A DNA stretch of 44,642 nt from Deltaproteobacteria bacterium (GTDB taxonomy: Bacteria > Desulfobacterota > Binatia > DP-6): contig VBKJ01000149.1 of the NCBI GenBank assembly GCA_005879795.1, forward strand, positions 1 to 44,642, written 5' to 3'. Of the stretch, positions 1-44,642 are shown one piece after another; the stretch's first letter is position 1, and the number at the start of each line of letters is the position of its first letter. The notes below the pieces were generated by a model. It was not told the DNA's origin. It did no database searches and saw only the letters and a program-made list of their open reading frames with translations. The position numbers and the translations under genes were made by a program.

Positions 1-832
1 CCCTTGGGGGAGTCCTGCGGCCTCTCCGACGGCCTCTCCGGGGGCGTCCCCGTGAAAACCCATGAGCATCCATCTGAGCTCATCTGCGCCGACCGCCCGC
101 GGTCAGCGGCGGGAGCGAGCTCGTGTTCGCGCGGCCACGGGGCGGTCGCCGCGCCATCAAGGCCGGTGTCAGTGTCAGTTGGCACCGTCCGCGCGCCGCC
201 ACTCGATTCGGTCTTCGCCGCTGCCACGCCGCCGCCCGCCGTGCCGCACGCGCTCACCCGGGCCAGGTGTGCCAGAAGCGGCGTCGGCCGTGTCCCGGGG
301 CGGCACGGGGTGGCACACGAAAGGCGGTGAATCGAGGCGCCATGGGGCTGGCACGGTCCGTGGTTGAGCGGGCATGGACCTCGGACTCAGACTTGCCGGA
401 AGCCGCACGGTCATCTTCCGATGCGGCTGCTTCTTCGCGCGGGGAGACGACATGGGCGTGCCCGGCTGGCGCCTCTGCGCGCAGCACGTGGATCAGCGGC
501 CGATGGTCGCCGGCGCCTTCGGCGAGGACGAGGGCGAGTGCGTCATAGCATGGCGGCTCAGCCTTCAGCGGGTTTGACTCCCCAACCCTGGCTCCGGAGA
601 TTCGCACCGCGGACGGGGACGCCAATGTGGATGCGTCGGCAGTTGCGGAGACTGGCACCCACCGCGCCCGCCATCGGCGCCGAGCGCGTCCGAGACCGGC
701 CGGACCCGGTAGCATCCCTTCAGACTGCCGGGTCAGCGTCTTCCTCGTGAGGGTGTACCCGGCCTTTGCTTGACCTGGCCGGGCCCCCCGACGACACTTC
801 ATCCGATGCCCGCGTCCGAGGAGGCTCGCCCC
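1..832. other. Region without a supportable gene
   Basis: No frame on either strand gives a recognisable protein. Open frames here are Arg/Ala/Pro-rich, as expected of GC-rich noncoding DNA. Two things are visible: a perfect 8-bp inverted repeat (GTGTGCCA at 267-274, TGGCACAC at 311-318), and a weak promoter-like pair close to the first gene, listed separately. The word TGGCAC occurs several times (for example near 183, 311 and 351) but without the matching -12 element of a sigma-54 promoter. Confidence 0.5.
770..798 (+). promoter_or_regulatory. Weak sigma-70-like promoter before the histidine kinase gene
   Basis: TTGACC at 770-775 is followed after 17 bases by GACACT at 793-798. The -35 box is good and the -10 box poor. 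A start near 805 would give a short leader to the kinase ATG at 833, which has a GAGGAGG ribosome site at 818-824. Inferred by eye only. Confidence 0.3.
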
Positions 833-1936
833 ATGACTGAGGACATGCTCGACGTCGAGCGCAAGGTCGCTCGCTGCCGGATCCTGTTGTCGCTGTTCGC
901 CATGGCGGCGGTCTGCATCGATCCGATGGGCCCGATCCTGGTCCGCGACCTCGGCCTGGCGGGCGGGCCCGTACGGGTCGACCCGTATGCGCTCGCCGTG
1001 TTCGCCACGCACCTGGGCTACAGCCTCGCGGTCTTCAGCGCGCTCACGATCGGCCTGGTGCCCCAGGGGATCGTCGCCATCACCACCTGGGCCGATGTCC
1101 TCTTCGGCACGGCGATCGCGCTCTTCACCCACGGGACGTCGAGCCCCTTCTACGTCTTCTTCGCCTTCGCGGTGATCGCGGCCGGGGTGCGGGGCGGGTT
1201 CCGCTTCGGGATGTTGGTCACCGCGGTCAGCGTCTGGCTCTATCTGAGCTTGATCCTCGTCTCCGCCCCGGGCACCACCCAGTTCCACGCCTCCGTCCTG
1301 AGCGCGGCCTACCTGGCGATCGTGGGCTACCTGGTCGCGTACCTCGGGCGGCTCCGCATGAACCTCGAGGGGAAGATCGACGCGCTCGAGCGCGCCAAGG
1401 AGCGGGACGAGATCGCGCGCGCCCTCCATGACGGCTGCGTGCAGACGCTCGCCGGCACCAACCTGACCCTCGGCAGCTGCCAGGAGCTCGTGCGGCGCGG
1501 GCAGGCCGAGGAGGCGCTCGCGACCCTCGCCGAGCTGCAGACGAGCATCACGCGCGAGTACGACGGGCTCCGCACCTACATCCGAGAGCTGGCCCATCAC
1601 GAGACGGGGCCCACGTCCCGCGAGTTCGATACGCGCTTTTCGGTGAGCGCGCGGTTCGCAGGCACCGGGGCGCTGGTCGAGCACGTGCTCCTGATCCTCC
1701 TCGAGGGCGTGCGCAACGTGCGGCGGCATGCCTTCGCACGCTCGGCCTCGATCGAGGCCCGTGTCGTCGACTCGGAGATCCATATCTGCCTCGACGACGA
1801 CGGCCTCGGCTTCGCCGACGACGCGCCCGCGCCGTGGTCGATCTCGTCGCGCGTCGAGCAGCTCGGCGGGCAGGTCGAGGTGGCACGCAACAGTCAGGTG
1901 GGCGCGCACCTTGCCATCGCGCTGCGCGCGGTGTGA
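833..1936 (+). CDS. Membrane sensor histidine kinase, NarL/DesK type (HisKA_3)
   Basis: A 367-residue sensor kinase that should autophosphorylate and pass phosphate to the response regulator just downstream. The first ~172 residues hold about six hydrophobic segments (roughly 15-29, 52-74, 80-98, 103-119, 125-143, 152-172), so the sensor is in the membrane with little outside it. The H box is ALHDG with phospho-acceptor His199. The ATPase part shows an N box around 287-295 (EGVRNVRRHA) and a G1 box DDDGLGF near 321. The C-terminal GG-V-type motif is shortened. The ATG at 833 is chosen because GAGGAGG lies 8 bases upstream; an in-frame start further up lacks one. The stimulus cannot be read from sequence. 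Confidence 0.9.
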   Translation: MTEDMLDVERKVARCRILLSLFAMAAVCIDPMGPILVRDLGLAGGPVRVDPYALAVFATHLGYSLAVFSALTIGLVPQGIVAITTWADVLFGTAIALFTHGTSSPFYVFFAFAVIAAGVRGGFRFGMLVTAVSVWLYLSLILVSAPGTTQFHASVLSAAYLAIVGYLVAYLGRLRMNLEGKIDALERAKERDEIARALHDGCVQTLAGTNLTLGSCQELVRRGQAEEALATLAELQTSITREYDGLRTYIRELAHHETGPTSREFDTRFSVSARFAGTGALVEHVLLILLEGVRNVRRHAFARSASIEARVVDSEIHICLDDDGLGFADDAPAPWSISSRVEQLGGQVEVARNSQVGAHLAIALRAV

Positions 1937-1947
1937 AGAGGGAGGCC

Positions 1948-2583
1948 GTGGAGACCCCGCTGCGCATCGCGATCGCCGACGACCACGCCCTCTTCCGCCA
2001 GGGCCTCAGGTCGCAGCTCCGCCTCCAGGCCGGGCTCGTGGTGGTGGGCGAAGTGGACCGCGCCGACGAGCTCGCGGCCATGATCGCCGCCACGCCGTGC
2101 GACATCCTGCTCCTCGATCTGCAGATGGAGCGCAGCGCGCTGATCGACATCAAGGCCCTCGCCGAGCGCGTGAGCGTGATCGTGGTCACGGCCAGCGAGC
2201 GCGCCGAGGACGCGCTCGCCGCTCTCCGCTCGGGCGCGCGCGCCGTGGTCTTCAAGCGCTTCGCCATCGAGACGCTGATGGACGCCATCGCCGCGGTGGT
2301 CGACGGCAACGTGTGGATGCCCCCCGCGCTCCAGAAGTACCTGGCGGCACGCCTGAACGAGCCACCCGAGGAACCGCTCACCCCGCGCGAGGTCGAGATC
2401 GTGCGCCACGTCGCCATGGGGCTGCGCAACGCGGAGGTGGCCGCGCGCCTCGCGATCAGCGAGGTGACGGTGAAGACGCACCTGAACAACATCTTCCAGA
2501 AGCTCGGCCTGCGCGGCCGCACCGCGCTCGCCCTGTACGCGATCCGCATGGGCATCATCGGCGTGCCGGAGGGCAGCCCGTAG
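1948..2583 (+). CDS. NarL/FixJ-family response regulator with LuxR-type HTH
   Basis: A 211-residue two-domain regulator. The receiver domain begins RIAIADDHALFRQG with the acidic pair, the phospho-acceptor is Asp57 (LLLDLQM), and the conserved Thr and Lys follow (VVTAS, FKR). The LuxR/GerE DNA-binding domain spans about residues 144-205 (LTPREVEIV, then AISEVTVKTHLNNIFQKLG). The start is the GTG at 1948, 11 bases after the kinase stop and preceded by GAGGGAGG. A longer reading overlapping the kinase adds unconserved residues. It is surely the kinase partner; its targets are unknown. It ends 16 bases before tilS, so tilS may be co-transcribed. Confidence 0.9.
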   Translation: METPLRIAIADDHALFRQGLRSQLRLQAGLVVVGEVDRADELAAMIAATPCDILLLDLQMERSALIDIKALAERVSVIVVTASERAEDALAALRSGARAVVFKRFAIETLMDAIAAVVDGNVWMPPALQKYLAARLNEPPEEPLTPREVEIVRHVAMGLRNAEVAARLAISEVTVKTHLNNIFQKLGLRGRTALALYAIRMGIIGVPEGSP

Positions 2584-2599
2584 GCGCGAGGAGGGGCGC

Positions 2600-3997
2600 A
2601 TGCCCGCTCGGGTGGAGACATCCGTGCTCGCGCGCCGGCTGGCGGCGGCGCTCGCCGCGCCCGGCGGCCCGAGGGCGGGCGAGCACCTCCTGGTCGCGGT
2701 CTCGGGCGGGCCCGACTCGACGGCGCTCCTGGCGGCACTGGCCGAGCTGGCGCCCGGGCACGGGCTCCGCCTGACGGCCGCCCACGTGGACCACGGGCTC
2801 CGCGGCGTGGAGGGCGCGGCCGAGGCCGACGCGGTCGCGGCGCTGGCGGCACGCCTCGGCGTTCCCTTCGTCGGGCAGAGCGTCGCGGTCCCCGCTGGTC
2901 CCGACCTCGAGGCGCGCGCACGGCGGGCGCGCTACCGAGCGCTCGCCCGGGTCGCGGCGGAGGTCGGGGCGGGCCGCATCGTCACCGGCCACACCCAGGA
3001 CGACCAGGTGGAGACCGTGCTGCTGCGCCTGCTGCGCGGCGCGGGACGGCGGGGCCTCGGCGCCATGCGCCCGGCACGCGGTCGGCTGCTGCGCCCGCTG
3101 CTCGCCGCGACGCGCGCCGACGTGCGCCGCTTCCTCGGTGAGCGCGGCCTCGGCTTCGCGGTCGATCGCACCAACGCGGACCTGCGCCACGCGCGCAATC
3201 GCGTGCGCCGGCTCCTGGTCCCGCTGCTGCGCGCCGAGTTCAACCCGCGCCTCGGCCCGGCGCTCGCTGCGCTCGCGGAACGCCTGCGCGACGAGGACGA
3301 CTTCCTCGCCGTGGCGGCGGCCGGGCGCGCACGGGGCCTGATCGCGGGCGAGCATCTCCGTACCGCGGTCGCCGAGGAGCCGCCGGCGCTCGCCCGCCGC
3401 ATCGTGCAGAGCTGGCTCGAGCGCGGCGCGCGGCGCGGCGTGGGGGCGGTGCACGTGGCGCGGGTGCTCGGGCTCGCCGCCGGGGCCGAGCGGGGCGCGG
3501 TCGCCATCCCGGGACCCGCGCGCGTCGTGCGCGAGGGCGACGTGCTGGCGCGCCGGCCCGGGCGCGCGGCCGCGCCGTCCTCCTTCACGCTCGAGATCGC
3601 CCCTGGACGAACGGTCGCCCACGGCGCTGGCCGCTGGCGCGTGACGCTGTCGGCGCCGCGGGCCCGCGGCGCGGGCGAGGTGCGGGCCGCGGGCGTGGCG
3701 CATGCGCTCTTCGACGCTGAGGCGCTGCCGGGCGGCCTCGTGCTGCGCTCGCCCGCGCGCGGCGACCGCATCCGGCTGCTCGCGGGCGGGACGCGCAAGC
3801 TCCAGGACATCCTCGTCGATGCCAAGGTGCCGCGCGAGGCCCGCGCGCTGGTGCCCGTGCTCGCCGCCGGCGCCGAGATACTGTGGGTGGCGGGCCTGGT
3901 GCGCGGCGCGGGCGCCCCGGTCGGGCCCGCCACGACGCGGATCGTCGAAGCCGTCTTCGAGCGCGACGCACCGCCAGGCGCGCCGGAGCGGAAATAG
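2600..3997 (+). CDS. tilS: tRNA(Ile)-lysidine synthase TilS
   Basis: This 465-residue ATP-pyrophosphatase puts lysine on C34 of tRNA-Ile(CAU), turning a Met into an Ile-AUA anticodon. The PP-loop SGGPDS is at residues 35-40, followed by HVDHGLRG and the GHTQDDQVET stretch typical of TilS. The C-terminal substrate-binding domain is recognisable (RSPARGDRIRLLAGG, then KLQDILVDAKVP). An AGGAGG-like ribosome site precedes the ATG by about 6 bases. Length is within the family range. It is followed by a strong two-stem hairpin at 4060-4122 that may end the transcript. Confidence 0.93.
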   Translation: MPARVETSVLARRLAAALAAPGGPRAGEHLLVAVSGGPDSTALLAALAELAPGHGLRLTAAHVDHGLRGVEGAAEADAVAALAARLGVPFVGQSVAVPAGPDLEARARRARYRALARVAAEVGAGRIVTGHTQDDQVETVLLRLLRGAGRRGLGAMRPARGRLLRPLLAATRADVRRFLGERGLGFAVDRTNADLRHARNRVRRLLVPLLRAEFNPRLGPALAALAERLRDEDDFLAVAAAGRARGLIAGEHLRTAVAEEPPALARRIVQSWLERGARRGVGAVHVARVLGLAAGAERGAVAIPGPARVVREGDVLARRPGRAAAPSSFTLEIAPGRTVAHGAGRWRVTLSAPRARGAGEVRAAGVAHALFDAEALPGGLVLRSPARGDRIRLLAGGTRKLQDILVDAKVPREARALVPVLAAGAEILWVAGLVRGAGAPVGPATTRIVEAVFERDAPPGAPERK

Positions 3998-4059
3998 TCC
4001 GGCGCTTCTCGCACCAGTGGAGTAAAGCCGAGCGAGGCTTTGCCGAGCGAGGCGCGGGG

Positions 4060-4122
4060 TCTGGGGCCATCGGAGCCGCGTGCTCGCGCCACGCGCGAGC
4101 ACGCGGCGGACGGGGCCCCAGA
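4060..4122. repeat. Two-stem palindromic intergenic element, copy 1 (upstream of ftsH)
   Basis: An outer 9-bp perfect stem (4060-4068 with 4114-4122) encloses a perfect 14-bp inner stem (4075-4088 with 4094-4107) and a 5-base loop. The outer sequence TCTGGGG-CATCGGA and the closing GGACGGG-CCCCAG recur upstream of guaA at 31979-32029. There is no T-tract, so it is not a canonical intrinsic terminator on either strand, but it could still end the tilS transcript or stabilise an RNA end. Confidence 0.7.
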
Positions 4123-4131
4123 TACGTTAGA

Positions 4132-4160
4132 TTGCTGCTCCTGGGACCGTGTGTTATTTT
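4132..4160 (+). promoter_or_regulatory. Probable sigma-70 promoter of ftsH
   Basis: TTGCTG at 4132-4137, a 17-base spacer, then TATTTT at 4155-4160. The patch is AT-richer than its surroundings and begins 10 bases after the hairpin. A transcript starting near 4167 includes the TTG start at 4188 but not an upstream GTG at 4149, and so helps choose the ftsH start. Confidence 0.55.
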
Positions 4161-4187
4161 CAGCCAGAGTCATCGCCCGGTGCGCAT

Positions 4188-6038
<1,851 letters not shown>

Positions 6039-6908
6039 GAGCCCGCCCGTCCGCCCGGCCGCCGAGCGCGGCCCGCCCGCGCTGCGCACGCGCTCGGGGG
6101 CCCTGGTCCTCGACCGCACGGCGCTCGTCGGCATCCTGAACGCCACCCCGGACTCCTTCTCCGACCCGGGCCTGCACCTGGATCCCGAGCGGGCGGCGGC
6201 GGCGGCGGCGGAGATGGTGGCCCAGGGGGCGGCCATGCTGGACGTGGGGGCGGAATCGACCCGGCCGGGGGCCGCGCCCGTGCCGGCGGACGAGGAGCGG
6301 CGCCGGCTCCTCCCCGTGCTGCGCGCCGTGCGCACCGCGGTGCGGGTCCCGATCTCGGTCGACACCTCGAAGGCCGCGATCGCCCGCCTGGCCCTCGACC
6401 AGGGGGCGGACGTCGTGAACGACGTCTCCGCCGGGCGCTTCGACCCGGCGCTGCTGCCCCTGTGCGCCGAGCGAGGGGTCCCGGTGGTCCTCATGCACAT
6501 GCAGGGCGTCCCCGCCACCATGCAGGACGCTCCGTGTTACGCGGACGTCGTGGCGGAGGTGGCCGACTTCCTGGCCGAGCGCATCCGCGCCGCCCGGGCT
6601 GCCGGGGTGGCGGCCGACGCGATCGTGGTCGACCCCGGCATCGGCTTCGGGAAGACGATGGCGCACAACTGCGCGTTGCTCGCGCGGCTCGACCTTGTCG
6701 CGTCCCTCGGCTATCCCGTACTGGTGGGCGTGTCGCGCAAGGGCTTCATCGGCCAGCTCCTCGGCGGGCGGCCGACCGAGGAGCGGCTCCTCGGCACCGC
6801 GGCCGCGGTCGCGCTCGCGGTGGCGAAGGGCGCGCGGCTGGTGCGCGTGCACGACGTGGGGGCGATGCGCGACGTGGTGCGCGTCGCCGAGGCGGTGGCG
6901 GGCGGCTG

Positions 6909-7658
6909 ATGGAGATCCTCACCGGCTTTCGCTGGCAGGACGCCGTCGACATCCTGCTCCTCGCCGTCGTCATCTACTCGGGCATCAACCTGATCCGGGG
7001 CACGCGCGCGGTGCCCATGCTGATCGGGCTCGGGGTGCTCTACGGCGTCTACTTCGCCTCCGGGCGGCTCGAGATCTACACCATCAACGTGCTCCTCCAG
7101 AACCTGCTCGGCTGGTCGCTCATCCTCGTCTTCATCGTCTTCCAGAACGACATCCGGCGCGCCCTGACCCAGGTGGGCACGGGCCCGCTCTTCTCCTCCG
7201 GCGACCGCATCGCGCAGAGCCAGGCGGTCGAGGAGCTGGTGAAGGGCGTCACCTCCATGGCCTCGCGGCGGGTCGGGGCGCTCATCGTGCTGCAGAACGA
7301 GGTCGGGCTGAACGAGTACATCGACGTCGGCACGCGCCTCGATGCGCAGGTCTCGAAGGAGCTGGTGTCGAGCATCTTCATGCCCGGCTCGCCGATCCAC
7401 GATGGCGCCCTCATCATCCAGCAGGGGCGCATCACCGCGGCGGGCTGCTTCCTGCCGCTCACCACCAACCCCACCGTGTCGAAGACGCTCGGCACCCGCC
7501 ACCGCGCCGCCATCGGGCTCACCGAGGAGACCGACGCGCTCGCGATCGTCGTCTCCGAGGAGGACGGCATGGTGTCGCTCGTGCGCGAGGGCAAGATCAC
7601 GCGCGACGTCGACGCGGCCACGCTGCGCACGACGCTCCAGCGTCTCCTGGTGGGCTGA
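6909..7658 (+). CDS. cdaA: Diadenylate cyclase CdaA (c-di-AMP synthase)
   Basis: A 249-residue membrane enzyme that condenses two ATP into cyclic di-AMP. The N-terminus has three hydrophobic helices within about residues 10-80, then the DisA_N catalytic domain. The metal/ATP motif DGA is at 165-167 ([10 protein letters not shown]) and RHR at 197-199 (GTRHRAAIG), both intact, so it should be active. Start and folP stop share one base (TGATG). It is followed directly by ybbR and glmM, the conserved cdaA-cdaR-glmM cluster in which both partners modulate the cyclase. In Gram-positives c-di-AMP controls potassium and osmolyte balance; its role in this lineage is less clear. Confidence 0.93.
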
Positions 7659-8701
7659 TGCGGCTGCGCGTCCTCCGCTCCCAGCCCCCGGCCACAGCGG
7701 TCGACGCGACGCCCGGACCGGCTGGCCCGACTCCGCCGTGGCGGCGCTGGCTCCGTCTCCCCGGCTGGCGCGACGTGCGCGCCGCGCTCAGCCGCAACCG
7801 CGGACTCAAGCTCGTGTCGCTGCTGCTCGCCTTCTTCCTCTGGTTCTCGATCAACGTGAGCGAGCGGGACGCCGAGGGGTCGCTCGAGATCCCGCTGCGC
7901 GTCCACCAGCCGGCGGGCTACGTGGTGACCAACGCGCCCACGAAACCGATCGCCGTGACCGTGCGCGGGCCGCGCACCATCCTCGACGGGGTGGAGGAGC
8001 GCCGCATCCACTTCGCGCTCGACCTGGCCACCGCCGCGCCCGGCGACGTCCGCCAGGAACTCAACGCCGACATGATCCGGCCACCGCTGCCCCGGCGGCT
8101 CAAGATCGTCCGCATCGAGCCGGGCCGCGTCAAGGTCCGCCTCGAGCGCCTCGTGCGCCGGACGGTCCCCGTCCGTGCCGAGCTGGCGGGCCTGCCGCCG
8201 CTCGGCTATACGGCCGAGGCGAGCGTCACCCCGGGCGAGGTCGACGCGAGCGGCCCGGCGAACAAGGTGGAAGAGCTGAAGGAGATCAAGACGGAGCCCG
8301 TCGAGCTGCGCGGCGCTCCGGAGCCCCGCTCGCGCACCGTCCTCCTCTCCTGGGCCGGCGACTTCGTGAGCTTCACGCCCGACCGGGTCACGGTCGCGGT
8401 CACCTTCCGGCCGACCATGATGTCGCGCAAGTTCGATCACGTCGAGGTCGGGGTGCGTGGTGTCGGCGAGGGGCTGCGCGCGAAGCTCGTCCCGGCGCGC
8501 ATCGACTTCACCGTGCAGGGGCCGCAGAGCGTGCTCAGCAACTACGCGCTCGACGCCGGCAGCGTGTACGTCGACGCGGCCGGGCTCGAGCCCGGAAGCT
8601 ACCGCGTGGCGCCGAAGATCGAGCTGCCGCAGTCGATCGAGGTGACGCGGCGCGAGCCCGAGGTGCAGACGCTCGAGCTCACGGCGAAGGGAGCGCGTTG
8701 A
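7658..8701 (+). CDS. ybbR: YbbR-domain protein (CdaR-like regulator of CdaA)
   Basis: A 347-residue, single-pass membrane protein. About 45 N-terminal residues are Pro/Arg-rich and cytoplasmic, then [14 protein letters not shown] spans the membrane at about 48-66. The rest is a chain of YbbR beta-domains outside the membrane (repeats of the VTVRGP, ITVQGP type). In Firmicutes the equivalent CdaR binds the cyclase membrane helices and tunes c-di-AMP production. The start overlaps the cdaA stop by one base (TGATG), and its stop overlaps the glmM start in the same way, which argues for stoichiometric translation. The YbbR assignment rests on the repeats and on the neighbourhood. Confidence 0.88.
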
Positions 8702-10086
8702 TGGCCGGCGACGGACGGCGGCTCTTCGGGACCGACGGCGTCCGCGGCACGGCGAACGTCGAGCCGATGACCTCGGAGACCGCGCTCCGCCTGGGCCGCG
8801 CGCTCGCCCACGTGAGCAAGCGCTCGCACCGCCGCCACAAGATCCTGATCGGCAAGGACACCCGCCTCTCCGGCTACATGCTCGAGACCGCCATGTCCTC
8901 GGGCATCTGCTCGATGGGCGTCGACGTGCTGCTGGTGGGCCCCATGCCGACACCGGGAATCGCCTTCCTGACCCGGACGCTGCGCGCCGACGCGGGGGTC
9001 GTCATCTCCGCTTCGCACAACCCGTTCCAGGACAACGGGATCAAGTTCTTCAGCCAGGCCGGCTTCAAGCTGCCCGATGAGCTGGAGGAGGAGATCGAGC
9101 ACCTGGTGCTGGGCGACGCGATCGACGCGCTCCGCCCGACCGCGACCGAGATCGGCAAGGCCTTCCGCATCGACGACGCCGTCGGCCGCTACAACGTGTT
9201 CGTGAAGAGCACCTTCCCGCGCCACCTGACGCTCGACGGCTTGCGCATCGCCATCGACTGCGGGCACGGGGCGGCCTACAAGGTCGGCCCCGAGGTGCTG
9301 GAGGAACTGGGCGCGGATGTGGTGAGCCTCGGCGTCGATCCCGACGGCTCGAACATCAACCAGGGCTGCGGCGCGCTCCACCCCGAGGCGCTCCAGGCGG
9401 CCGTCCGCCGCTCCGGCGCGCACGTCGGCGTCGCGCTCGACGGCGACGCGGACCGCGCCATCTTCGTCGACGAGCAGGGCGAGGTGGTGGACGGGGACGC
9501 CGTCATGGCGATCCTCGCCGAGGACCTCCGCGGCCGGGGCGAGCTCAGGCGGTCGACGCTGGTCGCCACCGTGATGAGCAACCTCGGGCTCCACCTCGCC
9601 ATGCGCGAGCGCGGCATCGAGGTCGTCACCACGCCCGTCGGCGACCGCTACGTGGTCGAGGAGATGGTGCGCGGCGGCTACAACCTGGGCGGCGAGCAAT
9701 CGGGCCACATCGTCTTCCTCCATCACAACACGACCGGCGACGGGCTCATCACGGCGCTCGCGCTCCTGGCGCTCCTGGTCGAGAAGGGGCGGCCGTTCTC
9801 CGAGCTGCGCCGCATCATGCGCCGGCTGCCGCAGGTGCTGCTCAACGTGCGCGTGGCGGCGCGGCGCGACGTCGCCAGCGTGCCGCCGCTGGCCGCTGCG
9901 ATCGCCAGGGCCGAGCGCGTCCTGGGGCAGCGCGGCCGCGTGCTGGTGCGCTACTCGGGGACGGAGCCCGTGCTGCGTATCATGGTCGAGGGCGAGCGCG
10001 ACGGGGAGATCCGGGACCTCGCCGAGTCGATCGCGGCGGCCGCGCGCGGCGCGCTCGGCGAGCCGGCCGCCGCCGCGGACACGTAG
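8701..10086 (+). CDS. glmM: Phosphoglucosamine mutase
   Basis: A 461-residue alpha-D-phosphohexomutase converting glucosamine-6-P to glucosamine-1-P for UDP-GlcNAc, hence peptidoglycan and lipopolysaccharide. The N-terminal FGTDGVRG, the phosphoserine loop ISASHNP with catalytic Ser105, the metal loop DGDADR, the sugar-binding GGEQSGH and the phosphate-binding [15 protein letters not shown] are all present. Length is typical. The ATG overlaps the ybbR stop by one base. Coupling to cdaA is notable because GlmM binds and inhibits CdaA in Firmicutes, linking wall precursor supply to c-di-AMP. Confidence 0.95.
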
Positions 10087-10794
10087 TTGCGGCTCGGGGT
10101 CAACGTCGATCACGTCGCGACCCTTCGCCAGGCGCGCGGCGTCGACTACCCCGACCCGGTCGAGGCGGCGCTCGCCGCCGAGGCCGCGGGCGCCGACGGC
10201 ATCACGGTCCACCTGCGCGAGGACCGCCGCCACGTTCAGGAGCGCGACGTGGAGGAGCTGCGCCGCCGGCTCCGCGTCAAGCTGAACCTGGAGATGGCCG
10301 TGACCGACGCCATGGTCGACTTCGCGCTCCGCGTGCGGCCCGCCGACGCCTGCTTCGTCCCGGAGCGGCGCGAGGAGCTCACGACCGAGGGCGGCCTCGA
10401 CGTGGTGGCGCACGCGGCGCGCGTCGGGGCGGCGGCCCGGCGCCTCGCCGCGGCCGGCATCCGCGTGAGCTTCTTCGTCGATCCCGAGGCGGTGGCGATC
10501 GCCGCCAGCCGCCAGGCGGGCGCGCACGCGGTCGAGCTGCACACCGGGGACTACGCCAACGCCGCCGACGACGCGCGGCGGGCGGGCGAGCTCGCCCGCC
10601 TGCGGGCCGCGGCCGCCGAAGCGGCGCGCCGCGGCCTCGAGGTGCACGCCGGGCACGGGCTCACGCTCGCGAACGTCGCAGCGATCGCCGCCATTCCCGC
10701 GGTCGTCGAGCTGAACATCGGCCATTCGATCGTGGCGCGCGCGGTGCTCGTCGGCATGGCGGCCGCGGTGCGCGAAATGAAGGCCCTCCTGTGA
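10087..10794 (+). CDS. pdxJ: Pyridoxine 5'-phosphate synthase
   Basis: A 235-residue TIM-barrel enzyme that makes pyridoxine 5'-phosphate from 1-deoxyxylulose-5-P and 3-amino-1-hydroxyacetone-P. [13 protein letters not shown] at 5-17, [44 protein letters not shown] and HAGHGLT are all family hallmarks. The start is TTG, immediately after the glmM TAG with no spacer and no free ribosome site, so it probably depends on ribosomes leaving glmM. PLP from this pathway serves the cysteine desulfurase encoded further down. Confidence 0.95.
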
Positions 10795-12359
10795 TCGCGG
10801 TCACGGCCGAGGAGATGCGCGCCCTCGACCGCTGGACGATCGAGCACGGCACGCCCGGGCACGTGCTCATGGAGCGGGCGGGGGCGGGGGCGGCGCGCGT
10901 GCTCGGCGAGCGGCTCCGCCGCCCGCGCGGCCCGGTGGTCGTGGTGTGCGGCCGGGGCAACAACGGCGGCGACGGCTTCGTCCTCGCGCGTCACCTGCGC
11001 CGCCGGCACATCCCGGTCGAGGTCTGGCTCGCGGCGCGTCCCGAGGAGGTGCGGGGCGACGCTGCGCGCATGCTGGCCGGGTGGCGGCGGGCGCGCGGCC
11101 GCATCCACCCGCTCGCCACGGCGGCCGACGTGGATGCGCTCGCGCGCCGGCTCGCGGCCGCTGCCGCCGTCGTCGACGCCCTCTTCGGCACCGGGCTCAA
11201 CGCGCCGGTCGCGGGCGTGGCGGGGGCGGCGATCGAGGCGATCAACGCGTGCGGCGCGCCGGTGCTGGCGGTCGACATCGCCTCCGGGCTCTCGGCGGAC
11301 ACCGGCCGGCCGCTCGGCGCGGCCGTGCGCGCCACGGTGACCGCCACCTTCGGCCACCCGAAGGTCGGCCAGCTCCTGTATCCTGGCGTCGAGCACACCG
11401 GGCTCCTCGCCGTGGTCGACATCGGCATCCCGGCCGAGGCGCTGGCCGCGGTCGCGCCGCGCGTCACCCTGCTCGAGAACCACGAGGTGGGCGCGCTCCT
11501 CCCGCCGCGCCGGCGCGACGCGCACAAGGGCGACTTCGGCCACGTGCTCGTGGTCGCCGGCTCGCGCGGCAAGACCGGCGCGGCGCTCCTCGCGGCCGGC
11601 GGGGCGGCCCGCGCCGGCGCGGGGCTCACGACGCTCGCCGTCCCGGCCACGCTCCAGCCCGTGCTGGAGGCGCAGGTGCGCGAGGCAATGACCGCGGCGC
11701 TGCCCGACACGAGCGACGGCGCCGCCCTCGACGCGCTCCTCGCCGGGCGCGCCGCCGTGGTGTGCGGGCCGGGGCTCGGCCAGGCGGCGGAGACGCGCGC
11801 GCTGGTCGCGCACGTGATCCGGCGCTCGTCCGCGCCGCTCGTGCTCGACGCCGATGGCCTCAACGCCGTCGCCGGCACCGGGCTCCTGCGCGCGCGGGCG
11901 GGGCCGACCGTCGTCACGCCGCACCCGGGCGAGATGGCGCGCCTCCTCGGCGCCGACACGGCCCGCGTGCAGGCCGACCGCCTCGGCGCCGCGCGCGCCT
12001 TCGCGTGCGCCGAGCGGGTGGTCGTCGTGCTGAAGGGGGCGCGCACGATCGTGGCCGCGCCCGACGGCGCCGGCGCCATCTGCCCGGCGGGCAACCCCGG
12101 CATGGCGAGCGGCGGGACGGGGGACGTGCTGGCCGGCGTCATCGGCGGGCTCATGGCCCAGGGCCTCGCGCCCTACGCGGCCGCGTCGCTCGGCGTGTTC
12201 GCGCACGGCGCGAGCGGCGACGCGGTGGCCGCCCGGCAGGGCGAGGTCGGGCTCCTCGCGGGCGACCTCCTCGCCGAGCTGCCGGCGACGCTCGCGCGCC
12301 TGCAGACGGCCGCGCGGCCCGAGGCGCCGGGCGGGCGAGGCTACCGTGCGGGCGCATGA
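10791..12359 (+). CDS. nnr: Bifunctional NAD(P)H-hydrate epimerase / ADP-dependent dehydratase
   Basis: A 522-residue fusion that repairs damaged NAD(P)H. The N-terminal YjeF_N half (epimerase, residues 1 to ~210) has [17 protein letters not shown] and DALFGTGL. The C-terminal ribokinase-like half (dehydratase) has [27 protein letters not shown] and the nucleotide motif GGTGD at 441-445. It starts at GTG 10791 in a GTGA overlap with the pdxJ stop. Its own stop lies inside the tsaE start region. Both halves look complete. Confidence 0.94.
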
Positions 12360-12810
12360 GACGACGACGCGCTCGCCGGAGGAGACCGAGGCGCTCGGCG
12401 AGGTGCTCGGCCGCGCCGCCCGGGGCGGCGAGCTGATCGGGCTCGTCGGCGAGCTGGGCGCGGGCAAGACCTGCCTGGTGCGCGGCCTCGCGCGCGGCCT
12501 CGACATCGACCCCGAGCGCGTGCACAGCCCGTCGTTCACCATCGTGACCGAGTACGCGGGCGGGCGGCTCCCGCTCGCGCACGTCGACCTCTACCGCCTG
12601 GAGGCGCCGCTCGCCGACCCGCTCTTCCTGCGCGACGTCCTCTACGGCGACGGCGTGGCCGCGGTCGAGTGGTTCGAGCGCCTGCCCTCGGCCGCCGACG
12701 AGGAGGTCCTGCTCGTCACGCTGCGCTTCGCGTCGGGCGGGGGCAGGGCGATCCGGCTCGAGGCGCGCGGCGGGCGGCACGAGCGGCTGCTCCCGCCGTC
12801 ACCGAGCTAG
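12346..12810 (+). CDS. tsaE: tRNA threonylcarbamoyladenosine biosynthesis ATPase TsaE
   Basis: A 154-residue P-loop ATPase that works with TsaB-TsaD in making t6A37 on ANN-decoding tRNAs. Walker A GELGAGKT is at 35-42, followed by the VHSPSFTIV loop, the HVDLYRL motif and AVEWFERLP, the family ending. GTG at 12346 overlaps the nnr stop by 14 bases. The last 12 bases overlap the 3' end of the minus-strand gene. About 1.2 kb downstream a damaged second copy of this gene's 3' third is found (13963-14148). The t6A product is the substrate for MtaB, also encoded in this window. Confidence 0.93.
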   Translation: MRAHETTTRSPEETEALGEVLGRAARGGELIGLVGELGAGKTCLVRGLARGLDIDPERVHSPSFTIVTEYAGGRLPLAHVDLYRLEAPLADPLFLRDVLYGDGVAAVEWFERLPSAADEEVLLVTLRFASGGGRAIRLEARGGRHERLLPPSPS

Positions 12811-13845
12811 TGTCCCCGCCGCCTCGAGAGGGTAGCAGGCCTCGCGCCAGGCGCGCATCCCGCCGTCGAGCGCCACGGCGCGGGTGTAGCCCATGGTGCG
12901 CAGCGTCGCCGCCGCGAGCGTCGAGATCTTGCCGAACTCGCAGTAGGTGAGGATGCGCGCCGTCGGGTCGGGCAGCTCCTTGTCGACCCGCAGCTCGAGC
13001 TGCCCGCGGGCGAGGTGGTGAGCGCCCGGGACGTGCCCGGCGTCGTAGGCGTCGCGCTCGCGCACGTCGACGATCACGAGGTCCCGGTCGCCGGCTGCGA
13101 GCCGCTCCCGCACCTCCTCCATCGACATGAAGGAGATGCGGCTCGCGGCCTCGTCGAGGAGCTGGGTCACCGTCTTCCCGCCGGTGCGGTTCGTGCGCAG
13201 CGCCTCGGTCAGGTGCTCGGGCATCTCCAGGTTGAGCGCACGCATCTGCTCGACGAACGCCGCCCGCTCGCGCTTCTGGAGGCGCGGGTTCTCCGCGCGC
13301 TCCTGGGCGAGGGTGGTGACGGGCGTGCTCTTGTAGTTGTGGCCCGGGAAGACCTGGAGCGCCCCATCGAGCCGGAGAAGCTTCCCGAAGAGGCTGTCAT
13401 GGAGCGCCTCGGGATCGCCGCCCGGCAGGTCGGTGCGGCCGGTCGCCAGGCGGAGCAGCGTGTCGCCGGTCAGCACGCGGTCGGGAAGGACGAGGCAGAT
13501 CGAGTCGTCGGTGTGCCCGGGCGTGTGCAGCACCCGCAGGCGGAGCCTGCCGGCGATCAGCGTCTCGCCGTCGTCGACACGCACGTCGACGTAGGGCGCG
13601 CTGCTCGCGCGGTGCATGACCGCGGGCACGCGGAGGCGCGCCGAGAGCTCGCGCGCGGCGGAGAAGTGGTCGGCGTGGGTGTGGGTGTCGATCAGGTAGT
13701 GGAGGCGGAGCCCCGCCCGGGCCGCGAGCGCCAGGTAGCGGTCGATCTGGCCGAGCTCGGCATCGATGAGGACGGCGCTGCACGTTTCGGCGCACCCGAT
13801 CAGGTACGCCATGCAGCCGCCGGCGCGGACCTCCTCGAAGAGCAC
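12799..13845 (-). CDS. Metallo-beta-lactamase/rhodanese fusion, ETHE1-like persulfide dioxygenase
   Basis: About 348 residues with an N-terminal metallo-beta-lactamase fold (HTHADH metal motif, then HTPGHTDDS, LTGDTLL and FPGHNYKS) and a C-terminal rhodanese domain with active-site Cys in LTYCEFGKIS. Fusions of this kind oxidise or transfer sulfane sulfur in glutathione persulfide or polysulfide detoxification. The short metal set HxHxDH, GH, D, H fits the mono-iron ETHE1 group better than a dinuclear glyoxalase. The GTG start at 13845 is preferred; a TTG at 13884 adds 13 Arg/Pro-rich residues. It is the only minus-strand gene in the first 34 kb and lies between tsaE and a tsaE remnant, so it looks inserted. 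Confidence 0.85.
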   Translation of the reverse strand: MLFEEVRAGGCMAYLIGCAETCSAVLIDAELGQIDRYLALAARAGLRLHYLIDTHTHADHFSAARELSARLRVPAVMHRASSAPYVDVRVDDGETLIAGRLRLRVLHTPGHTDDSICLVLPDRVLTGDTLLRLATGRTDLPGGDPEALHDSLFGKLLRLDGALQVFPGHNYKSTPVTTLAQERAENPRLQKRERAAFVEQMRALNLEMPEHLTEALRTNRTGGKTVTQLLDEAASRISFMSMEEVRERLAAGDRDLVIVDVRERDAYDAGHVPGAHHLARGQLELRVDKELPDPTARILTYCEFGKISTLAAATLRTMGYTRAVALDGGMRAWREACYPLEAAGTLAR

Positions 13846-13962
13846 GGCGCGCGGGATTCTGCGGCCCCGGGGCGCCGGTGTCAACGTCGGCGCGGCGGTG
13901 CCGTCGGGCCGGCCGGGCTCCGACGATCGTCGAATCCCCTCGCCCCGGGGGCTCGCCCGGCC

Positions 13963-14148
13963 CGCCTTGAGGCGGCGCGCGACGATGCGCTATTCTTTGC
14001 AGGCGTGCTCTACGGCGAGGGAGTGGCGGCCGTCGAGTGGCTCGACCTGCTCCTCCCGGCCGCCGGAGACGGGGTCCTGCCGATCGCGCTCCGGGTGATG
14101 CCGGGCGGGGGCAGGGCCATCCGGCGCGTCCTCACGGCAATCGTGTAA
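13963..14148 (+). pseudogene. Remnant of a duplicated tsaE 3' end
   Basis: This frame reads RLEA, then [17 protein letters not shown], then GGGRAIR and a stop, which matches the C-terminal third of TsaE (RLEA, LFLRDVLYGDGVAAVEW, GGGRAIR). By hand alignment about 32 of 54 residues agree, and the DNA shares runs such as GGGCGGGGGCAGGGC. Nothing upstream of RLEA resembles TsaE: the Walker A domain is missing, so this cannot be a working gene. It flanks the persulfide dioxygenase gene opposite the real tsaE and also carries the probable lysC promoter. Function now, if any, would be as leader DNA. Confidence 0.8.
13967..13996 (+). promoter_or_regulatory. Probable lysC promoter inside the tsaE remnant
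   Basis: TTGAGG at 13967-13972, an 18-base spacer, then TATTCT at 13991-13996. This would start RNA near 14003 and give a ~150-base leader to lysC. The corresponding part of intact tsaE has CTCTTC where the remnant has the -10 TATTCT, so the -10 box seems to have arisen in the remnant. Confidence 0.45.
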
Positions 14149-14153
14149 ACCCC

Positions 14154-15380
14154 ATGCTGGTCGTCCAGAAGTTCGGCGGCACGTCGGTCGCCGATGTCGA
14201 GCGCATCCGCAACGTGGCCGGGCGCATCGCGCGCACGCGCGCGGCGGGACACGAGGTGGTGGTCGTGGTCTCGGCCATGGCGGGCGAGACGAACCGCCTC
14301 CTCGCCCTCGCGAAGGCGATCGCCCGCGCCCCGGACGAGCGCGAGTCGGACGCGCTGGTCGCGACCGGCGAGCAGGTGACCGCGGCGCTGACCGCCCTGG
14401 CGCTCGCTGACGCCGGCGTCGCCGCGCGCTCCTTCCTCGGCCACCAGGTGCGCATCGAGACCGACAGCGCCCACGGCCGCGCGCGCATCGTGCGCGTCGA
14501 CGTCGAGCGCCTGCGCGCCACCCTCGCCGCCGGCGCCGTAGCCGTGGTCGCCGGCTTCCAGGGCGTGGACGGGGAGGGGAGCATCACGACCCTCGGCCGC
14601 GGCGGCTCGGACACGAGCGCCGTCGCCCTCGCCGCCGCGCTCGGCGCGGCGGTGTGCGAGATCTACACCGACGTGGAGGGCGTCTACACGAGCGACCCGC
14701 GCATCGTCCCCCGCGCGCGCAAGCTCGAGCGCATCGTCTACGACGAGATGCTCGAGCTGGCGAGCCTGGGGGCCAAGGTGCTCCAGATCCGCTCGGTCGA
14801 GTTCGCCAAGCGCTACCGCGTGCCGGTCCACGTCCGCTCCGCCTTCAGCGAGGCGGAGGGGACCTGGGTCGCCGAGGAGGAACCCGGCATGGAAGAGGTG
14901 TCGGTCGCCGGCGTCGCCTACGACCGCGACGAGGCCAAGTTGACGGTGCTGCGCGTGCCGGACCGGCCCGGGCTGGCGGCGCGCGTCTTCGGTCCGATCG
15001 CCCGGGCGAACATCGTGGTCGACATGATCATCCAGAACGCGAGCGCCGACGGCACGACCGACCTGACCTTCACCGTGCCGCGCGGCGACTACGAGAAGGC
15101 GAAGGGGCTCCTCGAGGCGACCGCGGGCGAGGTCGGCGCCAAGGGCGTGGCCGGCCAGCTCGACGTCGCCAAGGTGTCGATCGTCGGCGTGGCCATGCGC
15201 ACGCACGCCGGCATCGCGGCGCGCATGTTCGAGGTCCTCGCCAAGGAGGGGATCAACATCCAGATGATCTCCACCTCGGAGATCAAGATCTCCGTCGTCA
15301 TCGACGCCAAGTACACCGAGCTCGCGGTGCGCGCGCTGCACGACGCCTTTATCGGCGCCGCGCCCGAGAAGCGTCCATGA
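14154..15380 (+). CDS. lysC: Aspartate kinase
   Basis: A 408-residue enzyme phosphorylating L-aspartate, the first step to lysine, methionine, threonine and diaminopimelate. KFGGTS lies at 6-11, followed by [11 protein letters not shown], the GFQGVD and [10 protein letters not shown] loops, [13 protein letters not shown], and two C-terminal ACT domains (from about residue 265), the second with [11 protein letters not shown]. This is the monofunctional, single-chain-length type, normally feedback-inhibited through the ACT domains. ATG 14154 begins the conserved core; earlier in-frame sequence is the tsaE remnant. Its stop overlaps the cimA ATG (ATGA). Confidence 0.95.
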
Positions 15381-16993
15381 GGCGCGTCCAGCTCTACGAC
15401 ACGACGCTGCGCGACGGGACGCAGGCCGAGGACATCTCCTTCACGCTCGAGGACAAGATCCGCATCGCCGAGCGGCTCGACGACCTCGGCCTCCACTACA
15501 TCGAGGGCGGCTGGCCGGGCTCGAACCCGCGCGACGAGGAGTTCTTCCGCGCCGTCAAGCGCGCGGGCCTCCGGCACGCGAAGGTGGCGGCCTTCGGCTC
15601 GACCCGCCGGGCGGGCGTGAAGGCCGCCGACGACCGCAACCTGCTCCTCTGCCTGCGCGCCGAGACCCCGGTCATCACCATCGTCGGCAAGACCTGGGAC
15701 CTCCACGTGCGCGAGGACCTGCGCATCCCCCTCGAGGAGAACCTCGAGGTCATCCACGATTCCGTCGCCTATCTGCGCAAGCGGGCCGACGAGGTGATCT
15801 TCGACGCCGAGCATTTTTTCGACGGCCTCGCGGCCGAGCGGGACTACGCGCTCGCGTGCCTGCGCGCCGCCGCGGAGGCGGGCGCGACGCTCATCTGCCT
15901 GTGCGACACGCGTGGCGGCTCGCTGCCGGCGGCGATCGGGGCCGGCGTGGACGCGGCCCGGGCCGCCGTCCCGACCCCGCTCGGCATCCACTGCCACAAC
16001 GACTGCGAGCTGGCGGTCGCGAACTCGGTCGAGGGCATTGCCCACGGCTGCGTGCAGGTGCAGGGCACGATCAACGGCTTCGGCGAGCGCTGCGGGAACG
16101 CGAACCTGGTGTCGGTGATCCCGGTGCTGCAGCTGAAGCACGGGCATCACTGCGTGACGGCCGCACAGCTCAAGAAGCTCTCCGAGGTCTCGCATCTGGT
16201 CTACGAGCTCGCCAACCTGGAGCCCAACAAGCGCCAGGCCTTCGTCGGCCAGAGCGCCTTCGCGCACAAGGGCGGGCTCCACGTGGCCGCCGTGCAGAAG
16301 AACCCGACCACGTACGAGCACATCGACCCGGACCTGGTCGGCAACAGCCAGCGCGTGCTGGTCTCCGATCTGGCCGGGCGCTCGAACCTCCTCTACAAGG
16401 CCGCCCAGTTCGGCCTCGACCTCGAGTCGAACCAGCCGGCGGTCGCGACGCTGCTGCGCGAGCTGAAGGACCTCGAGGCGAGGGGCTTCGCCTTCGAGGG
16501 TGCCGAGGCGTCGTTCGAACTCCTCATGCGCAAGGCGATCGAGGGCGACCGGCTCCGCTTCTATCGCCTGATCGGCTTTCGCGTGATCGACGAGAAGCGG
16601 ACCGAGGGCGAGCCGTCCATCGCCGAGGCGACCATCATGCTCGAAGGCCCGGACGGGCAGATCGAGCACACGGCTGCGCAGGGCAACGGCCCCGTAAACG
16701 CCCTCGACCGCGCACTCCGCAAGGCGCTCGGCAAGTTCTACCCCGAGGTCGAGCACGTGCGCCTGCACGACTACAAGGTGCGCGTGCTCGGCAACGACGC
16801 GGGCACCGAAGCCGCGGTGCGCGTCCTCATCGAGTCGGGCGACGAGCACGAGCGCTGGGGGACGGTGGGCGTGTCGCACAACGTGATCGAGGCGAGCTGG
16901 CAGGCCCTGGTCGACAGCATGGACTACAAGCTCTACAAGGAGCGCCGGGGAGCCCACCGCCGCCGCCGGGCATCGGACGCGCACCGCGGCTGA
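15377..16993 (+). CDS. cimA: (R)-citramalate synthase
   Basis: A 538-residue enzyme of the DRE-TIM barrel superfamily that condenses pyruvate and acetyl-CoA to citramalate, giving isoleucine without threonine deaminase. The N-terminal [38 protein letters not shown] and DAEHFFDG are characteristic of the CimA subfamily rather than of isopropylmalate synthase. [13 protein letters not shown] is the metal site and the C-terminal part is the LeuA-type allosteric domain with GNGPVNALD. Overlap with lysC (ATGA) joins two branches of branched-chain and aspartate-family amino-acid synthesis. The last ~15 residues are Arg/His-rich and unconserved. Confidence 0.93.
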
Positions 16994-17021
16994 CCCGGGC
17001 GCGGGCTGCTCCCCGCAGGCC

Positions 17022-18146
17022 ATGCGCATCTACCTCGACCACAACGCGACGGCGCCGCTCCGGCCCGAGGTGCGGCAGGCCATGCTGCCCTTCCTGGGGC
17101 CGCCCGCGAACCCCTCGAGCGCGCACCGCGAGGGGGCGCACGCCCGGAGCGCGCTCGAGACGGCGCGGGCGCAGGTAGCCGCGCTCGTCGGCGCCGCGCC
17201 GGCGGAGATCGTGCTCACGAGCGGCGCGACCGAGGCGAACAACCTGGCGCTGCGCGGCACGGCCGCCGGACGGGGCATCGTGACAACGGCCGGTGAGCAT
17301 GCCTCGGTACTGGAGACGGCGCGGGCCGTGGCTGCGCCGCTCACCGTCGTGCCGGTCGACGGCGAGGGGCGGGTGGACGCCGCGCGGGTCGTCGCCGCGT
17401 GCGATGCCCGGAGCGGGCTCGTGAGCGTCGGGCTCGCCAACGGCGAGGTCGGCTCGGTGGCGCCGGTCGGCGCGATCGCGGCCGCGCTCCGCGGGCGCCG
17501 CCTCCTGGTGCACAGCGACGCGGCGCAGGCGGCGGGCCGCATCCCGGTCGACGTCGCCGCCCTCGGCGTCGACCTCCTCTCGCTCTCGGCGCACAAGATG
17601 GGCGGGCCGGCGGGCGTCGGCGCGCTCTGGGTGCGGCGCGGTGTGGAGCTCGCCGCGCAGGCGACCGGCGGGCCCCAGGAGCGCGGCCGGCGTGCCGGGA
17701 CGGAGAGCGTGGCGGCGATCGTCGGCTTCGGCGTGGCGGCGGAGCTGGCGCGCGCCGAGCTGGCCGCGCACGCGGCGGCCGCGGTGGGGCTCGTCGAGCG
17801 GCTGTGGACGGGGCTCTGCGCGCGCGTGCCGGGCGTGGTGCGGAACGGTCCGGCCGAGGGGCCGCGGCTCCCGAACACGCTCAACGTCTCCTTCCCAGGC
17901 TGCGCCGGCGAGAGCCTCCTCGTCCTCCTCGACCTGGCCGGCGTGGCGGTCTCGCTCGGCTCGGCGTGCGCCGCAGGGGCCGCCGAGCCCTCGCACGTGC
18001 TCCTCGCCATGGGACGCGACCGCGACGCGGCGCGGAGCGGGATGCGGCTCAGCGTCGGGCCGTCCACCACCACGGCCGACATCGACCGCGTCCTCGAGCT
18101 CTTGCCGGTCCTCGTGGCGCAGGCGCGCGGAGAAGCGGCGGCCTAG
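17022..18146 (+). CDS. Cysteine desulfurase (NifS/IscS family)
   Basis: A 374-residue PLP enzyme taking sulfur from cysteine as a persulfide. YLDHNATAPL opens the fold, TSGATEANN and HSDAAQAAG bind cofactor, the Schiff-base lysine is Lys192 in SAHKMGG, and the catalytic Cys316 is in GSACAAG on a short loop. The following gene is MnmA, one base away from the stop, so the natural reading is that this desulfurase feeds sulfur to tRNA thiolation, though a role in Fe-S assembly is also possible. No IscU-like scaffold is encoded nearby. Subgroup (NifS versus IscS) is not settled by sequence alone. Confidence 0.92.
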   Translation: MRIYLDHNATAPLRPEVRQAMLPFLGPPANPSSAHREGAHARSALETARAQVAALVGAAPAEIVLTSGATEANNLALRGTAAGRGIVTTAGEHASVLETARAVAAPLTVVPVDGEGRVDAARVVAACDARSGLVSVGLANGEVGSVAPVGAIAAALRGRRLLVHSDAAQAAGRIPVDVAALGVDLLSLSAHKMGGPAGVGALWVRRGVELAAQATGGPQERGRRAGTESVAAIVGFGVAAELARAELAAHAAAAVGLVERLWTGLCARVPGVVRNGPAEGPRLPNTLNVSFPGCAGESLLVLLDLAGVAVSLGSACAAGAAEPSHVLLAMGRDRDAARSGMRLSVGPSTTTADIDRVLELLPVLVAQARGEAAA

Positions 18147-18147
18147 C

Positions 18148-19230
18148 GTGCGCCCACGGGAGCGGGTCGTTGTCGCCATGAGCGGCGGCGTGGATAGTGC
18201 GGTCGCGGCCGCGCGCTGCGTGGCCGCGGGCCACGACGTGATCGGCATCTCGCTCCGCCTCGCGCCGGGCGGGAGCGGGAGCTGCTGCTCGCTCGACGAC
18301 TTCCACGACGCCCGCGCCGTCGCCGACCGCCTCGGCTTGCCGCACTACGTCTTCGACCTCGCCGACGATTTCGAGCGGCACGTGATCCGTCCCTTCGTCG
18401 CCGAGTACGTGGCCGGCCGCACCCCGAACCCCTGCGCGCGCTGCAACCGCCAGCTCAAGTTCGGCGTCCTCTGGGAGCGCGCGCGGGCGCTCGGCGCCCG
18501 CTGGCTCGCGACCGGTCACTACGCGCGCATCGGGACCGACCCGGCGACGGGCCGCCCCTGCCTCCGGACGGCCGCCGACGCGGCCAAGGACCAGACCTAC
18601 TTCCTCTTCGCGCTCGGCCAGGCCGACCTGGCGCACACGCTCTTCCCGGTGGGCGAGCTGACCAAGGCGGAGGTCCGCGGCGAGGCCACCCGGCTCGGGC
18701 TCGCGGTCGCCGACAAGCCCGAGAGCATGGAGGTCTGCTTCGTGCCGGACGGCGACGCGGCCGGATTCGTCGAGCGGCACGCGCCGGCGGGGACGCTGCG
18801 TGCGGGCCGCATCGTGGACGAGGCGGGGCGCGAGCTCGGGCGGCACGCGGGCGTGCACCGCTTCACCGTGGGCCAGCGCCGCGGCCTCGGGCTCGGCTGC
18901 GGCCATGGCACCCGCCGATATGTCCGGGCACTCGACGCGAGCACGGCGACGGTCACGGTGAGCGAGGCGGCGGGGCTCCGCGCCCGCGGGCTCGTGGCGC
19001 GCGACGTGTCGTGGACGGGCGGGCCGGCCCCGGCCCCGGACACGCCGCTCGCCGTCCGCATCCGCCACCGCCACCCGCCCGTCCCGGCGCGGCTCGCCCG
19101 CGCGGACGGCGCGGCCGCGACGGTGCTCTTCGAGGGCGACGGGCCGGCCGTCACGCCCGGGCAGGCGGCAGTCTTCTACCGCGGCGACACCGTCCTCGGC
19201 GGCGGCTGGATCGCGGGGGACGTCGCCTAG
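18148..19230 (+). CDS. mnmA: tRNA-specific 2-thiouridylase MnmA
   Basis: A 360-residue ATP-dependent enzyme placing sulfur on U34 of Lys, Glu and Gln tRNAs. The PP-loop SGGVDS is near residues 13-18, the nucleophile Cys96 is in NPCARCN, and the persulfide-carrying Cys197 is in MEVCFVPDGD. The central GQRRGLGLGCG motif and the C-terminal beta-barrel (VTPGQAAVFYRGD) are complete. GTG 18148 is one base after the cysteine desulfurase stop, which leaves no room for an independent promoter. Confidence 0.95.
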   Translation: MRPRERVVVAMSGGVDSAVAAARCVAAGHDVIGISLRLAPGGSGSCCSLDDFHDARAVADRLGLPHYVFDLADDFERHVIRPFVAEYVAGRTPNPCARCNRQLKFGVLWERARALGARWLATGHYARIGTDPATGRPCLRTAADAAKDQTYFLFALGQADLAHTLFPVGELTKAEVRGEATRLGLAVADKPESMEVCFVPDGDAAGFVERHAPAGTLRAGRIVDEAGRELGRHAGVHRFTVGQRRGLGLGCGHGTRRYVRALDASTATVTVSEAAGLRARGLVARDVSWTGGPAPAPDTPLAVRIRHRHPPVPARLARADGAAATVLFEGDGPAVTPGQAAVFYRGDTVLGGGWIAGDVA

Positions 19231-19240
19231 CGAGCGGCCG

Positions 19241-20551
19241 ATGACCCGGGTCTCGATGGCCACCCTCGGCTGCAAGGTGAACGCCTACGACTCGGCGACC
19301 ATCGCCGACCGCCTGCGGGCCGCGGGCTGTGAGATCGTCCCCGCGGGCGCGCCCGCCGACGTGGTGGTCGTCAACTCCTGCACGGTGACCGACGCCGCCG
19401 ACGCCGAGAGCCGCCGGCTCGCGCGCCGCGCCCGGCGCGAGCACCCCGCCGCACGCGTCATCCTGACCGGCTGCTACGCGCAGACGAAGGCCGCCGAGGC
19501 CGCGGCCGAGCCGGCGGTCGACCACGTGATCGGCTTGAACCGCCTCGAGGCGCTGGTGGCCGCCGTCACCGCGCCGCTTCCGGCCGTGGCACGCGTTGTC
19601 GTCGGTAACGCGCGCCGGGAGCGGACGGTCACGACCTTCGGCGCGCGCACCTTCGCGGGGCAGACGCGCGCCTTCCTGAAGGTGCAGGAGGGCTGCGACC
19701 TCTTCTGCACGTTCTGCATCATCCCGCTCGCGCGCGGTGCCAGCCGGAGCCTCGCGCCGCGCGACGTGCTCGCCGAGGTGGCGGCCCTCGCCCGCGCGGG
19801 CTTCGAGGAGGTCGTGCTCACCGGTGTCCACCTGGGCGGCTACGGGCAGGACCTGACCCCGCCGGTCGACCTCGCCTGGCTGGTCGCCGCCCTCGCCGAG
19901 CAAGGGCTCGTGCCGCGCCTCCGCCTCTCCTCGATCGACCCCCACGAGGTGACCGAGCCGCTCGTCCGCCTGCTGGCGCGCGCGCCGGCGCTCTGCCCGC
20001 ACCTCCACGTCCCGCTCCAGTCGGGCGACGACACGGTCCTCCGCCGCATGCGCCGGCGCTACGACACGGCGCTCGCGCGCGAGCGGCTCGCGATGATGCG
20101 CGAGCTCCTGCCCGAGGCCGCCATCGGCACGGACCTGATCGCCGGCTTCCCGGGCGAGGACGAGGCCGCCTTCGAGCGCACGCTCGCCTTCGTCGAGGAG
20201 AGCCCGTTCACTTACCTGCACGTCTTCCCCTACTCGGTACGGAGCGGGACGACCGCCGCCAAGCTCGAGGGACGGAATCCGCCCGCCACCATCGTGGCGC
20301 GCGCGCGCCGCCTGCGCGCGCTCGGCGAGCGCAAGCGCGCGGCGTTCGCCCGCCGCTTCGACGGCGCGGAGGCGGAGGTGCTGGTCGAGACGACGCGCGA
20401 CCCCGCGAGCGGCCACCTGCGCGGCTACACGCGCAACTACCTGCGGGCCCGCCTGGCCGGGCCCGACGCGTGGCGCGGGCAGCGCCTGCGTGCGCGCCTC
20501 GCCGTGGGGCGCGCGGGCGAGGTGACCGCGGCCGAGGCTCGGGAGGCATGA
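19241..20551 (+). CDS. mtaB: tRNA t6A37 methylthiotransferase MtaB
   Basis: A 436-residue radical-SAM enzyme adding a 2-methylthio group to t6A37. The N-terminal UPF0004 domain starts with TLGCKVNAYDS and supplies three more cluster cysteines (NSCTVTD, TGCYAQ). The radical-SAM cluster is C152-x3-C156-x2-C159 (CDLFCTFC), followed by IIPLARGASRS and the GVHLGGYG segment typical of MtaB rather than MiaB or RimO. A C-terminal TRAM-like stretch is present. It uses the t6A made with TsaE, encoded upstream. Its stop overlaps the rnc ATG (ATGA). Confidence 0.92.
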   Translation: MTRVSMATLGCKVNAYDSATIADRLRAAGCEIVPAGAPADVVVVNSCTVTDAADAESRRLARRARREHPAARVILTGCYAQTKAAEAAAEPAVDHVIGLNRLEALVAAVTAPLPAVARVVVGNARRERTVTTFGARTFAGQTRAFLKVQEGCDLFCTFCIIPLARGASRSLAPRDVLAEVAALARAGFEEVVLTGVHLGGYGQDLTPPVDLAWLVAALAEQGLVPRLRLSSIDPHEVTEPLVRLLARAPALCPHLHVPLQSGDDTVLRRMRRRYDTALARERLAMMRELLPEAAIGTDLIAGFPGEDEAAFERTLAFVEESPFTYLHVFPYSVRSGTTAAKLEGRNPPATIVARARRLRALGERKRAAFARRFDGAEAEVLVETTRDPASGHLRGYTRNYLRARLAGPDAWRGQRLRARLAVGRAGEVTAAEAREA

Positions 20552-21240
20552 GCGCCGCGCGCGCGGCCCTCGAGGCTGCCCTCGGCCACCGCTTCGAGCG
20601 CCCCGAGCAGCTGGCGGTCGCGCTCACGCACCGCTCCTTCGGCGAGGGCGAGAACAACGAGAAGCTCGAGTTCCTGGGCGACGCCGTGCTGGCGCTCGCC
20701 ATGTCGGATCTCCTGATGGCGCGCTTCCCCGAGGCGCGCGAGGGCGACCTCTCGAAGATGCGCGCCTCCCTGGTGAACGCCGAGGTGCTGGCGCGCAAGG
20801 CGCGCGAGCTCGACCTCGGGCGCTGGCTCCGGCTCGGCAAGGGGGAGGAGAAGAACGGCGGCCGCGAGAAGCCCTCGATCCTGGCCGCAGTCTACGAGGC
20901 GCTCCTGGGCGCCATCTACCTCGACGCCGGCTACGAGCGGGCGCGCAGCGTCGTCGAGGCGCACTTCGCGGCCGATGTCCTCGAGCACCCGACCGTCGGG
21001 CTCCGCGACTACAAGACGGAGCTCCAGGAGCTGACCCAGCGGCTCTTCCGGGAGACCCCGGCCTACACGCTGGTCGAGGAGAGCGGGCCCGATCACGAGA
21101 AGCGTTTCGTGTCCGAGATCGCGATCGGGGGGCGATTGTTCGGGCGCGGGGTCGGCCGCAGCAAGAAGACGGCCGAGCAGGCCGCCGCCATGCAGGCGCT
21201 GGCCGCGCTCGCGCGCGGGCACACGGAGAACTTCGGATGA
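20548..21240 (+). CDS. rnc: Ribonuclease III
   Basis: A 230-residue double-strand-specific endonuclease for rRNA precursor and mRNA processing. The catalytic signature NEKLEFLGDAVL spans residues 37-48 with the metal residues Glu41 and Asp45, and the second acidic pair is in AAVYEALLGAIYLDAG. A dsRNA-binding domain occupies roughly 160-225 (DYKTELQE, then GRGVGRSKKTAEQAAA). GGGAGG lies just before the ATG at 20548. In many bacteria rnc is directly followed by era; here a secreted protease gene separates them and overlaps the rnc stop (ATGA). Confidence 0.95.
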   Translation: MSAARAALEAALGHRFERPEQLAVALTHRSFGEGENNEKLEFLGDAVLALAMSDLLMARFPEAREGDLSKMRASLVNAEVLARKARELDLGRWLRLGKGEEKNGGREKPSILAAVYEALLGAIYLDAGYERARSVVEAHFAADVLEHPTVGLRDYKTELQELTQRLFRETPAYTLVEESGPDHEKRFVSEIAIGGRLFGRGVGRSKKTAEQAAAMQALAALARGHTENFG

Positions 21241-23435
21241 AGATCGGACTTGCCACCGCGGCGCTCCTCGCGCTCCCCGCCGCGGCCGCAGCCGAGCCCC
21301 TCCGCCGGCTCCCGGGGACCGTGCCGCGCGCGCTCGCCGCCATGACGCCCGCGGGCCGCGCGCCGGCCGACCTGCGGCTCGAGCACGTGACCGTGTTCCT
21401 GGGTCTCCGCCACCGCCGCACGCTCGACGCACTCATCGCCGCGCAGCAGGACCGCCGCTCGCCGCTCTTCCACCGCTGGCTCGCCGCCTCCGAGATCGCC
21501 GACCGCTTCGGCCCGCGGCGCGGCGAGTACGAGCGTGTGCGGCGCTGGTTCGTCGCGCACGGCTTCGAGGTGGTGCGCGACTCGCAGTTCCGCACCGCGC
21601 TCGTGGTGGCCGGGACGGCCGCGCAGGTGGAGGGGGCGCTCGCGGCGCCGATCGGCCGCTTCACGCGCGGCGGGCAGACGTATCACGCCCCGCTCGCCGA
21701 CCCCTCCCTGCCCGAGAGCATCGCGGCCTCGGTGCGCGGCATCGTGGGGCTCGACGACCTGCCCAAGTTCCGGCCGCTGGCCACGCTCCCCGGCGGCGAG
21801 ACGGCGCTCGCGCCGGGCGACTTCGCCGCCGCCTACGGCGTGGCGCCGCTCCACGCCGCCGGCCTGACCGGCGCCGGGCACTCGATCGCGGTCATCGCGC
21901 GCAGCAACTTCCGGGACAGCGACGTGGCGCTTTTCTCTAGCAACTTCCTCCATTTCCAGCTCGCGCCGGTGCGCGTGCTCGCCCGTCCCGGGGCGGACCC
22001 GGGCATCCTCCCCGACGAGGGCGAGCGCATCGAGGTGCTGCTCGACACCGAGTGGGCTGGCTCGCTCGCGCCGGGCGCGGCGCTGAACATCATCATCGGG
22101 TCGACCCAGGGCGACATCCCCGAGGCGCTCATCGCCGCGATCGAGAACCGCGGCGGCGGGGCGCCGAGCGGCGACGTCATCTCGCTCAGCTTCGGGCTCT
22201 GCGAGCAGGCGGCGCCCGGGATCACCCTCGAGCTGTTCGACGCCTTCTACGCCCTCGCCAACGCGCAGGGGCAGACCGTGCTCGTGGCCTCGGGCGACGA
22301 CGGCGGCCGCGACTGCGCCCCGCAGAGCCTGGCGCTCGCGGTGAACGGCCTCGCCTCCTCGCCGCACGTGGTCGCCGTCGGCGGCACGAGCTTCGCGCTC
22401 GCGTCCGACGGCAGCGTGCCCCCGCCCGCGAGCCTGGTCGAGCGCGTCTGGGCGGACAGCGGCGGGGCGGGCGGGGGAGGGCAGAGCCTCGTCTTCGGCA
22501 TGCCGCGCTACCAGGTCGGCGCCGGCCTGGCGGGGCTCTCCAGCGGGCGCGCGCTCCCCGACCTGGCCCTCGCCGCGAGCCCGGTCGCCCCCGGCTACGT
22601 GATCGTCGAGGGCGGCCTCGGGCGGATCGTCGGCGGGACGAGCGCCGGCACGCCCGCCCTGGCGAGCGCGCTCGCGCTCGTGAACCAGCGGCTCGAGCAG
22701 ACGCACGGGGTGATGGGCGGGCTCGGGCAGCTGCTGCCCGACCTCTACCGCCTGGGCAGCGAGCAGGCGCGGGGCGTCGGCGCGCCGGTCTTCCGCGACG
22801 TCGTCGCGGGCAGCAACGGCGCCTTCGGCGCCGGACCCGGCTTCGACCTGGCGAGCGGCTGGGGGGCGCCTCTGCTGGATGCGCTGGCGGGGGGGCTCGC
22901 GGGGCCTGGGCCCTGCGAGCCGGACCTCGTCTGCCTGGTGCCGAGCGGCCGCGGCGGGCGCTCGTGCGCGGGCGAGTGGCTGGTCGAGCAGGAGTTCTTC
23001 ACCGTGCGGCGGAATCAGCTCCCCGCGCCGCGCCAGACCTGCCGCGACGGCGACCCGCAGTGCGATGCCGATGGCGCGGCCGACGGGCAGTGCATGCTGC
23101 GCGTGGCGCTCTGCCTGAACGTCTTCGACACCCGCAATCCGCAGCTGCACGCGCGCGGCCCGCAAAGGGGCCTGCCGCTCTGCCGGCCCGGCACGGTGCG
23201 CCGCGCGCGTCTCCTCTCGCCGCGCACGAGCCGCCGCGATCCGACCGCAGCCGCCAACCACCGGGCGCTCGCCGCCGCGCTCGGCGCGCTCCCTCTGCCG
23301 ACGCGGCTCGACGCCGCGTGCACGGCGACCGTCCCCGTCGTCGTCCCCGTGAACGGGCGCGTCGCGCTGCGCGCGCTGGTGGCCGACACGCGCGGCCCGG
23401 TGACGCCGCGGGTGACGCTCCGCTGCACGCCGTGA
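21237..23435 (+). CDS. Secreted S53-family serine-carboxyl peptidase (pro-kumamolisin type)
   Basis: A 732-residue exported endopeptidase. Residues 1-20 form a signal peptide (LATAALLALPAAAAAE). A pro-kumamolisin prodomain follows (LFHRWLAASEIADRFGP, then VRGIVGLDDLP). In the catalytic domain Glu266 and Asp270 (IEVLLDTEW), oxyanion Asp354 (ASGDDGG) and Ser469 (GGTSAGTP) match the sedolisin set, and GPGFDLASGWGAP matches the calcium loop. So it should be an acid-type protease that matures by removing its own prodomain. A further ~110 C-terminal residues contain about eight Cys in a CEPDLVC-type pattern of unknown role. It sits, unusually, between rnc and era and overlaps the rnc stop. Confidence 0.88.
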   Translation: MKIGLATAALLALPAAAAAEPLRRLPGTVPRALAAMTPAGRAPADLRLEHVTVFLGLRHRRTLDALIAAQQDRRSPLFHRWLAASEIADRFGPRRGEYERVRRWFVAHGFEVVRDSQFRTALVVAGTAAQVEGALAAPIGRFTRGGQTYHAPLADPSLPESIAASVRGIVGLDDLPKFRPLATLPGGETALAPGDFAAAYGVAPLHAAGLTGAGHSIAVIARSNFRDSDVALFSSNFLHFQLAPVRVLARPGADPGILPDEGERIEVLLDTEWAGSLAPGAALNIIIGSTQGDIPEALIAAIENRGGGAPSGDVISLSFGLCEQAAPGITLELFDAFYALANAQGQTVLVASGDDGGRDCAPQSLALAVNGLASSPHVVAVGGTSFALASDGSVPPPASLVERVWADSGGAGGGGQSLVFGMPRYQVGAGLAGLSSGRALPDLALAASPVAPGYVIVEGGLGRIVGGTSAGTPALASALALVNQRLEQTHGVMGGLGQLLPDLYRLGSEQARGVGAPVFRDVVAGSNGAFGAGPGFDLASGWGAPLLDALAGGLAGPGPCEPDLVCLVPSGRGGRSCAGEWLVEQEFFTVRRNQLPAPRQTCRDGDPQCDADGAADGQCMLRVALCLNVFDTRNPQLHARGPQRGLPLCRPGTVRRARLLSPRTSRRDPTAAANHRALAAALGALPLPTRLDAACTATVPVVVPVNGRVALRALVADTRGPVTPRVTLRCTP

Positions 23436-23437
23436 GG

Positions 23438-24316
23438 ATGGCGCACCGCGCGGGATACGCCGCCATCGTCGGGCGCCCGAACGTCGGCAAGTCGACGCTC
23501 CTGAACGCGCTGGTCGGCGCCAAGGTGGCGATCGTCACGCCGAAGCCGCAGACCACGCGCAACCGCATCCTCGGCATCCGCACGCTCCCCGAGGCGCAGG
23601 TCATCTTCCTCGACACGCCGGGCATCCATGAGGCCCGTTCCCTGCTCAACCGCCGCATGGTCCACGTCGCCCGGCAGGCGCTCGACGAGGCCGACGTGGT
23701 GGTGCTCGTGGTCGACGCGGCGGCCGGGGTGACGCCCGCCGACCGCGCGCTGGCCGAGAGCCTGGCGGGCCTCGCGCGGCCGACCGTCGTCGTGCTGAGC
23801 AAGCGCGACCGGGTGCGGCCGCCGGTGCTGCTGCCCGCCATGGCGGCCATGGGGACGCTCCTCCCGGGGCGCGAGATCATCCCGGCGAGCGCGCGCACGG
23901 GCGAGAACGTGAGCGTGGTCCTCGACGCGGTGGTGACGGCGCTCCCCGCCGGGCCACCGCTCTACCCCGAGGACGAGTACACCGCCGCGACCGAGCGCTT
24001 CCTGGCCGAGGAACTGATCCGCGAGCAGCTCTTCCTCCAGACCGAGGAGGAGATCCCGTACGGCACCGCCGTGCAGGTCGAGGAGTTCCGCGCCAGGCCG
24101 AACCTGCTCCTCGTGCGCGCCACCATCCTCGTCGACCGCCCGAACCACAAGGGGATCGTCATCGGGGCGGGCGGCGCCCAGCTGGGCGAGATCGGGCGCC
24201 GCGCGCGGCTCGAGCTGGAGGCGGTCTTTGGCAGCAAGGTGTTCCTCGAGCTCTTCGTGCGCGCCGAGCCGGGCTGGGCCAAGGATCCGCGCCGCCTCGA
24301 GGAGCTCGGCCTCTGA
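23438..24316 (+). CDS. era: GTPase Era
   Basis: A 292-residue GTPase that binds the 3' end of 16S rRNA and supports 30S assembly. G1 is GRPNVGKST at 12-20, G2 lies in PQTTRNRI, G3 is DTPGIH, G4 is SKRD and G5 is SAR. The C-terminal KH domain shows VIGAGGAQLGEIGRRAR, the GxxG RNA-binding loop. The ATG at 23438 is preceded by in-frame GTG AGG; either start gives essentially the same protein. The stop overlaps the der ATG by one base. Confidence 0.95.
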   Translation: MAHRAGYAAIVGRPNVGKSTLLNALVGAKVAIVTPKPQTTRNRILGIRTLPEAQVIFLDTPGIHEARSLLNRRMVHVARQALDEADVVVLVVDAAAGVTPADRALAESLAGLARPTVVVLSKRDRVRPPVLLPAMAAMGTLLPGREIIPASARTGENVSVVLDAVVTALPAGPPLYPEDEYTAATERFLAEELIREQLFLQTEEEIPYGTAVQVEEFRARPNLLLVRATILVDRPNHKGIVIGAGGAQLGEIGRRARLELEAVFGSKVFLELFVRAEPGWAKDPRRLEELGL

Positions 24317-25761
24317 TGGCGACCGCGCCCGAGGCGCGCCCCGCCGCGCGCGGGCTCCCCGTGGTCGCGATCGTCGGGCGGCCGAACGTCGGCAAATCGA
24401 CACTCTTCAACCGCCTGGTCGGCGCGCGCCGGGCGATCGTCGACGACGCCCCGGGGGTCACGCGCGACCGCGTCGTCGCGCCCGCGGCGCACGCCGGGCG
24501 GGCGTTCCTGTGCGTCGACACGGGCGGGTTCACGGCCGAGCCGCCGCGCGACCGGGCAGCGCTCGCGGCGCGCGTGCGCGAGCAGACGCTCGCCGCCGTC
24601 GCGGAGGCGGACTGCGTGGTGTGCGTGCTCGACGGCGCCGCCGGGCTCGCACCCGAGGACCGCGAGACCGTCCGCCTGCTGCGCCGGAGCGGGAAGCCCG
24701 TCGTCTACGCCGTTAACAAGCTCGACACGCCCCGCCGCGAGCCCCTCGTCCACGACTTCCAGCCGCTCGGCGTCGAGCCGCTCGTCCCTGTCTCCGCGGC
24801 GCACGGGCGGGGTGTGGCGGACCTCCTCGACGCGGTCACCGCCGGGCTGCCGGAGGCGGTGCCCGCCGCAGAGGACGCGCGCGGTACGCGCCTCGCCCTC
24901 ATCGGCCGCCCGAACGTCGGCAAGTCGTCGCTCCTGAACCGGCTCCTCGGCGCCGAGCGGACGATCGTCGCGCCCGAGCCGGGCACCACACGCGACGCGA
25001 TCGATACGCCGCTCATCGTGGCCGGGCGGCCCTACGTGCTCATCGACACGGCCGGCATCCGCCGCCGCGGCAAGGTGCGCGAGCCCCTCGAGCGCCACGG
25101 CGCGGTGCGCGCCCTCGGCACGCTCGCGCGCGCCGACCTCGTGCTCGCCGTGCTCGACGCGGCCGAGGGCATGACCGACCAGGACGCGCGCCTGGTCGGG
25201 CGCGCGTGGGAGGCGGGACGGGGCGTCGTGCTGCTCGCCAACAAGTGGGACCTGGTGCCGTCCGCGCGGCGCGACCGGGCGTCGTTCCGCGACGCGCTGG
25301 TGGCGGCCCATCCGGCGTTCGCCGGGCTGCCGCTGCTCTGCGTGTCGGCGGAGACGGGCGAGGGGCTGGGTGATCTCTTCCCGCTCGTGGCGCGCCTCGA
25401 GCGCGCCTACGAGGCGGTCCTGCCGACGCCGGCGCTGAACCGCGCGCTCGAGGCCGCGGTCGCGGCGACCTCGCCGCCCAGCCCCGGGGGCCGCGCGCTC
25501 CGCTTCTTCTACGCCACGCAGACCGCCCGGCGACCGCCGGCCGTCACCGTGTTCGCGAGCGCGCCCGCGCTGGTGCCGGCGGCGTACATCCGCTACCTGA
25601 CGGGCCGGCTCGCAGAGGCCTTCCGGCTCGTGGGCGTGCCGCTTCGCCTGCAGCTCCGCACGCGGCGGGCGGTCAGCGCACCCCGTGCGCGCGGCATGGT
25701 GGCACGTCCTCGAAGCCGCCGGACGCCGCGGCGTGGAGGCGCGCCACCTCGTCCGCGCTGA
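24316..25761 (+). CDS. der: Ribosome biogenesis double GTPase Der (EngA)
   Basis: A 481-residue protein with two tandem GTPase domains and a C-terminal KH-like domain, needed for 50S subunit maturation. First G1 GRPNVGKST at 21-29 with DTGGF and NKLD; second G1 GRPNVGKSS at 197-205 with [11 protein letters not shown] and NKWD. The KH-like end ([19 protein letters not shown], then [13 protein letters not shown]) is present. After it comes an extra ~30-residue tail of mostly Arg, Pro and Ala, longer than usual. This tail could be real or the result of a lost stop codon. Confidence 0.94.
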
Positions 25762-25885
25762 GCTCGCGAGATGACGCGTCGTCCGATTCGCGAGAAGGTT
25801 GCGCTCGCGCTCCGATATGCAGCGGTGCATCCAACCGATGCCGAGCCAGAGCCGCACCGATGCGGCCGCAACGCCAGTCACCACC

Positions 25886-25914
25886 TTGACGACGGGGAGC
25901 GCCCCTGCGATAGA
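25886..25914 (+). promoter_or_regulatory. Probable promoter of the propeller-cytochrome gene
   Basis: TTGACG at 25886-25891, a 17-base spacer, then GATAGA at 25909-25914. The predicted start near 25921 lies 37 bases before the ATG at 25958, whose GGGGAG ribosome site is at 25945-25950. The 195-base gap between der and this gene has no other visible signal. Confidence 0.5.
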
Positions 25915-25957
25915 CAAGAGCGGCGGCCGCGACCCATCCGCGCCGGGGAGGTGCCCG

Positions 25958-28900
25958 ATGATCCTCCGTTTCGCCCTCCGCTCGGTCCTCCCGGGTCTCC
26001 TCCTCTACACCCTTTGCGCCCCGCCACCGGCGCGCGCGAACCCCGCGCCCGGCCCGCTCCGGTTCATCGCGCCGACGCCGGTCGCCGGCTCGGTCGTGAC
26101 GAGCACGACGGTCAGCGTCCGGCTCGACGCCGAGTGCACCGTCGACCCGAGCACGCTCGCCGTTAGCCTCAACGGCGCGTCGATCCCGGCGAGCCAGTTC
26201 CAGCCCTTCTCCGCCTGCCAGAACGGCCGCATGTCCTCGCAGACGGCGAGCGTGGGCCTCACGCTCCCGAACGGCACCATCACGAGCGGGCCGACCTCGC
26301 TCACCGCCCGCACGACGGCGAGCTTCAGCGGCAGCGGCACGGGCGACGGCTTCCGCTGGAACTTCGACGGCGGCGCTCAGCCGGCGACGGGCGCTTCGGT
26401 GAGCGCGACCTTCAACGCCGCCGGCACCTTCACCGTTCGCCTCCGGGCCACGAAGACCGAGCAGCTGCAGGCCTCCGCCATGGACAACGGCAACGTGGTG
26501 ACGGGCCAGCTCGCCTTCGCGGCCGGCGACCCGACGCCCGATCAGCGGCAGGTCGTGGTCGCGATGCCGCCCGACCTGGACTTCGTCAACTACGAGTCGA
26601 GCCACGTCCATCCGCTCGCCGTCTCCGGCAGCCAGCTCTACGCAGTCAACACCCCCGACGGACGCCTGGCGATCTTCACGATCGCCGCGGACGGCTCGCT
26701 CGCCCTCGCGGGGAACGTCCCGGTCGGCCTCGACCCCGTGAGCCTCGCCGTGCGGCCGGGGACGAACGAGGTGTGGGTCGTGAACCATCTCTCGGACAGC
26801 GTGAGCGTGGTCGACGTGGCGGCGCGGAAGGTTCTCGCGACGCTCGTCGTGGGCGACGAGCCAACCGACGTCGCCTTCGCGAGCGGCCGCGCCTTCGTCA
26901 CCCTGGCGGGCAACCAGGACCGGGTCAACGTGTACGATGCGGCGACGCGGGCGCAGCTCGCCTCGATCGCCCTCTTCGGCGACGACCCCCGGGCGCTCGC
27001 CGTGAACGCGGCCGGCACGGAAGTCTACGCGGTCGTGCTCGAGTCGGGGAACAAGACGACGACCCTCTTCCACGATCTCGTGAACGCGGGCGGGGGCCTC
27101 CCGCCGCCCAGCCCGCCGCGGGACCCTGCGCTCGGGACGGCCCCGGAAGTCGGTCTCATCGTCAAGTTCAACACTGCGAACGGGCGGTGGCAGGACGAGA
27201 CGGGCAAGGACTGGAGCGGGTTCGTCAACTTCACGCTGCCGGACAACGACGTCTTCGTGATCTCGGCGAGCGCGCCGACACCGTCCGTCGTGCGGACGGT
27301 GAGCGGCGTCGGGACGATCATCTACGACGTCGCCGTGAACCCGCAATCCGGGAACCTCTACGTACCCAACACGGACGCCCGCAACCTCGTCCGCTTCGCG
27401 CCGAACCTGCGCGGCCACCTCGTCCAGACCCGCGTCTCGATCGTGAACCCGGCGACCGGTGCGACGACCCACGTGGACCTGAACCCGCACATCAACTACG
27501 CCGTCACCCCCGGACCGGCCTCGGAGATCGCGCAGAGCCTCTCGCAGCCCGGCCAGGGGGTCTTCAGCGCCGACGGCAGCCGGTACTACCTGACCGCCTT
27601 CGGGTCGGCCAAGGTCGCCGTGCTGAATGCCGCGGGCACGGTGACGGCGCGCATCGCCGTCGGCGGCGGGCCCAGCGGGGTGGCCCTGAAGGAGTCGGCG
27701 GCGCGCCTCTACGTCATGAACCGGTTCGACAACACGATCTCGATCGTGGACACGAGCACGAACGCGGCGGTCGGCGCGATCGGCGTCGCCGGGCCGGCCC
27801 AGTTCGACCCGAGCCCGGACGTCATCAAGGCGGGCCGCAAGTTCCTCTACGACGCGCAGCTCACCTCCGGCCACGGCGACGTCGGCTGCGCAACGTGCCA
27901 CGTCTTCGGCAATTTCGACAACATCGCGTGGGACCTCGGCAACCCTCAGGGCGCCTTCCTGCCCTACTCCGAGGCGCCGTGGGTGCGCTTCGATCCCCTC
28001 GGCCCCTCGCAGTCGGGCTTCGACCCGATGAAGGGCCCCATGACGACGCAGACCCTGCGCGGGCTCAAGACCCTCGAGCCTTTCCACTGGCGGGGGGATC
28101 GGCAGAACTTCCAGGCCTTCAACGTCGCCTTCGACGAGCTCATGGGGCGCGGCGGGCCGATCCTCGCCTCCGAGATGCAGGCCTACACCGACTTCATCAT
28201 GACGGTGCACTTCCCGCCGAACCCCTTCCGCAACCTCGACGACACGATGCCGAACGCGATCACCGTGCCGAGCCAGTCGGGCGGCGGCGCCACCGCCACC
28301 GGTAATCCGAACAACGGGGCAGACGCCTTCTCCAATCTCCTCCTCGACTCCAACGTCTTCTCGTGCGCGCGTTGCCACGCGCTCCCCGAGGGGACGTCGC
28401 GCGCCCTCTTCAACGGGAACGCCGAGGGCGAGAGCCAGGACTTCAAGATCCCGCACCTCCGCAACATGTACGAGAAGATCGGCTTCGACGTGATCCGGCC
28501 GAACCTGCAGAGCGGCAATGCAGCGAACATCGGTCTCCCGACGCAGAAGAAGGGCTTCGGCTTCATCCACGACGGCAGCGTCAGCCTGACGGAGTTCCTG
28601 GCCGCCCCCGTCTTCACGAGCACGACCCAGCAGGAGCGCGATCTCTTCGCGTTCATGCTCGCCTTCCCGACCGAGTCCGTACCCGCCGTGGGGCGGCAGG
28701 TGACCGCCGACGCGGGCAACAAGAACAGCACGGGCGTGACCTCGACGATCAACACGCTGATCGCGCAGGTCGGTGCGAGCCGGTGCGACCTGGTCGTGAA
28801 GGGCGTGATCGGGGGGACCGCGAAGGGCTGGGTGTACGACCCATCGGTCGGCAAGTTCGTCCCCGATTCGCTGCTCGATCCGATGCTCACCGAGAGCGAG

Positions 28901-29071
28901 CTCCGGGCCTCCATCGGATCGGGCGATGCTCTCACCTACACGGGGGTGCCACCGGGCGCGGGGGTCCGGCTGGGCATCGACCGCGACCGCGACGGCTGGC
29001 TCGACCGCACCGAGGTCGCCGTTCACACCGATCCCGCCGATCCGCGGAGCAATCCGTGGCGCTGGCAGTGA
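25958..29071 (+). CDS. Secreted YVTN beta-propeller protein with two c-type haem sites
   Basis: A 1037-residue exported redox protein. A signal peptide (LRSVLPGLLLYTLCAPPPARA) leads to a beta-rich N-terminal part including a PKD-like stretch (FRWNFDGG, FNAAGTFTVRLRA), then a YVTN-type propeller (VNTPDGRLAIFTI, VVNHLSDSVSVVDVAARKVLATLVVG, repeated further on as NRFDNTISIVDTSTN). The second half has two haem c motifs, CATCH at 644-648 and CARCH at 803-807, in a di-haem peroxidase/MauG-like layout. The end, DRDRDGWLDRTEVAVHTDP, looks like a calcium-binding type 3 repeat. It must mature in the periplasm or outside. The ATG at 25958 starts the signal peptide; longer readings add unconserved sequence. 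The partner and substrate are unknown. Confidence 0.85.
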   Translation: MILRFALRSVLPGLLLYTLCAPPPARANPAPGPLRFIAPTPVAGSVVTSTTVSVRLDAECTVDPSTLAVSLNGASIPASQFQPFSACQNGRMSSQTASVGLTLPNGTITSGPTSLTARTTASFSGSGTGDGFRWNFDGGAQPATGASVSATFNAAGTFTVRLRATKTEQLQASAMDNGNVVTGQLAFAAGDPTPDQRQVVVAMPPDLDFVNYESSHVHPLAVSGSQLYAVNTPDGRLAIFTIAADGSLALAGNVPVGLDPVSLAVRPGTNEVWVVNHLSDSVSVVDVAARKVLATLVVGDEPTDVAFASGRAFVTLAGNQDRVNVYDAATRAQLASIALFGDDPRALAVNAAGTEVYAVVLESGNKTTTLFHDLVNAGGGLPPPSPPRDPALGTAPEVGLIVKFNTANGRWQDETGKDWSGFVNFTLPDNDVFVISASAPTPSVVRTVSGVGTIIYDVAVNPQSGNLYVPNTDARNLVRFAPNLRGHLVQTRVSIVNPATGATTHVDLNPHINYAVTPGPASEIAQSLSQPGQGVFSADGSRYYLTAFGSAKVAVLNAAGTVTARIAVGGGPSGVALKESAARLYVMNRFDNTISIVDTSTNAAVGAIGVAGPAQFDPSPDVIKAGRKFLYDAQLTSGHGDVGCATCHVFGNFDNIAWDLGNPQGAFLPYSEAPWVRFDPLGPSQSGFDPMKGPMTTQTLRGLKTLEPFHWRGDRQNFQAFNVAFDELMGRGGPILASEMQAYTDFIMTVHFPPNPFRNLDDTMPNAITVPSQSGGGATATGNPNNGADAFSNLLLDSNVFSCARCHALPEGTSRALFNGNAEGESQDFKIPHLRNMYEKIGFDVIRPNLQSGNAANIGLPTQKKGFGFIHDGSVSLTEFLAAPVFTSTTQQERDLFAFMLAFPTESVPAVGRQVTADAGNKNSTGVTSTINTLIAQVGASRCDLVVKGVIGGTAKGWVYDPSVGKFVPDSLLDPMLTESELRASIGSGDALTYTGVPPGAGVRLGIDRDRDGWLDRTEVAVHTDPADPRSNPWRWQ

Positions 29072-30324
29072 GGCCCCGGCCTCTCCTCCTCGTGGCGGGC
29101 GTTGCCGTCCTGGGCGGCGGCGCGCTTACCTGGGTCGTCGGCCGGCGCCTTCCCGTCCAGGAGACGCGGCGGTTCCTCACGGCGCCGGTCGAGGTGGGTG
29201 AGGTGCCTCCCGCTCCGCAGGGCGCGCCCGAGCCGGCGGGCCCGGCGGATGTCGCGCGGCGTTACGCCGCCGCGGAGCAGTCCTTCCACGCCGGACAGTA
29301 CCGCGCCGCGGCCGAGAGCTTCGCCTGGGTGGTCGCTCACGATCCCGCGGGCCCCGAGGCCGGAGCGGCACAGTGGAACCTCACGCGCAGCCGGCTGCGG
29401 AGCGGAGACGCCACGGCGGCGCTCGACGCCTTCCAGAAGCTCCTCCGCCACTACGCTGGTTATCTCGGCGAGCAGGCGCCCGCGCTGCGCGAGGGCCTCG
29501 AGCTGATGGAGCGGGGCGATCTTCCCGGGGCGCGCGCCGCCTTCGAGCGCATGGTGCGCGAGCAGCCGGACAGCGAGTTCGTGCCGGTGGCGCACGCGCT
29601 CGTCGCCCGCATCCACTGGAGCTGGGGCGAGCCGATGGAGGCGGTGCGGGCCTTCGGCCGGATGTTCGCGTCCGTGAAGGACCCGGTCCCCGCGTATGCG
29701 ACGCTCGCGCACGAGCTCGATAGTTATGCGCAGGGCGCCCCGGACGCGCCGGAGAACTTCGCGCGTCTGGCGCGGAATGGCAGCGAGGGCTTCCGCCACA
29801 TCTACCAGTACCTCGCCGCGCGGAGCCTCCTCGAGCACGACCGTTTCTCGGCCACCCGCGAGGCCCTCGAGCGCCTGCGTCGCGACCACCCCGACGGCGA
29901 CTTCACGCACATCGTCGACCTCGAGCACGCGTGGAACCTGCTGCGCAACCGCCGCCCCGCCGAGGCGCTCGCGATCTTCGAGCGGCTCGAGGGGACGCCG
30001 GCCCCGGAGACGGACCGCGCGTTCGACGAGTTCTTCGACATCCGCGCCGAGCTGCCGCTCGGCGTCGCCCGCTGCCAGCTCGCGCTCGGGCACCCGGCCG
30101 AGGCCGTGGCGGCGTTCGAGCGCGCGCTGGCCCAGAACCCCCGCGGGATGTACGCCGTCGAGGACCAGGTCGGGCTCGCCTCGGCCTACGAGGGTCTCGG
30201 TCAGCTCGACCGGGCCGCGGCCGCGCTGCGCGACGTGATCGAGAAGCACCCCGATGAACCGAACCTCTGGGCACTCCGCCAGCAGCTCGCGCGCATCGAG
30301 GATCGGCTGGCTGCAGCACGCTAG
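29056..30324 (+). CDS. Membrane-anchored tetratricopeptide (TPR) repeat protein
   Basis: About 422 residues. A short N-terminal hydrophobic segment (LLLVAGVAVLGGGALTWVV) should anchor it in the inner membrane with the rest in the periplasm. Residues ~75-420 are TPR-like helical pairs, for example AAEQSFHAGQYRAAAESFAW, ALFERLEG-type units and LGHPAEAVAAFERALAQNPRG. GTG 29056 has a GGAG six bases upstream; a second in-frame GTG at 29068 overlaps the previous stop (GTGA). Either way it is translated together with the cytochrome gene, so it may act as a scaffold or assembly factor for it. That partnership is inferred from position only. Confidence 0.8.
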   Translation: MALAVRPRPLLLVAGVAVLGGGALTWVVGRRLPVQETRRFLTAPVEVGEVPPAPQGAPEPAGPADVARRYAAAEQSFHAGQYRAAAESFAWVVAHDPAGPEAGAAQWNLTRSRLRSGDATAALDAFQKLLRHYAGYLGEQAPALREGLELMERGDLPGARAAFERMVREQPDSEFVPVAHALVARIHWSWGEPMEAVRAFGRMFASVKDPVPAYATLAHELDSYAQGAPDAPENFARLARNGSEGFRHIYQYLAARSLLEHDRFSATREALERLRRDHPDGDFTHIVDLEHAWNLLRNRRPAEALAIFERLEGTPAPETDRAFDEFFDIRAELPLGVARCQLALGHPAEAVAAFERALAQNPRGMYAVEDQVGLASAYEGLGQLDRAAAALRDVIEKHPDEPNLWALRQQLARIEDRLAAAR

Positions 30325-30349
30325 TCGGCGTCCGCGTCGCAAGCGCACC

Positions 30350-31926
<1,577 letters not shown>

Positions 31927-31978
31927 CCGAATTCGGACGGAGGCCGAGCGCGAGAGCGCTCACGCTTGGCCGACGGGG

Positions 31979-32029
31979 TCTGGGGGCATCGGAAGCGCGG
32001 AGCGAGTGAGCACTGGACGGGCCCCCAGG
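31979..32029. repeat. Palindromic intergenic element, copy 2 (upstream of guaA)
   Basis: CTGGGGGC at 31980-31987 pairs with GCCCCCAG at 32021-32028. The sequence just inside (CATCGGA at the left, GGACGGG at the right) matches the element upstream of ftsH at 4060-4122, but the inner 14-bp stem is not kept. The right arm ends only seven bases before the guaA ATG, in the place where a ribosome site should be, so it may influence initiation. Confidence 0.6.
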
Positions 32030-32034
32030 TCAAA

Positions 32035-33489
32035 ATGATCCTGATCCTCGACTTCGGCTCGCAGTACACGCAGCTCATCGCCCGGCGCGTGCGCGAGCTG
32101 CGCGTCTACTGCGAGATCCACCCCTTCGACCTGCCGCTCGACGCGCTCCGCCGCCTGGCGCCCGAGGGCATCATCCTCTCGGGCGGCCCGGCCAGCGTGT
32201 ACGACGAGGACGCGCCCCGGCCGGCGCCCGCCGTCCTCGAGACGCTCATGACGGGCACGCCCCCCGTCCTCGGCATCTGCTACGGGATGGGCGTCCTCAA
32301 TCGAGCCTTCGGCGGCGAGGTGCAACGCGCCACGCGCAAGGAGTTCGGCCCCGCCGACCTGCGCATCACACGCTTCGACCCGCTGCTCGCGCTGGGCGGC
32401 CGCTCGACGCGCGTGTGGATGAGCCACGGCGACCAGATGACGTCGCTCCCCGACGCGTTCGAGACCCTCGCCGCGAGCGACAACTCCCCGCACGCCGCCT
32501 TCCGCCACCGCGAGCGCCCCATCTACGGCCTCCAGTTCCACCCCGAGGTCACCCACAGCGTCGACGGGAAGCAGGTGCTGCGCAACTTCCGTGGCCGGCG
32601 CGTCATCTGCGGGCTCTCGGGCGGCGTCGACTCGGCCGTGACCGCCGCCCTCATCCACCGCGCCATCGACGAGCGGCTCACGTGCATCTTCGTCGACAAC
32701 GGCCTCCTGCGCGCCGGCGAGGCCGAGGAGGTGCTGCGGGTCTTCCGCGACACCATGGAGCTCGACGTGCGCCACGTCGACGCCGGGGAGCGCTTTCTCC
32801 GCAACCTGCGCGACGTCGAGGATCCCGAGCGCAAGCGGCGCACCATCGGCGTCACCTTCATCGAGGTGTTCGAGGAGGAGGCGAAGCGCATCCCCGGCGC
32901 CGGCTTCCTTGCCCAGGGAACGCTCTACCCCGACGTCATCGAGTCCGTCTCGGTGCGCGGCCCTTCCGCGACCATCAAGAGCCACCACAACGTGGGCGGC
33001 CTCCCCGAGCGGATGCGCCTCGAGCTGCTCGAGCCGCTGCGCGAGCTGTTTAAGGACGAGGTGCGCGATCTCGGGCGCGTGCTGGGGGTGCCGGAGGAGA
33101 TCGTCGGCCGCCAGCCCTTCCCGGGGCCCGGGCTCGCCGTCCGCATCATCGGCCCCGTCGATGCCGCGCGGCTCGCGATCCTGCGCGGCGCGGATGCGAT
33201 CGTACAGGAGGAGATCCGCGCGGCCGGCCTCCACGACGACCTCTGGCAGGCGTTCGCCGTCCTCCTGCCGGTCAAGACGGTGGGCGTCATGGGCGACGAG
33301 CGCACCTACGAGAACGTGATCGCCGTCCGCGCCGTCACCTCGACCGACGGCATGACGGCCGACTGGGCGCGGCTCCCCGCCGACCTCCTCGCCCGGCTCT
33401 CGAGCCGCATCATCAACGAGGTGGAGGGCGTGAACCGGGTCGTGTACGACATCTCCTCGAAGCCGCCGGCGACCATCGAGTGGGAGTAG
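32035..33489 (+). CDS. guaA: GMP synthase (glutamine-hydrolysing), shortened linker
   Basis: A 484-residue enzyme making GMP from XMP, ATP and glutamine. The amidotransferase half has catalytic Cys82 (GICYGMG) and QFHPEVTHS; the ATP-pyrophosphatase half has SGGVDS at 195-200, and the end [10 protein letters not shown] is perfectly conserved. Family members are ~510-525 residues. The shortfall is at one place: after LRNF185 only RGRR precedes VICGLSGG, where about 28-32 residues with a conserved CxC...W helix normally lie. Frame is intact on both sides. ATG 32035 begins the conserved [13 protein letters not shown]; there is no clear ribosome site, only AGG within the palindrome. Confidence 0.92.
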
Positions 33490-33501
33490 GGCGGTCGCCG
33501 C

Positions 33502-33533
33502 CAGCCGGCACCGGCGGTCGGGCCGCCCGGCTG
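33502..33533 (+). terminator. Possible terminator hairpin after guaA
   Basis: CAGCCGG (33502-33508) pairs with CCGGCTG (33527-33533), with further GC pairing in between, 13 bases after the guaA stop. Only a weak pyrimidine run (CGTCCTTC) follows, so intrinsic termination is uncertain. Confidence 0.3.
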
Positions 33534-33665
33534 CGTCCTTCATCGTCCCGTCGCCTCACCCGGACAGGGAGGTAGGGCCCCGCCGATGGCTCGGCCGGCG
33601 TCAACCTTCGGCTCGCGTCGGTCGTCGTGCAGGTGAGCATGGGAGCCGGAAGGAACGGACAGCGA

Positions 33666-34088
33666 ATGACGCAGCGGATCAGTACCCTGGTTCTGACCGT
33701 CACCCTCATCGTATCAGCGGCGACCGCCCACGCAGACTGGCCGGGTGGTGGTCTCGGAAAGCACCACGGCAAGTTCTGGAAGAAGGAGAAGGTTCGCGAG
33801 AAGCTCCAGATGAGCGACGACGAGGTGCGGTACCTCGAGCAGATATTTGCCCGCCATCAGGGCGCGCTCACCGACCTCGACGCAGAGGTCAACAAGGCGA
33901 AGACCCGACTCGATACGCTGCTCGGGGATGATCGGGCGGACGACGCGCGGGTCTTGGCCGAGGTCGATGCGCTCGAGCAGGCCCGTGCCAACCTCGGCAA
34001 GGCACGGGTGACGATGCTGCTGGAGATGCGAAGGGTCCTGACGCCCGCCCAGCGAAACACGCTCGCCGAGCTGGAGGACGACGACTGA
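33666..34088 (+). CDS. Spy/CpxP-like periplasmic protein
   Basis: A 140-residue exported protein. MTQRISTLVLTVTLIVSAATAHA is a clear signal peptide. The mature part is highly charged and helical, beginning with His/Lys-rich GKHHGKFWKKEKV, with the LTxxQ motif (VLTPAQRNTLAEL) typical of Spy/CpxP chaperones and heavy-metal resistance sensors near the end and a related MSDDEVRYLEQ unit earlier. It may buffer misfolded periplasmic protein or metals. It ends 52 bases from the minus-strand permease gene, so the two are convergent. A longer GTG start at 33627 would put residues in front of the signal peptide and is disfavoured. Confidence 0.8.
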   Translation: MTQRISTLVLTVTLIVSAATAHADWPGGGLGKHHGKFWKKEKVREKLQMSDDEVRYLEQIFARHQGALTDLDAEVNKAKTRLDTLLGDDRADDARVLAEVDALEQARANLGKARVTMLLEMRRVLTPAQRNTLAELEDDD

Positions 34089-34140
34089 CCGCGCGGGGCC
34101 GCGGGAGCGGAGCGCCGCCGCGGTTGGGGCAGGGGGTGCG

Positions 34141-35376
34141 TCATTCGAAGCGCAGCGCCTGCACGGGGTGCAGCTCGGCCGCCTGGCGAGCGGGGAAGAG
34201 CCCGAAGAGGAGCCCCACCGAGGCGGCGGTTCCGAAGGCGATGAGCACGCTCACGAGGGAGAAGGCCGTAGCCCACCCCGCGTAGAGGGTGATGCCCTTG
34301 GCCATCCCGAAGCCGATCACGGTGCCGATCGTGCCCCCGGCGAGGCAGACGAGCACCGTCTCGATGAGGAACTGCCTCAGCACGTCACGCTTCGACGCGC
34401 CGATGGCGCGACGCACGCCGATCTCGCGCGTTCGCTCCGACACGTTCGCGAGCATGATGTTCATGATGCCGATGCCGCCGACGAGAAGCGAGATGCCCGC
34501 GATCGACCCCATGACGATGTTGAAGATGCGCTGGGTCCGCTGCGCCTGAGCGAGAAGCTCCTCGGGCACCATCACTTCGTAGTCCTCCACGTCGCGGTGC
34601 TGCGGGCCGACGATCCCCCGGATCGCGCGAGCGGTCACGGAGAGCTGGGAGGCGTCGGCGACGCGGACCGCGATCTCCTCGATGGCCGCCGGGTCGCCGG
34701 TGCGCGGGAAGCGCCGGAGCGCGGTCGTGATCGGGAGGTAGACGTCGCGGTTGATGTTCCGTAGCTTGATGACGGCCCCCCGGCCCTCGCGGATGAGCTT
34801 CGGCTCCATTACGCCGACCACCTGGCACGAGCTCTGACCGATGGTGAGCGCAGCCCCGAGCGCGTCGGCATAGCCGAACAGGTCCTGCTTCAGCTCGGAA
34901 CCGAGCACGCAGACCCTCTTGCTGTCCCGGAGGTCGAAGGGCGAGAGGAAGCGCCCCTGGCCGACCCGGAAGTTCGTCACATCCTGATACTCCGGGGTCG
35001 TGCCGACGACCTGGGCGACGCCCTGGCGAGCCCCGAAGCGCGCCTCCTGGTCCAGGAACTTGACGGGCGCGACGCCTAGCAGGCCGGGCAGCCGGTCCCG
35101 GACGAGGAGCGCGTCGTCGTAGGTGAGGCCGCGCGAGAAGCGGCGCTCCGCCTCCGCTCGCATCTCGCCCGTCAGCTCGAGCCGTTTCACGCGGATGTTG
35201 TTCGTCCCGAGGAGCTTGATCTGCTCGGTCGCCTCCCGCCGCGCGCCCTCGCCGATCGACATCATGGAGATGACCGCCGCCACCCCGAATACGATCCCGA
35301 GCGTGCTGAGCAGGGTGCGAAGCTTGCGCACGAGGAGGCCCCTGATGGCAATGTCGATGCTGTCGGACCAGTGCAG
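34141..35376 (-). CDS. MacB-type ABC transporter permease, probable CTG start
   Basis: A FtsX/MacB permease with one N-terminal membrane helix (TLLSTLGIVFGVAAVISMM), a large periplasmic MacB_PCD domain, and three C-terminal helices (IAGISLLVGGIGIMNIML onwards), ending ALRFE as in the family. A GTG at 35331 would remove 15 residues (LHWSDSIDIAIRGLL) that belong to the fold. In that frame TGA lies 33 bases upstream of codon CTG at 35376, with no ATG, GTG or TTG between. GAGGGAG at 35384-35390 stands 7 bases before the CTG, so CTG is the likely start and gives 411 residues. The ATPase domain is a separate gene upstream, unlike one-chain MacB. Confidence 0.85.
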   Translation of the reverse strand: MHWSDSIDIAIRGLLVRKLRTLLSTLGIVFGVAAVISMMSIGEGARREATEQIKLLGTNNIRVKRLELTGEMRAEAERRFSRGLTYDDALLVRDRLPGLLGVAPVKFLDQEARFGARQGVAQVVGTTPEYQDVTNFRVGQGRFLSPFDLRDSKRVCVLGSELKQDLFGYADALGAALTIGQSSCQVVGVMEPKLIREGRGAVIKLRNINRDVYLPITTALRRFPRTGDPAAIEEIAVRVADASQLSVTARAIRGIVGPQHRDVEDYEVMVPEELLAQAQRTQRIFNIVMGSIAGISLLVGGIGIMNIMLANVSERTREIGVRRAIGASKRDVLRQFLIETVLVCLAGGTIGTVIGFGMAKGITLYAGWATAFSLVSVLIAFGTAASVGLLFGLFPARQAAELHPVQALRFE

Positions 35377-35389
35377 GGTCGGTCTCCCT

Positions 35390-35591
35390 CTAGGAGTCCG
35401 TCCGAGTAATCATGGTGAGCGAGGCGAACGAGCCGGGGAGCGAGAGCGGCAAGCGCAGCGACGACCGACGAGGTGCGGCGCGCGGGACGCGCGCCGGGAG
35501 TTGGTCGCCGCAGGAGGGAGGAGCGAGCACGCCGCTCGCAGCCCCCGGATCGTTCGCCGCAGCCGCCATGATTACTCGGACGGCCTCCTAG
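35390..35591. repeat. 202-bp foldback element between ATPase and permease genes
   Basis: The ends are a 26-bp inverted repeat (35390-35415 and 35566-35591) with one mismatch. Inside are a further 16-bp pair with one mismatch (35423-35438 and 35543-35558) and a perfect 7-bp central hairpin (35477-35483 and 35489-35495), so the whole stretch can fold end to end. It contains no gene. It runs exactly from the stop codon of the ATPase gene (35588-35590 lies within one arm) to the ribosome site of the permease. No target-site duplication is visible. It could be a MITE-like element or a structured operon spacer. Confidence 0.85.
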
Positions 35592-36292
35592 GCCCCCGGC
35601 GCCGCCGCCGCGGGCGGCTGCTTCGAGTCGCTCACGATGTGGCCGTCGCGCATGTGGATCGTCCGCTGCGCGTAGGCCGCCACATCGGGATCGTGCGTCA
35701 CCAGCACGATCGTCGTCCCCCGGCGGTTCAGGTCGACGAAGAGCTTCATGATGTCCTCGCCCGTCTTGCTGTCGAGGTTCCCGGTCGGCTCGTCGCCGAA
35801 GAGGAGCAGCGGCTCGACGACGAGGGCGCGCGCGATGGCGACGCGCTGCATCTCTCCGCCCGAGAGCTCCGTCGGCCGATGTCGCCCCCTCCTCTCGAGG
35901 CCGACCTCGCGGAGGATGGCGAGGCTCCGCTCGCGCCGGAGGGGGCGCGCGACCCCGGCGTACACGAGCGGCAGCTCGACGTTCTCGAGGACGTCGTGCT
36001 GCGAGATCAGGTTGAAGGCCTGGAAGACGAAGCCGATCTTCCGGTTGCGGATGCGCGAGAGCTCGGTGTCCTCGATCTGCTCGACGGCCACGCCATCGAG
36101 GCGGTAGCGGCCCCCGCTCGGCCGGTCGAGGCAGCCGAGGAGGTGGAGGAGCGTCGACTTGCCTGACCCCGACGGTCCCATGATGGCGAGGAACTCGCCC
36201 CGCTCCACTGCGAGGTCCACGCCGCGCAGCGCTGGGACCTCGGTCGCGCCCGTCCAGTAGCTCCTGCGGAGCTCCGTGGCGTCGATCAGCAT
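35588..36292 (-). CDS. ABC transporter ATP-binding protein (MacB/LolD type)
   Basis: A 234-residue ATPase energising the MacB-like permease. Walker A GPSGSGKST, Q-loop FQAFNLI, signature LSGGEMQR, Walker B LLLFGDEPTGNLD and the H-loop TTIVLVTHDPDVA are all present. The C-terminal QPPAAAAPGA tail is short. It starts two bases after the adaptor stop (ATG at 36292, stop at 36294 on the same strand). It precedes the foldback element, so a ribosome or polymerase must pass that hairpin to make permease. Confidence 0.93.
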   Translation of the reverse strand: MLIDATELRRSYWTGATEVPALRGVDLAVERGEFLAIMGPSGSGKSTLLHLLGCLDRPSGGRYRLDGVAVEQIEDTELSRIRNRKIGFVFQAFNLISQHDVLENVELPLVYAGVARPLRRERSLAILREVGLERRGRHRPTELSGGEMQRVAIARALVVEPLLLFGDEPTGNLDSKTGEDIMKLFVDLNRRGTTIVLVTHDPDVAAYAQRTIHMRDGHIVSDSKQPPAAAAPGA

Positions 36293-36293
36293 C

Positions 36294-37958
36294 TCAGGCG
36301 CGGTCGGCTGGCGGAGGATTCACGAGCACACGCTCGCCCTCGCGCAGCCCCTCCTCCACCACCACCAGGTGCTCGTTGCTCGGGCCGAGCACGACCTTGC
36401 GCTCCTCGATCCGCCTCCCGTACGGCACCAGGACCGCCTGGCTCCCGCCGCGCGCGAGGACAGCGGAGAGCGGGACCGAGAGCGCGTGGTCGCGGCGCTC
36501 GACGATGATGCCGACGCTCGCGGAGAGGCCCGGCCGGATCCGCTCGTCCTTGTCATCGACCTTGACGGTCACGTCGAAGACCTTGACGCCGGAGGGTGTT
36601 CCCGCCGGGGTCAGCTTCATCCTCGCGAGCGACCCGATCTTCAGCACCGTGCCGCGGAAGGTCACTCCCGGGAGCGAGTCGAGCTTGAGCTCGGCCGGTC
36701 CGCCCACCTGGACCTTGCTGATGTCGACCTCGTTCACCTCCGTGTCTGCGACGATGGTCGAGGGGTCCGGCAGGTAAAGGATCGGCTGGCCCTCGTAGGG
36801 GATCATGCCGAGCTGTATCTTATCGTTCCCCTTGTTCTCACTCGCCTTGGCGTAGACCACGACCCCGTCCTTCGGGGCCGTGATCTCCTTCACCTTGAGC
36901 CTCGTCTCGGCGGTCCGGATGAGCTGCTCGGCGCGCGCGATGTTGGCCTTCTCGCGCTCGACGCCGGCCTCGTAGGACTCGAGCTGCGAAGCCATCCCGC
37001 GCTTGGCCTTCTCGAGGGCGAACTGCGCCTGCTCGAGCCGGACAGTCGCCCGCTCGAGCTCGGCCCGGGTGGCCCCGGCCTTCACCCGCTGGAGGTTGAA
37101 CTGCGCCGCCTGGAACGTCGTCTTGGCCTCGAGGGCCTTCAGCTCGGCGTCCTCGAGCGTCTCCCGCGTGATGTACCCCTTCTCGACCAGCCCCGGGAGC
37201 AGCTTCCGCTTTGCCTCCGCGTTATCGAAGGCGAGCTGTGCCCGCCGCACCTCCATCTGCGCCTGCGTGAGCTCGCTCGGGAGCGGCCGCTTCTTGAGCT
37301 CGTCCAGGTCGAGCTGGGCGAAGCGGACCTCCGTCTCGAAGCGGGCGATTTCGGACTGCAGCCGGTGCCGCTGCGCCTCCAGGTCCGTCTCGGCCTTGTG
37401 CAGATCGGCTTCCGACACGTCGCGGGCGGCCTTCGCCTCCTCGAGCTGCATTTCGTACTTGCCCGGGTCGAAGCGGGCGAGCACGTCGCCCTTCTTGGCG
37501 TACGTTCCCTCGGGGATGAGGTAGATTATCGTGAGGTCCTTCGCGGCGCTGATCGTGGCCGAGTCGAGCGCCCGCAGCTCCCCGGGCTCCGTGATCTTGG
37601 CCACGAACTCCCCGGGCCAGACCTCGAAGAGGTCCTCGGCCTTCAGCTGCACACCCGAGCCGAGCGAGAAGTAGACCGCGATCACCCCGAGGGCAGCCGC
37701 GATCGCCGCCCAGTGGCGGGGGCGGAGCACCACCCCCGCGTCCGCGAGCCGCTCGCGCACCGGCCGGAGCCGGCGCTCGATGTCCTCGCTCAGCGGCCGG
37801 AGCCGCCGCTCGATGTCCTCGACCACCGGCCGGAGTGGCTGCTCGATCCTTTCGCGCAGCGGCCGGAGCCGCTGCCCAATCGCTTCGAAGAGCAACCCGA
37901 GCCGCCGCCCGATCCCCTCGTCGATCACCGACCGCGCGCGGCCCCCGATGCGCGTCAT
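36294..37958 (-). CDS. MacA-like periplasmic adaptor with cytoplasmic 11-residue repeats
   Basis: A 554-residue HlyD/MacA-type membrane fusion protein linking the inner-membrane ABC pump with the outer-membrane channel. Residues 8-73 are six 11-residue units of the form x-L-R-P-L-x-E-x-I-E-x (for example RLRPLSEDIER), then one membrane helix (AAIAAALGVIAVYFSLG) at about 84-99. The rest has the adaptor order: lipoyl half, a long alpha-hairpin coiled coil (about residues 190-360), second lipoyl half, beta-barrel and membrane-proximal domain. Normal MacA has only a short cytoplasmic tail, so the repeat array is odd. ATG 37958 is 7 bases after the channel stop. The frame extends upstream without a fitting start. 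Confidence 0.88.
   Translation of the reverse strand: MTRIGGRARSVIDEGIGRRLGLLFEAIGQRLRPLRERIEQPLRPVVEDIERRLRPLSEDIERRLRPVRERLADAGVVLRPRHWAAIAAALGVIAVYFSLGSGVQLKAEDLFEVWPGEFVAKITEPGELRALDSATISAAKDLTIIYLIPEGTYAKKGDVLARFDPGKYEMQLEEAKAARDVSEADLHKAETDLEAQRHRLQSEIARFETEVRFAQLDLDELKKRPLPSELTQAQMEVRRAQLAFDNAEAKRKLLPGLVEKGYITRETLEDAELKALEAKTTFQAAQFNLQRVKAGATRAELERATVRLEQAQFALEKAKRGMASQLESYEAGVEREKANIARAEQLIRTAETRLKVKEITAPKDGVVVYAKASENKGNDKIQLGMIPYEGQPILYLPDPSTIVADTEVNEVDISKVQVGGPAELKLDSLPGVTFRGTVLKIGSLARMKLTPAGTPSGVKVFDVTVKVDDKDERIRPGLSASVGIIVERRDHALSVPLSAVLARGGSQAVLVPYGRRIEERKVVLGPSNEHLVVVEEGLREGERVLVNPPPADRA
37740..37937 (-). repeat. 33-bp tandem repeat coding six hendecads
   Basis: Within the adaptor gene, 33-base units (most alike between 37740 and 37872, for example CGGAGCC-GCTCGATGTCCTCG) encode 11-residue repeats. 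The outer two units have diverged at DNA level but keep the residue pattern. Hendecads form right-handed or straight coiled coils. Confidence 0.8.
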
Positions 37959-37965
37959 CCGAACT

Positions 37966-39843
37966 CTAAATTTGGCCTGCAATGCTCGCCTCCAGCTCGG
38001 CCAAGCCGATATCGTAGTCGACGATCGATCTGAGCAAGTCGATCTCCCCGTCGCGGATGTCCTCCTGGGCGTCGGTAACGTCCTTGTTGGTGGCCTGGCC
38101 GAGGGCAAACCGCGCCCGGGCGATCTCCAGCTTGCCCTCCGCCTGCTCCACGCTCACGGCGAGCGGCTTCATGCGCTCCAGGCTCGTCCGGAGCCTGATC
38201 TCGGCGGTCCGGACCTGCAGCTCGACGAGCCGCTTCGTCTGCGCGAGCTGGGTCTCGAAACGCGTGTGCTCGATCCTCGCCCGCGAGAGAAGGGATCGCG
38301 CGGCGACATTTCCGAGCGGATATGAGAAGAGCAATCCCGCCGCCCATTCGTCGCCGCGGAAATCCAACGCGCGACCGACCGTCGTCCCGGTCTGTGTCCT
38401 GCCGTACGCGGCCGTGAGATCGACGTTCGGCAGGAGGCCATTTTGCGCCACCCGGACGTTCAGCCAGCTCTTCTTGAGAGCCTCGTCGGCGGCCATGATC
38501 TCCGGTCGGCGCTCGTTGGCCAGGGCGATCCACGTCTCCAGATCCGATGGAATGGGCTGGAAGTCGATCGCCTCGTGCCGGACTTGCGTCTCCGTGCCGA
38601 TGGGCACGCCGAGGACGTCGCTCAGGGCGTTCTGTGCCAGCTGGCGGTTCCCCTCGGCCCTCGCGAGCGTCTCCGCATCCTGCGCGCGGATGATCTCGGC
38701 GCTGTAGACGTCGCGCTTGGTCACCAGGCGGGCCTTGAAGAGGGCATTGGACGCTTCGATCAGGGCCTCGTCCCTCGCGAGCGCGTCCTGCGCGACGTCG
38801 ATGATCAGGTCCGCGAGGATGGCGTTGTAGTAGGCGGCCTTGGTCAGGGCCATGACCGTCAGGATGTCGGCCTGAAGCTGCGCCGCGGCGATCCGCCAAT
38901 CGTACTCGGCGTCCTTGATCGGCCGGGTGGCCACGTAGATGCGTCCCCCGCGCAGGAGCGGCTGCAGGATCCTGACGGTGTAGTTCGACACGAACTCGCG
39001 AGGGGGTCGCTCTCCGGCGGTATCCGTCCTTCTGAAGAAGCCCTCCACACCGATGTTGCCTCCCGTGGGGATGTTCTCGCTGATGAAGGCGGCGGGCGTG
39101 CGGATGCTGGTGTCCGAGATGCGCCGACCGTCCAGGATGATGCGGTCATCGTTCAGCCTCTCTATCCCCACCTCCTTCCTACGCGACGCGGTCAAGCTGG
39201 CGCCGACGAGCGGATGGAAGATCGCCTTGGCCCTCGCGATCTCGGTCTCCAGCGCGTCCTCGTTCAGCCTGGTGATCTGGAGGGGCAGGTTCTTCTCGAG
39301 CCCAAGCTCGACCGCTTCCTCGAGCGCCAGCGAGAGCTTCTCGGGGGGCGCCGGGGCTCCCGGCAGCCGTTTGCGACGGATATCGTCGAGGACGCGCTTG
39401 ATCCTGCCCAGGTCCTCCTCGGAGATGACCGTGTGGTTGCGGCCTCTGCCCTCAGGATTCTTCGTCAGGTACGCGTACATCCTCTCACCGAGCGGCGCCG
39501 CGCCCGCGGCGGGCTGCCCGAGCTTCGGCAACACGGTGTCGCGCCAGCGCCGTGTGACCTCCTTCTCCGCGGCGGTGATCGCCGCGAACGCGCTCTGCCC
39601 TTCGAGCGGGATTTTCCCGTCGAGGCCGGCGGGCGCTGGGGCCGTGACGGGTTGCTCGAAGGGCGCGCGCTTCACCTGGGGGCCGGAGGTCCGTACCGGA
39701 GCGGCAGGCGCCGCCCGGCGGGAATCGTCAGTCGCTACACGCGGAGGTTCCGAGGCCATCGAGTCGGGCGTCGGCGGGAGAGGAAGCTGCGAGAGGAGGA
39801 GAACGCCAAGCGGTGGTACCAGGCGTGACCTCGAGCGCATCAT
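37966..39843 (-). CDS. TolC-family outer-membrane efflux channel
   Basis: A 625-residue outer-membrane factor. It starts with a signal peptide (RLVPPLGVLLLSQLPLPPTPDSMA) with no lipobox Cys. Then comes an unusual ~160-residue linker that is Pro/Ala-rich and then helical, before the outer-membrane efflux domain (LSLALEEAVELGLEKNLPLQI onwards), whose two halves carry the long helices (AQLQADILTVMALTKAAYYN, then FETQLAQTKRLVELQVRTAEIRLR). It ends with the ATNKDVTDAQEDIRDGEIDLLRS-type helix shared by TolC proteins. It should pair with the MacA-like adaptor next door. A second in-frame ATG at 39840 is an equally good start given the AGGA site. Confidence 0.88.
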   Translation of the reverse strand: MMRSRSRLVPPLGVLLLSQLPLPPTPDSMASEPPRVATDDSRRAAPAAPVRTSGPQVKRAPFEQPVTAPAPAGLDGKIPLEGQSAFAAITAAEKEVTRRWRDTVLPKLGQPAAGAAPLGERMYAYLTKNPEGRGRNHTVISEEDLGRIKRVLDDIRRKRLPGAPAPPEKLSLALEEAVELGLEKNLPLQITRLNEDALETEIARAKAIFHPLVGASLTASRRKEVGIERLNDDRIILDGRRISDTSIRTPAAFISENIPTGGNIGVEGFFRRTDTAGERPPREFVSNYTVRILQPLLRGGRIYVATRPIKDAEYDWRIAAAQLQADILTVMALTKAAYYNAILADLIIDVAQDALARDEALIEASNALFKARLVTKRDVYSAEIIRAQDAETLARAEGNRQLAQNALSDVLGVPIGTETQVRHEAIDFQPIPSDLETWIALANERRPEIMAADEALKKSWLNVRVAQNGLLPNVDLTAAYGRTQTGTTVGRALDFRGDEWAAGLLFSYPLGNVAARSLLSRARIEHTRFETQLAQTKRLVELQVRTAEIRLRTSLERMKPLAVSVEQAEGKLEIARARFALGQATNKDVTDAQEDIRDGEIDLLRSIVDYDIGLAELEASIAGQI

Positions 39844-39910
39844 CCGTTCCTACGTTCAGCGCACCCTGCGTCTTGCCGGAGGTCTCCCAGGGCAATTCCC
39901 ATGCAGCCCG

Positions 39911-40489
39911 CTACTGGCCGCCGCCGCCCGGTTGTTTCTTGACGATCTCCGTCTGCGGCGTCACCGTCACCGTCGCGCCGAGCAGGGTGAAGGTGTTCCG
40001 CGCGCCATCTACCTGGCTCACGCGGCCCTCGAGCTTCGTCGCACGCGACCCCTGCTGCTTCGGCGGCTTGATGCGGACCTCGCTCGCCTTGAGGACACCG
40101 TCCGCGCCGAGCGTTCCATCCACGGAGATCCACTGCCCTTGCTTGAAGTCGGCGAACACGATGGGCTCGCGGCTCTCGCCGGCGAGCGCGGTCTCGGCCG
40201 ACGTTGAAATCTTGATTCCCATTACGGCGAGTGTCCTGGCCGTCGCATCGACGCTCTCGATGACACCGCCCAGACCGTCCTCCTCCCCCTGCCGGGTGTC
40301 GATCTCGATCAGGTCCGCCGCCACGGCCCTCGGTCCGACGAGCCGGCCCTTGACCTCGACGCGCGTCCCGGCCTGCAGCTCGCCCGGGAACGCCGCCAGG
40401 GTCGGGGCCGCCATCCCGCACACCCATGCCGCCGACACGGCGACGAACAGAGCCCTTCGTCCGACTATCGTGCTGCCGCTCCTCGTCAT
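39911..40489 (-). CDS. Exported DUF5666-type beta-barrel protein
   Basis: A 192-residue secreted protein, first in the efflux operon. The signal peptide ends near ALFVAVSAAWVCGMAAPTLA. The mature part has three OB-like beta units, each with V(E/K)G and a closing hydrophobic strand (GTRVEVKGRLVG, GGVIESVDATARTLAVMG, KLEGRVSQVDGARNTFTLLG), the DUF5666 pattern. Such proteins have no established function. It lies 67 bases before the channel gene on the same strand, so a link to export is suggested by position only. The ATG at 40489 follows a GAGGAG ribosome site. Confidence 0.75.
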   Translation of the reverse strand: MTRSGSTIVGRRALFVAVSAAWVCGMAAPTLAAFPGELQAGTRVEVKGRLVGPRAVAADLIEIDTRQGEEDGLGGVIESVDATARTLAVMGIKISTSAETALAGESREPIVFADFKQGQWISVDGTLGADGVLKASEVRIKPPKQQGSRATKLEGRVSQVDGARNTFTLLGATVTVTPQTEIVKKQPGGGGQ

Positions 40490-40869
40490 GCGTGAACCGA
40501 CGATGGTGTGGGGCGGAAGGTTGACACCTCACGCGACCTCCCGGACGAGCCACGGGGCCACCGTTCGCAGAGGAGGCTCGCGGCGAGGTCGGGCGCTGCC
40601 GATGCGCTCGACTTCGTACCGCCTCGTGGTGACTAACGCTCACCAACTTACGTGACTATGCCCCCAGGAGCCGGCTCCGGGGCGCTCCGAGGGCCCCGCC
40701 CTCGCCCGACCACCATCGATGTTCTCTTGACCGCACGACCCTCGCCGGCATACGAGCGGCCAGCGAGGAGGGGGGTCCCATGGTACGCAACGACGCTTCG
40801 CGGCAGAGGGGGAGGTCATCGAGCGGTACGGGCCGAAGGGTCTGACGCGAGCCGCGTAGAGCCGCCCCG
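40490..40869. other. Divergent intergenic region, DUF5666/efflux operon to AhpD-like gene
   Basis: 380 bases with no convincing gene. It must hold both promoters, although none is clear by eye. The one striking signal is the palindrome at 40627-40645, listed separately. TTGACA occurs on the plus strand at 40520-40525 but has no partnering -10 box. Confidence 0.5.
40627..40645. promoter_or_regulatory. Operator-like palindrome TGGTGA-N7-TCACCA
   Basis: A 19-bp dyad with 6-bp arms and a 7-base centre CTAACGC. The half GTGACTA recurs at 40652-40658, 23 bases on. Dyads of this size are common TetR-family sites, and an efflux operon begins at 40489, but no regulator gene is in the window. The assignment is inference. 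Confidence 0.4.
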
Positions 40870-41955
40870 ATGGGCCTTTCCGCAGCAGCGGCGAACCTCG
40901 AGTGGGGCGAGTGCATCGTGCCGGTCGCCCCCGTGCCGCCCGCCCTGCGGGCGGAGGTACGCAAGGCCGTCGGCGCGGTGCCCGGCTGGCTCGCGCGCCT
41001 GGCGCCGAGCCCGTGGCTCGTGCGGGGGCTGTGCGAGATCATCAAGCGGCCGATCGCCCACGCCCCGCTCGAGGTCTGCGACCTGGTCACGCTGGTGGTG
41101 AGCCAGGAGAACTCCTGCCGCTACTGCTACGGCGTCCAGCGCGCGGTGCTCAAGATATTCGGCCAGCGCGACGAGTACATCGATGCGCTCGTGCGCGATG
41201 GGCAGGTCGGCGAGCTGACGCCGGCGGCGCGGGCGGCGCTCGACCTGGCCCGGCGGCTGACGCGCGCGAACCCCCGGCCCGGCGGCGCCGACTTCGAGGC
41301 GCTGGTCCGTGCCGGGTTCAGCCGCGCGGCCGCCGCGGAGGTCGTCTTCGCGGCGGCGGGCAACGCCATCACGAACCGCGTCGGGACGCTCCTGGCTCTG
41401 CCCCCGGAGCCGCTCGTGTCGTTCGTCGCGAGCCCGGTCTTCCGCCTCGTGCGGCCGCTCCTCGCGTGGCGCATGCGCCCGCGGCCGCGGGCGCCGGAGC
41501 CGGCGCCGCACCCGGACGACGGGCCGTGCGCGGCGGTGGTCGCCGCGCTCGACGGCTCCCCCGCCGCCGGGGTGCTCCGCCGGACGATCGACGGCGCCTG
41601 GGCCTCGGCGGTCCTGCCCCGGCGGACGAAGACGCTCATGCTGGCGGTGATCGCGAGGGCGCTCGGCTGCGCGCACGGCGAGGGCGAGGCGCGCCGCCTC
41701 CTGGCGGCCGAGGGGCTCCCGCCGGCCGAGCTCGACGGCATCCTGGCCAACCTGGGCTCGCCCCGGCTCGATGCGCGCGAGGCCCGCCTGCTGCCCTTCG
41801 CGCGCGAGACGGTGCGCTACCAGCCGGCCGCCATCCAGCGGCGCACGCGCGAGGTCGCCCAGGGGCTCAGCCCGGAAGAGGTCCTCGAGGCGGTCGGCAT
41901 CGCGGCGCTCGCCAACGCCGTCTGCCGGATGAGCGTGGTGATCGACGCGTGCTGA
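40870..41955 (+). CDS. AhpD-like (carboxymuconolactone decarboxylase family) two-domain protein
   Basis: A 361-residue, all-helical, apparently cytosolic protein. The N-terminal AhpD-like unit has a redox pair Cys83-x2-Cys86 in QENSCRYCYGVQRAV, with Glu80 at the AhpD position, but Gln90 instead of the His that completes the AhpD proton relay. A second, degenerate unit (residues ~215-361, LMLAVIARALGCAHGEGEARR) lacks the CxxC. Family members reduce peroxides or decarboxylate lactones; the missing His makes ordinary AhpD chemistry doubtful. Its last codons overlap the cyclase start (GTGCTGA), which suggests that the two are made together. Confidence 0.78.
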   Translation: MGLSAAAANLEWGECIVPVAPVPPALRAEVRKAVGAVPGWLARLAPSPWLVRGLCEIIKRPIAHAPLEVCDLVTLVVSQENSCRYCYGVQRAVLKIFGQRDEYIDALVRDGQVGELTPAARAALDLARRLTRANPRPGGADFEALVRAGFSRAAAAEVVFAAAGNAITNRVGTLLALPPEPLVSFVASPVFRLVRPLLAWRMRPRPRAPEPAPHPDDGPCAAVVAALDGSPAAGVLRRTIDGAWASAVLPRRTKTLMLAVIARALGCAHGEGEARRLLAAEGLPPAELDGILANLGSPRLDAREARLLPFARETVRYQPAAIQRRTREVAQGLSPEEVLEAVGIAALANAVCRMSVVIDAC

Positions 41956-42752
41956 TCCTCGCGGCGGCGCTGGCCGCCGTCGTGGTGGCGCTCGTCCTCT
42001 GGCTCGGCCACACGCGGCGGACGGCCGCGGCCCTGGAGGAGCGCCTGGCGGCCGCGGCGGGGAGCCTCGAGTCGCTGCAGCAGGCGTTCGCGCGCTTCGC
42101 GCCCGCCCAGGTGGTGGAGGACATCATCGCGCAGGGGGTGTCGACGCGCTCGGAGAAGAAGGAGGTGACGGTCCTGTTCGCCGACCTGAAGGACTTCACG
42201 GCCCTCGCCGAGCATCTCGATCCGGACCTCCTCGTGCGCATCCTGAACGGCTACTTCGAGCGCTTGAGCCGGGCGATCACCAATCACCGCGGCCACGTCG
42301 CAAAGTTCATCGGGGACGGCATCCTGGCACTCTTCGGGGCGCTCGAGGAAAACCCCTGGCAGACCAACGACGCCGCGCACGCCGCGCTCGCGATGCGGGC
42401 GGCGCTGGCCGACTACAACGCGGCGCTCGCCGCCGACGGCCTGCCGGCCCTCGCCATGGGCGTCGGCATCCATCGCGGCACGGTGGTCGCGGGGGTGATC
42501 GGCAGCGCCGAGCTGATCGAGTACGGCGTCATCGGCAGCGCCGTGAACCTGGCCGCGCGCGTCCAGGAGCTGACCCGGGCGCACGCCGTCGACGTCCTCG
42601 TCACCGCGGCGGTACGCGACGCGCTCGACCCGCGCTTCACCCTCCACGCCCTGCCGCCCCTCGAGGTGAAGGGGCTGCCCGCCCCGGTCGGCACCTTCGC
42701 CGTCGATCGCTTCGACGCCGAGACGCGCGCTCAGACGCCCTCGACCCCGTAG
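41949..42752 (+). CDS. Membrane-anchored class III adenylate/guanylate cyclase
   Basis: A 267-residue signalling enzyme producing a cyclic nucleotide. One N-terminal helix (LILAAALAAVVVALVLWLG) anchors it, followed by a coiled stretch and the catalytic domain from about residue 72. Metal Asp79 (FADLKDF) and Asp123 (FIGDG), Lys119, and transition-state Asn200 and Arg204 (VNLAARV) are intact. At the base-recognition position, normally Asp or Thr before VIG, it has Gly193 (EYGVIGSAVN), so substrate choice is uncertain. GTG 41949 overlaps the upstream stop by 7 bases. The 3' end overlaps the amidohydrolase remnant by 22 bases. Confidence 0.88.
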   Translation: MLILAAALAAVVVALVLWLGHTRRTAAALEERLAAAAGSLESLQQAFARFAPAQVVEDIIAQGVSTRSEKKEVTVLFADLKDFTALAEHLDPDLLVRILNGYFERLSRAITNHRGHVAKFIGDGILALFGALEENPWQTNDAAHAALAMRAALADYNAALAADGLPALAMGVGIHRGTVVAGVIGSAELIEYGVIGSAVNLAARVQELTRAHAVDVLVTAAVRDALDPRFTLHALPPLEVKGLPAPVGTFAVDRFDAETRAQTPSTP

Positions 42753-42930
42753 AGCTCCGCCACTTTGTCGGGCAGGACGAGGTCGCGCTCCGCCTCGCTC
42801 AGGTGGGCCGCGTGCCGGGCAAGCACCTCCCGGGACCACGGCCACGTCGAGTCGCTGTGCGGGAAGTCGTTGGCCCACATCAGCCGGCGCGGGTTCTCCA
42901 GTCGATTCCAGATGCAGGTCAGCCCCAGAC
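42731..42930 (-). pseudogene. C-terminal fragment of an amidohydrolase (TIM-barrel, Amidohydro_2)
   Basis: About 64 codons match only the last part of amidohydrolase-2 proteins (ENPRRLMWANDFPHSDSTWP, then VLARHAAHLSEAERDLVLPDKVAELYGVEG). The preceding ~250 residues with the metal ligands are missing, and upstream the sequence runs into the end of the amidase remnant. Not functional. Confidence 0.75.
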
Positions 42931-43552
42931 CCGCGGCTTCCGTCCCCGCCACGGGTGCGCCTGCTCGAGCTGCGCCGCGAGGCGGAAGAGGGTGCCTCGT
43001 CCGCATAGCGCCCGACGAGCTGCATGCCGAGCGGCAGGCCGTCGGCGGTGTGGACGAGCGGCAGCGAGATCGCCGGCTGTCCGGTCAGGTTGAAGGGCGG
43101 CGTGAAGGGCAGGGCGCGCGCCTGCTTGCGGTTCAGCTCGCGCGGATCCTGCCCGGGCCCCAGGTCGCCGATCCGGGGGAGCGCGGTGCCGCGCATTGGC
43201 GTCAGAAAGACGTCACTTCGCGACCCGCTCGAGCGCGTCCTCGATCTCCGGGTCGATCGCGTGGCCGTCGGGGGTCTCGGCGGAGAAGGCGATGCGCAGG
43301 CGCCCGGGCGGCGTGCGGATCTCTTCCATGTACGGGGCACGCCTTCGGCGGCGGCGCATGGGGGCTGGCCGGTTCGGGATACCCCGTCGCGTCGAGCATG
43401 GCGGCGCTGTCCCGGACGGTGCGGCTCACGAGGTGCTCGACGACGAAGCCGATCGCCCGTTCGGCATCCTCCCCGCCGCCGGGGTTCCGGTCGCGCGTGA
43501 TCTTCAGGCCCACCAGCCCGCAGCACGCGGCCGGGATACGGATCGAGAGTGA
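42919..43552 (-). pseudogene. Broken amidase (AS family), N-terminal half missing
   Basis: Pieces in three frames match amidases in order: [36 protein letters not shown], then in the next frame [20 protein letters not shown] and [13 protein letters not shown], a stop, then [21 protein letters not shown] and PFNLTGQPAISLPLV, finally after another shift LFRLAAQLEQAHPWRG. The catalytic Lys and Ser-Ser region upstream of SIRIPA is absent, and a ~70-residue stretch is missing around 43210. Both truncation and frameshifts make it dead, unless the DNA sequence itself is faulty here. Confidence 0.8.
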
Positions 43553-43639
43553 TGACCCCGGATGCGGGAGCGGTCCGGGGTGCGGCGGGTGACGCGGCGC
43601 TGGAAGAGAAGCTGGACTTGGTCGGGCGGCCGACTTCGT

Positions 43640-44226
43640 CGGATGACCTCCTCGAAGAAGACGCGGCCTGTGAGCGGGCGGTCGAGGATCTGGGTGAGGG
43701 AAAACTCCGTCCTGCAGGATGGAGAGGTCGCCGCAGCGCGATCTCCTTCTCGGGCAGGTCCTCGATTCAGCCGGGCGACGTCCAGCGTCTCCACGCACCG
43801 CGCCACGATCTCGAGACGCTCCCGGTAGGCGGTCATCTCCTCCGGGGTGGGGCGATCCCCTGGCAGCCCGTTCCGCAGCACCTCTTCGGGATACTCGTCG
43901 GGGGAGGCGAGGTACGCCCGCCGGGTCCGCCGGCAGCCTCTCTCGCGGGCGAGGTCCAGCACCCTGTGGACGAAAAGGCTCCGGGCCCAGGGACTCGAGG
44001 CGGGCGACGTCCTTCGGGCCGTCCAGCTTCTCTCCTGAGACGAGCTTTGCGAGCCGCTCTGGACCGCGTCCTCGACGTCGTCCTGCAGCTTCGGAAAGCG
44101 CTTGCGGGCGAGGGCGAGCCACTGCCGCCGGAACGCCTCCAGCACCTCGCCGAGCGGCGGGTCCGGCGAGGCGGACCTCGCGGAGCGCAGGATCGCGAGG
44201 ATCGCTTCTGGCCGCGCGTCCAGCAC
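43640..44226 (-). pseudogene. Frameshifted ECF-like RNA polymerase sigma factor
   Basis: In order on the minus strand: [20 protein letters not shown] and DDVEDAVQ (sigma region 2), a second frame with [13 protein letters not shown], the first frame again with [38 protein letters not shown] and [13 protein letters not shown], and a third frame with [10 protein letters not shown], the start of region 4. At least three frame changes are needed. Start codon GTG at 44226. The sigma assignment rests on the region 2 and 4 motifs and is moderately sure. Confidence 0.6.
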
Positions 44227-44419
44227 GCGCGAGGATGGTCCGGGAGCGAGTGGAGCGTCAAGACGAGCGCCGCCTCAGGTGCCACCTCGTGACACGGCGT
44301 CTGCGCGGTGTGTCTCTCGCAAACACTACCAACCGGGATTGACGGCTTTCAGGCCCGGCCGTACGGTCCCCACCGGGCGCGTCCTGATCGCGCCCCGCAA
44401 CCCGCGTGAACGCGTCCAA
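44227..44419. other. Gap without features
   Basis: About 190 bases between the broken sigma gene and the next start. No gene, strong hairpin or clear promoter pair was found. The two flanking genes are divergent, so promoters could lie here. Confidence 0.4.
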
Positions 44420-44642
44420 ATGAAGGCTCCCGCTGGGCCGCGCGGCCTGGTCGTCCTAGCAGCGCTCTCGCTGGCCTTCCCACTCGACGCCTCGGGGGCG
44501 ACGTGGCCGCGCGAGGACGTCACCACGGCGATCGGCCTCAGCACCACCACCGTCGTCCTCCCCACCTCGACGCTCACCATCCCGACCACCACCACGGCCC
44601 GGACGCTCAGTACCACCACCGTGGTTCTGCCGACGACCACGC
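44420..44642 (+). CDS. Thr-rich secreted protein, 5' part only
   Basis: A frame open to the window end. MKAPAGPRGLVVLAALSLAF and the next residues form a signal peptide. The mature part starts ATWPREDV and quickly becomes Thr/Val repeats: LSTTTVVLPTSTLT, then TARTLSTTTVVLPTTT, with a DNA repeat of about 80 bases. Low-complexity TTT linkers like this separate the domains of secreted proteins in several deltaproteobacterial-type lineages. The functional domain lies past the window. No ribosome site is obvious, so the start is tentative. Confidence 0.6.
   Translation, partial: MKAPAGPRGLVVLAALSLAFPLDASGATWPREDVTTAIGLSTTTVVLPTSTLTIPTTTTARTLSTTTVVLPTTT

Follow-up and report, generated by a model that had tools for sequence, protein, structure and literature searches.

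We conclude, with high confidence, that positions 35390-35591 of the window (the whole stretch of 44,642 nucleotides that was analysed) are a foldback MITE with IS1182-family 22-bp ends, which an IS1182-type DDE transposase presumably moved in trans into a CTAG target, duplicating that CTAG. The striking hairpin between two operon genes is thus explained as a mobile element, and its exact position by the scarcity of the CTAG target. The window copy has an ordinary explanation; the family to which it belongs is unusual for apparently exchangeable ends on a conserved hairpin core. The features concerned are listed here, the plus strand of the element being the one whose core has G-A/G-A mismatches in the 184-nt type and its relatives.

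35390..35591, plus strand: complete element of the 202-nt type with its two CTAG copies
35390..35393, no strand: CTAG, left target-site copy, from edge comparison of copies
35588..35591, no strand: CTAG, right target-site copy, which holds the ATPase TAG stop codon (minus strand)
35394..35411, plus strand: left terminal inverted repeat GAGTCCGTCCGAGTAATC
35570..35587, minus strand: right terminal inverted repeat GAGGCCGTCCGAGTAATC
35450..35531, plus strand: central part; in the 184-nt type its counterpart is the conserved core at positions 61-124
35588..36292, minus strand: ABC ATPase, upstream gene; top models MacB and LolD, both under cut-off
34141..35376, minus strand: MacB-like permease, downstream gene; putative CTG start at 35376, with GTG at 35331 as the alternative
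35384..35389, minus strand: AGGGAG, likely permease ribosome site by direct reading, adjoining the element from outside

The earlier note had described a 202-bp foldback spanning the ATPase-permease gap, and both its inverted-repeat arms and its folding relative to shuffled sequences show that it is real. The arms of inverted repeat I1 (35390-35450 and 35531-35591, 61 nt) are 82% complementary, and direct reading shows that their outer 26 nt pair with one mismatch. The 202 nt were predicted to fold into one hairpin of -142.9 kcal/mol, compared to a mean of -89.6 (sd 3.9) for shuffled sequences (z -13.56), and none of 200 shuffles was as stable. When the operon strand was folded with its flanks (301 nt), the same hairpin formed (z -6.79) and was equalled by 0 of 100 shuffles. 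At the centre of the window element the loop region is changed and 18 nt longer than in the 184-nt type. A codon-usage gene caller placed no gene between 35331 and 35588, so that the 202-bp element is without a transposase gene. An Rfam scan of the window gave 0 matches at the gathering score, and a tRNA scan of the window found none.

An adaptor protein is encoded upstream of the pair formed by the ABC ATPase and the MacB-like permease. The ATPase reading frame ends in a TAG at 35588-35590, within the terminal CTAG, which bears out the proposal that one arm includes the ATPase stop codon. The other arm had been said to end at the permease ribosome site; it does adjoin this site, but the AGGGAG itself lies just outside the element, starting at the first base beyond it and 7 nt ahead of a CTG at 35376-35374. 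This CTG is likely the permease start, although the ORF lister chose the GTG at 35331. On the minus strand, no ATG, GTG or TTG is placed so as to keep the expected N-terminus of the permease. With the element taken out and one CTAG kept, 13 nt were counted from the ATPase stop codon to the CTG.

We searched the genome from which the window comes (4.1 Mb in 280 contigs; completeness 99.56, contamination 3.91) for other copies. BLAST returned 50 matches at E <= 0.001, some of them an element against its own opposite strand, and five near-complete matches, the window counted in, were 95-100% identical. The 22-nt end, with up to 3 mismatches, matched 41 times in this genome and the reversed pattern 0 times. 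Pairing of ends within 420 bp, in stretches fetched from the same genome, yielded 16 two-ended copies of 119-220 bp at different places, window included: two of 119, one of 181, six of 184, five of 202 and two of 220 bp. The earlier note had named a lack of other copies, combined with the same spacer in all relatives, as an argument against mobility; as to copies, the 16 two-ended ones and further fragments take that argument away. CTAG was present at both edges of 9 of the 16 copies, one edge tetranucleotide was changed in the remaining 7, and the flanks beyond these tetranucleotides were unrelated among all 16.

The 22-nt terminal inverted repeats showed at least 20 matches between the two ends in 15 of these copies and 16 matches in the other. 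Ends varied at positions 10, 16 and 20, where the main combinations CAA, CGA and TAG each occurred with both the 184- and the 202-nt type; both 220-nt copies had TAG, and the 181-nt copy had a fourth combination, TAA. The two ends of one copy agreed at these three positions in 46 of 48 comparisons, as would be expected if one arm had been copied onto its partner inside the hairpin, or if pairing were selected. In 13 of the 16 copies position 8 differs between the two ends (T versus G), and this steady difference speaks against simple arm copying. The mismatch at position 8 is also a possible marker of left versus right end.

The end pattern was detected in 44 stretches of named genomes, including Nitrospira, Acidobacteria, Acidimicrobiia, Planctomycetota and Gemmatimonadetes, in a search that may omit the window's own genome. 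Two complete elements, L071:242-1752 (1,511 bp) and L068:4417-5938 (1,522 bp), carry CTAG at both edges. The left end of L071 is identical to that of the window element and the left end of L068 differs from it by one base; the right end of both, CTAGGAGCGTGTCCGAGTAATC, departs from the right end of the window element at positions 8-10. The L068 protein contains DUF772 and DDE transposase domains and scored 363 bits against the IS1182 model (cut-off 270); of the two elements L068 alone was scored against this model, since L071 has its transposase frame split in two. In the taxonomic class, the IS1182 model matched in 89 of 148 genomes, 23 above cut-off. When 38 IS1182-family loci from relatives and the class, fragments included, were checked for inverted repeats at IS distance, CTAGGAG or CTAGCAG started the repeats at both ends of 10 loci. 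A model search of the contigs of the window's own assembly found no IS1182 transposase match. The genome therefore seems to hold MITEs without their enzyme, although draft assemblies often lose insertion sequences. Taken together, the 202-bp element has the features by which a MITE is recognized, namely small size, terminal repeats, dispersed copies, a target-site duplication and ends matching those of an autonomous element.

The enzyme acting on CTAGGAGTCCGTCCGAGTAATC ends could instead belong to another family that duplicates CTAG or YTAR, for example IS5. MITEPsy1 probably derives from ISPsy2 ("IS5?") and duplicates CTAG or YTAA (as excerpted from PMC3189936), and ISPsy32 is given as targeting CTAG whereas the IS1182 element ISPsy36 has GGCC (in the relevant part of PMC8027508). 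We nevertheless consider this highly improbable, given that an element with ends of the window type, L068, encodes an IS1182 transposase, that CTAGGAG/CTAGCAG-type ends recur at IS1182 loci, and that the one IS5-family element of the class whose ends were examined has different ones, AGAGCCTATCCC.

Nitrospira loci (L065, L073 and others) carry elements mostly of 189 nt with the same kind of ends; these are 88-93% identical to the L065 element, and their likeness to the window family is confined to roughly the outer 44 nt. They occur in several Nitrospira genomes, one of which is the complete N. defluvii record, with a copy of 163 nt. A plasmid collection searched with the 184-nt type gave no match.

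To follow insertion at sister sites, two copies in G005, a genome of the same family as the window's own (L039 and L049), were sought in five other genomes of the family. At the L049 site, G002 has 5 nt between the joined flanks, the window's own genome 1 nt and G006 12 nt; G001 matched with one flank only, and G003 with none. At the L039 site the flanks lay 4 nt apart in G006, a clean empty site in one of the five genomes, and were otherwise spaced by 127 nt in G001, 823 nt in the window's own genome (G000) and about 1,480 nt in G003. G002 has at this site (L183, contig 457, about 20284-20547) a different stretch of ~260 nt, which contains inverted repeats of its own and is bordered by CTAG on both sides. 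In the empty alleles the single CTAG has diverged (TTAG or CTAA, GTAG, CTGA), so that the 4-bp duplication rests mainly on the CTAG edges of many copies. At both G005 sites, the CTAG beside the element includes the TAG stop of the neighbouring gene, and homologs have TAG or TGA there. A search of 37 relatives found no close ortholog of the window operon, the best-scoring permease match being 39% identical; since no insert-free allele of this operon was found, its insertion is inferred from the sister copies.

Joining the flanks of the copies in the window's own genome did not help to recognise a reading frame restored by removal of the element, as at this G+C content many frames are open. Stem-loop replacement as in IS1272 was rejected, since CTAG flanks 9 of the 16 copies on both sides; the clean empty sites have 1 to 12 nt in the element's place, too short for a stem-loop in 3 of 4.

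These data also bear on the reading of the sequence as a transcription terminator or a REP/BIME-type repeat instead of a transposable element. The family is palindromic and extragenic and often stands directly after genes, as such a repeat might; however, no T run follows the hairpin on either strand, and REPs measure 20-40 bp (according to the portion of PMC3733652 that gives their size) versus 119-220 bp here. CTAG edges, a 22-bp end common to an insertion sequence and empty sites are all transposon features, and we regard a terminator or REP as very unlikely, the empty sites already contradicting it. The third option in the earlier note, a non-autonomous mobile element that had landed in the operon, is supported by the dispersed copies, the terminal repeats shared with IS1182, the CTAG edges and the sister empty sites.

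Genes were called around the copies with a simple codon-usage caller trained on the window's own genome. The stop codon of a called gene lay in an edge tetranucleotide in 9 of the 16 copies, window included, and at both edges in one copy; among these nine, the edge of C143 reads GTAG and two gene calls are short (273 and 222 nt). A preference for stop codons was rejected, as 9 of 16 is not more than the CTAG baseline leads one to expect. Base composition predicts 537 CTAG sites in the 217,839 bases examined of this genome, which are the stretches around copies plus the window and not a random sample; outside the paired copies 74 were counted, among them 30 stop codons (P = 0.15 versus 9 of 16 copies). 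Without 16 single element ends, the 58 remaining sites comprise 25 stop codons, 25 sites between genes and 8 within genes (P = 0.21). Over the same bases, CTAG is about seven- to ninefold below the base-composition prediction. Because CTAG is scarce and 50 of 58 sites lie outside gene interiors, an element with a CTAG target will mostly insert at the ends of genes. The stop codon stands in one arm of the window element because the duplicated CTAG contains the ATPase TAG, and the exact fit of the element in the gap follows from the CTAG target, so that no further cause is needed.

An orientation bias was likewise not upheld: of the genes that end no more than 80 nt away, 14 face the 3' end of the G-A strand and 5 its 5' end, a difference that is not significant (P = 0.064). 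One 119-nt copy, L031:2980-3098, lies between two convergent called genes and has both stop codons in its edge CTAGs. A single palindromic CTAG present there prior to insertion may have provided both stops.

Based on these comparisons, an IS1182 transposase would most likely bind the 22-bp ends, excise the element and join it to a CTAG, and repair at the insertion site would then produce the 4-bp CTAG duplication. In the window, the target CTAG would have held the ATPase stop codon, which was presumably restored by the duplication, with the permease ribosome site left intact. The operon was formerly compact, we infer, with a 13-nt spacer. The hairpin would now be cotranscribed as a tolerated passenger with its TC strand in the mRNA, where RNase III may process it. 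The survival of the stop codon and the untouched ribosome site would make the insertion tolerated, and tolerated insertion in Geobacter is named in the title of the Chunjie paper, as given in the reference list of PMC10969869.

The core of the family has features of its own. On the strand taken as plus, three 2 x 2 internal loops interrupt the core stem of the 184-nt type, each with GA opposite GA; the other strand reads TC opposite TC there. In alignment A4, whose 18 cores with four kinds of ends are related to each other and were retrieved with a model built from that same structure, 17 of 18 have GA/GA in the middle loop. For the remaining two loops the count of GA/GA is 9 and 11 of the 18, with two standard pairs in its place in 5 and 1. 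Tandem G-A pairs stack stably. That the G-A mismatches are kept on one strand suggests a selected structure, which we take as a lead from aligned sequences. The loop of the 202-nt type is altered to such an extent that its predicted fold lacks the G-A loops of the 184-nt type; what is said of G-A pairs rests on the relatives and not on the window copy.

The 184-nt type was also found in G004 and G005 (same family) and in G024 and G037 (same class), 82-89% identical over its full length to C131, a copy in the window's own genome. In an oriented alignment of 12 sequences, A2, both sides had changed in 18 of 69 pairs, where shuffles gave 7.9 (sd 1.7) and slid partners 1-3; its structure was derived from one of its own sequences and its rows are related. 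As far as this alignment goes, the covariation shows that the arms change together; it does not give the cause. With a covariance model of the 184-nt type, matches came from 19 of the 143 genomes of the class, one being the window's own.

Covariation of base pairs between subfamilies, along with the great stability of the hairpin on the operon strand, would be expected if the hairpin had been kept as an operon regulator, which depresses permease output relative to that of the ATPase or makes the upstream mRNA more stable, for example via RNase III. Precedents exist, as RNase III cuts Correia-bearing transcripts and ERIC affects mRNA decay (according to section 4.1 of PMC10969869). However, the same element stands at 15 or more other places, which means that its structure did not arise for the window operon, and the covariation belongs to the family and not to the window copy. 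We therefore consider such a role unlikely, and retain the MITE as the explanation of the window copy.

We then compared cores under different ends. In L228 and L220 the centre is 83% and 80% identical to the core of the window's genome while the ends are 41-48% identical; L228 has the ends AGAGCYTATCCCACAAG, and those of L220 are near that sequence. In L213, L214, L229 and L253 the centre is 77-81% and the ends 37-63% identical; their ends are CCCGGATTATTCATGA or close to it, with CTAG or CTAA borders. Local alignment of the window genome's core to these six gave scores of 26 to 42; the best of 200 shuffles per sequence reached 14 to 17, and the reversed sequences 12 to 21. Four loci with ends as in L213 (L215, L216, L231 and L264) were weaker, with core scores of 16-20 versus shuffle maxima of 12-16. 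Within the window's own genome, C159 (L026:5815-6004) has the ends CTAGTGTGC and a centre that is 84% identical, with poor loop pairing (13 of 23 pairs). The elements with other ends and a homologous core are L228:1501-1685, L213:1501-1685, L214:1501-1685, L229:1501-1675, L253:501-683, L220:1501-1681 and L026:5815-6004. The ends of these seven are like IS5- or IS1380-family ends, or are of another kind. The converse was seen in L218, L219 and L222, which have IS1182-type ends and cores at shuffle level versus the window genome's core; L217, with other ends, likewise has a core at shuffle level. Four of about 20 short elements with CAGGCTGC.AAAAA-like or similar ends scored 14-20, with maxima of 14-16.

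Of 139 genomes, 11 have the CCCGGATTATTCATGA ends. In L269, one such end is followed by a transposase fragment that scored 228 bits against the IS1380 model (cut-off 180), and a second fragment, in L262, scored 161 bits, under that cut-off; one end was seen for each. L286 is a 923-bp stretch bounded by AGAGCC ends, in which one open frame passes the IS5 model (145 bits versus 110). By these alignment scores, the core is homologous, at about 80% identity, to elements with IS1380- and IS5-family ends, and some IS1182-ended cores are unrelated to it; ends and core thus look exchangeable. We tentatively propose, as a reading that could well be wrong, that these are modular foldbacks in which one ancestral core, its tandem G-A pairs kept on one strand, acquired ends from three or more transposase families (IS1182, IS1380 and IS5), each change being copied to both ends. 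The core rather than the transposase would be the persistent unit, probably because, as folded RNA or single strand, it serves the host or the element. Should such exchange be true, these elements would offer a way to study how a short palindrome escapes reliance on a single transposase, and to ask whether the folded structure is what selection keeps. Literature searches, judged by title, gave no IS1182 MITE with CTAG and no MITEs with a common core under different ends.

Several known systems resemble this family in part. IS1182, which includes IS1272 and ISPsy36, is the transposase family of the element that shares the ends of the window element, whereas the window element encodes no protein. 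Some members of this family target palindromes (Siguier et al., as cited in the part of PMC5678879 concerned), and the CTAG target of the window family is likewise a palindrome, of 4 bp. IS1272 is reported to replace stem-loops without duplication (PMC5678879), whereas the window family has CTAG at both edges. The Chunjie MITE of Geobacter uraniireducens, here set beside the window element by description alone, has one full-length copy that disrupts a phosphate-uptake operon (as summarized in PMC10969869). MITEPsy1 of Pseudomonas syringae is, like the window family, non-autonomous with a 4-bp duplication, of CTAG or YTAA, and its mobility was demonstrated by an entrapment assay; it differs in its length of 100 bp, its ends GGAAGGTCTGAAAAAGCC and its probable origin from ISPsy2 ("IS5?"), and the passages of PMC3189936 that cover it describe no full-length foldback. 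TIMEs, the Tn3-derived inverted-repeat miniature elements, differ from the window family in having Tn3 ends, but are also non-autonomous and are reported to generate mosaic transposons (as excerpted from PMC4133298).
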